From: Zarea fungicola
Taxonomy: Eukaryota; Ascomycota; Sordariomycetes; Hypocreales; Cordycipitaceae
NCBI GenBank assembly: GCA_900169235.1
Contig: FWCC01000154.1
Location: 34,552 to 98,551 of the forward strand
Reading direction: 5' to 3'
Length of the DNA stretch: 64,000 bases
The notes beneath the pieces were generated by a model. It was not told the DNA's origin and made no database searches. It saw only the letters and a list, made by a program, of their open reading frames with translations. The translations under genes were made by a program, and so were the position numbers. Positions 1 to 64,000 of the stretch are shown here, piece by piece. Within the stretch, counting starts at the first letter, position 1, and each line of letters opens with the position of its first letter.

Positions 1-1331
1 AACGGACAGGGGAAATCTCATGCTCAAGCTGAGCCAGTTGATTGATGACAACACAGAGACCCTCGCCACCATTGAGTCGTGGAACAATGGCAAACCGTAC
101 AGCGTCTCTCTCACAGAAGATGTTCCCGCGACGGCAGCAGTCATCAAGTTTTATGCTGGATATGCGGACAAGATTAACGGCAGCGTGTTGGCAACTGGTC
201 CCGCCAAGTTTGCCTATACCATCCGAGAACCGATTGGTGTCTGTGGACAAATCATTCCGTACGTGTTACCGAGAGTTTTTCTAATTTCCCCGACTCTGAA
301 TATCATCTAACCATTTGCTCAGATGGAACTATCCTCTTCAAATGGCTGGCTGGAAGCTCGGACCTGCCCTCGCCTGCGGCAACACTGTCATCCTAAAGGC
401 CGCGGAGCAAACACCGCTCTCCATCCTTTTCCTTGCTTCGCTCGTAAAGGAGGCTGGGTTCCCGCCCGGCGTCATCAACATCATCAACGGCCACGGCAAG
501 GTTGCCGGTGCGGCTCTCGCCCAGCATACCAACGTGGACAAGATTGCCTTTACCGGAAGCACGGCGACGGGCAAGCAAATTATGCAGTACGCCAGCGGCA
601 ACATGAAGAACATTACACTCGAGACGGGCGGAAAGAGTCCTCTGCTGGTATTTGACGATGCCGAGCTGGACCAAGCCGTGAAGTGGGCGCACGGCGGCGC
701 CATGTGGAACAATGGCCAGATTTGCACAGCGACGACGCGCATTCTGGTGCAGGACGGCATCTACGACAAGTTTGTCGCCGCGTTCAAGGAGCGCGTCGAG
801 TCCATGAAGGTCGGCGACCCCTTTGCGGAGGGAACTTTCCAGGGACCGCAGGTGTCCAAGGCGCAGTACGACCGCATCCTGTCCATGGTGGCCTCGGGCA
901 CGGAGGAGGGCGCCACGGTGTTGACCGGCGGCAGCGCCGTCAATGCGCTGGGCACGGGCAAGGGCTTCTTCATCGCCCCCACCGTGTTTACCGATATAAA
1001 ATCGTCCATGAAGATTTACCGGGAGGAAATCTTTGGGCCCGTGGCCGTGATTGCACGGTTCACGACGGAGGCCGAGGCGCTGGAGATGGCGAATGACACC
1101 GAGTACGGGCTCGGCGCGGCCGTGTTTACGGAGAATGTGAAGCGGGCGCACCGCGTGGCGAGGGGGATCCAGGCCGGCATGGTTTGGATCAACTCGAGCC
1201 AGGACTGCAATGATCAGGTTCCATTTGGCGGCGTGAAGCAGAGCGGCATCGGGTCCGAGCTGGGTGAGGCCGGGCTGGCGCCGTACTCTATTGTCAAGGC
1301 TGTGCATCTCAACATGTCCAACAATTTATAG
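1..1331 (+). CDS. Aldehyde dehydrogenase, 5' partial
   Basis: NAD(P)-dependent aldehyde dehydrogenase, oxidising aldehydes to acids. The frame is open from base 2, so the N-terminus lies outside the window. Two exons are visible: up to 258 and 323-1331, with intron 259-322 (gtacgt...ctcag); splicing restores the family segment IIPWNYPL. Hallmarks in order: IIPWNYP (cofactor/substrate domain), FTGSTATGK (dinucleotide loop), LETGGKSP with the general-base Glu, GQICTA with the catalytic Cys, EEIFGPV, and the C-terminal PFGGVKQSG. About 425 residues remain of a usual 480-500. No targeting signal can be judged without the start. The neighbouring Zn2Cys6 regulator is convergent. Substrate is unknown; the family assignment is secure. 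Confidence 0.95.
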
Positions 1332-1513
1332 GGAAGAGCGCATGTTGAACTATTTATAAAAGTCAAGGTTAAAATATTGATAAAAATAGACTTTCTCCTT
1401 CTTGTTCAAATCTCCTTACTCTGTCTTACATGAAATCTCCAGATGTGTCGCCCCGAGAAACTGCACGACATCTTTAAAGAGTCAAATTCATTTCACGGTA
1501 GAACTTCTGCTGC

Positions 1514-3181
1514 CTAGAAATACTGTGCATTTTCTTCCAGCCTCTCCTGTACCCACTGCGGCCAAGTATTGAACTTTAGGTAGTCGTCTGTCACCCAGCC
1601 ATTCATACAGACAAGCCAGTAAAACCAAGGCTCAGTGCACTGCCCCTTCTCTTTAGCCTCAGCAATCGCTGTTTTGATTCCATGCCTTTCCCCTTCTGCC
1701 TGCTTCTTGGAATCGTCATTGACACGTGTAGAAGCTCTTTTTAAGAAGGACATGACCATCATCAGAGAAACCCAATGTGTGGCGAGTAAAATGTTGACTT
1801 GGTCGGTCATGTCAATGATGCGTTGAAACTCATCAAACGGGAGACCACCCCACCAAAGGAAATGGTTCATTATGCTCTGGTACACTGTGATTGGAAATTA
1901 TTCGCTTAATATGTATTTGAGTTTGACTGGGGTTGATGAACACGAGTTTACATACCTTTGAAAGTGTCCACCCTGGAATTGATTAAAATGTCTTGCAATT
2001 TTTTCACGTACGTCAGCTGCAGGTCCTCTCGACAAACGAGTGTTAGTTTCTCCAGCGACTTCTCGCCAGCCGCTATCCACAGCTCATCCAGAGGCGGCAC
2101 ACCGAGCAGATATCTGCGCATCGTCTCGACTGAATCTACTGGCTCCAGGTTCTGGAAGAGCGGCGGGAATCCTAGACGCAGCATCTCGGCCCTGAGCGAC
2201 ATGGAACCCCGCGTCAGAGTCATAAAGTCTTGCACACCGTCGCCGAGGTACTGAGACTGGCCCATGAGCAAGTAGCACGCCGCAACCAGCGCGCTTCCCT
2301 GGTCAAAGGACATGATGGATTTGCCATAGTACTTGGAGTCTGCCTGGGGTTTGGGATCACCAGGGCCGGCAATGTTGGCCGACTTGCGCGGCTGGGGGTT
2401 TCTGCACTCCATTACTGCAGTCTTGGACGCTGGCTTCTCAGAGTTTCCCTGAAACGCGGTTATAGCTTTGCGAAAGAGCTGGATGGCCTTGTAGCGATAT
2501 GTCATGGCAGGGAGGGAGAGGCTGGAGTTGGTGCCGCCGCTGGCTTCGAGATCGGCAGCGGCAAAGCCAAGGACGGCATATAACAGAAATTCATGCTGTA
2601 AAGGAGTAAGTAAATTATGCTTGGGGGTGTTCTCGGGAATAATTGAGAAGACTCTCGTTTCAGTCGGATAGGCCTACATTGTGGGAGAGGCAGAGCACGT
2701 CGTGTTTCCAGACTTGCTCATTGCCCAGGGGGTATACCGGTCGACACTGTAAGAGAAAGTGTTGGAAAAAGTGCATGTCAAGCATGGTAAATCGCGGGAC
2801 TTGGTCAGGCTGGACTGAATTAGATGGTTACACGAGAATCTCTTGTTATTGTAAAGCATACCGCCAAGTAAAGCCTGACTGGCATCGAATACTCGCATGT
2901 GTAGCCAGACTTGATGCAGTTGCGACAGGCTGGTCGTTCCTCTTTGCACTATTCATCATCTTAACAGCATATACTCACACGAATTGGCTACTAATACTTA
3001 CCTTGATACGCCTTCTCTTGCAGTGAAAGCATCCAGTCCGTGTCTTGCGGTGACTAGGCTTCTTCTTGGTTGATTTGGCCAGCTTGGGGGCTTGTCCATG
3101 AGCAACATTGTCTGTTGTGATGAGTCTTGCGACTTGAGAGCTTCCACCAGCCGTAGAAACTCGAGAAACTGGAAGTTCCAT
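1514..3181 (-). CDS. Zn(II)2Cys6 transcription factor
   Basis: Fungus-specific regulator, expected nuclear. Five exons on the minus strand: 3181-3002, 2948-2862, 2809-2678, 2595-1956 and 1884-1514, giving 469 residues with consistent phases. The zinc cluster spans the first intron: CFHCKRRRIK at the end of exon 1 joins CKEERPACRNCIKSGYTC in exon 2, i.e. C-x2-C-x6-C-x6-C-x2-C-x6-C. A basic stretch (KSTKKKPSHRKTR) precedes it. The rest is a helical region with HEFLLYAVLGFAA and a WWGGLPF segment, a layout seen in Upc2-like regulators with a short C-terminal domain. For the third exon the acceptor after tccag was chosen because it keeps phase with the GCG|gtatgc donor. Target genes are unknown; the adjacent aldehyde dehydrogenase is a candidate only by position. 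Confidence 0.88.
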
Positions 3182-3990
3182 TTTAGTCTGTCCCTGATGG
3201 TTGAATTGGTGGAATTGGGTCTGTTGCGGTCGACGGTGACTCTATCACGGTTTGGGGATATAGAGACTTAGGCAGCCACTTGCCGTGAGTAGTCTGAACT
3301 AATGAAGTTGAATAATTGAGTCTGAAAAGCTCCTCATCCATTAGAGATTTCTCCGGCTTCTATGCCTGTCATCTCTTTCCCAGAGATGAAAAATGGACTT
3401 TATAGGAGGTCGACGCAAAGATGAGTCCTGTTCTGAGACTTAAACTTGGTGAGTCGGCTCGCAACTCTAACCTCCCGGAACACGGTTGTGGCACCCGCTG
3501 TAAGGCAGATTCAAAGCCCTGGCGGGGGCGCTGAAGCCAAGCTTTTTTTAGTGCTTGTGGCGCTTTAACGCAGCGGTTTTAGGTGGCTTGACAGCTGAGG
3601 CTGCTGTTGCGCAAAGGCACTGACAGCTCGCAACCAACTCCCATTGAGCCTCAAACTGGAAACCAAGCGGGGATTGTTTTGTTGAGTAATGTGAAGAATA
3701 AAAAGATATATAACTGTATAAATATCAAAACTAATAGTATCCACATTTTTGTTTGTATTTCAGCAACAAAGTAAGTCGACCTGCCCGACAGATGATGCAT
3801 TACACTCGGCGGCGAAAACGGCAGGCGGTGAAGACGAAACCTGCGAAATCATTCCCCCGCCAAATATTCTGCCCATCCCCCACTTCAACATTGGGCATGT
3901 TCGCGCTTGACATTTTGATACAGCAGTATTTACGAAGCCAACACAGCATAGAGCAGACGGCAAGTCCGTCTATAAAGAAACTGGTTCAGG
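3182..3990. other. Intergenic, divergent promoter region
   Basis: Shared upstream region between the minus-strand Zn2Cys6 regulator and the plus-strand DRG1 gene. No open reading frame with family features was seen. It contains the G+C-rich stretch near 3470-3610 and an AT-rich stretch near 3680-3760, the latter probably close to the DRG1 transcription start. Confidence 0.6.
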
Positions 3991-5454
3991 ATGGTGAATA
4001 TTACGGACAAGATCAAGGAGTACGTGGCTGCTGTCGCCATGGGGCGTCGATATCGCGACTAACCAAAGTTTTAGGATTGAGGAGGAGATGAAGCGGACAC
4101 AAAGTACGTCAACTGCTTGGGTGCCCCGATTGCTCGGACATGCCAAGTACTTTCTGACTTGACTTTGCTTGCTAACACATTCCTATAGAAAATAAAGCCA
4201 CAGGTTCGTCAATAGTCGGGTCGGAAGTGAGTCGAGAGGTACTAACCAACAATGGACAGAATATCATTTGGGTCTATTAAAAGGGTAATTATGCGCCGTC
4301 AGTTGCTATTATCACTCTTTTTCGAAACTAACCAAATCACAGTAAGCTTGCTCGCCTACGAGCGCAATTGCTAGAGCCCGGTCCTGGCAGTGGCGGCGGC
4401 CCCGGCGCAGGCTTCGACGTGAGCAAGAGCGGCGACGCCCGCATCGCCCTCGTCGGCTTCCCCTCGGTCGGTAAATCGACCTTTTTATCCAAAGTCACAA
4501 AAACAAAGTCCGAAGCCGCCTCGTACGCCTTTACGACGCTGACGGCCATTCCCGGCGTGCTCGAGTACGGCGGCGCCGAGATTCAGCTGCTCGATTTGCC
4601 GGGAATCATCGAGGGCGCCTCGGAGGGCAAGGGCCGCGGTCGGCAAGTCATTTCGGCGGCCAAGACGAGTGACTTGATTCTCATGGTTCTGGATGCGACG
4701 AAGCGTGCGGAGCAGAGGGCTCTGCTCGAGGCGGAACTCGAAGCTGTAGGCATCCGCCTAAACCGCTCCCCACCGTATGTCAAACTCCTCTCCTCCTGCA
4801 ACCGAAATGCAGATTGCAAAGTATAGTTTTTACTAATACGTATATTCCTTCTTTTTTTTTAATTTCAGCAACATCTATCTCAAAGTCAAAATGGCCGGCG
4901 GTATGAAAATCACGTTTCAATCACCGCCCAAGAACCTCGACGAAAAGATGCTCTACAACATCCTCCGCGACTACAAGATCCTCAACTGCGAGGTCCTCGT
5001 GCGCGACGACGAGGCCACCGTCGACGACTTCATCGACGTCATCATGAAGGACCACCGCAAGTACATCAACTGCCTGTACGTGTACAACAAGATTGACTCG
5101 GTGTCGCTCGACTTTCTCGACTCGCTCGCGCGGGAGCCCAACACGGTCGTCATGAGCTGCGAGCTGGATCTCGGCGTGCAGGACGTCATTGACCGGTGCT
5201 GGAAGGAGCTGCGGCTGATGCGTATCTACACCAAGCGCAAGGGCATCGAGCCGAATTTCGGCGAGGCGCTGATTGTGCGGAGCAACAGCTCCATCGAGGA
5301 CGTGTGCAACAGCATCCACAGGAATATGAAGGACACCTTCAAGTATGCGCTAGTCTGGGGCGCGAGCGCGCGGCACGTACCGCAGCGCGTGGGGTTGGGC
5401 CACATGGTCTCGGATGAGGATGTGGTGTATATTGTCAGTGGATGGAAGGCGTAG
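3991..5454 (+). CDS. RBG1: Developmentally regulated GTP-binding protein 1 (DRG1/RBG1)
   Basis: Obg-family translational GTPase that associates with ribosomes. Six exons: 3991-4019, 4075-4103, 4189-4203 (a 15-base microexon), 4260-4284, 4343-4774 and 4869-5454; joined they give 371 residues, the usual DRG length. The N-terminus [19 protein letters not shown] is recovered only by splicing the short exons. GTPase motifs: GFPSVGKST (G1), [16 protein letters not shown] (G3, Obg glycine motif), NKID (G4). The C-terminal third is a TGS domain (from RIYTKRKG to YIVSGW) with the typical [14 protein letters not shown] ending. The short 5' exons cluster within 300 bp, a conserved trait of this gene in fungi by my recollection. 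The assignment is very secure. Confidence 0.97.
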
Positions 5455-5681
5455 AAACAGTGCATATAAAGATTTTGAAAAGCCAATATTCATATTACCA
5501 TTGCTACTGCAAACGAAACTCAACCATGTCAAATCTGCTGCTCTGAGTCACTGTCTGTGTCTGAATCAACGCCAGCGCATTCAAGTAGTCGCGTCATTGT
5601 GTCAAATTCGAAAAATTTTAACTTGTAGTGTAATATCTAGCAACATCTCTGGTTTTGATTCAAGTCACTTTTCTGCCTTGG

Positions 5682-6041
5682 TCAAGTCTTTGTGGAGGAA
5701 GTCGCCTTCTGGAGACCCTTGAGAACGACGGGCTTGGCCGTGAAATAATTGGAGACATCGCTGGCAATGATCTTGCCACCAGGTGCGGATCTGGCAGCGT
5801 CGCAGGCGGCTTCGGTCTCCCACTTCATGGTGCACTGGATCTGGTAAGGAGCATCCTGGGGGAATTGGAGAATCTCCCAGCTCTGCAGGCCCATGGGTCC
5901 CCAGTTCCTATCGTCGCTTGTTAGTACCGGCTGCCGTCTGGCAGAGCAAGCTTACTCGTCAATGGTCTTCATGTGGCGAGACAGGTAGTAGTCCATGTCA
6001 AAATCATGGCCAGATGGGTAGAGAACAATTACAGAGCACAT
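5682..6041 (-). CDS. EthD-domain small protein
   Basis: Dimeric alpha+beta-barrel (EthD) protein of 103 residues. Two exons: 6041-5956 and 5907-5682; intron gtaagc...gatag. The joined sequence runs MCSVIVLYPSGHDFDMDYYL, then SRHMKTIDENWGPMGLQSWE, and continues through FQDAPYQIQCTMKWE-like strands, the usual EthD arrangement with a conserved His in the first helix region (YYLSRHM). EthD proteins are linked to ether degradation in bacteria and to polyketide tailoring in fungi, but most fungal copies have no assigned reaction. No biosynthetic genes are adjacent. It is convergent with DRG1, with 227 bp between stop codons. Confidence 0.85.
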
Positions 6042-6892
6042 TTGGTTAAAAAAAAAAGCTGCTTGAGTTTTATTGAGTTGCTGGGTTGTAAAGAGCGACA
6101 GCACAGAGGGAGTAACAATGGTGAGGCGACATCGGACTTTATGTATGGTCCTGCGCCGGGAGCTAGAACATGAGCACCTCGGCCTCAAGGCAGCCAACCG
6201 AACTGTTTCAAGACGGTTTTTACCAACCCGAAATACGATATTCACAAGCAGTCGATAATGCAAGTAATGGTTATTCGCCCCGCGCGTGAAATTGGTCACA
6301 AGATGCCATCCCATTTACGAACCTCGGCAAGTGGATGTCAGTACTATGTTGGTGCCGGAACACAGTGATGGAGTGTAGAATGTTTTATTCTCAATCTGAA
6401 AATCCAACAACAAAAAGAACAAAAGAAATAATATAATAATCAAGTCTCCCTTCCGACTCCCCATAAAATCCCAATTTCCAAACTTGATACTCTATCCGTT
6501 TATTTTTGGTTTTCTTCATTCCTGAATCAAGTCTTCCAAAATCATCCATCCATCCGCGTCGAGGTCCGTAAAAAGAAAAAGAATGTATCATAATAAACGC
6601 CAACATTTTATAAAAGCAATATCCAAATCACCACGACCTACTGACAATGGCGGTATACTACCCATTGCAGCAAAAAAGACAGGTCATATGTGGTGGTGAA
6701 TTTGGTTGAAAAAGTCCAGGCAGTTTCCCATCCAACCAACAATATGAAAAAACAAGACGTCAACCGAGACGCAAAAAAGTTGCCGGGAAAAGAAAGCGTA
6801 GTCTATATGTACACAGGACAACAAGGTCGTCCTTGATATTTGTGGGGGGTGTTTTGCCCTGTGTTGTTTGTATATCTTGTGGTTTGTCGGTT
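6042..6892. other. Intergenic, AT-rich
   Basis: Lies between the start of the EthD gene and the stop of the Spo12-like gene. It holds the probable EthD promoter and the 3' region of the Spo12-like transcript. No supported coding sequence; open frames here are short and lack family features. Confidence 0.5.
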
Positions 6893-7534
6893 TTAGGCCT
6901 TGGGAATGGACTTGCTGCCAAAGAGATTCTCGGTGCCGCCGAGTTTCTTAGCGCTGGCTTGGGCAAAGAGTGATTTTGGCTTAGCCCTGTGGGAGGGGAG
7001 GTTAGCGTTGAATACCCTTGATGCTAAGGAGGACGGATCAAATCCAGAGTAGACGTACTTGCTGACATGCTTGTTGCGGAGGGCGTTAATCTTGGCCGTG
7101 CAAGGGCTCATGATGTTGTCCGAAGGCGAGACGTATTGCTGGCTTCTAGCGACGAGAATCCTGTTAGCAGGCCAGCGGGGCAACAAGGTAATGGACGGCG
7201 TGGGAGAAGAAGAAGGAGAGTCAAAAATCAACGAAGGAACAGGAGAAGAAGAAGAGCAAGAAGAAGAAGAATCAGAACAAGAAGATGCATCAGAAGAATT
7301 GGTGTTTGCAGCGGTGGTGGTGGTGAAGCGGGACGAAGCCGTCGTCGTCGTCCATCTTGTGGGAGAAGAGGCGGCGGCTGTGGTGCCCTTGTGGTGGACG
7401 TACGGTTCCTCGGCCATTTTGTTTTGAAAGACTTGGCGGTGGTAGTCCATGCTCTTGACGTCCTTGGTCTGTGTCTGTTGCTGCTGCTCGATGGCGGCGT
7501 TGACGTCCTTGTCTCCGAGAATGTGGGAAGACAT
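6893..7534 (-). CDS. Spo12-like mitotic-exit regulator
   Basis: Probable member of the Spo12 family (in yeast, part of the FEAR pathway releasing Cdc14 in anaphase). Two exons: 7534-7059 and 6986-6893; intron gtacgt...cacag. Splicing yields 189 residues and creates the conserved block SPSDNIMSPCTAKINALRN followed by KHVSKAKPKSLFAQASAKKL, which fits the Spo12 motif around a phosphorylatable Ser-Pro. Unspliced, this block is broken. The centre (about residues 50-105) is a Ser/Thr-rich low-complexity stretch encoded by AGA/AAG-type microsatellite DNA at 7200-7300 and is likely disordered. A further short intron just before the motif cannot be excluded. Family call is by motif recollection only. 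Confidence 0.7.
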   Translation of the reverse strand: MSSHILGDKDVNAAIEQQQQTQTKDVKSMDYHRQVFQNKMAEEPYVHHKGTTAAASSPTRWTTTTASSRFTTTTAANTNSSDASSCSDSSSSCSSSSPVPSLIFDSPSSSPTPSITLLPRWPANRILVARSQQYVSPSDNIMSPCTAKINALRNKHVSKYVYSGFDPSSLASRVFNANLPSHRAKPKSLFAQASAKKLGGTENLFGSKSIPKA

Positions 7535-9342
7535 GGTTGAGAGTGTGAGGGTAGCGGTTATGTGTATATGTTGCGTTTATTGCAAGTGCAGAGAATGAAG
7601 AGAGCGAGTCGTCTTTTCTGCGCAGTGATGATGGTTGAAGGAAATGGAAATCCAAAAGGTCGTGTTGGCGGCTGACTGGGCTGTTTTGTCAAGGTCCGTC
7701 CTGTCCTGGCAGTAGCTGGCTGGCAGCTGGTGGTACTGGAGCTGGAGGGGCAACTTGATTGTCGTATGTTTGCCAGGGAGGTACCCTATTTTCTTCGTTC
7801 CCGACTGAAACACCTTTTTCCTCTTGTCTTGTCAAACACCAATTCAACGGACGGATAAATCTTCTTCTTTCTGATTCTGAAATGTCTTTTATGAAATCAA
7901 AAGGCAAGACAGGAATAAAAAGGGAGGGATATATCTATTGTTTTATGGTGGCAAGCCAAAAGCCAAGTAGAAGGTGCACGGTAACGGGGGAAACCGAAAA
8001 AAGAATTGCACCTATATTGGGTAGATGGTATGGCAAGTAGATCAAAACAATACAAGAAGTAAAAAAAAAACGGCCAAGTAAAGTTCAATGGCTGATGGTT
8101 GCTTGGATCTACTGAGTACTGCATGCGATGTGTACAAGTACCCTGGTTTGCGGCATTCACAGCAAACCAAATACAAAAAAAAAAAAAAAAAGATACACAC
8201 ACAGAGTAGAGTTGTTTGGTGGGCCGTGGTTGGTACGGCAACGGAGTAACGGGTACCTGCGCGGGAATGCTAGTGGGGCTCCGACGGCATTTTTAGTGGA
8301 CGAGTGCGCTGGAAACTTGTGGCGTTGTTCCCACCACGGGGGGCTTCCGTGCGTCTTCGCCTACTAAATGTCGGCAGCTACCCTGGATCCGAAACACTGC
8401 AACTGGGAAACGATTCACTTCGTTTGAGGCCAAGAAAAACTGGTTTGAAATGAGGAATGGTCAAGTGACATTCTCTTGCCTTTTCACAATTTTTTAGTAT
8501 TTTTAACGGGACATGGAGACGATTGGTTGCTTCACCCTAGCTCTTTATCTCTGCCAGTAGCAAATACATTGCGTCAGTCTACGGAGTACTTGAACCAAAA
8601 TGCTTCAGCATCCCTACATTTACATTTTTCTAAACAAACAAGCCCAATATTACTTCCCTGCCTATAACTCTGACTCACGTCTCATTCACCTCGGAAACAA
8701 ACCCCCCTTTCCACATTAATAACTCCGTGACGTGGCTAAACTAGTACTGAGCCACCCTTTTGCGTTTGCCACACTTGCTAGCTTTAATGTGCATGAATCT
8801 CGGGATGCACAGGCCACGAACAACATGACCTGCCGTCCCGACAACAGACGGCGCACAGCATCTGCCGGCCGTCGCCAGGCTACATAAACAACAGGAAAAG
8901 GAAATGCAAGGCAGCAATGTCGTAATACCTGCATGCATGAATATGCCACGTTTGCTACAACATCACAATCTCTAGTGTCTGGCGTAATTGGCTGTCCCTC
9001 TCGCTGTCAAAAATATCTCGAGTGTCAACAAACAAGACACCATCAACACAATGCGCAGAGCACCAAAGCAGAAAAAAAAAAAAATGAAAAAGAAAAAGAA
9101 AAAATGCCAAGGGCGTCAATATAGATTTTATTAAAAAATCATTTACTTTATCCTGCGAAATGGCCACTATACCTATTCTTCTTTGTCAGACACATTTGTA
9201 CACATCTCCGTCATCGACACTGTGCATAGCCCCTTTCCGTGCGCCCGCCATTTATTTGGAAATGAACAAAAAGAAGAGCAAAAACAAAGAAACATAAGAA
9301 AAGTCACGTACATATCAGAACAGCAGACATTAAGCATCAACT
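7535..9342. other. Long intergenic / 5' region
   Basis: About 1.8 kb without a supported gene, upstream of the Spo12-like gene and downstream of the alpha/beta hydrolase stop. It has a 17-base A run at 8175-8191 followed by a short CA repeat, an A-rich tract at 9070-9105, and many T-rich pyrimidine tracts. A long leader or regulatory region for the Spo12-like gene is plausible. Confidence 0.5.
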
Positions 9343-10317
9343 TTACGCAAAGTCGCGCCCACACGCTCCAAAGATGGCCGCACAGCCTTGTTCCGAACCA
9401 AACATTTTCTCCTGGTCATGCCCGACACCAGGCACATCAATCTGCTCATGCACCGCAGACGGGAACAATTTCTTGATGCTCGCATAATAATTCTTGCCAC
9501 GCGCCAGCCGATGCTCGCCCTGCACCTTGGCCTTGCAAGACATGTCAATGTCGTGATTTTGATACACATCGTCGGTGCCGAGCAAATACGTCACACGGCG
9601 ACGCGCATATCGCTCGCCCAGCTCCTGGCCCGTGAGCTCTCTCATGTACACGTTGCGACCATCGAGCCCGTACTTGTAATCGTTGTACCCCTGGCACGAC
9701 GACGTCGTCGTCGTCGTCGCATCATCATGGACGGGCCGGTCTGCCGTAAAGTACAGGTACGACGACGGATTCGCCGCGACGAAGCGGACACGGACGCCGG
9801 CGCGCATCGCATCCGGCGCCCGCCCGCCAATGGCATACCGATGGACGAGCTGCCCGCCGCCCGAGTGCCCGACGAGCGTCACGCGCGTCAGGTTCGGGAA
9901 CCTGTCCGCGTCGCCCAGGATCTGCAGCATCTCATCCATGGCCGCGTAGGAGCTGATGCGCTTCTTCTTCCCGCCGGCGCCCTCGGACGGCGCTGTGGAC
10001 TTGCCCCCGGCGCCCCAGGATGAATGGCTGGGCCAGACGGCGTCGTGCGGCTCGGGCCCGTCCGCGGCTACCTGAAACCGCGGGGCAATGATGATTGTCG
10101 TGGCCTGGACGCCTGCGCGGCTGGATAGTGCCACCATGGTGTTGAAGTAGTCGGCCGCGTTGGCCTGCACGCCGTGGACGACGATGACGGCCTGCTCCAC
10201 CTCGACGGCGCCGCTCAGGGGATGGGTATGGTAGTACGGCAGATTTGTCCCCGATGATAGCGGCAATCTATCGAGAGAACCTGGGGAGGCGGCGTGAGGG
10301 TCTCTCCGCGGGCACAT
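9343..10317 (-). CDS. Alpha/beta hydrolase family protein
   Basis: Serine hydrolase of the alpha/beta fold, 324 residues from the ATG at 10317. Nucleophile elbow GHSGGGQ, an HGVQAN oxyanion-type segment after strand 'AVIVVHG', probable acid in LGTDDVYQNHD and catalytic His in VPGVGHDQE. There is a Thr run (six Thr) encoded by a GTC repeat near 9700-9720, and a Lys-rich insert GGKKKRISS. The frame stays open upstream to 10368 but without an earlier ATG; an acceptor-like ttgtcag immediately upstream leaves open an unseen 5' exon. No signal peptide from the chosen start. Substrate is unknown; an esterase- or depolymerase-like role is only an inference. Confidence 0.8.
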   Translation of the reverse strand: MCPRRDPHAASPGSLDRLPLSSGTNLPYYHTHPLSGAVEVEQAVIVVHGVQANAADYFNTMVALSSRAGVQATTIIIAPRFQVAADGPEPHDAVWPSHSSWGAGGKSTAPSEGAGGKKKRISSYAAMDEMLQILGDADRFPNLTRVTLVGHSGGGQLVHRYAIGGRAPDAMRAGVRVRFVAANPSSYLYFTADRPVHDDATTTTTSSCQGYNDYKYGLDGRNVYMRELTGQELGERYARRRVTYLLGTDDVYQNHDIDMSCKAKVQGEHRLARGKNYYASIKKLFPSAVHEQIDVPGVGHDQEKMFGSEQGCAAIFGACGRDFA

Positions 10318-12525
10318 GGTGAGGCCCAGAGCAAGAGCTCTTCGTATATTCACTGACAAAAAAGGCAAGTGTTAGCAGCAGCAAAGAAGTGGCAATGCAC
10401 TCTTATGGGGTCTTCATTACTCGTTTCCGTGTGGGGCCCGATCCAAGTCTGCGTAGTACACAAATTGGTAGAGAAATTCAAGGGAAGCCAATTCTTTATA
10501 AGCAAGTTGAGAAGAATCTACCTTCACGCCATCCTTCAATGTACACAGTCAAATTGCTGGAGTACTGTTGCAGAGGTGGCTGGCATGCTTTGAGCAGCAG
10601 TGGACAAGCCGCCAAAACCACAAGTTGCGAAAGAAACAAATATTAAAAGATGGCTTTTTATGGGCGCAATGCTGGAAAGCAGTCATCTGGTTGGTAGTTG
10701 TTCGACTGCAACCCTTTGCCGCTTCCTGATCCAGACGGAATCAGACACGCCAGCTGTTTTGTTTTAGGACGGATTTTATTCCGAGGCTGCTATCCGTCGT
10801 AAGCAGTTTCCCCCAGTATACAGTCTGATAAAGCTCTGAAAAATGGGCAATGTAGATTATTGTCTTTTCCGGTGTCTCTCTCGTGCCAATAGAGACAGCA
10901 ACCGGATAAATGTAGGTGAAAAAACTCTACCATTACAGTTGCAAGGGCGACTACAAATGGAGTGTCCCAGATGCGCAACGTCCCGCTATGGCTCCTGCGT
11001 TTACGGAATAAAAAGAAATGATTGTTTAAGACTCGGATGAAACTCTGGAGCAACGACCAAGGTAACATGACTTCCCGCATGCACCGTACCCTCTATAGAC
11101 GGGTATAAGAGGGGTGAATTCATGACTGAGGACAACTATCTGATCTAACCCCAAGTTAAACCTTGTTTTTTTTTTTAAAAAAAGAATCCAATTTTAAAGG
11201 GAATTTTTTTTGTCAAGTTTTAAATATATAGTATGCAGTTATAATATCCGTATGATTATTTATTAAATATTCCTCTTTTTTAAGATATTTTAAAGTTTAA
11301 TTCCCTATTAAAATAATAAAATAATTACAGCCGAGGTCACTGAGCTCTACGTCCTCAAGTATCAGATATATCCAATACAAGTTGAATATAATTTTGCTTT
11401 CTTGAAATCGATTTGAATTAAAGATAAGTAAAATTGAGGATGCGCTCTCGAAACGGCATACTAGAAAGCAAATCGCGGGAGCCCAGCTTGCATTGTCTCA
11501 GACTCGAGGTACTATTCTTACGAGTTGCGGCAAATAATAAAATAAAAATTGGCGGTAGGGGCCGAAGAAGTAAGGATGAGACATTCGTGATTTGATTGAG
11601 CCTATAGTTTATGATTCCATCTAGTAACATGATCTTAATACATTTGCGATAACGCAATCTGAAGATGTGAATATTGAGCCGCATCTACCACAGGCATACG
11701 ACATCCGATGGAAGAGAATTGGTAGATGCCCAACCTAACCGCAAACAGGGTCAGATGCCCGAGTTTTACAAACACAAGGAAGAAACGTCAGAAAACAACA
11801 CAGGTCTACAAAGGGAGTACAGTTCAGGAATTAGGAAACCGCCAAGGGTAGGTGCGGGAGCACGCGCATGTGGCGCTGGGATGGCAAATCTCTTTGGCGG
11901 ACGAACTTGTGGTCCAGAAGCCAGCGGATTAGCTATGGAATTTACATCATGTCGGAATATATTTTTTTCATCGCCAGATTTCATCACGCCGCTCCAGGCC
12001 CATCCTCTTCATCATCTTAGATCCCTGGACGGGTTGATCCCTGAACCGGTTTTAGCGGTGGGACGCCCTGAAATTGTGCCCACTGGAACGTTGACTGTCT
12101 TGGGCCACACTGCCAGGGGTTTGTCAAGCGACGGTACTTGAGGCTTGTGCGAGCAGCCATAGAGATGCCTTGTACCCGAGCCTGCCCCTCCCCCTAATTC
12201 AAGAAGCGTGGCGATTCTTCCCCTGAACTTTTTTTCATGGGGCGCCAAAGTCACCAGTGCGCCATGATAGCGGCTTCGCACTGTAAACCCCAGCTAAAAA
12301 ATTGTCCTCTAGTGCCAAGAAAGAGTCTTTCACACTGTGCCATACAAACGGCTTGCCCGTTCCAACTGGCAACAACGCCGGCTTCCCATCAACGTCTTGG
12401 CTTCTGTACATTATTGCCCAATCTCCTCTTCCTCTTCACCTAATTCGGCCCTTCGTTTCATTCACTCATTTATTCCCCCCTTTGCACCCCCAGTTTACCG
12501 TCTTGTTCTTCCTGTTGCGCCTCCC
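10318..12525. other. Long intergenic region
   Basis: About 2.2 kb between the divergent hydrolase and GDA1 genes. An AT-rich island with A/T homopolymers lies at 11170-11340. A 155-codon open frame at 11674-12141 begins with TTG and shows no family feature. Pyrimidine-rich tracts at 12420-12500 look like the GDA1 promoter or leader. No RNA gene was recognised. Confidence 0.5.
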
Positions 12526-12549
12526 ATGTGCGAGTGCGCCACCCACTGA
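12526..12549 (+). promoter_or_regulatory. Upstream ORF in GDA1 leader
   Basis: A short ATG...TGA frame of seven codons (MCECATH) ends 44 bp before the GDA1 start and lies in a different frame from it. If the transcript starts upstream it could lower or condition GDA1 translation. The transcript start is not known from sequence alone. Confidence 0.4.
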
Positions 12550-12593
12550 GCAAGATAACGTCCCGTCGCTCTTCGCGAGGTGCCAAAAACCTA

Positions 12594-14451
12594 ATGCCAG
12601 GCATCTTGACACCACCAACCTCAACCTCGAAGCACTCTGACGACCCCCACGAGAAGCCCGGCCGATACCAACCCAAGTCTAGAAATCAAGGTTTCTTTGC
12701 CAGAATGAAGGAGTCTTGGGCTTCGCAGTCGCAAAGGACGCGGTACTTTAAGACAATCGCCATTGTCTTTGCCATCATCTGCTTGTTTTACTGGCTGTCG
12801 CCCGCCGGCGTCCCTACTCAACCTTCTGGTTCGTTGACATGACAAGCCTGGACATGAGTCGCACTTGATGTGCTAACTGTGTACAGTATCCCAGAAAATA
12901 AACCCCGAACCCACTCGCCTTACCACCGGTGTCAACACCCCCGCCGCGAAACCTGTCGAGAAGCCCGTCGAAAAGCCCGTCGTCGACACCGACAAGGAAG
13001 TTGTCAAGGCACCCGCCTCCGACAGCAAAGCCTCCGACAGCAAAGCACCCGCTGCTGCCGCGGATGGCGCCGAACCCCATGACTCTAGTAATCCTGCCTA
13101 CACCTCCAAAAAGTGTACCAAGTCGTTTGCCAAGGACAAGCCCATTGTGCAATATGTCCTCATGATCGACGCTGGCAGCACTGGATCCCGTATCCACGTC
13201 TACAAGTTCAACAACTGCGGTCCCATGCCCGAGCTCGAGAGCGAAGAATTCAAGATGACCGAGAAGAGCGTTGGTGGCCTCAGTGCCTTCTCCGACCCCA
13301 TCGAGGCAGCCAAGAGTCTCGACCCCCTCATGAAGGTTGCCATGGACAATGTTCCCGAGAAGCTCAAGGGCTGCTCCCCCGTCGCCGTCAAGGCTACAGC
13401 TGGCCTCCGTCGTGTTGGCACGGAAAAGGCTGCTGCCATCCTCAAGCAAGTTCGCACCCATCTCGAAAATGACTACCCCTTCCCCGTTGTGTCCGACGAG
13501 AAAAACGGCGTTGCCATCATGGACGGCTCTGACGAGGGTGTCTATGCCTGGATCACCACCAACTATCTTCTCGGCAAGATTGGCACCGAGAAGAAGGGCG
13601 AGACGGCGGCCATTTTCGATCTTGGTGGCGGATCCACCCAGATTGTCTTTGAGCCCTCGTACAAGAGCAATGGCAATGCGGCTCCTGAGAAGCTTGCCGA
13701 CGGTGACCACAAGTACGAGCTAAACTACGGCGGCCACAAGTTTGAGCTGTACCAGCACTCTCACCTGGGATACGGCCTGATGGCTGCTCGCGAGGACGTC
13801 CACCAATCTCTGATCAACAAGACCCTCGAGACTAAGGGTACCGATAAGTCCTGGTTGTCCGAGTCCATTGTCAACCCTTGCATCTTGCCTGGTTTCACGC
13901 GCAAGGTCAACGTCACCATCCCCGGCGAGGCCGACAAGCACGAAGTTACTTTCAAAGGCCCCTCCGAGCCCTCGTCAGCGCTGTGCCGCAGCTTGACCGA
14001 GGATATTCTGCACAAGAACGCCGCTTGCAAGCAAGGGCCTTGCTCATTCAACGGCGTCCACCAGCCTGCGCTGGCCAAGACGTTTGCCAGGGAGGACATT
14101 TACATCTTTTCCTTCTTCTACGATCGCATGAAGCCTCTCGGCATGCCCGAGTCGTTTACCCTCCGCGAGATGCACGATCTCACACATGCCGTGTGCCAGG
14201 GCAAGGAGGGCTGGGGCGCGTTTGAGAATAGCGAAGAGGCCATGAAGGAGCTCAGCGATCGTCCCGAGTACTGCCTTGACCTCAACTTTATGTTGGCACT
14301 GCTCCACACCGGCTACGATATGCCGATTGATCGCGAGGTCAAGATTGCCAAGAAGATTGATGGCAATGAGCTGGGCTGGTGTCTGGGTGCCAGTCTGCCT
14401 CTTCTCGAGGCCAACTCTGGCTGGAAGTGCCAGGTTAAGCAGATTGCATAA
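12594..14451 (+). CDS. GDA1: Golgi guanosine/nucleoside diphosphatase
   Basis: GDA1/CD39 (apyrase) family enzyme hydrolysing GDP/UDP in the Golgi lumen so nucleotide-sugar antiport and glycosylation continue. Exons 12594-12828 and 12887-14451 (intron gttcgt...gtacag with a gctaac branch site); 599 residues. It is a type II membrane protein: a basic cytosolic tail, a single hydrophobic segment near residue 55 (TIAIVFAIICLFYWL), then a Lys/Pro/Ala-rich stem (about 85-165). Apyrase regions: DAGSTGSRIHVYKF (ACR1), KATAGLR (ACR2), GVYAWITTNYLLG with SDEG (ACR3), FDLGGGSTQI (ACR4). N-glycosylation sequons are present (INKT, KVNVT). The start is the first in-frame ATG after an upstream stop. Confidence 0.96.
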
Positions 14452-14846
14452 TATGTTAATATGCATGGAGTTTTTTTGTTTTGTTTCAAGGGGAAAATAG
14501 ACTTGACCACGCATCAATCTTTCTTCCCCCCATTGACGAGTAGCAAGTTGTTGGCACAGACGGGAGGGGAGTAATAAAGTGTAACATTATGGCTGGCATG
14601 AAGGAAAACACACTCGGCGTGAAGGAGTCGCGGCGAGGTTAGAGGACGCATACCAAGTGTGCTCCTGGACAGGAAAAGATGTATTTGCTTTGATTTGCAT
14701 TGCGATGAGCTACTACAACGAGTAGAAATTAATATTCAATATCCTGAACCATGATTGACTGTCAATATGTACACTGGTGTATATATGTATCTACATGTAT
14801 TTTAATATATGTATATATTGTCTTACAATAACTTCAGTAGAGCCGT
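14452..14846. other. Convergent 3' intergenic
   Basis: Between the convergent GDA1 and magnesium-chelatase-like genes. AT-rich near 14760-14825 (alternating TATATGT), consistent with 3' end signals of both genes. No gene seen. Confidence 0.5.
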
Positions 14847-16173
14847 CTACACTGGCGCAGTCACCATGGTCATAATCTCATCCAGCACCTCCTCCGGCCC
14901 AACCCCTTGCAGCAACGCCTCGACGGCTTCCATGGTGCTGCCCCATTGCATGCTCCTCTCGTTGGCCGGATCGGTGATGCGAATGCGGTGGAGGTAGACT
15001 TTGCGCGCGGCGAGCCCGACGAGGGCGGGGGTCACGTAGTCGAGCCGATGCAAGGGGGCGAGGTTGCGCATGAGCTGGCCGAAATGCTTCGTGGCCGCGG
15101 GGGTGATGCCCTGGTCGACGGCGCGGTGCATGCGCAAGAAGGAGACCATGTTCATCTGGTACCGGATCACGTCAATGTCGACGTGTGTTTTCTGGGCCTT
15201 TTCGCGGAGACATATAATGTCCTGGATGTTGCAAGTCAAGTGGTTAGTTTTTACCCTTTTCTGTATACATGTGTTCAAGTACTTTAACGTACATCTTCTG
15301 ATATTAGTGAGGGCTCTGTTGGGTGCTTGGCCACAGGTGGTGCCCTTTTGATGATGCTCCCCGTCGAAACCGCATCATCATCATCATCGTTGTCATCGTC
15401 GTCGTCCAAGTACGGTGCTGCATCCTTGGTATTGTCTCGTTCCTCGATATTGACAAAGCCATGCTCTGGATCGTGCCAGTGCGCAATGGAGAGAAAGTCA
15501 TTCAAGTGCTGCGTGACGCGCGCCTGCCCGCCGCTCGCGGCCTCGAGGACGGGGATAAAGACGAACTGCTTCGGCGCGACCTGGACCGTGGTGCGGGTAA
15601 AGATGCGCCGTGTGCGGAGGAGCTCGAGCGCCTGGATCTGGACGGCGTGAGGGGCGCGGTCGAGGTTACGGGCAATGACAAAGTTGGCGATTTGGGGGCT
15701 CAGGGTGCTCCCGCCCGGCGTTGTTGCGCCCCAGGTTGTGAGCGTGCCTTGCTGTCGTCTTTGCGACGAAAAGTAGGAGCCGCTGGCACTGCTCGCGTTG
15801 CGGTAGCCATGGCTGGTGGATGTCGTCGGCGGAGGCGGTGGTGGTGGCGGTGAGGTTGATAGGAGAGACGACGCAAACTCCTCCAGGGTCGTCGATGGGG
15901 AGCAGTCAATGATGGCCCATTCGAGACCGAATGTCTTGGTGGCAATCTAATTGAAATATGAGACGGCCCAAGTTAGTGAAATGCTCGGTTTGTTGTGGGG
16001 GGCTGAGTGGGAGACGCTTGCTTGCATACCAGTTGAAGCTCGAGGACCAGGTCGTCAATGGCCGTTGTTGGGGTGCTGATGAGACAGTGCTCGCGGCTGA
16101 TGAGGCAGAGGAGCACGGCAAGCTCGAGGTCGCTCAGGTCGTGGACTTTGTCGATGAGTCCATCGTCTGCCAT
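14847..16173 (-). CDS. Fungal magnesium-chelatase-like protein
   Basis: Three exons: 16173-16030, 15946-15293 and 15221-14847; 390 residues, phases consistent. The N-terminus (MADDGLIDKVHDLSDLELAV, then LLCLISREHCL) and the C-terminal helical block (LRMHRAVDQGITP, RITDPANERSMQWG) match a conserved filamentous-fungal family often labelled magnesium chelatase or MoxR-like because of a distant relation to AAA+ ChlI-type proteins. No intact Walker A motif is visible, so ATPase activity is doubtful. The middle has a Pro run and a long acidic Asp/Asn run (15395-15420), likely disordered. Fungi have no chlorophyll pathway, so the name is not a function. Divergent from YPT7. Confidence 0.75.
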
Positions 16174-16875
16174 GACAAGAGCAGCAGCGCGGGAGACGCC
16201 AGTCTCGATTCCATAAGAGTGGGAAGATGAAGCTATAAGCTATGAAGCTGCTGTGAAGCTACTCTGTGTAGATGAACTAGCCCACAGGGCGGAGTGGCCT
16301 GAAGCTTGTGACGCCACCCACTGTAGGCATCAAGTTTTAGTTACCTGTTAGTAGACTCCAGGCAGGCAAGTCGCCTGAACCATCACGTGTGGCTGACGTT
16401 TAGTGGCTGGTGGAGGTGCCGGGTGACGAGGTACCCACAGCCAATGTATAGGGCGAGCTACAGTGGCTACAGTGGGAGGCAGCCGCCATTGTTGGGCGAA
16501 ACGGTTGTTGCATCCGGCCCCGGTGGCAAGTTTTAGCGCCGTTCGCTCCTCATCAGCGCCGCACGCCGCACGCTCCCCCCCCAAATCTGAAGCAGGACCT
16601 GCGACGGGCCATTCATATCAAGGTCCCTCAGCCTAATCACCACTCCCCCGTCACACCGTGCAGCTTCGCGACCTTTCCTTCTCCAGGCAGTCGTGTGCAT
16701 ACCGTTTTCTACACGACGACCCCAATAGAGTCTTCTTTTTTAGGATTCTCGTACCGAACACTTATCCTGCGCGTCTACGTCGCTGCTCACCGACGAACAA
16801 ACCCCCCTCTGAGCTCTGCATCACGTCATTAAACGACCGGGCCCAACGAACACATCCGAATCTCAACCGCCCAGC
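16174..16875. other. Divergent promoter region
   Basis: Shared upstream region of the magnesium-chelatase-like gene (-) and YPT7 (+). Pyrimidine-rich DNA at 16560-16760 is probably the YPT7 leader. No gene seen. Confidence 0.5.
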
Positions 16876-17975
16876 ATGTCTTCGCGCAAGAAGGTCCTCC
16901 TCAAGGTGCGATGATAATGCGGCTACCTCACCCACGCTGTCTCTTTTCACCTACGGCCGTGGCGTGGGATGAGACGGACTCGAATATTGACGGAGAGGTT
17001 CTAGGTTATCATCCTTGGTGACAGCGGTGTCGGCAAGACCAGTCTGATGAAGCAATATGTACGAACCCCAGCGACTTGAAGGAGATTATACTATGGGAGA
17101 TGCAATATGAAAGAGGAAGCTAACGAGAATTGTGCGGATACAGGTCGACAAGGAGTTTAGTGCCAGCTACAAGGCGACGATTGGTGCCGACTTTTCTACA
17201 AAAGAAGTCTTGGTAGACGACAGACAAGTCACCATGCAGGTACGAAACGATGGGAGATTTCTTGCCATGACCGGATGGGCATGGTTGTGTGGATGTGCTT
17301 GCTAATTCTGCCGTAGCTCTGGGATACCGCCGGTCAAGAACGTTTCCAGTCGCTGGGCGTCGCGTTTTACCGCGGAGCTGACTGCTGCGTGCTCGTCTAC
17401 GACGTCAACAATGCAAAGAGTTTCGAGGCTCTCGACAGCTGGCGGGATGAGTTTCTGATTCAGGCCTCGCCTCGTGACCCCCCAAACTTTCCATTTGTAC
17501 GTGAAGGATGCTAGTTCCTACCGTTTTTTTGGTTGTGTGTGACTTGAGGCTGATTTATTTGTTGTAGGTTGTCATTGGCAACAAGATTGACGTTGACGAG
17601 AGCAAGCGAGTGGTAAGTTACGATACTTTCAGAGCCTGTCAATTGAACAGCAGGCCTGTGTTTGCTGTATTTGGCGTTTGTTGCTAACGCGTTTGTAGAT
17701 TTCCAACAAGCGCGCCATGACATTTTGCCAATCCAAGGGCGATATTCCCTACTTTGAGACGAGTGCCAAGGAGGCCATTAATGTCGACCAGGCATTTGAG
17801 GGTGAGTACACGCATGCCCAAAAATCTGGCGAGCGGGCTTTATGCTAACCAACTGGATGTCACAGTCATTGCGCGCAACGCCCTCGCTCAAGAAGAGTCG
17901 GAAGAATTCAGCGGCGACTTTGACGATCCCATCAACATTCACATTGAAAATGACCGAGATGGATGTGCCTGTTAA
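16876..17975 (+). CDS. YPT7: Rab7-type small GTPase Ypt7
   Basis: Rab GTPase acting in late endosome, vacuole and autophagosome fusion with the HOPS complex. Seven exons: 16876-16905, 17005-17058, 17144-17239, 17317-17496, 17568-17612, 17699-17801 and 17866-17975; joined 205 residues, the normal length. Motifs: [10 protein letters not shown] (P-loop), the switch I region with [22 protein letters not shown] (G3, switch II), GNKIDV (G4), [10 protein letters not shown] (G5), and C-terminal CAC for double geranylgeranylation. RabF signatures [12 protein letters not shown] are present. The introns are dense, which is common for this gene. Identification is very secure. Confidence 0.98.
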
Positions 17976-18875
17976 GAGATGGATACTGTGGATACTTTTC
18001 TGTTTCTTCTTCCTTGTTCGCTTCCGTTAGAAGGTTGTTCTGCATGTTGGGCAATGCTTGGAGGTGTTTAGACGGTTAATTGCAGGAGGTGGAAGAGGGA
18101 GGAAAGACGTTTTATACCCCCTCGTCGGGTTCTTTTGTTATTTGCGCACTTTTTCCCTTTGTAGCATATCTCGAATCAGGAGTACTCGTTTCTTTTCTTG
18201 ACCTTGGACTTTGGGTTTGTGACTTGTGTGATTCGATTTATGCGACTTGATTCTGGATCTGCGTCAACTAAACCAGAGTTGCCGAAATATCGCCGCGTCC
18301 AAGTTCCTCACTAGTTCGTTCATCTCCCAAACTTAAAACTTATCCTGCTCGTCAACCGTTTACCACTCGCTCTACTTTTATTGATTAATTTTGTCCATCC
18401 CTCAACAGAGTGCTATTATTTCGCCCATGACTGTCGCCAACTATTCTGCTGCTAAAAAAGCCCGCAAGAGGGCAATCAACTAATATATACTGTTAACCAG
18501 TTGTGTAAGCAAACCGTGGCTGCTGTTTGTAAACGCAGCGACGGAGTGATTTTGCTTTTCTTGTTCCATTGTAATACAATACTGCCATTAGCGGCGGATT
18601 TAGGCCGCGACCTTGAGCTTATAGACATATAAAGACATGTAGTAGAAGCGGTATAGCACACCCTAACAAATCTTTAAAGTCATCTAGACATAATAACTAG
18701 GCCAAGGTAGCCATGGCGGGTTTGGCGTAAGAGCAGCCAAACCCATGGTAAAACAGGTCATAGCTAGATATACTAGAGAGCTTATAATGATGCCGCCGAT
18801 CCACAGCAGGACCTAATTATTAACCTTATCTTGTCTATCGCAAATGATCATCTTTCCAGCGTCCTCAGTGTCGAA
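17976..18875. other. Intergenic
   Basis: YPT7 3' region followed by AT-rich DNA. A tiny 18-codon frame at about 18427-18483 (ends with KKARKRAIN) is noted but unsupported. No RNA gene recognised. Confidence 0.5.
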
Positions 18876-19196
18876 ATGGTCAATCTCGGACTGTCCGGAG
18901 GCTGCGTAACAGGCAAGAAGCGTCGCGTCTAATGTGACGAGCTGAGGCATCACTGTCGAGCCTGCCACCGCCGGAAGCTCGGCTGCGGAGGCTACATCCG
19001 GCCCAAGTGTGCCCAGCTCGAGTTCAAGATGAAAGATACATATTTGTTCCACGCCAAGTATGATGTTGATCTTCACGGCCATCCAGCCGGCAAGGCTACG
19101 TCGCTTCCAAGTCGAATGCCTACGTCCAAGATGGTACCTTGTTGGTCCCTGACCTTTTCACAGGCAGCACCTCAGCTAGGCATGAGCCAGGTATGA
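18876..19196 (+). pseudogene. Relic of a Zn(II)2Cys6 regulator N-terminus
   Basis: From the ATG at 18876 the frame reads a fungal zinc-cluster N-terminus: SGGCVTGKKRRV, a stop codon (TAA, 18930-18932), then CDELRHHCRACHRRKLGCGG. Compared with the family pattern, the second Cys is replaced by Gly and the Lys before the third Cys has become the stop; the other five cysteines are spaced correctly. The frame continues to a TGA at 19194-19196 with no recognisable activation domain, so the rest of the gene is missing. No intron can remove the stop. Surrounding DNA is AT-rich and gene-poor. Confidence 0.7.
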
Positions 19197-20045
19197 AAGA
19201 TTTAATAAATGATTTATAGTTTTCTCTATAAAGAGCATTAAATGGGCCTTGTTGAATTTACAAGGCAATTCGTAGATGCCAAGAGCCATGCAGCTTATAA
19301 TACCTCTATATAGACAAGGATCAGCCAATCAGACGCCAGGATTCAGTGAATTACCATCATTACAACATGACCACCTATGTCTTGCTGCAAGTATATAGAA
19401 GGTAGGGAATGTGAATCAACAAGTCAAGGTTAATATTGTTTCCTAATATATTGAAACTAGGTCCATGCAAAGAAGGCTCGGCCCATTGTCCGCGGATTGT
19501 ATCCACTGCCCGCCGAGGCCCGAAAGGCCGTTCAATGCCGTCCGCTAATCAAATCGCGTCAAAGCTTCCCCAGAGCCTCGGCTCCGTTCTCCTGCGATCG
19601 GGTTGTTGTGCGAAAAGTCCGGTCCAAGTACTGGGTAAGATGGGTAAGTTNNNNNNNNNNNNNNNNNNNNNNNNACTTTCGCCTCATACCCAGTAAGCTC
19701 CAGTAAGCTGTCAGACTGCCGCCTAGTTCCAGTTCGAGTTAATGGTAACTAGTTAACAAAGGTTAGACTTACGCTTTCCTCTGCCAAGAATCGATTTTCT
19801 GGTACCATAGTTCGCTGTCAACTTGCCGTTCCCCGCCTGTGCAAATCCCCGTTTCCCCCATCTTTTCTGCTTTTACTTCTATCCACCATCCCCATCATCT
19901 ACCCTCTTCCCCCATACTTTTTCGGCGCCTTCTCTTTCTAGTTCTGCATCTTTACATTGTCCATTTAACATATACCCCCCAGTTCCCATCCAGTCGAATG
20001 CTTGAGAAGGAATCGTTTCTGTCGTCACCCGTTACCAGTGTCATC
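19197..20045. other. Intergenic with assembly gap
   Basis: Upstream of the acyl-CoA dehydrogenase. Contains the N run at 19651-19674 and a C/T-rich leader at 19840-19990. An in-frame ATG at 19998 would add 16 residues to the downstream gene but is less likely than the ATG at 20046. Confidence 0.5.
19651..19674. other. Assembly gap (24 N)
   Basis: Twenty-four undetermined bases. The flanks do not overlap in an obvious way; true gap size is unknown. Confidence 0.99.
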
Positions 20046-21637
20046 ATGTCGCACAAGATTCCTTCAATTGTATGGTTGCTCCAGTGGCGCGCCCCTCCAA
20101 AGCTGTCTTTGATTCCCAAATGCTGACTTCCATCATGACAGGTCTCCCACCTGGTGAGCGACCGTGCCAAGCAGGTCATTGATGTTGTAGCCAAGTTTGT
20201 CGAGGAAGAATGCATCCCGTAAGCCGCAATGAGCGACCCGAAACACGAATCCCCATCGAGCCCCAATCCGAACCAACAAATCTCCCGTTGCTAATCATAC
20301 GCTCGTCCCCATCAACAGTGCCGATGCTGTCCTTGAAGCCCAAATCGGCGAAGGCGACGCCCGCTGGGAGAACCACCCCGCCATCATCGACGACCTCAAG
20401 ATCAAGGCCAAGAAGCTCGGCCTCTGGAACATGTTCCTCCCCAAGGGCCACTACAAGGAGTCCCCCGGCTGGACCAACCTCGAGTACGGTCTCATGGCCG
20501 AGTGGCTCGGCCGCTCCCGCAGCGCCTCCGAGGCCTGCAACTGCTCCGCCCCCGACACCGGCAACATGGAGGTTCTCGCCAAGTACGGCAACGACGCTCA
20601 GAAGAAGGAGTGGCTTGTCCCTCTCATGGACGGCAAGATTCGCTCTGCTTTCCTCATGACGGAGCCCGATATTGCCTCCTCAGACGCCACCAACATCCAG
20701 CTCGACATTCGCCGCGAGGGCAACGAGTACGTCCTCAACGGCTCCAAGTGGTGGTCCTCGGGCGCTGGTGACCCCCGCTGCAAGCTCTACATTGTCATGG
20801 GCAAGACCGACGCCAAGAACAAGGACGTCTACCGCCAGCAGTCCGTCGTGCTTGTTGCCGCCGGCACCCCCGGCGTCAAGATTCAGCGCATGCTCAAGGT
20901 CTACGGATTCGACGACGCCCCCCACGGCCACGGTCAGATTACCTTTGACAATGTCCGCGTACCCGTCAGCAACATGGTTCTCGGCGAGGGCCGCGGTTTT
21001 GAGATTATCCAGGGCCGTCTCGGACCTGGCCGCATCCACCACGCCATGCGCTCCATTGGCGCTGTAAGTGTCCCATGAACTCTTTATATTACATTAAATG
21101 CAGAAAACTGACCTGTACCGAAAATAGTCTGAGCTCGCCCTCGACTGGATGCTGATGCGCGTCAACGACGACCGCAAGAAGCCCTTTCGCAAGCTCCTCC
21201 GCGAGCACGGCGTCATCCTCGAGTGGATCGCCAAGTCGCGCATCGAAATCGACGCCGCCCGTCTCATCGTCCTCAACGCCGCCGTCAAGATGGACGATCT
21301 CGGCCCCAAAAAGGCCCTCACTGAGATTGCCGAGGCCAAGGTGCTCATCCCCCAGACCGCCCTCACCGTCATTGACCGCGCCATCCAGTCCTTTGGCGGT
21401 GCCGGCATCTCGCAAGATACGCCCCTCGCCGCGCTGTGGGCGGGTATCCGCACCCTCCGCTTTGCCGACGGCCCCGACGAGGTCCATCTGCAGCAGCTCG
21501 GCCGCAACGAGAACAAGCGCGGCAAGCAGGCGGCCGACAAGATCAAGTGGCAGCAGGCCAAGACCAAGGAGCTGTTCCAGCACTATGGTATGCAGCCCAA
21601 GGAGATTGGCGCCCAGATTAAGCACTCCAAGCTGTAA
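20046..21637 (+). CDS. Acyl-CoA dehydrogenase, peroxisomal type
   Basis: FAD-dependent acyl-CoA dehydrogenase of the ACAD10/11-like class. Four exons: 20046-20069, 20142-20218, 20319-21063 and 21128-21637; 451 residues. N-terminal helical domain with [13 protein letters not shown]; flavin-binding [12 protein letters not shown]; middle beta domain with [32 protein letters not shown] at the start of the C-terminal helices; the catalytic-Glu region near [18 protein letters not shown]. The protein ends HSKL, a canonical PTS1, so it is probably imported into peroxisomes. Peroxisomal flavin dehydrogenases (rather than oxidases) are known in filamentous fungi. Substrate chain length cannot be inferred. 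Confidence 0.95.
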
Positions 21638-21818
21638 ACGGGCTGCGGAGCTGTCATGAAATAAAATAAATGTAAATTTTAACGTAAAATGATTTTGAAA
21701 TATGACAATATATCTTGTTAAAATACTCTGCATCTGTTCTATACCTGCGGTGAGCTGTCTCGACCTGTCCATTCTCAACAGTCCTCTTCACCTTTCCTCG
21801 TGTTTCTTTGACCTCCCC

Positions 21819-23234
21819 TTATACGAACTTCTTCCAGTACTCCTCTTCACTGGACCCATGAAACGGCAATACCATGTTTTCAAGGAGCTTCAACTCCTCG
21901 AGAACCTCACCCAGCCGAGTCGGAATGATCTCTAATCCACCACTCGCAGCACCTTCTATCACCCGCATCTTCGTGAGTTGCTGGGCGTACTGCAGACTTT
22001 TTCGAGCTTTCTCAATGGTTTCTAGAGAGAAAGTGTGAACAATGGAGAGGCACAAGTGAGTAATCTTTATCATCGGGTACCAACATACCACAAATTACCA
22101 CATCATAAAGACGAAAATAGGCGGTATACGCGTTTCTTTCGACTTCAAACAGCTCTGGCAGTTTTACGTAGGTATCGATTGCTGCTACAGAACCGCATGC
22201 GTATTCAAAGTAATCCTCTAATTTTGTCATGTTCAGCATTCTCGCCTTTTTTTTTAAAAAAAAATTAATAATGAATTTAAAAGGAGAAGCCTACCTTCGA
22301 ACATGACGTGGGTGCCACATCCAAGCAAAATCAGAGCAGCATTACCTCGGTCTGGGACCAGAGAAAAAAGGGACAGTGCAATCGGGAGCTGAAATTTGGA
22401 TCCAAACAGGCGGCCAATCTTCACACAGCCGTCAGTAATGTGCCTAGGCGCCTGTGTCTTATTCTTCTCTGGATTTCGCTGATAGAAAGGCTCCCGAAGC
22501 TCGATGACCAGGTGGGCCCAACGCGACATTGTGTCCTTTCTGCCGTTGTGGTATGTTGGCCACTCCAAAAACTCTGGGAAACGAGGGTGCATATCCAAGA
22601 GGCCACATCGTTCCATTCGCTTTGCATCGACGATTTCGCACTGGCCTTCAATCTTCAAGGCCCCTTGGCTCAGAAACTCTCCGAAATAGTATGCTCCCGA
22701 ATACTTGGAATGAGTGGTATTCTGACGGTTCGCAAAGAACTGCAGTTGAGAGTTGTAACGTCTAAAGGCCGCCGCCAAGTCCACCTCGGCAATGAATGTG
22801 TCTTTAGGGAATGTATTTGTGTCGATGACGCAGAAAAAGATGTCGCTCATCTTCTCATTGTACCTCGCGCGCCGGTAGAATATGTTGACGAGCGCGTAGA
22901 GCATGGAACTGGTCCACGAGAAAAGGTTATCATCCTCATCATCCCGGTGCCAGCGCATATGGCCATTGATCATGTCAGCAGCGCGTGACTTATCCAGAGT
23001 GAAGATGCATTTTGTGCGGGAAGGGGCAAGGTACCGGGCGGCGACACTCTCTGCCCAGACCTCATCTGTGTATGCCGCTGAATTGCGGGAGAAGACGCGA
23101 TACAGATACCGTGGGACCTGTACTTTCCGATCAAAGCCTGGAGGCAGATTGAATGGAAGACAGTCGCTCTGGATTGTAAGTGATTCAAGAAGGGACGAGA
23201 GGCTCAAGTTGTCAGATTGGTATTGGTTTGACAT
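21819..23234 (-). CDS. DUF7587-type fungal protein
   Basis: Three exons: 23234-22295, 22217-22089 and 22021-21819; 423 residues. The N-terminal domain (from PRYLYRVFSRNSAA, through TSSMLYALVNIFYRRA, to YFGEFLSQGALKIEG) resembles the DUF7587 family, common in Pezizomycotina and of unknown function; it has an ADP-ribosyltransferase-like layout only by impression. The C-terminal part is helical (ETIEKARKSLQYAQQLTK). For intron 1 the acceptor attag before AGGATTAC keeps the frame; the nearer AG in the A-run does not. Flanked by metabolic genes with no obvious link. Confidence 0.7.
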
Positions 23235-23893
23235 GGCGGTGGTTCTTTTCAATTGGCACAAGAGCACATCAGACGTTATGTCTATTTAAGTGCCGCAGTT
23301 AGAGGACACAAGCCAAGAAGAAGCGAATTCGTTCTTGCACAGCATGGTCTGTGTTAAGCAAAATCTCCCCTTATTTCTTTCCTGGACCCCGTAAGCGACG
23401 TGGCGCCGTTGTCGGGACAAGGCTTACCCTGGACCTTTGTCCGCAATGTAAAGATCCTCAGTCCGTTGCACTAGATCTCGCAAAAAGTTAGGTGTCAGCT
23501 AATGCGAGCATCAATGATAAGGATAACTACTTCTGATAACTCTAGCGCGAGTACCAACCGGTCACTTGTTACACACAAGCAGTTATGAGGCAACTGGTAG
23601 GCACGCACGGCCTTCTCTCTGGCGTATATATACCAGCCACAGCATCGGAACACATTCAGCTCTTCCACATCGAGCAGTTCTGCAAATCATTCTATTCATG
23701 AACGGGAAAGTATATGGATACATGAGCTAAATTGAAGAAAAGAGTTGGTTATATGGGCAATACATTACTGGTGCAAGTTCCCAGTGGGTAGTGATGGAGG
23801 AGAAGAGCCAGTTAAGAGCTCATGCAAAGATATCATTTTGCACTAGTTGTGTGGACATTGTTTCTGTAAATTTGACCCGAATTATTCGCACCG
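23235..23893. other. Intergenic
   Basis: Upstream of the DUF7587 gene and 3' of the MFS gene. A TATATATA element at 23625-23632 is TATA-box-like but lies on no clear start. No gene seen. Confidence 0.45.
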
Positions 23894-25546
23894 CTAGGTA
23901 AAGTATCTGAACCTTGGCGACTTCTCACCATCAGTAAGCTCGCTCGCAGGCACATCCTTTGCACGTAGAGTGACACCCTGCTCCTTGTCTCGCCTTCGAT
24001 TCTCTGCCTTCATCCACAATCCCAGAATCAAAATAAACCCAATCGCCAGCACGTTGCAGCAGCACGTCAGGATCAGAGTAGGTATATACTTGGGCGCATA
24101 CTCGACGCGAAACGTGGCAGCGGACATGATGCCCGCAAAGTTTCCAACACCCACCATGATTCCTATCGTAGCCGATCTGCTATTCTCGTCCAGGTTGTTA
24201 TTCGCCTGCCACGCCTGGATGAGCGTGGACGGAATATACGCGCCCGACGCCAAGAGGAAGCACGCAAAGTACGCCACGCCCTTGTTCTTCAACACGTCAA
24301 TCGTGATGAGGATAATCATGCCCGCAAGGGAGAGCACCAGTGCAAACACGACGTGAAACGTGCGCTCCTGGAAGTAATCCGACGACTTGGCGACGACGAG
24401 CAGCACGACAAAGCCCACGGCATTCGGCGCGACGGTGAACAGGTTCGTCTTGACGACGCTGTAGCCGAGGCGCTGCACAATCTGCGGCAAAAAGTTGCTC
24501 GTCGTCGCAAACGCAATCGGGTACGTGAAGCAGATGAGCAGCCACATGGCAAACTTCCACTCCCGCCAGGTCTTGAAGCAGTCGCGCAGGTTGAACGGCA
24601 CGTCGATCGCGCTCGTGCTGTCTCGCAGCGCCCGGGCCTTGGCCGCCGCCCGCTCGCGCTCGTCGAGGAACCACGCCGTCGACGGCGACGCGGGGAGCCA
24701 CCAAAAGGCCGCCACGCCGGCGAGGACCGTCAGAATGCCCTCGATGATCATGAGCAGCTGCCAGCCGTGGATGCGCCGGCTCTCGATCTGGAAGACGCCA
24801 AAGGCGATGAGGCCGCTAAAGGCGGCGGCGAGCAGGGCCGTGCCGAAGAAGATGGAGAGGCGGAAGCCGAGCTCGGAGCGCTTGTAGAAGAGGGAGAGGT
24901 AGAAGACGACGCCGGCGAAGAAGCCGGCCTCGCAGGCGCCGAGGATGAGGCGGAGGACGAGCATGCCGGCAAAGTTGCGGGCGGCGCTCTGGAGGGTGGC
25001 GATGGAGCCCCAGATGACCATCATGGTGGGTAGGGTCCACTGACCCGAGAACTTCTTGGTGAGCATATTGGCGGGAAGATCGAGGCCGCCGAATGGAATG
25101 TAAAAAAGGAGGATGAGGAGACTAGAAAGATGGTCAGCTACTAGGCCCGTGACGCGTTAGGAGAAGGAGCCGGGGTTTGATGTACCTGTATTCATTGCCT
25201 TTGAATCCCAAGTCAGTATCCATATGATCAGTTTTGGCGTTCGCTACGTTGGAACGGTCGACCGAATTGAAAAAGTACATCATGGAGAGGAATGGTAAGA
25301 GCCAGGTATCCAGTTTGCGAACTGTAAGTGACCAAGTCAGCATTGGGCATTGGAACTGAAATTGAGCCACAAATCGGTTCCAAAGAACATCAGAGACATA
25401 CGATATGAGCGCTCGGCTTCTACATCAATTATGGGGCTTGAGAATTCCTTTCCTCCGCCGCTGTGTACCGATACACCATCTTTGGCTTTGTGTACTGCCA
25501 GCTCAAGGTCTGACGTCTCCGCCGGCTTCGTGATTGGGTCGGCCAT
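23894..25546 (-). CDS. MFS transporter, anion:cation symporter (Dal5-like)
   Basis: Plasma-membrane major facilitator of the fungal allantoate/nicotinate/vitamin permease group. Three exons: 25546-25402, 25321-25186 and 25121-23894; 502 residues with about 12 hydrophobic segments. Family marks: RKLDTWLLPFLSMMYFFNSVDRSNVANAK (read in two parts across TM1 and the following loop), GFKGNEYSLLILLFYIPF in TM2, LRLILGACEAGFFAGVVFYLSLFY in TM4, GWQLLMIIEGI in TM6, and STLIQAWQANN in the second half. The N-terminus is hydrophilic with acidic and Lys residues. The substrate of this subgroup cannot be read from sequence; organic acids, vitamins or dipeptides are possible. Confidence 0.93.
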
Positions 25547-27375
25547 AATGCTTTGATGAGGAGTTGGAAGTCGGAAGACTGGGATGCGGAAAGCTCATTT
25601 CTAAACGGAATGACCACTGGCTTCAACTTATACTTGACACTGACTGAAAACCTGGGGTCGCCGATGAGCCGCCGCGCAGATCTGTAACCCCCCACGGGGA
25701 GCTCCACGATGCGGACCGCCATAGAGGGGAACCGTGCGGGGATTAGCAAACTAAAACGAGAACGAAAGAGCGTTTGTTGGGGAAAAGAAATCATTTGTAC
25801 CAATTAGATGATCTACAGGTCGAAGATGCGATGATTGTTTGCCGCGGCAAATGAAATCGGCGACGCTACGGCGACGCTACGGCAATGCCCATGGTGTCCT
25901 CGTCCTCGGCCTATTATTTGGGCTCCATTTATGCTCGGACGACCTCGCTTATTAGCTCGAGCCTTGTTTGATCTTTACGCTTTTATTAAATCTGGTGTTG
26001 TTTGTGCCTTAAAGACTCAAGAAGAAGAGGAGGGGTCATTAATTCCTCTTACTCGTGGCAGATCACTTCCTGAACCAGCCGCCTGCCTTAATTTTGATAC
26101 TCTATCATTTGGACATTTATAAAGCAGTCAAGAATATCTTGTTTTGTCAATTGCAATTTTGTAAAAATCGCTTGACACGGCCAAAACCCGTCAGATCAAG
26201 AGGTTGGATTATAGGAGAGACGTGAGCAGGGTCGAAAAAAAGGCGGAAAACACTCAGTCAAGAATTCCGCAGTTTGATGACATCCAAGGCCATCGGCATG
26301 TAGGAGCCGGCATCCCTGTGTTGCAGCACGACCAGAAATGAGAACTTCAACATTCTAGAATCCAGACTTGTTGAATGGGTGGAGCTGAGAGTGTAGAATT
26401 GTGGGTGGCTGATCTGGAGCTATGCTTTGTGTTTAAATTATAGTTTTTAGATTAGTTCACATGTAGAAGTTAAAATAACCAGAGGCACGTCACGTTAAAC
26501 ACGCGGTCTTTGGCTACTTGCTTGCGTGTAGATCTTCCACTTTGTTTAGCCCAACTACTTTGGACGACACATGGAGGGGAAAAAAATGTGGCAAATCAGG
26601 TAAATGGCAACAAACACAAGCCGGGTGTTATCTGCCAAGAGCACCGGATGCTAGTGCTTATATCAGTATTATTATTTTGAAGAAAGAAAGGCCGCAAATG
26701 TGCTTTAAACTTCCGCCAAACGTAGCCGGGGAGCTTGGCCAAACAAAAGACCCTCCCTACTCCGTATTCTTGGTTGTGTTAACTCTGGCACCCATCACAG
26801 TGAGGGAGGCGTTCAACCCACTTTCATAGTTACGGCCAAGCCAAATTGTTAGAAGAGAGTTGCACCAGAGGCTGGTTATGCTCAAAATAACATGCCAGAA
26901 ACGTGCATAGAACGCAGAAGGAGGCTCATCGTCCCTGGAGCGCTTGTCTTTCACGGAAATGACCAATCTAACCAGCCAGGCCGCATCAATCGGCCGCTTT
27001 CAGCCTGCACTTTCCCCGTACGCGAGCTACGCCAAGCGCTAATCTATTACTTATTACAATGTATAGTCAAGAGAGAGAAGGCGGCGAACGCGGCACCATC
27101 CGGGCAGCCTTGCTTCAAAAGTTCCATGGCCACAACCAAGAAGAACAAAGTAAAAGCCAAGAAAGCGGGCGTTAGCCTTGTTTTGCCTCGCGGTTAGCAT
27201 GCCTGTGTCCGCAACACAGCCACGCGTGGGCGTTGTAAGGCTGCAATGGCGTTCGCCTGTTGCCTTGTGCCTATTTATTAGCAGACAGGGGACGCCATTT
27301 CCCAACTCCAGCCTCCAAGCCAGTCAATAAGTAGCATTCTAACCGGCTCCTTGCGGCTTTCTACTACCAGAAATT
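25547..27375. other. Intergenic, core/accessory boundary
   Basis: About 1.8 kb with no supported gene. It holds the MFS promoter side and the upstream region of the beta-lactamase-like gene. Gene density drops from here on, and relics and repeats begin downstream. Confidence 0.5.
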
Positions 27376-29031
27376 ATGCGAACCCGGGTAGAAAGTACAG
27401 TAGACAGAGTTGCTAGCCCTGCCGTCGACCCGTTCACACCAGAGATTAGAAGCCTTGTCGAGCATCTCGTTGAGCGCTTCCACGTCCCAGTATCTCCATT
27501 GGAATTATCCAAAACGGGCAGACTCATCTTGCGGTACGTTTGCACTCCTCTTCGAACGTAAGTCTTCCCAGCTGACAGTCTCCATAGTCTTTTGGCGATG
27601 CGCACCTAGGCAAGAACAGAGCCACGCCCGACTCGCTCTACTACATTGCCTCGCTCACCAAGTCTCAAACAGCCACCACGCTCCTCTCTGTTCTCGAGGA
27701 CCTCAACACCGGCAAGCGTCCCAAGGTCTGCCTTTCCCCTGATAGCATCACGCTGAAGACGAAGCTGCAGGCGCTCATCCCTGAGGATTTTCTCCTCGCA
27801 GACGAATACGCCACCGCGCACGCTACCCTTGAAGATGCGCTGGGCCACCGCCTCGGCGTCGGCGCCAACGACTCCGTCTACGGCGGCGAGGGCTACACAG
27901 TACGCGATGCTGTGAGGGCGCTGCGTCACCTCCCAATGGTGGCAGAGCTGCGGGAGAAGCAAGAATATCTCAACATGGGCTACATGGTCATCCAGCATGT
28001 CATTGAAACGCTGACGGGGAAGCCGATTGAGGAAGCGCATCGCGAGTATTTATGGGGTCCGCTGGGGATGGAATCTACGTATGCTTCGCTCCAAGAGGCC
28101 AAGGATTCGAGAAAGCAGCTATGCACTGGATACATCTATGATCCTTTGGCGAAAAGGGTCGATGAGATGGCCCATGTAAACGACTATCCGCTCATCGGCG
28201 GCGGAGGCGTGATTTCCTCAATCCGCGACATGACAGCCTACCTGCACAGCGTCATGCACGGCACGCTGCCGCTCGGGAAAGACTACCAGGAGAAGCTCCT
28301 CACGCCGCTCTCTCTTGATCCCGGCAAGCCGAAGGAGCACTGGTCCCACAACCTGTACTGCCTCGGCTGGTCGCAGAATACGTACCGCGGACGGCGTGTC
28401 GTCTCTCACACGGGCGGCATCAACGGTTTCAACTCGGAGCTGCTCTACCTGCCGGATGCGAACTGGGGCATGGCTGTCCTCTCCAACAGCAGCCAGGGAT
28501 TGTACGCGTGGCAGCCGCTGAAGCAGCGCCTCCTAGACGACGTGCTGCGCGTGCCGCCTGCCGAACGTCAACCCAGTGCCGAGGACGAGCTCAGCGACAA
28601 GCTGGAGCGCAGCGGCGACCATCTCGCTACCGCGCGTGAGACCATCTACCCGCATACCCCCAACCCGCCGCTCCCTCTGCCGCTACCGTTGTCTTGCTAC
28701 GCGGGGACCTACATCAGCCCCGGCCACAAAGACGCTCAAGGTCACTGTAGCGAGCCCCCGGGTGACCACGCCGGTGCGGAGAGGGGTGACGGAGGTGCTG
28801 CGGACCGTGTTTACTGCACTCGGTGACTTTTTGTATGAGATGGAGCACGTGTCAGGGGATTTCTTCCTGGGGTGGAAGGATTTCACGGTCCCGGCGGCGG
28901 CAGCGAGGGCAGCACGGCGCGTGCAGTTTAAGTTGGGTGCAGACGGTAGCGTGGTGAGGATGGGGATTAATTTTGCGCCGGCGACGGAGACTGGTGATGA
29001 TTTAAAAATGACTTGGTTTAACAAGGCATAG
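27376..29031 (+). pseudogene. Beta-lactamase-like serine hydrolase, two frameshifts
   Basis: Class C beta-lactamase/transpeptidase-fold hydrolase (LACTB-like; fungal copies act on varied esters, amides or lactones). Exon 1 27376-27533, intron 27534-27587 (gtacgt...catag), exon 2 27588-29031. Motifs: SxxK as SLTK in YYIASLTKSQTA, YxN as YLN in EYLNMGYMV, and HTG in VVSHTGGINGF. The reading frame breaks twice. At 27490 one G appears missing after HVP: the next frame gives the family sequence ISIGIIQNGQTHLA. At 28728-28730 an extra A appears in an A-run; the frame then resumes with TLKVTVASPRVTT to the stop at 29031. Either the gene is decaying or the assembly has homopolymer errors. All catalytic residues are intact between the breaks. 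Confidence 0.8.
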
Positions 29032-30060
29032 ATGTATGCTATATAGGTTCAAGGTGCTAATAATAATTATGTTGTCAAGAAGGGTGTGATGCGAGGAGTC
29101 AGGCCGACCTGCACTGCGCATCATGTCGTGTCCAGTCTAGCCATCTGTTTGGCGCCTATTTATGAATGCAATTTCCGTCAGGTTTGATGCAGCTCCTTTG
29201 CGCGCAGCTTGCATCCACGACAAACTATTCTATGAAGCAAAGGACCTGCCTTCTTTGCTAAACGAGTCCCGCAAGAGGCAGAACTCCTCTCGCTCCATCA
29301 ATTTGGCGGAAGAGATCGATCTCTGCATTCTGTACGGAGTACAACGCAATAACTTCCGAGAGAGCGGCATCAATCCCAACCAAGAGTCCCAACATGGTTA
29401 CCGCGCCGGATGCGTGGACACCACAACTCTCCACAACTCTGCAGCACTTGGTGGGAAATCTATTATTCGCTAACCACCCTTGCTGCCATTCCCGCCAGAT
29501 GATCACATTTGCATGTCAAAGCCGTCAAGTAATTTATAAGTTATCTACGGTAGTGGCGCGGTGGCTTCCCTAGCCACTGTAAAAGCGCCGCCACACGCAT
29601 ACTGCCCCAGATTACAGCGGTATGAAGCAGCCAAGCCGTGAAACCTCCCCAACGCCGTCGCTAGCCCTGATCAGTTGGGAAGTGGTCGAGACAATGTGCT
29701 CCAGGTACTTAGGCTTTTGGGTCTTGACAGCTTCACATGGACGTATATAGAAAGTGAGAAATTGCGATGCCTTGTAATCATGGCTGACTCAGCTACTCTT
29801 CAAATGCACTTGTCATTTGGCTTGGTGAATCAGCCAATCGGCGATACGGAGGTTCTCTCCGGGTTGAGGATCTTACAACCGCGCAGGCGTCCCTGAAGTG
29901 GCAGAGCATCGGGTGCCTAGCTACCCTTGGCCACTGTCTTGGACCATAAGCGACAGCCCACGCAGGTGTAGAGTTCGCCTGGTACTTGCAACTGTTTTCT
30001 GGTTCCCCTCGTGGAACCCCCAAGAATGGTGTCAACGACATCGACACCGCACCAGGCAAC
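29032..30060. other. Intergenic
   Basis: One kilobase between the two frameshifted genes. No supported coding sequence; open frames are short and featureless. Confidence 0.45.
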
Positions 30061-32307
30061 ATGTCCTCCAGACCACTCCAACCGCTTCTGCCAAAAGGGG
30101 GCAAGCCAGCCAATGCCGACGCTGGAGGGTCTGGCTGGCAGAGGAAGCCGTTGCCCAAAAGGAGGGTTGGCGTCACCGTCGCGTGCGAAAACTGCCGGAA
30201 GAAAAAAGTGAGGGTAAGTTGTCGCCAATGCGGTGCATCTGAATTCTATGGGAATCCCGGGCTATGCCAACCGCCCGCAACATTCAACGCTGTATCCAAA
30301 GTACTGAATGTCTGGTTAGTGCGATGGTGACCGCCCGTCGTGCTTCCGGTGTCGTCATTTATCAGAAGAGTGTGTGTATGAGCTTCCATTCACAACCTCA
30401 TCGAGACACTTAGCCCGCAAAGCACAAAATGCGCAATTGCTGCATGAAAGCAGGGAGCTGCGGCAGCTATATGATTACCTGCGCTATCTGCCGGAAAATG
30501 ACGCCGCCAATGTCCTTGGCAGGATACGAAATTCAGATAACCCGCTCGCGGTATTGAACACGATCCGACAGGCTGAACTACTGCTGTCGGAGCCCTCGTC
30601 TAGCTCGTATGGTGAGTTGACAGCACTAGAAAAGCTGGATTTCGATACGCTGAGAAGGAGCCCTCTCAAAGTCCCGGCTCGTCCTTGGACAAATGTCGCC
30701 AGAGACGGCATTGTTTCGGACCTCATCTCGAATTGGTTCTGTGGGATAGCGCGTCTTGTTATGCATACATAGACCAAAAACTATTCATCAGAGACATGCG
30801 ATCCGCTAACCCCAGCACGGCCCTGTATTGCTCTCCGTTTCTGGTCAATGCAATATGTGCTCTAAGAAGCGTGAGTTGCCTTACAGCTGAGTGACGAACC
30901 CTTTTTCTTGGGTGGGGCGAGAGCTTCTGTTCTGATGGCGAATTGAAAGATCATGTCCGACACCGCGCAAATGGCAAGCCGGATTTCTAAGCAGATTTGA
31001 GTGCAAAGTTCCTGGACGAGGCCAAAAGGCATCTTGATCGCGAAGGCGGCAAGGCAAACATCCCGGCAGTGCAGGGGCTCTGGACCCTGTTCGCCGAATC
31101 TGCCGTGAGAGGAACCGACAGAGTCGGCGACTTGTACCGATACATGTGCTACGAAATGCTCGGGAGACTGAAACCTGAATATGATTTTACGGCCCAAACT
31201 GACGACAGTGCTTCTCAAGACCATCAGCGGGCTGTCTCCACCCTGGTATGCGGTGTTTTCTACGTTGAGAGGTAATGATTCGACGAGTTACATGCTCTCT
31301 GTTCGAACTGAACCTTGCTAATGCGAGCCGTGATCAATAGCATGGTTTCCATCAACTTCTCCAAGACCTACATCGTTCCCCCGCCACAAATTCCTCGCAT
31401 CTTTGACGGGACTGCAAGCCAGGACGAGAACCCGAATCTAGACATGTTGGGGAATCCATACGACCCAGATACATCGCCACAGCCACCACTTACCCCAGGT
31501 GTTCTGCAGGCTCTTTGGCCGGCTGCTACCCTCATGTACAATATTGCAAAGTACAACGCGAAAGGACATGCTGCATTAGGTAACCAAGAAGACCTCAAGA
31601 ACAGGGCGTCCTTTTACGACAAACTATTACACTTTCAGAATACCCTGCTACCGGCTCACAACTTGTCGACCAACTTTACTCCACAGACGTGTTACATTAG
31701 GTATGCTTACACCAGCCATAGCGTTAAGAGGACTATTCCAGCAGGGACACGCATATATTAATAACGGTGCAGAAGCTACATAAACGCTATAGCACACGCC
31801 ATTCTCCGACCACTCCCCACAACTGCTTCGTTAACCATTGCTGGACCATCCGTTCTAGACCAGATCCTTCACCATTGTCGAGACGACATAGAGATACAGG
31901 AGCGATATTTTAATAACTTCTCCACCCGCGACTTCAGCACTATAGCGTTGGCCCCGCCGCTCAACTCCTCGATGGCGCTGTTACCGCTGCTCGCCTCCGG
32001 TGCCCCTGCGCAGGACCTCTTCGTCCGCACGTGCCGGATGATGCGGATCGTTGGTGGGAGGATACCCGTCGCGAGGTACATCATGCAAGGATGGCGTGCT
32101 ATGCTGTGGTCTATGAAGCAGCAACCGCCAGTGGGAGCGCTGCCGTATCTGAGCAATCTCGGGGCCGAGGCGCGGGATGAGCTGCGCGATCTCCCGGCCG
32201 ACATTTTGCTTACGCACATTCGCGACGTGCAGAAAGCAATAAATGGAGAGGAGGCTGCTGAACTGGGTCCGCTCCTGGCGAAATGGAGTGTCACGAGCTT
32301 AACTTAG
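30061..32307 (+). pseudogene. Zn(II)2Cys6 transcription factor, two frameshifts
   Basis: Fungal regulator whose exons are 30061-30213, 30320-30870, 30950-31271, 31341-31700 and 31773-32307. The zinc cluster is split by intron 1: CENCRKKKVR joins CDGDRPSCFRCRHLSEEC. Downstream comes a coiled linker (RKAQNAQLLHESRELRQLYDY read in two parts) and a fungal-specific middle region with AICALRS, FLDEAKRHLDREGG and RYMCYEMLGRLKPEY. Two one-base losses break the frame: at 30739 (WF to LWDSASCYAY, one C short) and at 30994 (ISKQ to DLSAKFLDEA, one G short). All other splice junctions are in phase. It lies next to the similarly damaged hydrolase and could have regulated it. Live gene with sequencing errors is an equal alternative. 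Confidence 0.78.
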
Positions 32308-33600
32308 GAGGCGGCTGGCCGAATGCTGCGATGGCTCGATCCAACATTGGCATTTAAAAATATAGTGAGCTAACTTGGCTTCTTTTTCTCCCCTACCCAG
32401 GAAATGTGGCAGCACGAGAGCTATGTTCTGGGACTTGGCCGATCACTTCGAACTGCTCCCTGCCTAAGCATCATTCAGTCTCAGCCGATAAGGGTCCGCC
32501 GGGAAACCCCGCGACGGCATCGTGCACTCGAAACATTGGATGGCATCAAAGATGGCCGCAAGGCGAGTTCTCGCCCTCACACAATCCAAGTGTAGGCAAT
32601 CTCAGCCGTGTCCCTGCCCTCGATTTCAGCGGCATGAGCGTCTTTGGCGTAACCCTCCTTGACCTTTCCAATCGTACGACTTCCTTCTTCCATAACTTCT
32701 GCACGATAGTGTAGTACACACCAGTCATGGTGCTTGGCACAGGTCTGGATCGAACTTTTCCTAAGTATTCCAAAGCGCATCTAATTGAATTGGGATGCAC
32801 CATAACGCGCAGCCCACCGCGCTCAACAAAATGACCCAGGGGCATGGTGTATAGATAGAAGTGGAATATCGACATGTTAGGCTTTCTTCCAGAAATACTC
32901 ATCATATAAACGCCAAGTTTGGATGACAACCTCCAACCGCAGCAAAAATGAATCAGAACCGATCCGTTGCAGGTCTGCAGCGCATTTGCCACAATGCAAC
33001 AAATGGTGGCTCATCATCGCAACAGCGAAAGAAATCAAGCTACAACAGACCTCACGCCGCAAACACACATGAATTGTTTCGGGGGTTCTACGTCTGTGAT
33101 TCAGTACTCATGGCCTTCTCGCTGTTCAAAGGCCTTTCCATTTTGCGAGGCTTGACGAGGGGTGATGCACGTGCTTTGCTACGTAGTGTAACAAAACCCG
33201 GTACGCATGAGCGAATTTTACTGCATAGCACAAATAAATGGGAGTGCGAAACTCCTAATTCAAGTAACGCAAACCGGCGTGATACCATTGTACCAAGAGT
33301 CCTCCAGCCGAGCGTAGCTGTCCCAACCCATAACAGAGCATTCCAGAGAATATTCGTGCGCTACGCGGGAATAAAATCGATCGGTCAGCAGCCCTCAATC
33401 AGTCACGGTAACGGCGATCGAATGATTTGCATTCGACTCCGTACGGTGAGCTTCTTTGAGACACCACGCATAAGCGAGACCAGATTTGCTTGTCCTCCCA
33501 CTATGGGCCGGTCATTGGTTCTAATTGTATGGCACGCTGAAGATCAATGATGTGCCTCCACCAGTTTGCTAGTCGAAGCCAAGAGCTTCTTTGCCGATGG
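32308..33600. other. Intergenic with possible gene shards
   Basis: No intact gene. A minus-strand stretch at about 32594-32870 reads protein-like in two frames (GHFVERGGLRVMVHPNS, then AEVMEEGSRTIGKVKEGYAK to a stop near 32594). It may be a decayed gene, faintly like DOPA-4,5-dioxygenase in its first part; this is weak. A plus-strand frame at 32948-33550 has no family features. Confidence 0.3.
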
Positions 33601-33720
33601 GGGGCAAGGGCAGCACGGCGTGCGCCATTTGAGTTGGGTGCGGACGGCAGCGTGTTGAGTATGGGGATTAATTTTGCGCCGGCGATGGGGACTGGTCATG
33701 ATTTGAAAACGACTTGGTTT
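33601..33720 (+). pseudogene. Second C-terminal fragment of beta-lactamase-like hydrolase
   Basis: About 120 bp closely matching 28902-29019, the last part of the hydrolase upstream. Both encode ARAARR, then LGADGSV, MGINFAPA and DLK-TTWF/DLKMTWF. The copy has diverged at scattered sites and nothing upstream of it in the family can be recognised, so it is a truncated duplicate or the remnant of a paralogue. Confidence 0.75.
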
Positions 33721-33744
33721 CAAGAAGGGGTCATCCTTGCTTAC

Positions 33745-34142
33745 GTGAGACTTGAGCAAAATGCCAGAAACTATTTACAGAGGTTGCATTAAGAAGACAT
33801 TTTATTACCAGCGGATTCTACGGAGTAGAGCATGACATATAGAGGCAGGAGGGAATTCCAGCCCCGTCGCCTGCCAAGGAATTGAACCAACTATGGGACT
33901 CCCAGTCACCTCCACTTCGGTCCATTATTTCGACGGATCAGATAAGAATTGCCTGAGCGCCTTGTAAATATTGAGTTAGACTGTGGCGCAATAACTGGCT
34001 AGAGACTAGAGTCAACTGGTAGGCAACTATTTTGGATAGTAATCGTCCATTTCCTATATTGGCGATCTAGTCCTAACAAAGCAATCACATAATCATACGT
34101 ACGTGTTGGTTGTAGCTATTCCCACTTGACCCATATAATGTG
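33745..34142. other. Intergenic
   Basis: About 400 bp, 3' of the GNAT gene; no gene seen. Confidence 0.4.
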
Positions 34143-34894
34143 CTATGTAGTCTCAAACGTAGGACGCCCTTTGCTAGCCCATTCCTTGAAACTAATCTTT
34201 GCTACGCTCGGCATCTTTACCACAAGAGGCACTTCCTCGTCATTGTCCTTTCCCAAGACCTCTGCTTTGTGGATTAGGCTAACATGGTCCAGCTTCTCGA
34301 AACCGTACGATGTGAAAAGTTTGAAGCCATCCTTGGAGGCTTCTGTGTAGATGGGAACCTGCAGTTTGTCTGCCTGATCAATGCCCCAGTCTAAAAGCGT
34401 ACGACCAATGCCTCGTCGCTGGTAGTCAGGGTGAACCGCGATTGAAGTGAGATCTAACCAAGTCAGTACCACTGCAACAGCGCGACGGAGCAAAGGAAAA
34501 TGAAGGAAAACTCACAAATGTACTTGCTGTCACCAAACAGCTCAACTCTCATGTCCCACATGGGGTTGAAGATGGCCTCACACCGAGCCTTGTCCTCGCC
34601 CTCGAGCCATGGAATGCCGTCAGGCTTCTTGAAAGTACCCTCATCGCCTGGTTTCCAGTAAATCTCCCATGTGGCCATGCCCACAACGTTACCGGTTTCG
34701 GTGTCGACGCATTTTGTTGTGTAACTAATTGTGTCGTGGTTCCAATACGCAATGCTGCCTTTGGTGTGCGCAGGTCTGTCTACACCACCGGGAAATAGAA
34801 AATCGATGATGGGCTCATTGACAAATGCCGCGAACTGGACATCGTAAACGGCCTCAATATCGGCAATATGTGCCGGCAAGGTCACGAAGGGCAT
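34143..34894 (-). CDS. GNAT-family N-acetyltransferase
   Basis: Acetyl-CoA-dependent N-acetyltransferase, 229 residues. Exons 34894-34516 and 34453-34143; intron gtgagt...gttag joins KYIY to LTSIAVHP. The acetyl-CoA-binding motif A is clear: LTSIAVHPDYQRRGIGRTLL, with the Q/RxxGxG/A loop as RRGIGR. Motif B region: VPIYTEASKDGFKLFTSYGF. The N-terminal half (DVQFAAFVNEPIIDFLFPGG) is typical of fungal stand-alone GNATs related to small-molecule acetylation. No transmembrane or signal segment. Substrate unknown. Confidence 0.9.
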
Positions 34895-36144
34895 TTTTCC
34901 ACGATAGTACTTCGTAGATTGTTTGATTTTTCACTTATACGAGTTCCCGTTCGGCGGCTTTTTCATCACTTCTGCGGCGACAACGACTTATATATAGTCG
35001 TTCTACTCTGATGGTTATCAACTATGCTATTTTGATTGATAGACGCGATCTGCACTTGGTTGCGGGCTTAATAGATCCGCTTATGCTTAGATTGCAAAAT
35101 TTTTATCAATCAGCTGCAGCGGAAAATCCGGTGATCGGCAATTCCATGTCTTCATCCGACGCAATACCAAATAAATAATTACTTAACAATGTGGACCCGC
35201 GGAACAGTGCTGCTGCCGGAAAATGGTGGTGATTATGCGGATGTTAAGAATTAGCCCGCAGAGAGAAAGCCTCCGGTCCCAGGCCTGCTGTTCCAAACCA
35301 CGATTGATAAGATACTTATTGTAACTGCTGACTCAAGTCAAGCAGCGTATCCAGCGAAGCCTTTTCGAAGCCTGACTCCTGCTGCAGGCTTCCGTCGGGC
35401 AACAGCAAAGTCAACACAGGATTTTAAAGCAATTAATAAGGGAAGGAGTGTAATAACTAGGCAATCTCAACAGGGACGGCATGAGCAACCCAAATAAAAG
35501 CCTTTCCAAGAGCCTAGAAAGATCTAGGGCTTCTTAGCTAGGATCAAAGATTACACTTTAGAATACTTAACTAGTGATACTGTTGGTCCGTTCACAATGA
35601 CGCCATGATGCACAGGCGGTAGTTTTGGCTACCCTGCATTCCTGTGGTGCGCCGTCTTGGCACAATAAATATGATAAAATAATAATTAATATCCTAGCAA
35701 CATCCAAATTGAGCCAACTGTAGAGAGATTAGGCTGCGGCTTTTCATAAAAGCAAGCCCAGCGTCAGGCTGGCTAGTTCCTCGCAATGGTGGGCGATTTT
35801 GGCAGCTCCCAGGATGACGGCAAAATATGATGTTACTACATTCGCCAGCTGCTTTGCGCCACTGCGGCAACAACTTCCGAGCAGAGTGACATTTTGGCTT
35901 AATCTGTTGACGCTGCAGCCTCCTACTCCAGAACTTTTGTACGCGCCGTCATATACTCCGACAGACTGAGTAAAAGTACTTGATGACTGTGCTGTGCTTG
36001 TGTTCGCTGCGATAGGCATAAAGAGCAAGTATGATGCTGTCCATGGTGAAACGTAGTAATTTCGCCCGAAAATATTTTATTTAGTCTCTCATGGCGAGGG
36101 CTGAGAAAAATTTACTTCAAGTCTATCAGCATTAACACACAGCA
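34895..36144. other. Intergenic, AT-rich
   Basis: No supported gene. A minus-strand frame at 35744-36028 (94 codons, several Cys) begins at a non-ATG codon and was not accepted. Scattered AT-rich stretches at 35640-35740. Confidence 0.4.
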
Positions 36145-36850
36145 ATGTCTGACGGATATAGCCTCGAGCGCAAGGAGAGCCTACAGCCGCCAGCGAGACG
36201 CGCATTCTCCAAGAGCTCAATATTCCGGAGGATGACCTTGCGGAAGCCAAAGATATTGGCTTACAATACTCTGTTGCATACCTGGACGGTAAGTCATAAC
36301 TAACTCGGACCGCACTGGTTTGGCTGATTACCACGGCTCCTGTCACGATTTACATATCCCACAAATATGACTTCAACGTTGCCTCATCCGCCTTGCACTG
36401 CATGGCCGAGCTGTTGAGTACGTAGCAGAAATTATGTGTGTTGTTTCTACTAACCAGCGCAAGGCAATGACGGCATGTTGGATAACGGAGAAGAATATGA
36501 AGATGAAATTGCCGAACTGCGCATCTATGCTGCCATCATCTCGCACAACTCGCCGCATGCACCAGTGCGGGCCGTCACAGACAACAGTGACGACCCAGCC
36601 ATGCCGTGCTCAACCATACGTGCATGGTTCATTGGACTCTTTCTTGCGCTCATTCTCATGCTCCTCAATGATTTCTTCAGCGCTCGCTTCCCCACCATTA
36701 GCATCGGCACAAATGTCGCCCAGGCATATCCCATTGGAGTATCTCTTGACCGAAATTGTCTCTGTAGGATGTGATGGCATGGGTCGCTGTCCGTGGTTTG
36801 ATATGCCTGCGAGTGGAAGCTTCGGGCCGGGTGCCGGCGAGTTTGCTTGA
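36145..36850 (+). pseudogene. Relic of an OPT-family oligopeptide transporter N-terminus
   Basis: Encodes the cytosolic N-terminus and start of the first membrane segments of a fungal oligopeptide transporter. Recognisable blocks: ETRILQELNIPEDDLAEAKD (36195-36254), ISHKYDFN near 36353, and after an intron-like gap DGMLDNGEEYEDEIAEL, NSPHAPVRAVTDNSDDPAMP, CSTIRAWFIGLFLALILMLL and IGTNVAQAYPIG. The frame changes upstream of the first block (an in-frame TAG lies there), and after AYPIG the frame ends at 36774; a neighbouring frame carries a faint continuation (FDMPASGSFGPGAG) to 36850. The remaining roughly 600 residues of the transporter are absent. Confidence 0.75.
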
Positions 36851-38724
36851 GCGTTCTGTTTGAAAGGGGCTTTCGACCTAAAGCTGAAAAGTATGTGCGG
36901 GCGCCGTTTCGGACATCTCGGCGATATTAAATTGAGTCTTACAACATTATGCATTGATTGTTTGAAGTGAGAAGCCGACCTACAACGTGTCAGTTTTCTT
37001 GTCGGCTAGCTTCTTGCGCATCTCTGATAGTTGGTACAAAAATCGGTCCGAAACCCACGCAGCAGATTCCTCCTTCTTCATGCCATCACATTAAGCAATG
37101 AACCACAATGAAAGAGTATGAAAGCAAAAATTACGCCCCCAATGGCCCCGAAGGACAATTGAGCATGAGTCGACTCCACGCTGTGCAATGCAGGCCTCTC
37201 AGACTAGAGTCTCGTATTCATGATCTCGAGACACTGGAACAAGGTAAGTATGAAGAAGAAAGGAGAAAAAGAAGAGGAAAAGGGCGGAAGCAGGACGCGA
37301 ATATATAGGGGCTCACATGGGGCCCGTGCGCCGGCTTCTGCCTGGGGCTGCAATTCCAGGCACCAGCTTCTTAGTGTTACATGTGGGGGCCGCCGCTTGT
37401 GGCGGCCTCAAGACAGCCTCAAGACACTAGCTAGAATAGATAAAGAAGAATCACTTTACTACTTCTTACTACATATATCAACAATAAGAAAGGCAATAAG
37501 AAAGGCAGTAATTATAAACCCTACTAGCCATGTTAAGAGTAGTATATTGCCAATTCTAATAATAGCTACATTAGACTTAACTTCTATTAAGTTCTTAAAA
37601 CTAACGTTACAATAAAAATAATTTAGTTAAGTTGCCGATAAAATATTTTTAAATAATCATAAGACCTTTTTTATATGTGGGGCTAAAACGACTCTTGTGG
37701 TGTAAAAAGTGACCAAGGGGAGTGGCCGATGTTTAAGACTAAAGCCAACTGCTGAGACGAATGCTTTAATTCCTTTTTGTATAGACTAAATTATATTTCT
37801 ACCGAGACGAGAATTGCCATTCTTTTCATGCAAAATTCTGTCCAAAATGCCTGCTTCTGGCATCGTATCCCGTTTCGCTGCGGTTCTCGCTATTGGCAGT
37901 GGCTCTTTAATAGGGCTATGAAATCCGCGGCGTACGATCTCCGGCGCTTTAAATCATGGACAGCAGAAATTCGCTAGCTTGATCCATAAAGTCAGACTTG
38001 CCAAGCCTCTCGTTAATGGCGGGGGGCTTATGGAATACCTACTTGGAATGAAAACAAGACAAAACATAACAATAAGTAGCGCCAAGAGCTGTACATCGCC
38101 TTAAAGCGAAACTGCACCCCTGTACTACATACCATTAGGATAGGTTTGTGGTCTAGAACAGATCTAATCTCATGTGAAATTAGAGTTAATGGCATTATAC
38201 CTTGAATCCATGCATTTTTAGTAATTCATTTTAGTCATGTGGATTTGCATCTCCGACAGCCACTACTCCATGCTGCGTGCCATAGGAAGCAACATTCCAT
38301 CAGCGAGCCAGATGAGCCTCAGGCTTGATCTTTTAATAGATCTTTTCTATGACGCCTTGCCCACTTCCTATAGGATTCCAACGTTCTTTAGTAATGCTTC
38401 ATCATACAAACCGGCCAAATCAGGTCTAAATAACAATTCCTATACAAGAGAGTTTCATTTTCCTAGCAAGATGCAGTCTACTTTCCTTCAGCTTTTTTGC
38501 AGAGGCAGTATTGTGTCGAATTGGCAATTCTACTTTACTGGTCCAACGGCAACAAGGCGACATGGCCGATGAAATTGGCCTGGGAAGCGGTGATGAGATG
38601 TAGAATATTTCTTGGAAGCGTTTTAAGATGGTAGGGACAAGGGGCAAGGGGCAAGTTGATTCGAAATTGGACATGTATGTATTTGTTTTTAGAAGCTTGT
38701 TCCTTTGGTGAGACTATGAGTATA
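36851..38724. other. Gene-free accessory DNA
   Basis: No intact gene. Contains a purine-rich tract at 37245-37300 and a TA-rich block described separately. Short frames lack features. Confidence 0.4.
37430..37690. repeat. AT-rich, RIP-like block
   Basis: Roughly 260 bp with a sharp rise in A+T and many TpA steps against flanks of ordinary composition. This is what repeat-induced point mutation leaves in an old repeat copy. No element family could be recognised. Confidence 0.4.
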
Positions 38725-38880
38725 ACCGCGGTTCGGTTCGGTTCGACTATAGAGGAGAGACTATTAGTGCGGTTAGAAGAAACGAAATAAACCGCCGGTC
38801 CGGTTTGATCAATTTTGACGGACCGTTCGGCGTTAAGGCGGTTTAACGTATTTTTCGGACCGGTTACGCTATTAGGAGCC
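38725..38880. repeat. Cluster of CGGTT/AACCG motifs, possible hAT end
   Basis: Dense cluster of direct and inverted CGGTT-type motifs: a triple tandem CGGTT at 38729-38744, then AACCGCCGGTCCGGTTT at 38790-38806, GGACCGTTCGGCG at 38820-38832 and TTCGGACCGGTTA at 38854-38866. Such subterminal motif clusters are typical of hAT transposon ends and their short non-autonomous derivatives. No terminal inverted repeats or 8-bp target duplication were identified. Confidence 0.35.
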
Positions 38881-39375
38881 CTTGCTGTGACAGTTTCGTT
38901 CTACTTTAGCACTTGGTCTATACAAAGATAGAGCATTCCAGGTAATAATACTTCATAATCTAAGGAAAGGTACATCTAATAAGCAGCGCTAGGTATTAGG
39001 CAATCGCGAGGGAGGTATGCAGAGAGAGTGGCAGGCATGGCCGAAGAATGTTTCGATAGAGACAATGGTGCGGATTATGGGGCCCATGTAATCAATAGTC
39101 ATAAACGGACCGACTTTATCTAAGCAGGTGCTTAACCTTAACACTTGTAAGGAGCGAAGGAACCCTTATTATACAGCTTTAGCCAGTTATATAATTGAAA
39201 GGGCTGAAGCTAATATAAACTATTCAACAGCTAGAGTTCAAGAGACACCTAGTAGTAAAATCAGTTCTCACTACCTAATCCTCCTCCGTGTACCTAATCT
39301 TTCCGAAAGCTTGAGCGATGTAATCCATCGAAGATCGAGACATAACCCTCGACAAGCCCGCTGAGTAGCATTGCC

Positions 39376-39630
39376 TCACCAATCAGCAGCACTGCCTTCA
39401 TTGGTACCGGAACGTTTCCAATCGGCGGCGCTGCCTTCATTGGTACCGGAACGTTTCCAGTCGGCGGCACTGCCTTCATTGGTACCAGAACGTTTCCAGT
39501 CGGCGGCGCTGCCTTCATTGGTACCGGAGCGCTTCACATCTTGAATTGCAGCGTTCGAGTTATAAGCAGGCGTTGCGACACCAGTGGCTGCCAGAACCAA
39601 AGCCGGAGTGATTAACTTCGAGAACAACAT
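39376..39630 (-). CDS. Secreted Kex2-processed repeat peptide precursor
   Basis: An 84-residue single-exon precursor. Residues 1 to about 22 form a signal peptide (basic residue near the start, hydrophobic core ALVLAATGVA, cleavage likely near TPA). A short spacer (YNSNAAIQDV) follows, then four tandem units KRSGTNEGSAADW, each beginning with the Lys-Arg site cut by the Golgi protease Kex2; the last core ends directly at the TGA stop. Processing would release four identical 11-residue peptides SGTNEGSAADW. The layout is that of alpha-pheromone precursors, dikaritin RiPP precursors and other fungal Kex2-processed repeat proteins. The core lacks the WC...CW pattern of known Sordariomycete alpha-pheromones and any Cys. 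No UstYa-type tailoring gene is visible nearby. Function unknown. Confidence 0.85.
   Translation of the reverse strand: MLFSKLITPALVLAATGVATPAYNSNAAIQDVKRSGTNEGSAADWKRSGTNEGSAADWKRSGTNEGSAADWKRSGTNEGSAADW
39379..39534 (-). repeat. Four tandem 39-bp units
   Basis: Four head-to-tail 39-bp copies, each encoding KRSGTNEGSAADW. The copies differ at about eight positions (Lys AAG/AAA, Arg CGC/CGT, Ser TCC/TCT and AGC/AGT, Ala GCC/GCT twice, Asp GAC/GAT) and every difference is synonymous. Confidence 0.95.
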
Positions 39631-40132
39631 TTTTTTATTCCTTCTAGAGAAAAGACTTGGAAATGAGAGTTGCGGGTAAGGATGAAGTTTCTACTAGATA
39701 GTACGATAGAATGAGAGTCAGGATTGAGGCCAAATCCGATATGAATGTAGTCTTTTAAGGGATTTGGAAAATCGACTTAGCCTAATCAAGGTGCATAACA
39801 ACAAATGCCGGCATGAGTCATGTCCCTGATATTCCGTCATTTCATCAGCACTGTGCCTCATTAATTAATGCTAATGCGCCAAATAGAATTACGTCTCTCC
39901 ACCCTCTGTTTATAAGAGCCAAATTAGTATCCTATGGTCTATCCCAAATAGGTAAATGCATTGTTTCAGTGTTTCTAATTCTCTTGAACAATCATCTATC
40001 TATACACAGCAGCCCCTTGGTAAGCATCATGACTCGAGCGGGCCTGAGGGGGAAGAGCCAAACTATTTCCTAGTGCTCACGACTATTACAGGATCAACAC
40101 GAACAAGATCCAGTCAATTGGAGCGTAGTATA
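39631..40132. other. Upstream region of the peptide precursor
   Basis: Probable promoter of the minus-strand repeat peptide gene, ending at the Tc1-family insertion. No gene seen. Confidence 0.45.
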
Positions 40133-40171
40133 CAGTGGGTGGCAATAAGTATTTGACCCCTTCGAGGTCAC
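40133..40171 (+). repeat. Left terminal inverted repeat
   Basis: Begins CAGTGGGTGGCAATAAGTAT; 38 of 39 positions match the reverse complement of the right end. Confidence 0.95.
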
Positions 40172-40265
40172 TTTTTGGCCCACACAGCCACAGAGGCTAC
40201 CTAGTCTAACCACTTTTGATGTATTGTTATGATGCTGCTTTTAGTCCTATATTTTCTACCTTTTC

Positions 40266-41324
40266 CTAGTACTTTGTATACCACCCATTTGCCTTGAAAA
40301 TTGCCTCTACTCGACGGTCCATTGACTCACAAAGGCTCTCGTGGACCTCCTGACGAATGGTATGCCAAGCGATTTTGGCTGCCACAACTAGCCGGGCATG
40401 AGTATCAACAGTATCAGGTGCTAGTTGAAGCTCTGGAAATTTGCGATATATCTCACGCTTCATAAGAGACCATAGGTTCTCAATTGGGTTCAGGTCTGGC
40501 GAGTATGGTGGCCATACCATAGTCTCTATACCCATCTCTTCTAGTAGATTCCTCACAACTAAGGCGGTATGTACAGCTGCGTTGTCATGCATGAAGATAT
40601 CGGTTGACCGAATAAGGTCAGGAAGAATCGTTGAGTATAGCTCATATATACCATCTGAATCCACGTTGCCATCAAGTGCTACGAGATTTGACCTCTCGTC
40701 ATACCCAAAGGCGGCCCAAAACATCTGGCGTACTGTGCCCTGTGGCCCTCGTACAGCTACTTGCTGCTGCTCTAGCTGTTCTTTTGGCCTCAAGAAGGAC
40801 CATTCCTTACTGGCCCCTTGACCTCTCCGGACCATACACTCATCACTCCACTTGACTCGGCGCCAGTCAAGATCCTTATATTGAGTCGCCCAGGCTAGCC
40901 TAGCAGCTGCTTGCTGGGAATTGAGTCTCTGACGGCGAAGCTGCTGCCACTTCCGAAGGCCCTCATAGTACAGGAAGCCTCGGAGGGCACGCTCTTTGAC
41001 AGCGTGGTCAACTGAGGCTAGAAGGTCCTGGTGTGTTATTGTTGGTCGGTCTGAAATTTGGTCACGAATATGTTGCTTTTGGTCGTCAGAGAGCTTCTGA
41101 GGGGCCCCAGATCTTGAGAGACTAGCTTGATCACGTCGTATTTGTTCCTTAGCTAGTGTATATTTGATAGTGCTGAGAGGTATTTCTGGGTGCTGTTTGT
41201 GTATCTTTTTGGCTCCCCAGCGATTGACTTGGCGTAGCTCACAAATCCGAGCCCTCATCGTCACACTCAATTCAGGCCCTCTTCGACCCCCCATTATTAT
41301 GTAGAAGTCAAAAAAAGGGGTCAT
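40266..41324 (-). CDS. Tc1-family transposase (DD34E)
   Basis: 352 residues from the ATG at 41324, or 342 from the ATG at 41294 (MGGRRGPELS), which looks the better start. N-terminal helix-turn-helix DNA-binding region (MRARICELRQVNRWGAKKIH; second HTH around DLLASVDHAVKERALRGF). Catalytic triad: Asp in KWSDECM, Asp in IFMHDNAAVH, and Glu in SPDLNPIENLW. Thirty-four residues separate the second Asp from the Glu, the DD34E signature of the Tc1 group. No stop or frameshift interrupts it, so the protein is potentially active in excision and reinsertion of its own element. Confidence 0.95.
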   Translation of the reverse strand: MTPFFDFYIIMGGRRGPELSVTMRARICELRQVNRWGAKKIHKQHPEIPLSTIKYTLAKEQIRRDQASLSRSGAPQKLSDDQKQHIRDQISDRPTITHQDLLASVDHAVKERALRGFLYYEGLRKWQQLRRQRLNSQQAAARLAWATQYKDLDWRRVKWSDECMVRRGQGASKEWSFLRPKEQLEQQQVAVRGPQGTVRQMFWAAFGYDERSNLVALDGNVDSDGIYELYSTILPDLIRSTDIFMHDNAAVHTALVVRNLLEEMGIETMVWPPYSPDLNPIENLWSLMKREIYRKFPELQLAPDTVDTHARLVVAAKIAWHTIRQEVHESLCESMDRRVEAIFKANGWYTKY

Positions 41325-41400
41325 TTTGGTACTAAAAGCAGCGTACTAGAATAACCTAGTGACTACCTAAATAGGAATTAGTATAAGTGGGCTAGAAGAA

Positions 41401-41439
41401 GTGACCTCGTAGGGGTCAAATACTTATTGCCACCCACTG
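41401..41439 (-). repeat. Right terminal inverted repeat
   Basis: Inverted partner of 40133-40171; one mismatch; followed by TA. Confidence 0.95.
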
Positions 41440-41743
41440 TAAGGCTCAATCCTTCATAATGATAATGCTGAGACAAACTGCCAATGACCTAATTTGGCAG
41501 TAGGTCTACCGCCAATGTGGGACTCCGTTCCCTGCTTCCCGCCAATTCCGTTCGTCGTTGACCGTCGCACCACGACATATAAACACTCACCAAGTACTCT
41601 TAAGAAACTCACATTAACAGCCATATTATCGCAGCAAAAATCTTTAAAGGAAATATAAAGCATTCCTAAAATAATACCCTAATCTTATTCTGGCTATATT
41701 TATGTAATAATTTGATATTAAAAATCAAGTAGTATTTTCAAAC

Positions 41744-42114
41744 GGCTAATGTGTTTGCGAGTCTGGTGTTGTTCCACTCACCGACCATGACTCCTGGTGC
41801 GACGGCCTTTGTTTCCGGAAATGCCATGTACGAGCGGCTATCTCCGGAGGACAAAGAATTTGTGCGCTCAACGAAGGTCGAGTATGCGCCACACCCGTAC
41901 GTCTGGATGTCCAATGCTAAGTCCCGCTCTACCGGCCTCGGTCTCATTTCGAACTGCCGAAAATGTGTATGCGCACGACTGGGACGAGGGCGATTTTGTC
42001 ATCTTCCATAACCGTGGCCTTATCCATTTTGTTGTTGGTGCGTTTGCGCCAGACGAGCTGCGCCAGTTCAAGCAGTGCAACATTGCGGGTGGGAGTCTGC
42101 CCGTGGGACCCCAA
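41744..42114 (+). pseudogene. TauD/2-oxoglutarate dioxygenase C-terminal relic
   Basis: Decayed Fe(II)/2-oxoglutarate dioxygenase of the TauD/XanA-like fungal group. The first frame (41744 to about 41950) reads TMTPGATAFVSGNAMYERLS and EDKEFVRSTKVEYAPHPYVW; the second (about 41962-42114) reads NVYAHDWDEGDFVIFHNRGL and continues IHFVVGAFAPDELRQFKQCN. The second part holds the distal iron His (LIHFVVG). From memory of the family some 60 residues normally lie between these blocks; they are missing here and the frame changes at the junction, so an internal deletion is likely. No N-terminal half with the HxD pair is present. Confidence 0.75.
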
Positions 42115-42270
42115 GTATACACGGTGGCACCTCTTTCTTGTTTTGGTCGCGGGGATGTACATAGGGCTTTCTTGGCCCTATTGTAACATTGTTGCCTACT
42201 AGAGCCTTGTTACCTGCTGCAACAATGCTGCCTATCTGTTGATTACATATAGAGGCAATAGGCTAATCTT

Positions 42271-42402
42271 CTACGTAGAAATCAAGTGCTTCACTCTGTC
42301 TTTGGGTGCCTCCCCTTGACCGATTCCTCCAACAATGTTGCCTATGACTGCCTCATCCTCGCGTGGAGGAGGTAGCGGGTTGTCTGCCTTGACACAGCGC
42401 TC
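42271..42402 (-). pseudogene. Coding-like shard, possibly retroelement polyprotein
   Basis: A minus-strand frame reading DNPLPPPREDEAVIGNIVGG, then IGQGEAPKDRVKHLIST and a stop. The acidic, Pro-rich composition is like linkers in Copia-type polyproteins, but no catalytic domain is present. Identity uncertain. Confidence 0.25.
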
Positions 42403-43839
42403 CTACTAGTTAGTCCAAAAAGTCAGTCTGTTATCAGAGGACTAGACCGCTTGACTGTCTGTCACAGACCAGACTGTTGGCCCGTCAGCCATTGCCAGAC
42501 CGGACTGCAGACTGGACTGCAGTCCGGACCTTTAGTCTAAAACATAACATATGACTTATAGCCTTTACTATCTACCTCTGAGTTCTCCTAGGTTATTTCA
42601 ATCGTGTCTTGTACCGCACTGCTCTCGTCGTGCGGATGGATGCATCAGAGGGGCTGCACCGAACAGCCGTATCAACATAGCGACACTGGAATCCATCGGA
42701 TGGGGGATATCAAGGAGCTACTGACCCACGACCGTAAGCATTCCACAAGATTTAAGGCTTCAGCATGCATAGCTCCTGGCTGGTCGGCTACGGCAAACTT
42801 TGATTTCGAGAAGAGTCGTTCTGTCCCAGAAGACATAGAGGCAATGGACAACTTCAAAGTTGCGGTTGCCAGGCTTGCTGGTGGCACACCCAGACGACAG
42901 CCACCAACGCAAGAGCCAAAACTGGTTGCGTCAAAAAGCACCAAAGCTGTAGCTACAATCCCCGATTTGTGGCTGTTGGTGGGCCATCGCCAAACGCAGA
43001 TGCGAAACGGCGGCAACCGGTCAAGAGCCAAAGCGCAGCAAATGAACGGGGTGGAAAGCTGCTCGCTCGCCAAACGGACCAGCTGTTATGAAGCTGCTAG
43101 GCAGAAAAGTCACCAACTAACAACTTTATCCTATGTACAATGGCAGATAACTAGATCACTAGTGTCTTCACGGTCACAAAATTCCACCCCTTCACCACTA
43201 CAGCGGCTCCCACAAAGCCTTCAAAAAGTGCAAGCGAGTGTCGCTAGAGCCAACAAAACATAAAACAGTACCCATTTTCTTTGATAGTCTATTGCTCCTA
43301 GGCAGCTTTACTTATTTTATTGGCGGCACACATTACCGCACATAGTATTGCATGAGTGGCATCCATTTGTTGACTATCTATAGTGTCTTTCTGCAAAAGG
43401 TGGCTGTATTTCTAGAAACCCTTTTTTTTTTTGGAAAGAATTGTCTCTTGGAGGTCATTAGTCCAATGTCACTTTGTAATCTCCGGTGTATCATCGGCAA
43501 GCCATGTATCCATCAACAGAATTGTAGACTCCCAGAGACACCGTCTTGCAGACAAGACAGGCAGTCTGTTGAGTTTTAACCAATAATGTTAAACTGTGCC
43601 AGCAGTAGCAAAATCTTCTCTCACGGCCGCTCTCTGTGGCACGTTGCAGTTGGGTGAGAGAATACTACAACAAATAGCTCCCTTACTGCGCCCTCTAAGC
43701 AGCTACAGGGCATGCATCTCCGGGCCACGTTTTGCCTGGAGTAGTTGTGTCTTTCGTTTGCTGTCGATGTAAGCCGAGCATGCGGTGGAGAATACTGATC
43801 GCGGTTCTTTGAAAGAATTCATTACTGATCTTGGTGAAT

Positions 43840-44180
43840 TTTGATTCTTTTGTGTCTTATATAGCTTTTACGTATAATTCCCTAGGAGAGTAATATTAAT
43901 ACTTTTAGAGTATTTACCTACTGCCTCTAGAATATATCTTTCTATTTTTAGTTTTTATTTCTTAATATTAAATATTATAGAGAGCATTCTTAGAAACTTT
44001 CTCTTTAGTATAACGTCATTCTGTATAGCTTCCTTCGCTTTTTTCTTCACTGCACTAAGGAGCTTAACTGCACTCCCTACCAACAGCCAGATAATTAAGG
44101 TTTATATATTATAGACTTAAAGGCCTTATATTAAGTCATAGATACACCAAATATATTCTTGCCCCGACGATGTTGCCAGC
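43840..44180. repeat. AT-rich, RIP-like block
   Basis: About 340 bp of strongly TA-biased DNA between normal flanks, matching the other RIP-like blocks of this region. No element recognised. Confidence 0.4.
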
Positions 44181-45231
44181 GACTACACCGCTGCTTTATT
44201 CATTCTAAGAACTGCCAGGCGATTGTGTTCACTTAGATTGTGCCTCAGCACATAGGCCATTACTGCCAAGGTCCCCAAGTATGGACTCTGTTCAGATCTT
44301 GACCCATGAGTGAACGAGAAACACTCACACCTACTTACAACCTATATAACTCCGCCAACACCCACTACCCCATTACAGGCGAAGCAACCCACGGCCACCA
44401 ATATATCCCAGCCTGATTTCAGCTCTTCTTTCGTCGTACTTTTAACGATAACCACTATTCTTTCTCTCTATAATTCTACTGCGAACAGCAAAATCGGCTC
44501 CAATTCTTCCGCTAGGATATTTCTCAGTTTCTATGTAACCTGGTACCACGGTGATCGAAAAGACTGGTAGAGCTTTTCATTCGCGACGTCACTCGGCGAA
44601 CTGGATTGGTCTCTAGCAGTGTGTAGATGTCTAGCCGCATCTTAGTTACCCTTTTCCAGAATCGTTTCCTTGGCCGTTACCAAATTACCTCTCCCTTGTG
44701 TTTCGCCAACACCTGGAACACTGATGCGACAAGCCCTGCCCCAGCCCTACCTGGCTCTTTGGTCCTGTCTCGATCCATCAACAAGGGGACCAAAGGCATT
44801 ACTCTGAGTCCTATTCCTAAGGCCGGCCATCCGACCTGGGTAGAGAACTCTAAACTTGTTTACGCGGTTTTATATGGCTGCTTCGCCAAAATTCGCCATT
44901 GAATTACCCACTCTTATCCAACTATAAGCTTTAAAAAGTTCTAGTACTATGCTATGGAGAAAAATTCCAGTACAAATATATAATAGATTTTTCTCCTTCC
45001 CATTTTTACTACCTCTCCTTAGCTTTACGAACACGGTACGAATACCAACGCAACGCGATTCCATCAGGTTGGTGATGCGCATATGGTGGAGGCGGTTGCA
45101 CTTGGTGGTGAGAATGAGTCCTTTGACCCTATTCATTACTGGAATGAGCTATATTGCACGCAGCCACTACCAACACCACGATCCTTGGCCCTTAAAATCA
45201 GCCGTAGCATAGCAATCCCGCGAAATCTACT

Positions 45232-45696
45232 CTACTCCAGCGAAAGAGTCATGAAGATACTATCGTCTCCAGCAACAGCAACGTAATCCCCAAACGGCTG
45301 GCACAGGCCAAACCCAAAGCTCCCATAAAGTCGCTGAGCAGCTAAAAAGTCCGTACTGCTTCCCGTTTCCAAGCTCAAATGGGTGTATTCTCTGGACCTT
45401 GCAACAGCAATGATGTGTTGCACAAGAGCTCTTGCTACCCCTTTTCGCGTGTGCTCTCTAACAGTGCGCATAGATTTTATCTCGCCGTGTCGCGGGTCAA
45501 TTTCTTTCAATGCTCCACACCCTAGAAGATCATCCCCTTCCCAAGCTGTGTAGAATGTGATGCTGGATTGCCGGAGCTGAGAGAGATCTAGGGCGTAGCC
45601 GGTCTCTGGGGGCCCTTTGCTCTGGAGATCGGTCACATGATGGAGAATCAGTGATTGTACTTGAGAACTACTGAGATCGTCTGTTTTCAGGAGCAT
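45232..45696 (-). CDS. GNAT-family N-acetyltransferase
   Basis: Single-exon acetyltransferase of 154 residues, from the ATG at 45696. Layout as in small ElaA/YafP-like GNATs: substrate half with ITFYTAWEGDDLLGCGALKE, then EIKSMRTVREHTRKGVARAL containing the acetyl-CoA loop (TRKGVA in the R/QxxGxG/A position), followed by YTHLSLETGSSTDF and AQRLYGSFGFGLC. Close in type to bacterial single-domain acetyltransferases widely found in fungi. It is unrelated in detail to the other GNAT at 34 kb. No partner gene is evident. Confidence 0.9.
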   Translation of the reverse strand: MLLKTDDLSSSQVQSLILHHVTDLQSKGPPETGYALDLSQLRQSSITFYTAWEGDDLLGCGALKEIDPRHGEIKSMRTVREHTRKGVARALVQHIIAVARSREYTHLSLETGSSTDFLAAQRLYGSFGFGLCQPFGDYVAVAGDDSIFMTLSLE

Positions 45697-46148
45697 TTTT
45701 CTGTCTTTTTTTCTCTTGACGATGGAAAGACAAGTCCCGAGACGCAAACAGTCCGAAAAGTGAAAAAAAGGCAAGAAGATCTTTGGTCGTGATCGGTGGA
45801 TTGCAAAAACGTGCCAACTGAAGGGATCCAATGATGCTTATGGAATCTGTGAAAAGCATTGATCTTGGCCGTGCGTGTTTTATGAGTACTCCGTGCACTT
45901 GTGGGGAAATTCCGCGTCGGTAGCTCTGACTCAGAGCTTCCTTCGGGATATTTAATCTGCCTCTAACAGTACGGATAACTATATCAAAATTGTATTAGTT
46001 ACATGCAAAGATAGTAGAGCGATAATTAATATCCTAACTTTAGCAACCGAGCTGTTTTCAGAAGGCATCAAGCAAATTTAGTGCCTCTACACTGTTCGTT
46101 GAATACTGACTTGGCATCGCGGCATCAATATTGACCAATAATAATTCA
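45697..46148. other. Intergenic
   Basis: Upstream of the GNAT gene and 3' of the next gene; no gene seen. Confidence 0.45.
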
Positions 46149-47534
46149 CTACTCCAAACTCCACGTATCGGTCCAGTAGTCATATTTGCCAAAGCGACCG
46201 CCGCCTGGGGTCGAGAGTAGCCTGGATAAGCGTGATATGAGAAGGCTCCTCCATGGAATGTCAACGCCCACCTCCCTCGCCATCATGTTGCACCTAATAA
46301 CAAGTTGCCAGCAGTACGTCAAGTACTTGCGCAACTCCTCCCAGTTGTCTACATGCATCGGGTTGTGCGGCCGCAGTAGCCGACCCATCGGTTCATGGTC
46401 GACAAGATCGAGAATTTCGGTAATTATCTCCGTGGGGAGGCCCTTGTGCTGGAGAACAGCCCGTGTATATGATACAGCTGCATGGGATGGTCGCGGCTGG
46501 AGGCCGTACCACCTACACCGCGCCAGGAAGATGGGGAAGGGGATGGTGGCACTTGGAAGCCCATCCTTGGTGGCAAGCAAGGGTCGCTTGTCATAGCTGT
46601 ACCGTTCAATCGCACCGTCCTCGATGCCGAAGAAGTCGCGGTGTGGAAACTTGGCCACCTCAGACGTGTCTCCGCGTCCTGCGCATTCTCGCATCATGGT
46701 CTGATACAGGCGAGTGTTGCGATAGTCGCGAACGGTCGTCCTGCCACACCCAGTGTCCCACAACTCGGGAAAGCGGTAGCAAATGTTCAGTGCAAGGTAC
46801 GCGTCGAGCGCGGATACATATACTTCCTCCCAGCCCAGTCCCCTGTCGTAGTGGTATTGATAGTCATGCTGTGGCACTTCTTCCTGCGGTTTGGATAGCT
46901 GCCGCCAGTGCTGCATCCCATTATCCGGGTGGGCGCAGACGCGCAGAATGGGCTCCATCTGGTTATGCAAAATCAACGCCTTGACGACTTCCATGTTGAA
47001 GAAGGAGAGAGTCTCATCTCGGACGAACGACCGACGGTAGTCGTACACGTACTGTCGCAAAAATGCCGCCGTCTGTCGCTCCCTGAACGGTACGACACAG
47101 CCGCACTGAAGGTCAGCCACGTCGTGACGACAAGGCGTGGCATTTCTCTGTACCTCGATTGGCAGGTTGCGGCGGTAACGACTATATTTTCCACCGAATA
47201 AATCATCATAATTTCTTGAGCTATTGTAGATGCCCTCCTGAAGGATGCGCGCCCGCAGAATCGTTGGCGTGATCCGATGAATAGCCTGATCCGGGAGCAA
47301 GACCTCTTCCACGCCAGGAGGGTTGTAAGACTGTTCATACTTGTCGCGCTCACATCGAGTATGCTCCTGAATATTTTTGACAAATGTATCTAGAAAGTAT
47401 GCAAGGTCTTGGATTTGATTAGACTTATTGCGGACAAAGAAGTTGCACGGCTGGGGGCAAGGGTGGTGTGGAAAGGTCGGTCGCAGGTTCGACGTGAGCG
47501 CATCCCACGCAATGTTGTGAACTTGGTGTGCCAT
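46149..47534 (-). CDS. Hypothetical protein, 461 residues
   Basis: Uninterrupted single-exon frame from the ATG at 47534. No domain is recognised with confidence. It is hydrophilic, rich in Arg and Tyr, has no signal peptide or membrane segment, and carries a Cys cluster near the middle (TPCRHDVADLQCGCVVP). Close to the C-terminus LPTEIITEILDLVDHEPMGR resembles the first helix of an F-box, although F-boxes are usually N-terminal. The length without stops and the ordinary composition argue for a real, lineage-restricted gene. No introns, unlike most neighbours. Confidence 0.7.
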   Translation of the reverse strand: MAHQVHNIAWDALTSNLRPTFPHHPCPQPCNFFVRNKSNQIQDLAYFLDTFVKNIQEHTRCERDKYEQSYNPPGVEEVLLPDQAIHRITPTILRARILQEGIYNSSRNYDDLFGGKYSRYRRNLPIEVQRNATPCRHDVADLQCGCVVPFRERQTAAFLRQYVYDYRRSFVRDETLSFFNMEVVKALILHNQMEPILRVCAHPDNGMQHWRQLSKPQEEVPQHDYQYHYDRGLGWEEVYVSALDAYLALNICYRFPELWDTGCGRTTVRDYRNTRLYQTMMRECAGRGDTSEVAKFPHRDFFGIEDGAIERYSYDKRPLLATKDGLPSATIPFPIFLARCRWYGLQPRPSHAAVSYTRAVLQHKGLPTEIITEILDLVDHEPMGRLLRPHNPMHVDNWEELRKYLTYCWQLVIRCNMMAREVGVDIPWRSLLISRLSRLLSTPGGGRFGKYDYWTDTWSLE

Positions 47535-48027
47535 TCAATGATATCGTGCTAAATAGAATCAGGCCATAGAAAAATGAGTTTGTTGTGTATGGATTTGCGA
47601 TGAGTTCAGAGATGAGAATGGCAAAACCATTAACTAGTTAAGACATGAAGGTTGGTGAAGCGCGGCTGATTCGACCAAACCCAAAAGGTCGTAGACCCCA
47701 TCATCACCGGTCTACGAGCTATGCATGCAACAGGCGGCCCGCAGGCTTCAATCCCATCGCATCACTTCTTCGCGTAGAGGGCTATAGATGGAAATTGAGT
47801 ATACTGATTTCTTTTGGTAGGAGAGAGCTTCCCTCGAGCATCATTAGTCACGGAATTCAGCGTCAGCTTTACGTCGACCTGATTTTATTCGGCGCAAGTA
47901 ACCTCTTACTGAAAGCGCTGTTGTCAGCTTCAGCTTGACCCCCACACCAATTCGCTGTTGAGGCTATGTAAGCGTTTCTGATTGTGGCGCAGTAATTCAT
48001 TCCTGGATTTATTTTCATAGATTTTAA
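47535..48027. other. Divergent intergenic region
   Basis: Between the divergent hypothetical gene and the HET gene; no gene seen. Confidence 0.45.
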
Positions 48028-49797
48028 ATGCGTCTAAATCATGCCTTCAAGATTAACATAATCATGTCGTCAACGTCTGCTCAGGCAGTCGAGTCTGCTA
48101 AGTGTTGGCTCACTCAATGCCTCTCCTCTCACGAATCATGCCAGAAACGAGCTCGACTGAGTACCATCTGGTCCAGCGACAATATACACATCATCCGTGA
48201 TCTTGGGCCAGGTGATATGATGCCCAAACGTCTCTTGCGCCTAAAACCGTTCTCCGCTTCCAAATGCAGCGAAGGCGACAGCTACAAGCTCTACCTTCAG
48301 GAATTCCAAAAGGGTTCAGCTGAGGAGCAGCCCTATGTTGCGCTCAGCTATTGCTGGGGCGACCCTTCCAGTGTGCCCAAGACCACCCGAGCGAATCTGA
48401 ATAGCCACATGAGTGTCGGTTTGGTGAGCAAAGCCCTGCCGGTGACGTTTCGTGATGCGATTGAAGTGGTCAGCAGATTGGGCTATGAATTCCTGTGGAT
48501 TGATGCCCTTTGCATCGTCCAAGATGACGATGAGGACTGGAAGGAGGAAGCGCCACGGATGGCTGTGGTGTACGGCAATGCAGTTTGCACAATACACGCA
48601 GCGGACGGCATAAATAGCGATGGTGGATTGTTTGCGACAAGTTTTGTCAATTCCAAGAGAGGAATTTTGCAGACTAGGGCGTGGGCGACACAGGAATTGG
48701 CAATTTCGCCTCGTTCTCTCATATTTACTGCCGATGGAGTCCGCTGGGAGTGTCACCAAGCGCAAACAACCCTTGTCGATGGGCATGCTGACATGAAGGA
48801 GAAAAACAATGTCAAGGAGCTGTCGGAAAAGAGTCCAAGGGGTCTCAAAGACATTTTCGTCCTTTTCCGGGATTGGCGTATCCCTGGGCAAGAAGATGAA
48901 GATGCCGAGGTTTTCGACGAGCCACGAATGGACCTCTCATTCGGCATCCAAGGTGATAAGCATGCGTACGTGCCATTTATCGACACATGGTGGGAGCTTA
49001 TATCTCAGTATTCGGGCCGCAGTATGAGCTACGAGTCCGATCGTTTCCTTGCACTAAATGGTATCGCAGCCGTGGCCCAGCGACAGGCACGCATCAGGAA
49101 CACTTGGGGCCTCTGGATAGACTTTCTGGAGACGGAGCTGCTCTGGTACGTGGACTCCGGACCAGAGGGCCATTCCACGAACCGGTTTCTTGCCCCGAGC
49201 TGGAGCTGGGCCGCAATCAAAGACGGGATCGTGAAGAATACGTTTGTTGAGCGCGGTAGCAGCGCGAGAGAAAATGCGTCGCTCATGATTAAGCCTCAGA
49301 TTGGCATTCCATATGGGACGAGTTTCGACCAAAAGCTACCTATACCGGCCTGGACGTCTCGGGACTCGCAGTCTATTGCCCTCAAGGGCGATCTCCGGGC
49401 AGGTGAGATTACTGCCCACTTGAATGGCGATGGTCGCAAGTGCTATACTGTTAAATTGGACGATATCGGACGCTGGTCAGACGAAGAGATCTATAATTTC
49501 AGACCTGATGCGCCTAGCAAATTCCCGGTGGGGGAAACAAAAAAGGTGGTGTGCCTGTTGGTCTGGCACCTGCGCGCCGGAGATTGTGGCTTGAACGAGC
49601 ACGTCAATCTGGCACTGGTGCTGAGGCAGCGGCAAGAACAAGAGGTTCAGTTATACACGGATGATATTGCCGAAATTGATCTCATGGAAGAGCGGACGTT
49701 TTATCGCCTGGGATATATGGAGGCTAGCTTCAAAAACATGAGAGAGACGGAGGACATTCACGAAGATCTGTGGTGGAAGCAACTATGGCTGCGCTAA
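48028..49797 (+). CDS. Heterokaryon-incompatibility (HET) domain protein
   Basis: 589 residues, single exon; a second ATG at 48064 (MSSTSAQ) is an alternative start. The HET domain is recognised by its three blocks in order: YVALSYCWGD near residue 105, YEFLWIDALCIVQDDDEDW near 155, and TRAWATQELAISPRSLIF near 220, where the last is a variant of the usual RGWTLQE. Downstream is the common fungal C-terminal extension with YSGRSMSYESDRFLALNGIA and APSWSWAA. HET domains (TIR-like fold) act in non-self recognition and cell death after fusion of unlike hyphae; most family members have no known allele partner. No adjacent STAND or prion-type partner gene is seen. Confidence 0.95.
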   Translation: MRLNHAFKINIIMSSTSAQAVESAKCWLTQCLSSHESCQKRARLSTIWSSDNIHIIRDLGPGDMMPKRLLRLKPFSASKCSEGDSYKLYLQEFQKGSAEEQPYVALSYCWGDPSSVPKTTRANLNSHMSVGLVSKALPVTFRDAIEVVSRLGYEFLWIDALCIVQDDDEDWKEEAPRMAVVYGNAVCTIHAADGINSDGGLFATSFVNSKRGILQTRAWATQELAISPRSLIFTADGVRWECHQAQTTLVDGHADMKEKNNVKELSEKSPRGLKDIFVLFRDWRIPGQEDEDAEVFDEPRMDLSFGIQGDKHAYVPFIDTWWELISQYSGRSMSYESDRFLALNGIAAVAQRQARIRNTWGLWIDFLETELLWYVDSGPEGHSTNRFLAPSWSWAAIKDGIVKNTFVERGSSARENASLMIKPQIGIPYGTSFDQKLPIPAWTSRDSQSIALKGDLRAGEITAHLNGDGRKCYTVKLDDIGRWSDEEIYNFRPDAPSKFPVGETKKVVCLLVWHLRAGDCGLNEHVNLALVLRQRQEQEVQLYTDDIAEIDLMEERTFYRLGYMEASFKNMRETEDIHEDLWWKQLWLR

Positions 49798-50846
49798 AAC
49801 GTTTGATGTCCAGCAGCTTGTAGCCAGTTGATACCCTCTTGTGCTGGAATGAATCGTCTTTCTATTTTTATAGTTTCGTTTGCTGTTTGCATCCTACTTC
49901 TTTCGCAGCTTCTTTCTTCGTCCTTTGCGCGGTCATCAAACTGGCTTGTTCTACTAACATCGAAGCCGGTCGCTATTGTAGCGACTTTTCTCTGCGCGTG
50001 CAGACCAAAGTTTGATGCAGGAATTTTCTGGTAAAGGGCAGTAAGTTTGCCTTAGGCACAGGTAGTACTGACGAGGGGCCTGCTGCATACGTCACCAAAC
50101 CCGGCTACTCTGCCTCCCACGCCATTACCAGCATGCACCCGTCCTTGCATAGTTCCTTCACCACAATGCACTGTTGGCCGTCTACCTCGTCCAACAAATC
50201 ATCATTTAGGTAAAATCTAGGCAGTACGAACAAGTTTGCAATATTGATAAGATTACCGCTAAATATTTATTACTTCCACAAACAAAAGTCTCAAGTGCAG
50301 CTTGAGCACACTGTGTCTCACATCGGCATTGGGCAACGAGCAAGGGAAGCTTTTACGTCACATGGTCTGCCTTCCGCGATCACCATATCGTGCCAATTAT
50401 AAGCTTTGGCGTTTGCGGGGGATGCTAGTCCCCGCACACACTGCATAAAATGATGGTGAGCATCATGATGTCGTTGTTGCGCATGTCTGGAAGCAGTGTT
50501 AGAGACCGAACACGAGCAGCGCCGTAGTGGTGTAGCACCCTGGACGCTCATTAGACCGACTTTTGCTGAGGGTGTGTTGACGTTGATGAGGCTAGGCAGT
50601 TTAGACTTTTGCTCGCCGCGATGTGATTGAATGCTCACGTAGCTTCAAATGGAGCTGAAGGTCTCGATTTGCCACTGTGGCAACCTGAAGGGAATGGCAG
50701 CTCCATTAAAAGGGAGCTCTCTGCTGCTGCCCGCCGCCCGACTTGAAATCCCATAATAATAATTGAAATTATTCTTCTCAATTCATTAACATTAGCACAC
50801 TTGATTTAATTAATTCACCGACGACTGGATTTATTGACACCACAAT
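49798..50846. other. Intergenic
   Basis: HET 3' region and upstream DNA of the small gene; contains the nested inverted repeat noted separately. No gene seen. Confidence 0.45.
50648..50707. repeat. Nested inverted repeat
   Basis: Perfect 10-bp arms AATGGAGCTG (50648-50657) and CAGCTCCATT (50698-50707) enclose a second perfect palindrome, TTGCCA-CTG-TGGCAA (50669-50683). It lies about 140 bp upstream of the small two-exon gene. An operator or a cruciform are possible; no function can be assigned. Confidence 0.5.
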
Positions 50847-51126
50847 ATGAGTGGCATTACTGATGAAGCAGTTGTCGAGGCACACGACCTGATCCAGGGC
50901 GCTGAGCGACGCGCAAGCCAAGTACGCTATGTGAGATTAATTTATAAATATGAAATTTCTAACTGATTTACTATAGGATAATTATACTCTTGTTACGTCC
51001 GGCCTCATAGATGATGACAACAATGACCTCAAAGAGACACCGGCTGGGAAGGCTGGAGAGGATAAGACGATGCTGGGCAGGGCTGTGGACAAGACCAAGA
51101 ACATCCTGCGCGTAAATAAAGTGTAA
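50847..51126 (+). CDS. Small two-exon gene, 74 residues
   Basis: Found by splicing: exon 1 50847-50921 and exon 2 50977-51126, intron of 55 bp (gtacgc...ctatag with a ctaac branch site). The product starts MSGITDEAVVEAHDLIQGAE, continues SQDNYTLVTSGLIDDDNNDL and ends AVDKTKNILRVNKV. It is charged, with acidic middle and basic tail, no signal peptide, no membrane segment and no Cys. Phase-0 junctions fall exactly between codons. The family is not recognised. Support is the clean splice structure and coding-like composition; an expressed transcript would settle it. Confidence 0.55.
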
Positions 51127-52195
51127 ACACAACTTAATCAAAACCGATTACCTTGAAAAATGAGATGACAATCTTTGTTTTCAACCTTGGCGTGATATAA
51201 CGTTCAACAGATGGTTATGTAAGGATGCAGCGTGGTTGGACGTCGAGCGAACACCAATCAGTAGATGATTCATTCGGCGAGGCAGTATTGCCAAAGCCTT
51301 ATTATTTTCATATGCGTATTGTAACCGCAAAGTACGCTATTCACAGGGCCAAAAAATGGGAATTTAATGCGTCATTGCAGATGAATAAAAATTCAGAGGA
51401 CTCTCCTGTCTTATGACCGTGTTCGCCGCGCAATCCACACTCCTCGCACAGGCATATTTTTTAAAAAAGCTTACAGGGACATCTGTAGATCGTACGCGCA
51501 CAACTTACACCATGCCAATCTTACAGATATATCTTTCTAAAGGTAGACAGCTGCCTAATGTTTCCGCAAGAATAGTTTCGTAGACTTCAAAATAACATAT
51601 ATCCGGCTCAACGAGCCAAATAAAAATACATTCTAGATTTGAACCTGCAACTGGCTACTAAATATAGAGCACGTAGATGGAAAAAATAGCAGCTTTGTTT
51701 CTGGTCGCTTAGATAAAACCTTGGCTGAGCAGCCCGGCAATAGTAATCCATCTGCAAAAAGTTAACCACGTCACTGGTAGTCGAATTCTTGCGTTAACAT
51801 CTCACTAGCCTATAAAGATGACAAGAATATATTCAAATTCTGGGATGCCCAACATATTTAATTCGGAGAGTCAATTTTTCACAAAATAATACTAGTTGAA
51901 TGAGAGTGAATTGGACCAAAGGTGCTATCAACAGGGGGAAGCAGAGTTCGACAGAGCGCCAAGAGCCTTCCGATCTTTACCGGTTCTCACAATTCCAAGA
52001 ACTCCAAAACGGCCCGCCGCCCAGTTTCAGCCATAGGGCCACGCTAGCTATGCTAGGATCGATGGGCCGCTCGTTAGATTGAGGGAGCGGATCTCATACA
52101 ATGTAGGCCAATAACATGTAGAGCAGAACCACAAATCTTGAATGACAACGCAGGGCAATATCGAAGTGCAGCAGAGCGAGACTGAAGGGCAGCAT
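51127..52195. other. Intergenic, AT-rich
   Basis: About 1.1 kb with no supported gene; AT-rich through 51460-51900. Confidence 0.45.
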
Positions 52196-52780
52196 TCACG
52201 GTCTAGCCGTATCTCCCTGAATAGAAGGTTCCTCTTTACTGCCACAAGTGGCACCATGTTGCTTCACCGCCTCTACCGCTGCGAGCAGCTCAGGTCCTTT
52301 GCATTTGAATATAGCGTCAAAGCTTTCCACCAGGTCTGGATGACCCGTCAGGCACTCTCTTGCATCTTGCAAAACTTGTGCTGCAGCATCAGGGTCTAGC
52401 TTCTGAGAAAAGAAACGCGTTATGATTGAATCAAACTTGTCAGTTGTCGGCTTGTCCAGTCTCTCCTATAATAAAAGATCAGTAAAAAGCATACGAGCCA
52501 AAGTGACAGAGAATGTAATTACCCTGACATCAAAGGCAAAATCCTGGGCAGGCACCCACCAACGTCGGCCCAGCTTGAAATCTGCCGCGGGGTACTGTTT
52601 CTGCATTCGCTCCATGTGTTCATCCTGCATAGCGTGAGCTTCGTCGCGAGTTTGTTGTCCGGCGTCGGCCTTTTTTTTTTTTCGAGGTGATTTTGGGTAA
52701 ATTTTGGGATGATTGAACCAGGTCACAGCAAAGTTGAAAAAGAGCCTCGATTCCGTGGATGATGAAGGCAAATATGTCAT
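52196..52780 (-). CDS. Hypothetical two-exon protein, 175 residues
   Basis: Exons 52780-52523 and 52465-52196, intron 52466-52522 (gtaatt...tatag), phase 0. Exon 1 encodes FNFAVTWFNHPKIYPKSP, a Lys run from a 12-base A tract near 52671-52682, and RRWWVPAQDFAFDVR. Exon 2 is helical: FDSIITRFFSQKLDPDAAAQ, VLQDARECLTGHPDLVESF and KGPELLAAVEAVKQHG. The pattern of hydrophobic spacing suggests a helical bundle; no family is recognised. No signal peptide. The A tract is a likely slippage point, but the frame is consistent on both sides. Confidence 0.65.
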
Positions 52781-53524
52781 GGTAGAGCGCGAAGCAAAAA
52801 CTGTCAGGCCTTGTCAGTAGCCTCACAAGCTGCCGCAACATCCGTTTTTATCTATTCGAGGCGGGCGCCACATGCACGAGGCACCGAATGGAAATGGTAA
52901 AGGTTGCGACTCTGGGGGTTGATTGGTTAATTTGGCAGCCGGGATTCTGCGATTACGCCACTTGTTCCTACGGACGCAGACAATCAATATCTATGTAGAC
53001 GCCAGCCACCCAGAACACTTTTCTGAACCTGTGCTACCAACCACTTGGTGTTTTCGGCGCCCTACGTAGCGGAAAGTCATAGTATCAATATAGCTAGCTT
53101 TACTCCATATTATATATCCGTCTAAAATATATTCTACAAATGCACCTATCGTTATTTTAACTACTCATCCCCTACTCTTATCTGAGTCCTCTCTAGCAGT
53201 GACTAATAAAAGATAATTATACACATCAAGTATTAAGTCCTAGCTTAAACTGTTTTTGGAAGATTTGGCTGCATAATTTAAACTGGTTTAGATGTCCAAC
53301 TAGACACAGTCCGTACGTAAGAGAGGCACTCGCTCTAGTGTACTATTCACAAGCTCAAGCGGCCAGCCCAAACATAACCAAGCTTCTCCAAATTTCGATT
53401 ATGCGTCGGAATTGTGCATAGCTCAAAGATTATCAACTCCTTTATTTAGCAACAGCCATTCATTCTACTGACACAGATCTGGAATTTAAGATGGACGGGG
53501 TTGCCAAACTTGGTAAGTCTGACC
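52781..53524. other. Intergenic with AT-rich block
   Basis: Promoter side of the preceding gene, then TA-rich DNA at 53090-53290 resembling RIP-altered sequence. No gene seen. Confidence 0.45.
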
Positions 53525-54558
53525 TCAAAAAGAAAAGACTTGGTCGTCTGTCTTGCTGACAGGACGTGATTTTTGATATCCAAGGGCGTCGGTTGCCTTC
53601 TTAAGGCTACCAATCATTTGAGGTGGGCCGCAGAGAAGAATCTTCGCCTCCTCAGCAGGCGCAGGGAGCCATTTCTGAGTTGTCATTAGTAAAGTGCACG
53701 GGTCAATGAACTGCGACATGAATTCGATTGAGGGTGTACTTACGGTGATCATGTCGCCTGTGACATAGCCAACGCCACCAGTCCAGCCTTCAGGGGGCTG
53801 ATTCAATACATAGTGAATGCGGATACCATCATCCGCCTCAGCCAATGCATCAAGGACGTCCTTTAGAAGAATATCTCGGCTGGTTACATTGGCAAATATC
53901 AAATCAACCTGAGTCGTATCGCCAGTTCCGCGTCCACGGACAATGGCTCGAATAATTTGGAGCATTGGTGTAATACCAGTACCCCCAGCTATCATGCCAA
54001 AGCGGCGCACCATGTTGGGAGTGTATACAAAAGAACCCTTTGGACCGCGAACACGAATGGTTTGGCCAAGCTTTAGAGTGGCCATGTACCTGGAAATGTT
54101 ACCCAGTGGATAAGATTTGATCAAAACATCAAAATACCCAGGCTGATGGTCATCGGAAATTGGGGTGTATGAGCGAACGACTTCCTTGTCGGTTCCATCG
54201 TTTTGTTTAATTGCTGCTCCGATCGAAATATGCTGTCCGATAGGAACACCGAGGATAGATTTGCTTGTTGGGAGCTTGAATCGATATCTGATTTAGACAA
54301 CGCGACCGTCGTCAGCATCATCTGAAGTGGCGATGTACCGATTCAATACACTACGCTCGCCTCTGCCAAGTCCGAAGGAAGGCGACAGAAGCGTTCAGAG
54401 GGGTGCACTTACATGGCAGTATTATGAGATACGATGGTCCTCGCCTCAAGCTCGAACCCCTGAAACTCGTCCGGTATGAGAACAATCTTCAGTTCATCTG
54501 AGCCAGGGAGGTGGTCAGTGGATGAGGGCATCGTAGAAGTCTGGGTGATTGAAGCCAT
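53525..54558 (-). CDS. NADH-cytochrome b5 reductase, apparently soluble
   Basis: FAD enzyme passing electrons from NADH to cytochrome b5. Exons 54558-54413, 54287-53744 and 53674-53525; 279 residues. FAD domain: RSYTPISDD (RxYTxx[ST] flavin motif), [29 protein letters not shown] domain: [19 protein letters not shown], then [29 protein letters not shown] and ILLCGPPQM near the C-terminus. Cbr1 and Mcr1 have an N-terminal membrane anchor or presequence; here the first 45 residues ([20 protein letters not shown]...) are hydrophilic, so the enzyme is probably cytosolic. An upstream anchor exon cannot be fully excluded. The cytochrome b5 gene lies 1.3 kb upstream on the same strand. Confidence 0.92.
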
Positions 54559-55895
54559 TACGTTCTGTTACTTTGGGCGGAAATGGGGCAATTATGGACA
54601 GTTTTGTTTCGAGAATCAAGAGAATGAATTGTATATATCGGTGAGGGAAAAAAAAAAGCAGTGTTCTGTTCCCGCCCTTGGCCGGGAGAGACGTAGGGAT
54701 GTTAATGGGTCTATTAAAAGACTAGTTTAGCGAAAGTGTCAATACCCCCATTTCTTGTAAAACGGCGGATGGCGGCCAAACCCGCACATAGACCCAAAAT
54801 AAAAATCCAGTGAGAACTTTTGCTGCGTCGATTGGTGGTATCCAGCCAGAAAGCAGTCTTACAATACATCTGCCGTCATGGAACAGCATGGTTTCCTTTG
54901 TTAAACCTGGATAGGTCATGAAAATCCTCGTCGCCGAACCCACCAGACAACTCGGTCGGCCTCGCCTGGGCTTTGTTGGGAGTGGACACGCCTTATGCGC
55001 ACTTTTCACTCTTAACCAGACACCTCACGTTGATCGTCATGACTTGCGCTGACCGATGTCTACCCAATAAGAGTGGATGCAATACTCGCGCCACCTTCTG
55101 TCGAGAGTGAATTGCTACACCTTGTTAACTTTTCTAGATTGCCGCTAGAAACAGTGGCTACGCCCTACGCGCCGTTGTTGACTCGATCATCCGCCCCAGT
55201 AATTACGCCAACGATCTGTTACAAAAAGTGGACGCGCCTTACGCTGTTCGCCGCGGCCAGACATGTTCGTTATTATCAATTAATTACACATACAAGTTGT
55301 ACGTGATAATACGACAGACGAACGTGACTTCACTTGACCGGCTAAACATGGGCGAACAGCGAAACATATCGACACTGCCGCCCATCATCTGAGGCTGTGA
55401 CAAATGTCTTTTTGAAAGATGGCCTATTCACCCAATACAGGTTTAACAAATGCGGGCTGGTGTAAAATGCACAGCTGGATAAAACAAAAATTCATGAAAA
55501 AAGATTCAGTCGCAGTTGAGGCGATAGTAGAGGAGTAGGATGGAAAACCTCATACAACATTTAGACGCTCTGAGGTGAGCATTCTATTCTTAAATCCCAC
55601 CAAAGACTACTCACCCAACAATATGAATTGAGATGCTCCTCGCGACTACGTTTGTGACATTCCCCTGCGCTACATACCCTAATTCAAAAGAAACGGAAAT
55701 GACTGTAAAGCTACTGAGGATTTACTAATTCATTCGAGACAAACGGCGTCAACTGGCCAGTATCAGCATATACCAAAACAAGAATAGATAGTACAGTAAT
55801 AGAAATATCGAGGACCACAGTTTGGTATAATGTCAGCGACAGAGAATCGTGGCAATTGGACTCGCAGTCGATTTTTTCTATTAACTATTTCACGC
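54559..55895. other. Intergenic
   Basis: Between the reductase start and the cytochrome b5 stop. Short frames lack features; no gene seen. Confidence 0.45.
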
Positions 55896-56222
55896 TCAAC
55901 TTTTAGACTCCTGTTTTAGCCTTCCAACGAATAGTTTCGCTCGAATTTTTCGAGCCTCGTCACCGTGGCGAGTATCCTCGAAAGCCTCTGTGGCATCCTG
56001 TCCCGCGAACTCTAGTAAAATGTAGTCACCGCCACTATCAAAATGTTAGCATACTTGTGTAAGATTTTTTTTCATGTGATTGCATTGGGGTTTTGGCACA
56101 TACGGATGTTCGCTAAGAAAATCGGTACAATCATAGACTTTGTCGTCCATTATTATAAGTACATCGTCCGAGGTATTGTGCTGCGCCACCTCCGCAGCCG
56201 AATACTCTTTTATTTCTTTCAT
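55896..56222 (-). CDS. Small soluble cytochrome b5
   Basis: Haem-binding electron carrier of 85 residues. Exons 56222-56104 and 56034-55896; intron gtatgt...gatag. The first axial His lies in the motif EHPGGDYILLEFAGQDATEA, which is formed exactly across the splice junction (HP|GG), and the second in FEDTRHGDEARK. The N-terminus KEYSAAEVAQHNTSDDVLII and DDKVYDCTDFL complete the fold. The protein ends LFVGRLKQESKS with no hydrophobic C-terminal tail, so unlike ER cytochrome b5 it has no membrane anchor. It lies near a reductase that also lacks an anchor, suggesting a soluble NADH-to-b5 pair. Confidence 0.92.
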
Positions 56223-56784
56223 ATTGGTAATAAACAAAAGGTATAAAGAAAGTTTGAATGAAGGAAATGGTTGATCGGCTAACAATGCAGCGTAGGAGTG
56301 GTGGGAGCAATCCAGATATAACTTCTAAGTCACCTGCAAGCAGATTGCTAAGCGACTAAAAACTACGGCGCGTTCGCCGAGAATATCTACCTGGAAGGCA
56401 GACACATGCATCGATAACATTAGTCAGTCGCAGATCAAACACCAAATTACTAAATTTTTGCCATCTCAAGCGCGAGACCGAGCGCATTGGCACACCCCAC
56501 GATTAGGACTGTGAGGCCCCGCCGAAAACAGGAACTGACAACCACTGCTTGACCAGCTGTTTGTCAGTATCTTCGGTCGCGACTAGAAGCATGTTGATTG
56601 GATTCTACAATTAATGGGGTAACATCATGCAAGGGAGGTGCATTACCATCATGAGTCATATCCTCCGCGCCCAATGGTTAAAAAGGTCACCCAGAGGCGA
56701 AAATACTCATGACTACAATTCCACAGCTGCTCCATCTTCGGCCACTTCACCACATATCACAAATTGTTCCAGTTGCAAAAGACA
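56223..56784. other. Divergent promoter region
   Basis: Between the divergent cytochrome b5 and PaiB-like genes. No gene seen. Confidence 0.45.
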
Positions 56785-57588
56785 ATGTATCTCAGAGGTG
56801 TACATGCCGAGCCTGACATCAAGACGCTGCGTCAAGTCATCCGAGAGAACCCTCTCGGTGTCCTTATCACCTCTATGCCCTCAGAAAATTTTCCCACTAT
56901 ACAATTTTCTCATCTTCCCTGGCTCCTCGATGTTGCGGACGAAGACAGTGACGAGTTGGGCACCCTGCGCGGCCATCTCTCACGAATGAATCCTCATGCG
57001 AAGGCCTTGACCGAGGCTGCTAAAATCGACTCCGAATCCAATGGCCCACTTCAGGAGGAAGTAGCCGTTCTCTTTACTCTATCGTCTCATTCTTATGTTC
57101 CGCCGAAATTCTTCACGGAGACTAAGCCTTCTACCGGCAAGGTTGTGCCGACGTGGAACTACGTTGCGGTTCAGGTGTACGGCAAGGCTACCATCCTGTG
57201 GGATTCTAAAAACCAAGAGACAGGTGATTACTTGCAGGAGCAAATAACAGATCTGACAAACCATCTCGAGAAAAACATTATGCATTTTACAGGTGGAGAT
57301 AGACCAGAGCCATGGGAAGTCAGCGACGCACCAAAGTCTTATGTCGATCTTCTGAAGAGAAGAATCATGGGGATAGAGATCAAAGTAGACCGTTTGGAGG
57401 GAAAGTTCAAGATGACTCAAGAAATGGGTCCTGCAGACAGAGAAGGAGTGGTGAAGGGGTTTGATGGTCTTGGAACTGAACAAAGTCACCACATCGCGAG
57501 GCTTGTGGAGGCAAGAGGAGCCATGAAGGACGCAGCAAAGGCGGCCGCAAAGAAAGCGGCAGAAGAAGCAGAAGATTGTGTTTCTTGA
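56785..57588 (+). CDS. PaiB-like FMN-binding protein
   Basis: Single-exon, 267 residues from the ATG at 56785 (MYLRGVH). It belongs to the FMN-binding split-barrel family first described for Bacillus PaiB ('negative transcriptional regulator'). Conserved blocks: NPLGVLITSMPSENFPTIQF, then LRGHLSRMNPHAK, FTLSSHSYVPPKFF, VVPTWNYVAVQVYGKATIL and LKRRIMGIEIKVDRLEGKFKM. The C-terminus is an Ala/Lys/Glu helix (AMKDAAKAAAKKAAEEAE). In fungi this family has no DNA-binding domain; it more likely acts as a flavin-dependent oxidoreductase or haem-related split-barrel protein than as a repressor. Divergent from cytochrome b5. Confidence 0.9.
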   Translation: MYLRGVHAEPDIKTLRQVIRENPLGVLITSMPSENFPTIQFSHLPWLLDVADEDSDELGTLRGHLSRMNPHAKALTEAAKIDSESNGPLQEEVAVLFTLSSHSYVPPKFFTETKPSTGKVVPTWNYVAVQVYGKATILWDSKNQETGDYLQEQITDLTNHLEKNIMHFTGGDRPEPWEVSDAPKSYVDLLKRRIMGIEIKVDRLEGKFKMTQEMGPADREGVVKGFDGLGTEQSHHIARLVEARGAMKDAAKAAAKKAAEEAEDCVS

Positions 57589-58171
57589 AAAATAAACCGT
57601 CGATTTCACGCTCTTGCAAGTGCCGTGTAGTCTTCTTTGTGTACTGAAGTTAGATGCCTAGCAGCAGGGATTTAATACATAGGTAAAGGTTGGTTCACAT
57701 TCTGGTTTTTCCCTCTCGGGGAGGCTAAACATACGGATAAATCTCCGCATGGGACGAAAACTCGACTGGATGTTTAAATATGCAGAGGTGTGTACCTGGA
57801 GTTAGGTATCAACATTACTGATCTAGCGGAGATACACAGTTGCAGTGCCTAAACCTCAGTATCGTTATCGGCCCACATATTGGAGGGAAAAATAGATGAT
57901 GCCAACTGCACACATTGCTAAATTCGTGACAGTTATATTTTTTCTAGCCTCTACCACTATCTATTGTCTCCTTTATGTTTTTGTTCTGATAGACCTGGCC
58001 GAGAATGGATTCAATTTGAAAGTGCTTCGACATGATACGTGCAGGCTAACAGTAGTCTTAATCCTCTGAAGGAGAATCCTAAGTGATAAAACAAGTTCAG
58101 CAGCTAAAAAGACGAGCCAAAGTCTTTGTTAGACGATCTGCATAGAAGAACAGACCCATACAGGCATGAGG
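57589..58171. other. Intergenic
   Basis: About 580 bp, 3' of the PaiB-like gene; no gene seen. Confidence 0.45.
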
Positions 58172-58405
58172 TCAAAAAAATGAGGGCCGGCGCTGAAATA
58201 GGTGTTGAGGAAACCCACAGGTGACACAACAGCCATCTTTGGGCTTGCGGATGCATTGTGATTGCACAAGTTTGGTGATACTTCTAACCGTAGAATCACA
58301 CAAACAATGAACTTCTAGAAGCGGGCAGGTGGCCGGTCCGGTCTCCGGTGTTGCTTCTGCATGACAGTTGACGCCGTGGTGTGCGCAGTTTACAGCAGGG
58401 CGCAT
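58172..58405 (-). CDS. Cys-rich frame, possible CFEM-domain fragment
   Basis: 77 codons from an ATG at 58405. Ten cysteines, with the stretch CPLLEVHCLCDSTVRSITKL and then VQSQC giving C-x6-C-x-C-x14-C, the centre of the fungal CFEM pattern (secreted, often GPI-anchored haem or virulence proteins). The first cysteines (NCAHHGVNC) are less well spaced and no signal peptide is encoded; an in-frame stop lies nine codons upstream. It may be an exon of a gene whose first exon is unseen, a relic, or chance. Confidence 0.3.
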   Translation of the reverse strand: MRPAVNCAHHGVNCHAEATPETGPATCPLLEVHCLCDSTVRSITKLVQSQCIRKPKDGCCVTCGFPQHLFQRRPSFF

Positions 58406-58602
58406 CTGTTCCTGGTGGAGCTCAGTTGCTAGTCATGTAGCCCGCCACACTCTTTCAAGTTGAGCCCCTGTAAATGTGTGATGCTTTGAGTGTGAAACCA
58501 AGAGAGGCAAGAGTTCTGCTCTCGACTTTGATGTCTATAAGAGTCACATGAGCCGACATCAGACATCAAGGCGGTCGGCAATAAGATAACTGATTCGCAA
58601 TC

Positions 58603-59557
58603 ATGGCAGAAGCCCGTACACTTGTGGTGGCCGTTCTAGGCTGTGGTACGTGTGTTCGCAGGCGCCCCTACAAAAGCCTAGGTACCCTCCTTCTGATGAA
58701 ATATTCTAGGAACCCTTGGAACCTCGATTGCTGCTGGCATATTGGATCCTATTGACGAGGGAATTATTTCTGTTGGTCGGCTGATTGCAACTGTTGGCAC
58801 CGCGCAATCTCAACAACGGGTGAGACAAGAACTAGTACAGCACTCCTCGAAAGTTAAAGTCCTTCTTCACGAAGAAAACTGTCGCGCAATTGAGGAAGCA
58901 GATGTTGTTGTACTTGCCGCTAAGCCCAACAAAAGAGGAGATATCCTCGGTGCTCCTGGTGTGAGAACAGCACTGGGTGGTAAGCTTCTCATTAGCATAA
59001 TGGCAGGAGTCTCAATTGCAGAGCTGCGCCGCGTGATCTCACAGGATGGGGGGCGGGAGACTTGCGAGACGCAGCTTCAACTCGTTCGGGCGATGCCCAA
59101 TATGGCAGCAAAAATCCGGCAAGGTGTGACCCGAGTCACTGCAGACTGGGATACCTTGAAAGACGAAAACTTGCAACTCACCGCTTGGATCTTTAATCAA
59201 ATTGGACAGCTTTCCATTGGCGCTGAGAATACCTTTGATATGTCTGCTGTGTTGGTGGGCTGCGCGGGTTCCCTCTTATTGCTCGCAATCGATGGACTAC
59301 TCGATGCGGCCGTCATAGAGGGCATAAAGCGATCAGAAGCACAGGATATGGTGGTAAGAAGCGCCATTGGAATATTAAATCTCATACCCGCGGGTCATCA
59401 CCCGAGTCTCCTGCGAGAGAAAATTGCCTCCCCAGGCGGGTGTTCGATAAGGGCACTGGCAGAATTGGAAAGGCAAGGGGTGCGGTCGGCGTTCACAGAT
59501 GCTATCCTGGCAGCAGCGGCTCGCTCAAAGGACGTATCCAAAGCGCAGTCTAACTAG
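58603..59557 (+). CDS. Pyrroline-5-carboxylate reductase
   Basis: Last enzyme of proline biosynthesis: P5C + NAD(P)H to proline. Exons 58603-58645 and 58710-59557; intron gtacgt...ttctag falls in the dinucleotide loop and restores VLGCGTLGTSIAAGIL. 296 residues. Rossmann GxGxxG as GCGTLG, then EEADVVVLAAKP, LLISIMAGVSIAELRR, VRAMPNMAAKIRQGVT, and in the C-terminal helical dimer domain GSLLLLAIDGLLDAAV and the signature-like HPSLLREKIASPGGCSIRAL. Some positions depart from the housekeeping type, and the gene lies in accessory DNA, so it may be a paralogue, as found in some biosynthetic clusters. No cluster is visible here. Confidence 0.92.
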
Positions 59558-61080
59558 CCCAGACTTGACTAGTAGAATGATGAAAATACATTATCAAATG
59601 GATTATTGGATGCCTTGATACATTAGGTTGACTCTGTGGATATGGTGGCATGTTTTCGATGCTCAATCTTACGGCTCTCCTTTGACTTAAAGACGGGAAT
59701 TTAAACCCTGTACTATAACTAAAACTCCAGTCCTTAGATTTCTTTGCTGTTGGCTCACAGAATATTGAACAGTATCATAGTAGAGAAAGGAGAGGATGGT
59801 ACGAGGCAGCAGCATGTGTCGTTATCACGCGAGGTTTAACTCTGCCATTTCCTTGCAAGAGTATGGAAACGTGCGCTGGACAAATGGCCGACTGCATATC
59901 TCTGGTATCACTGCCTACTGACCGTGCAAACATTACCGTGGCCGGACAGTGTAGCAGGTTTGTATTTCAAGACTTCACGGAGGAAGTTGAGGTACTGTTA
60001 CGTTAAGACTAAGATAAATGGACGACAGATACTCTGATCTGTCGGTGGCTTCCTGACGCATCAACTGTAATAAGCATCAGTGACAGGTGTTGAAACAAGT
60101 TGTTAAAAATAGTATTGCACTGAATATTAATGTCACACTCTAGCATTTAGACAGAACGAGTCTAAACTATGAACTTTGACTAGGAGCTGAAACTAGAAAA
60201 GTTTTACGTGTTTGGATCATATAGATTAGTCTCCAGACAAGAAATTTGGCTTCACGTTTTTTCGGCCCAGGTTCATACTTGTTCTTGCCTGACCTCCAGT
60301 TAAAACACTCGCTTTGCGCATGACCTCCTAAATGCGTGGCCGCGGCCCTGTCCGCCAAGGATGCCAATGTCAACGAATGCCAAGCACATGTAGAGCTCAG
60401 ACTGGTAACTCTTCGCCAATGTCTCCGAGGTTCCGCCATCCTGTGTAACTTTGATGAGAAGCAGCTGCTGCCAGCCAGATTAAACGTCATAAGACCACAA
60501 GAAGAGCAAAACTTGCGATGATCCTGACCGGGCAGGCAGGGATGAAACTCAGAGCTGATCGCTAAACGGTTTCAGCCCCCACATGCATGGCACGGGCCGC
60601 TCGCTGTTGGTGGTGGTGTGCAGGAGTGCAATCGGCAAGTTTTTAGCTCACAACTTATCAGGAGCAAGCTGCCGGTTTACTATTATAATTATAAAGCACT
60701 CCATACTACGGACGGCAAAACAGAGCTCACAAACCATTGTAACTGGATGCCTTGCTCCGTACTTGGCCTAAGCAAACAGATTATGGACAGCATAAAATTA
60801 CCCTCGCCCTCTCTAAGGAGTCTCTCTAAGCTTGCTCGCTGGCTACCTGCTGTGGAGAATGGCATGCCAGCAACCGCGGCCTTATTGGCAGAATCACGGA
60901 GCTGAAATTTTGACATGCAGTACAACAGAGAGAAATCCACTTATACGGGCGCTCAAATGCGACATCCTGCCACATCGAAATTTGTATTCTTGTATCCGAG
61001 GTTTTAAACACGCCATCGGTGTCAGCGTAATAGTGACACAACATTATATGTAATTACGCATATATATATATAGTTAACAG
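59558..61080. other. Gene-free DNA
   Basis: About 1.5 kb between the reductase and the AT-rich zone. Short frames lack features. No gene seen. Confidence 0.45.
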
Positions 61081-62261
61081 TAATAAAGTAGTCTAAAATC
61101 ATAGTTATATTTAAGGGAGGTCTTTAACCTAGCCTTTATAACACTAGTAATTAAATAATAACTATGCTAATTATAATTAAGGGCTTAGTTCTACTAAATA
61201 TTATATATACTAAAGCGTAGTTATATAATATAAAAGCATTAACTACTTAGGCGCTTACTAAAGCGAATATTCTAAGCAATAAGAGGATTAAAGCCATTTA
61301 TAAGTATATATAACCTTAATGCCTCTTATAGCTAAATCCACAGCCAATATATAGCTAAAGAAGAGATTAAGTACTTAATTTATTGTGAATATAGAATATT
61401 AAAGCTATAATTATATTTATTTATAATAATATTTATAAGAATATATGCTTAAAGTGCTAAAAGAATAATTAGTAATTTATTAGCTATATTTAGCTAAAGG
61501 GGCTAGCTATAAATACTTATATAAACTATATATACTCCTCTTAAGCCTAGCACTACTTATTATAAGGTATAATATATCCTTATATATTAATTATATTTTT
61601 ACTAATATATTAATATTTTAGGAATATAATAACTAAAAAGCTCTATGCTAATAGAGCCCTTACTAAGTAGCATTATATAAGAGTAATAGTAAATAATTAT
61701 TATAGCTTTTACTAAGTGGGCTATAGTATAAAGCTAGTAGGCTAAATAATATAGACTATTATATATATTAAATATTAGTTTAGCGTAAAATCTAAGGCTA
61801 CCTATATATAAAAATAATTTTATATAAAAAATATAAACCTCTTCTTTTTATTCCTTTATATACTTAAGATAGATAAGTTCTATATAAGTAATAGCGCCCA
61901 CTATAGCGAACTCTTAAAGAATAATCCTAATTAGGAGAGTTGCCCTTATTATAGGGTATCTTTTATAATAAATAATACTTATATAAGCCAAGTTATAAAG
62001 GCTAAACCAACTAAACGCATAAATATACCTATATAGCGAATATAATAAATATTAAAATTTAAGATACCTAATAATAAAGAAATTCTTAATCTAACTAATA
62101 ATTAATCCCCTAAGTATATATATACTTCTACTTCTATCCTAGAGGATATAAATAGGGTCACATTTTAAAGCGCTCTTTTAGATAGTTTAAAAGCACAATA
62201 TATAAGCTTAATTAAAATAAGACAATATCTTAAATTAAAGAGTATATCTTTTTAATTAACG
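61081..62261. repeat. Extremely AT/TpA-rich, RIP-like DNA
   Basis: Nearly 1.2 kb almost free of G+C-rich stretches, full of TATA, CTAA and TTAT steps with the few G and C mostly in GCTA/TAGC contexts. Composition changes sharply at about 61050. This is the expected end state of repeat-induced point mutation of an old repeat. The original element is not recognisable. Confidence 0.65.
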
Positions 62262-64000
62262 TAGTTCACATACGAGCGGGCCACACGGGCGAGTGGGCCA
62301 CTTCGCGTTTTTTTTTTAATTGAACACCTTCTAACCTTAATAACTTAATAATAGAAAATGGGTTCTACATTAAATAAAGCAAATGTTCTCTTAGCTGTTG
62401 AAGCTTTAAAAAAAGACCTGAAATTAAGCATTTAAGGCGCTGCTTGAATCTATAACGTGCCCTGAATAACACTTGAGCGTCGTCGACGAAATATACCAAG
62501 CTAAGCCAATATAAGCCTGAACAGTTGGAAATTAAAAAAAGAAGAGGAGGATCTAGTTATTTAATATATCCTTGATTTAGATTCTTGTTCCTAGCCGCCT
62601 TGCCTGTGTGATATAGAAGTTATAGTGAATTGCTTATTAGAGCTATGACATGGCATTCTAGTTGGAAGGAACTGGGTTACGAGCTTCATTAGACGACACC
62701 TAGAAGTTATTATGTGTTTATTGCATTAGATTGACTATTAAAGAGCCTAATGTAAAGATCTAAAGATATTTGAAGGCTAGTTCTAGCTTATAGAGAATAT
62801 AATTGCAAAATATAATATATAAGACGTGAATATCTATAACTTTGATAAGACTAGCTTTATAATGGGCGTAATAAGCTTGGAAATAGTGGTTATAGGATCA
62901 GAAAAGCGTTAAAAAGGTCGAAAAATATAACTAGGAAATTAGACATAGATGACAGTTATCTAGTGCATTAGTGCGACTAGTGGTATTATCCCGCTATATA
63001 TCATTGTTGCCGCCAAAACCCACCTCTTATCTTGGTATGAAAATAGCCTATTACCTTACACCTAGGCTATTTCTATATTAGAAAATGGTTAAATGATAAA
63101 TAAAAAGGGCTTAGATTAGCTAAAACATTTTAATAATAACATAAAACTGCGAAATTCTAGCTACTATTGCCTCTTAATCCTTAATGGACATAAAAGCCAC
63201 TAGTTAGTGGAATTTGAGTTATATTGCAAGGTAAACTCTATTATTATATTATGCATGCCTGCTCATTTATTACATATGCTTTAGCCATTAGATGTCGCTT
63301 GTTTTCGGCCATTAAAACGGGCATATAGTTAAGCTATTGGTGATCTAATGCAAGCCCACGTAACACACATTACTAAGGAGGAATTTCTACCTGCATTTTA
63401 TAGTGTATATAATGCTACTATAATAAAAAAAAATGCCCTTGTAGGTTTCCGCGGTGCTGGACTTTGGCCTTTTAATCTAAGTCATGTTATTTTACAATTG
63501 GATGTAATGTTATAGACGCCTTCGCCTCTAGGGACCTCTGATGGACTGGCCCTTCCCTGGCTTCTGCGAACGCCTAACAACCTAATGGAGGCTTTATCTT
63601 ATATAGAATATATTGAGAAGAGGATAAGAAGCCATTAGAGCAGCTCGCTAGTAGAAATTATTGAGAGTTTAATGTAAATGTTAAAGTGCATAATAAAAGC
63701 TCTGTGATAGATGGTCCTTTTGTAAGACTGAGTTAAGCACCTAGAGGCGGCAAATGAACGACTTTCCTGGCGTTAATGCGTTAAAAAAAAGCGTTTGTAG
63801 ACTGGAGGATCTCTTACTCTAGAAAATGGAAAAAATTTAGCTACTTAATCGTAGGTTGAGGCTGGGAAAAAACGCGCTAAAACTGAGGGTTCTGGTCAGC
63901 TAAAACGCGATGAATTACGCCGCCGGCGATGTGGTAATTGTGGCGAAATTGGCCATAATTCTAGAACATGTGATAATGAAGTAGAAATCACTTCTTTAGA
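62262..64000 (+). mobile_element. RIP-damaged pogo/Fot1-family transposon, truncated by window end
   Basis: A G+C-rich terminal-repeat-like segment at 62264-62310 follows a TA at 62262-62263. The transposase frame starts near 62358 and is full of stops. Still legible: EALKKDLKLSI with IYNVP (helix-turn-helix), EEEDLV and YILDLDS (CENP-B type DNA-binding region), YNFDKTSFIMG (first catalytic Asp), LNGHKSH where the family has LDGHxSH, PLDVACFRPLKRAYS, VGFRGAGLWPFNL, and a C-terminal zinc knuckle CGNCGEIGHNSRTC (C-x2-C-x4-H-x4-C). Many stops fall where CGA or CAA/CAG codons are expected, as RIP would produce. The right end lies beyond 64000. Confidence 0.85.

Follow-up and report, generated by a model that had tools for sequence, protein, structure and literature searches.

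A mushroom-type AADW peptide core on an unrelated leader in a predicted Kex2-processed repeat precursor of the mushroom parasite Zarea fungicola

Introduction

What is the peptide that a short open reading frame of Zarea fungicola encodes four times over, and what would an ascomycete use it for? The question arises from the window, by which we mean the whole 64,000-nucleotide stretch of DNA that was analysed. A reading made earlier from the letters alone (the sequence-only reading) had described a Kex2-processed repeat precursor with a novel-looking core, and had offered a new kind of pheromone, an effector or an orphan RiPP as its possible nature. Zarea fungicola (Cordycipitaceae, Hypocreales, Ascomycota) we take to be the former Lecanicillium (Verticillium) fungicola, the dry bubble parasite of mushrooms. 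Agaricus bisporus is its main crop host. Peptides of the KEP class (KEX2-processed repeat proteins) are widespread, and the class includes mushroom peptides that end in AADW. Notable here would be such a core in an ascomycete parasite of mushrooms, and its occurrence across phyla.

Results

A single-copy precursor with four identical cores

The gene is an intronless open reading frame on the minus strand, running from position 39630 down to 39376 (84 codons plus TGA); the sequence-only reading had these bounds exactly and left the strand unstated. Translation gives MLFSKLITPALVLAATGVATPAYNSNAAIQDV, then four times KRSGTNEGSAADW, then the TGA stop. Each unit is the 11-residue core SGTNEGSAADW preceded by KR, and the fourth unit abuts the stop. 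The four identical cores, set apart by KR dibasic sites, are those of a KEP, and the translation confirms the Kex2-type repeat precursor of the earlier description. The features are as follows.

39376..39630, minus strand: KEP precursor open reading frame, 84 aa plus TGA, single copy by DNA and protein search
39535..39630, minus strand: leader of 32 codons, a hydrophobic N-terminus and a spacer ending IQDV (translation and hydropathy)
39496..39534, minus strand: unit 1, KRSGTNEGSAADW
39457..39495, minus strand: unit 2, KRSGTNEGSAADW
39418..39456, minus strand: unit 3, KRSGTNEGSAADW
39379..39417, minus strand: unit 4, KRSGTNEGSAADW, immediately ahead of the stop codon

Hydropathy of the leader peaks at residues 6-19 (9-residue means of 1.58-2.38 for starts at residues 6-11), as would suit a signal peptide, probably of about residues 1-19 or 1-22. 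The core has a pI of 4.05, and linear SGTNEGSAADW a calculated [M+H]+ of 1094.44. DNA and protein searches found one copy of the gene in the 43.1 Mb genome, the precursor retrieving itself alone in a protein search of its own genome (E <= 10). The pattern AADWK[R/K], used to look for paralogues, matched six genome sites, three in the SGTNEGSAADW array and three in non-array contexts. A six-frame regular-expression scan of the window gave no second open reading frame with exactly identical cores across a dibasic site.

The array is also a minisatellite: Tandem Repeats Finder places it at 39379-39535 (period 39, 4.0 copies, score 251) as the top tandem repeat of the window, the remaining eight of nine rows scoring 50-64. 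A chance open reading frame over such a repeat is one form in which the locus could be an artefact. The differences among the copies argue against it. Seven of the 39 unit positions vary, and all seven are third-position synonymous transitions, as the sequence-only reading had claimed in calling every difference synonymous. If the unit mutated neutrally, and with sites taken as independent, such a pattern would arise with a probability of roughly 3e-5 to 3e-4, which supports its further claim of selection on the peptide. GC3 is uninformative (0.52 in the repeats, 0.50 in the leader, 0.47-0.81 in ten other window open reading frames). We consider it very probable that this is a real Kex2-type precursor with selection on its peptide.

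The core is that of mushroom AADW peptides

A first protein search, of 5.8 billion proteins at E <= 10, returned two of 944 scored candidates, P0001 of Lentinula aff. lateritia and the JGI protein P0002. A second search, with the tandem cores as query, scored just those candidates that shared most words with it and returned three of 7992 at E <= 10, namely P0123 of L. edodes, P0002 and P0001. SGTNEGSAADW is identical at 11/11 residues to units of P0001 and P0123. Each of these proteins also holds one SGTSEGSAADW unit, so that the Lentinula units themselves vary at residue 4. P0002, from a contig of 1.0 kb, has the core SGTGDSSAADW and a leader similar to those of P0001 and P0123. The pattern SGTxxxSAADW of Agaricomycete AADW peptides is present in the window gene, and the predicted core is common to it and to Lentinula mushrooms.

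Peptides of this group have been detected by mass spectrometry. The shiitake KEP 2599 holds seven copies of SGTGEASAADW, which has the same AADW end, differs from the window core at 2/11 residues and was found unmodified in fruiting bodies (PMC9769878). In Pleurotus fruiting bodies MSGVAADW, SGVAADW and LSGVAADW were detected; the corresponding KEPs 1091723 and 1439342, with (M/L)SGVAADW, share the AADW end but are shorter, and their precursors carry Ste13 dipeptides whereas the window precursor has none (PMC9769878). Vogt et al. 2022, the authors of that study, remark on the common AADW end of the shiitake and Pleurotus peptides, and list homologues in Auriculariales sp., Gymnopus luxurians, G. 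confluens and Rhodocollybia butyracea (PMC9769878). An XSDW repeat motif noted earlier in Basidiomycota by Le Marquer et al. 2019 (PMC6339444) is possibly a relative. As far as the account in PMC9769878 goes, no function was found for the KEP peptides it studied: C. cinerea knock-outs of six KEPs, none described as AADW, had no phenotype, and the synthetic KEP peptides tested were without antibacterial activity.

Given identical Lentinula units and a published mushroom AADW group, the novelty at first ascribed to the core is not supported, and the core is no orphan. Judged by its residues, SGTNEGSAADW belongs to a described mushroom peptide group without known function, although a text search found the exact string in none of the papers covered. 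The protein searches returned no ascomycete protein with the core, though the database holds many from Cordycipitaceae, and no Zarea fungicola protein with SGTNEGSAADW, though the species is represented there. Absence from other ascomycetes is nevertheless weak evidence, because the published Gymnopus, Rhodocollybia and Auriculariales homologues were also missing from the returns; the peptide may therefore be more widely spread among ascomycetes. In public contigs the pattern AADWKRSGT matched two viral and ten bacterial records once each; with a single match per record, these were rejected as tandem arrays and are taken as chance.

The leader is not that of the mushroom genes

The Lentinula KEPs P0123 (F5051DRAFT_437315) and P0001 (F5876DRAFT_73269) resemble the window gene in core, in KR between units and in layout. 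Outside the core the likeness ends. They are basidiomycete genes with a common leader, MRANF...AAPIE, which is absent from the window gene; they have ER before the first unit, where the window gene has KR; and they hold three complete units against its four, P0123 beginning a fourth unit before the predicted protein leaves the pattern. In comparisons scored against shuffles, the leader of the window gene does not resemble any of the three mushroom-type leaders (z of -1.5, -1.2 and 1.2), whereas those of P0001, P0123 and P0002 are clearly alike among themselves (z of 8.4-14.8). Common gene ancestry with the Agaricomycete AADW group is thus not seen beyond the core, and a plain recent transfer of the whole gene does not account for a leader so unrelated. 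What is unexpected is the apparent location of a mushroom core in an ascomycete, behind such a leader.

The gene lies in repeat-bearing DNA of the parasite

A mushroom parasite may be sequenced along with DNA of its host, so that the second form of artefact would be mushroom contamination of the assembly. The contig speaks for the parasite. An open reading frame for the guanosine diphosphatase GDA1 (12877-14448), about 25 kb from the precursor gene, is of Cordycipitaceae type: over 429 aa, or 82% of the query, it has 97% identity to a protein of Zarea fungicola. The next named matches, from Aphanocladium, Beauveria, Akanthomyces and Cordyceps, reach 76-79%, and one further protein 83%. The immediate surroundings of the gene comprise three elements.

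38690..38882: downstream flank stretch with diverged recurrences on contigs C86 (73% identity), C455 (73%) and C103 (87%)
39883..40130: upstream flank stretch, recurring on contig C41 at 76% and 91% identity in two segments
40131..41441, minus strand: Tc1/mariner-type DNA transposon, upstream neighbour of the precursor gene and not part of the precursor

Both flanks thus hold stretches that recur on other contigs at 73-91% identity (query 2691-2883 downstream; query 3884-4050 at 76% and 4063-4131 at 91% upstream), which is one argument against a chimeric insert at this locus. The downstream stretch, in which CGGTT/CCGGT motifs are present, is probably a transposon remnant. The transposon starts 500 bp upstream of the precursor gene and is bounded by inverted arms of 46 nt that are 96% complementary (40131-40176 and 41396-41441), with TACAGTGGG at the outer ends; its transposase open reading frame (40266-41324, minus strand) is open over 352 aa and matches Pfam DDE_3 (1.6e-16) and HTH_Tnp_Tc3_2.

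The non-mushroom leader and the wholly synonymous variation also count against an artefact. Contamination on the mushroom side is opposed by the fact that P0001 and P0123 have similar leaders and come from two Lentinula records, whose longest contigs measure 113 and 195 kb. An artefact, of either form, is largely refuted and hardly credible. The precursor gene sits in the parasite's own repeat-bearing DNA, with a mushroom core on a different leader.

Pfam, run on a selection of window open reading frames (20/83), also identified a HET gene. A 461-codon open frame at 46152-47534 (minus strand) had no Pfam match. In the last 3 kb of the window (61001-64000), where contig C414 ends too, G+C falls to 24-37%.

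Pheromone and RiPP readings

The genome encodes a candidate for the processing protease, an 871-aa Kex2 open reading frame on contig C183 with Peptidase_S8 and P_proprotein (P-domain) matches. A Ste2 gene is present as well, its two open stretches together covering positions 1-280 of the profile. The peptide could be the fungus's own extracellular ligand, alpha-pheromone-like for Ste2 or used in hyphal communication, in an old Dikarya-wide family whose deep conservation would explain the mushroom match. Sordariomycete alpha-pheromones carry the motif WC...G[QE]..C(W). Ascomycete alpha-pheromone precursors (PMC6339444) have, like the window gene, a leader, Kex2-separated repeats and a C-terminal Trp, a layout that speaks for a self-signal, but they carry a WC...CW core and XA/XP Ste13 repeats, whereas in the window gene there is no Cys and SGT follows KR directly. 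A canonical alpha-pheromone identity of the core was rejected for lack of Cys and WC...CW, in agreement with the sequence-only reading.

The genome was scanned, without a positive control, for the canonical motif with a set of four DNA patterns that nest or overlap; they gave 0, 0, 2 and 12 matches against 0, 0, 2 and 4 for reversed patterns. The 14 match contexts were read by eye (12 of them within 60 residues either side), and none was a repeat precursor. That no canonical alpha-pheromone was found leaves room for a self-signal, although the patterns without positive control make this a soft argument. Neither the genome search for MATalpha_HMGbox nor its control produced a match, so that this absence carries no weight. 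The homologues reported in Agaricales and Auriculariales sp. mean that the peptide can be old (PMC9769878). Against a self-signal, identity at 11/11 residues to Lentinula units that themselves vary at residue 4 ill fits slow descent through Dikarya; no ascomycete was among the protein-search returns, a weak point since the search missed published mushroom homologues; and PMC8000694 describes L. fungicola as asexual. We regard a self-signal as rather unlikely.

The precursors of dikaritins (ustiloxin, phomopsin, epichloecyclin) are also Kex2-processed repeat precursors of ascomycetes, and the core might be cyclised or modified by UstYa enzymes encoded elsewhere. It contains Trp, and a six-frame search that went beyond the window, as had been advised, found the genome rich in UstYa/DUF3328, with 55 stretches that match, some of which are exons of a single gene. 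A dikaritin cluster would have UstYa/DUF3328 nearby, and none of the 55 lies on the 98.5 kb contig C414; the absence of UstYa from the window, claimed earlier, thereby extends to the whole contig. Only 22% of KEPs have a UstYa partner, which where present averages 3.09 genes from the KEP gene, according to PMC7329392. The shiitake relative, moreover, was detected unmodified (PMC9769878). A dikaritin-type product is at best a slim prospect. Several UstYa matches on contigs C439, C230, C290 and C163 mark candidate dikaritin clusters.

Contact with mushroom groups that carry AADW peptides

L. fungicola is reported to parasitise cultivated Pleurotus ostreatus and Agaricus species (PMC8000694), and Marasmiellus ramealis is one of the sources of its wild isolates (PMC7426358). 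This mushroom, now named Collybiopsis ramealis, belongs to the Omphalotaceae; the peptide-bearing Gymnopus luxurians is now also placed in Collybiopsis, and Lentinula too belongs to the Omphalotaceae. Since the hosts include Pleurotus ostreatus and Marasmiellus ramealis, the contact needed for mimicry or transfer exists for L. fungicola.

Discussion

The role that we think most likely for SGTNEGSAADW is imitation of a fruiting-body peptide of the host mushroom, to which we give a probability of roughly 0.52. Among the options of the sequence-only reading, the match of the core to mushroom peptides in a mushroom parasite thus favours the effector and disfavours both the new pheromone and the orphan RiPP.

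We propose that the leader would direct secretion of the precursor, that Kex2 would cut after each KR and a Kex1-type carboxypeptidase trim the ends, and that each precursor would yield SGTNEGSAADW as a linear, acidic peptide in as many as four copies. A release of this sort has likewise been presumed for shiitake SGTGEASAADW, which was detected in its mature form (PMC9769878). A linear product is expected because the contig lacks UstYa and the shiitake peptide was found unmodified. Once released into a mushroom under infection, the peptide would take the place of the native AADW peptide and engage or flood its receiver, so disturbing host signalling or development. We infer secretion, processing, expression, host target and effect alike; the host target is assumed because the mushroom peptide has no known function.

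A structural role offers another account, in which the repeats would coat the hyphae like Ustilago Rep1 and the likeness to mushroom peptides would be camouflage or otherwise non-signalling. KEPs do include Rep1, whose peptides are described as forming amyloid-like fibrils (PMC9769878). The core, however, is short and acidic, and exact identity to a mushroom peptide would not be needed for a structural role. We consider such a role very improbable.

Imitation of the host peptide also has to accommodate the origin of the gene. The core probably arose first in mushrooms and then reached the Zarea fungicola gene in one of two ways: a transferred repeat array may have become fused to a native leader, or convergent evolution, under selection to match the mushroom peptide, may have produced the core. 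We hold the chances to be even that a mushroom parasite exports, on a leader of its own, a peptide that matches a mushroom one residue for residue, as cross-phylum mimicry by one or other of these routes. We are not aware of another such case in which one fungus mimics a peptide of another, and literature searches found none among the matches listed.

Retention of an identical copy by the parasite, with changes at synonymous sites alone, suggests a peptide of importance to the host. The parasite copy may offer a direct way into the function of the mushroom AADW peptide. Given the undifferentiated masses of host tissue that form in dry bubble disease (PMC6509529), a peptide acting on fruiting-body development would be a concrete lead.
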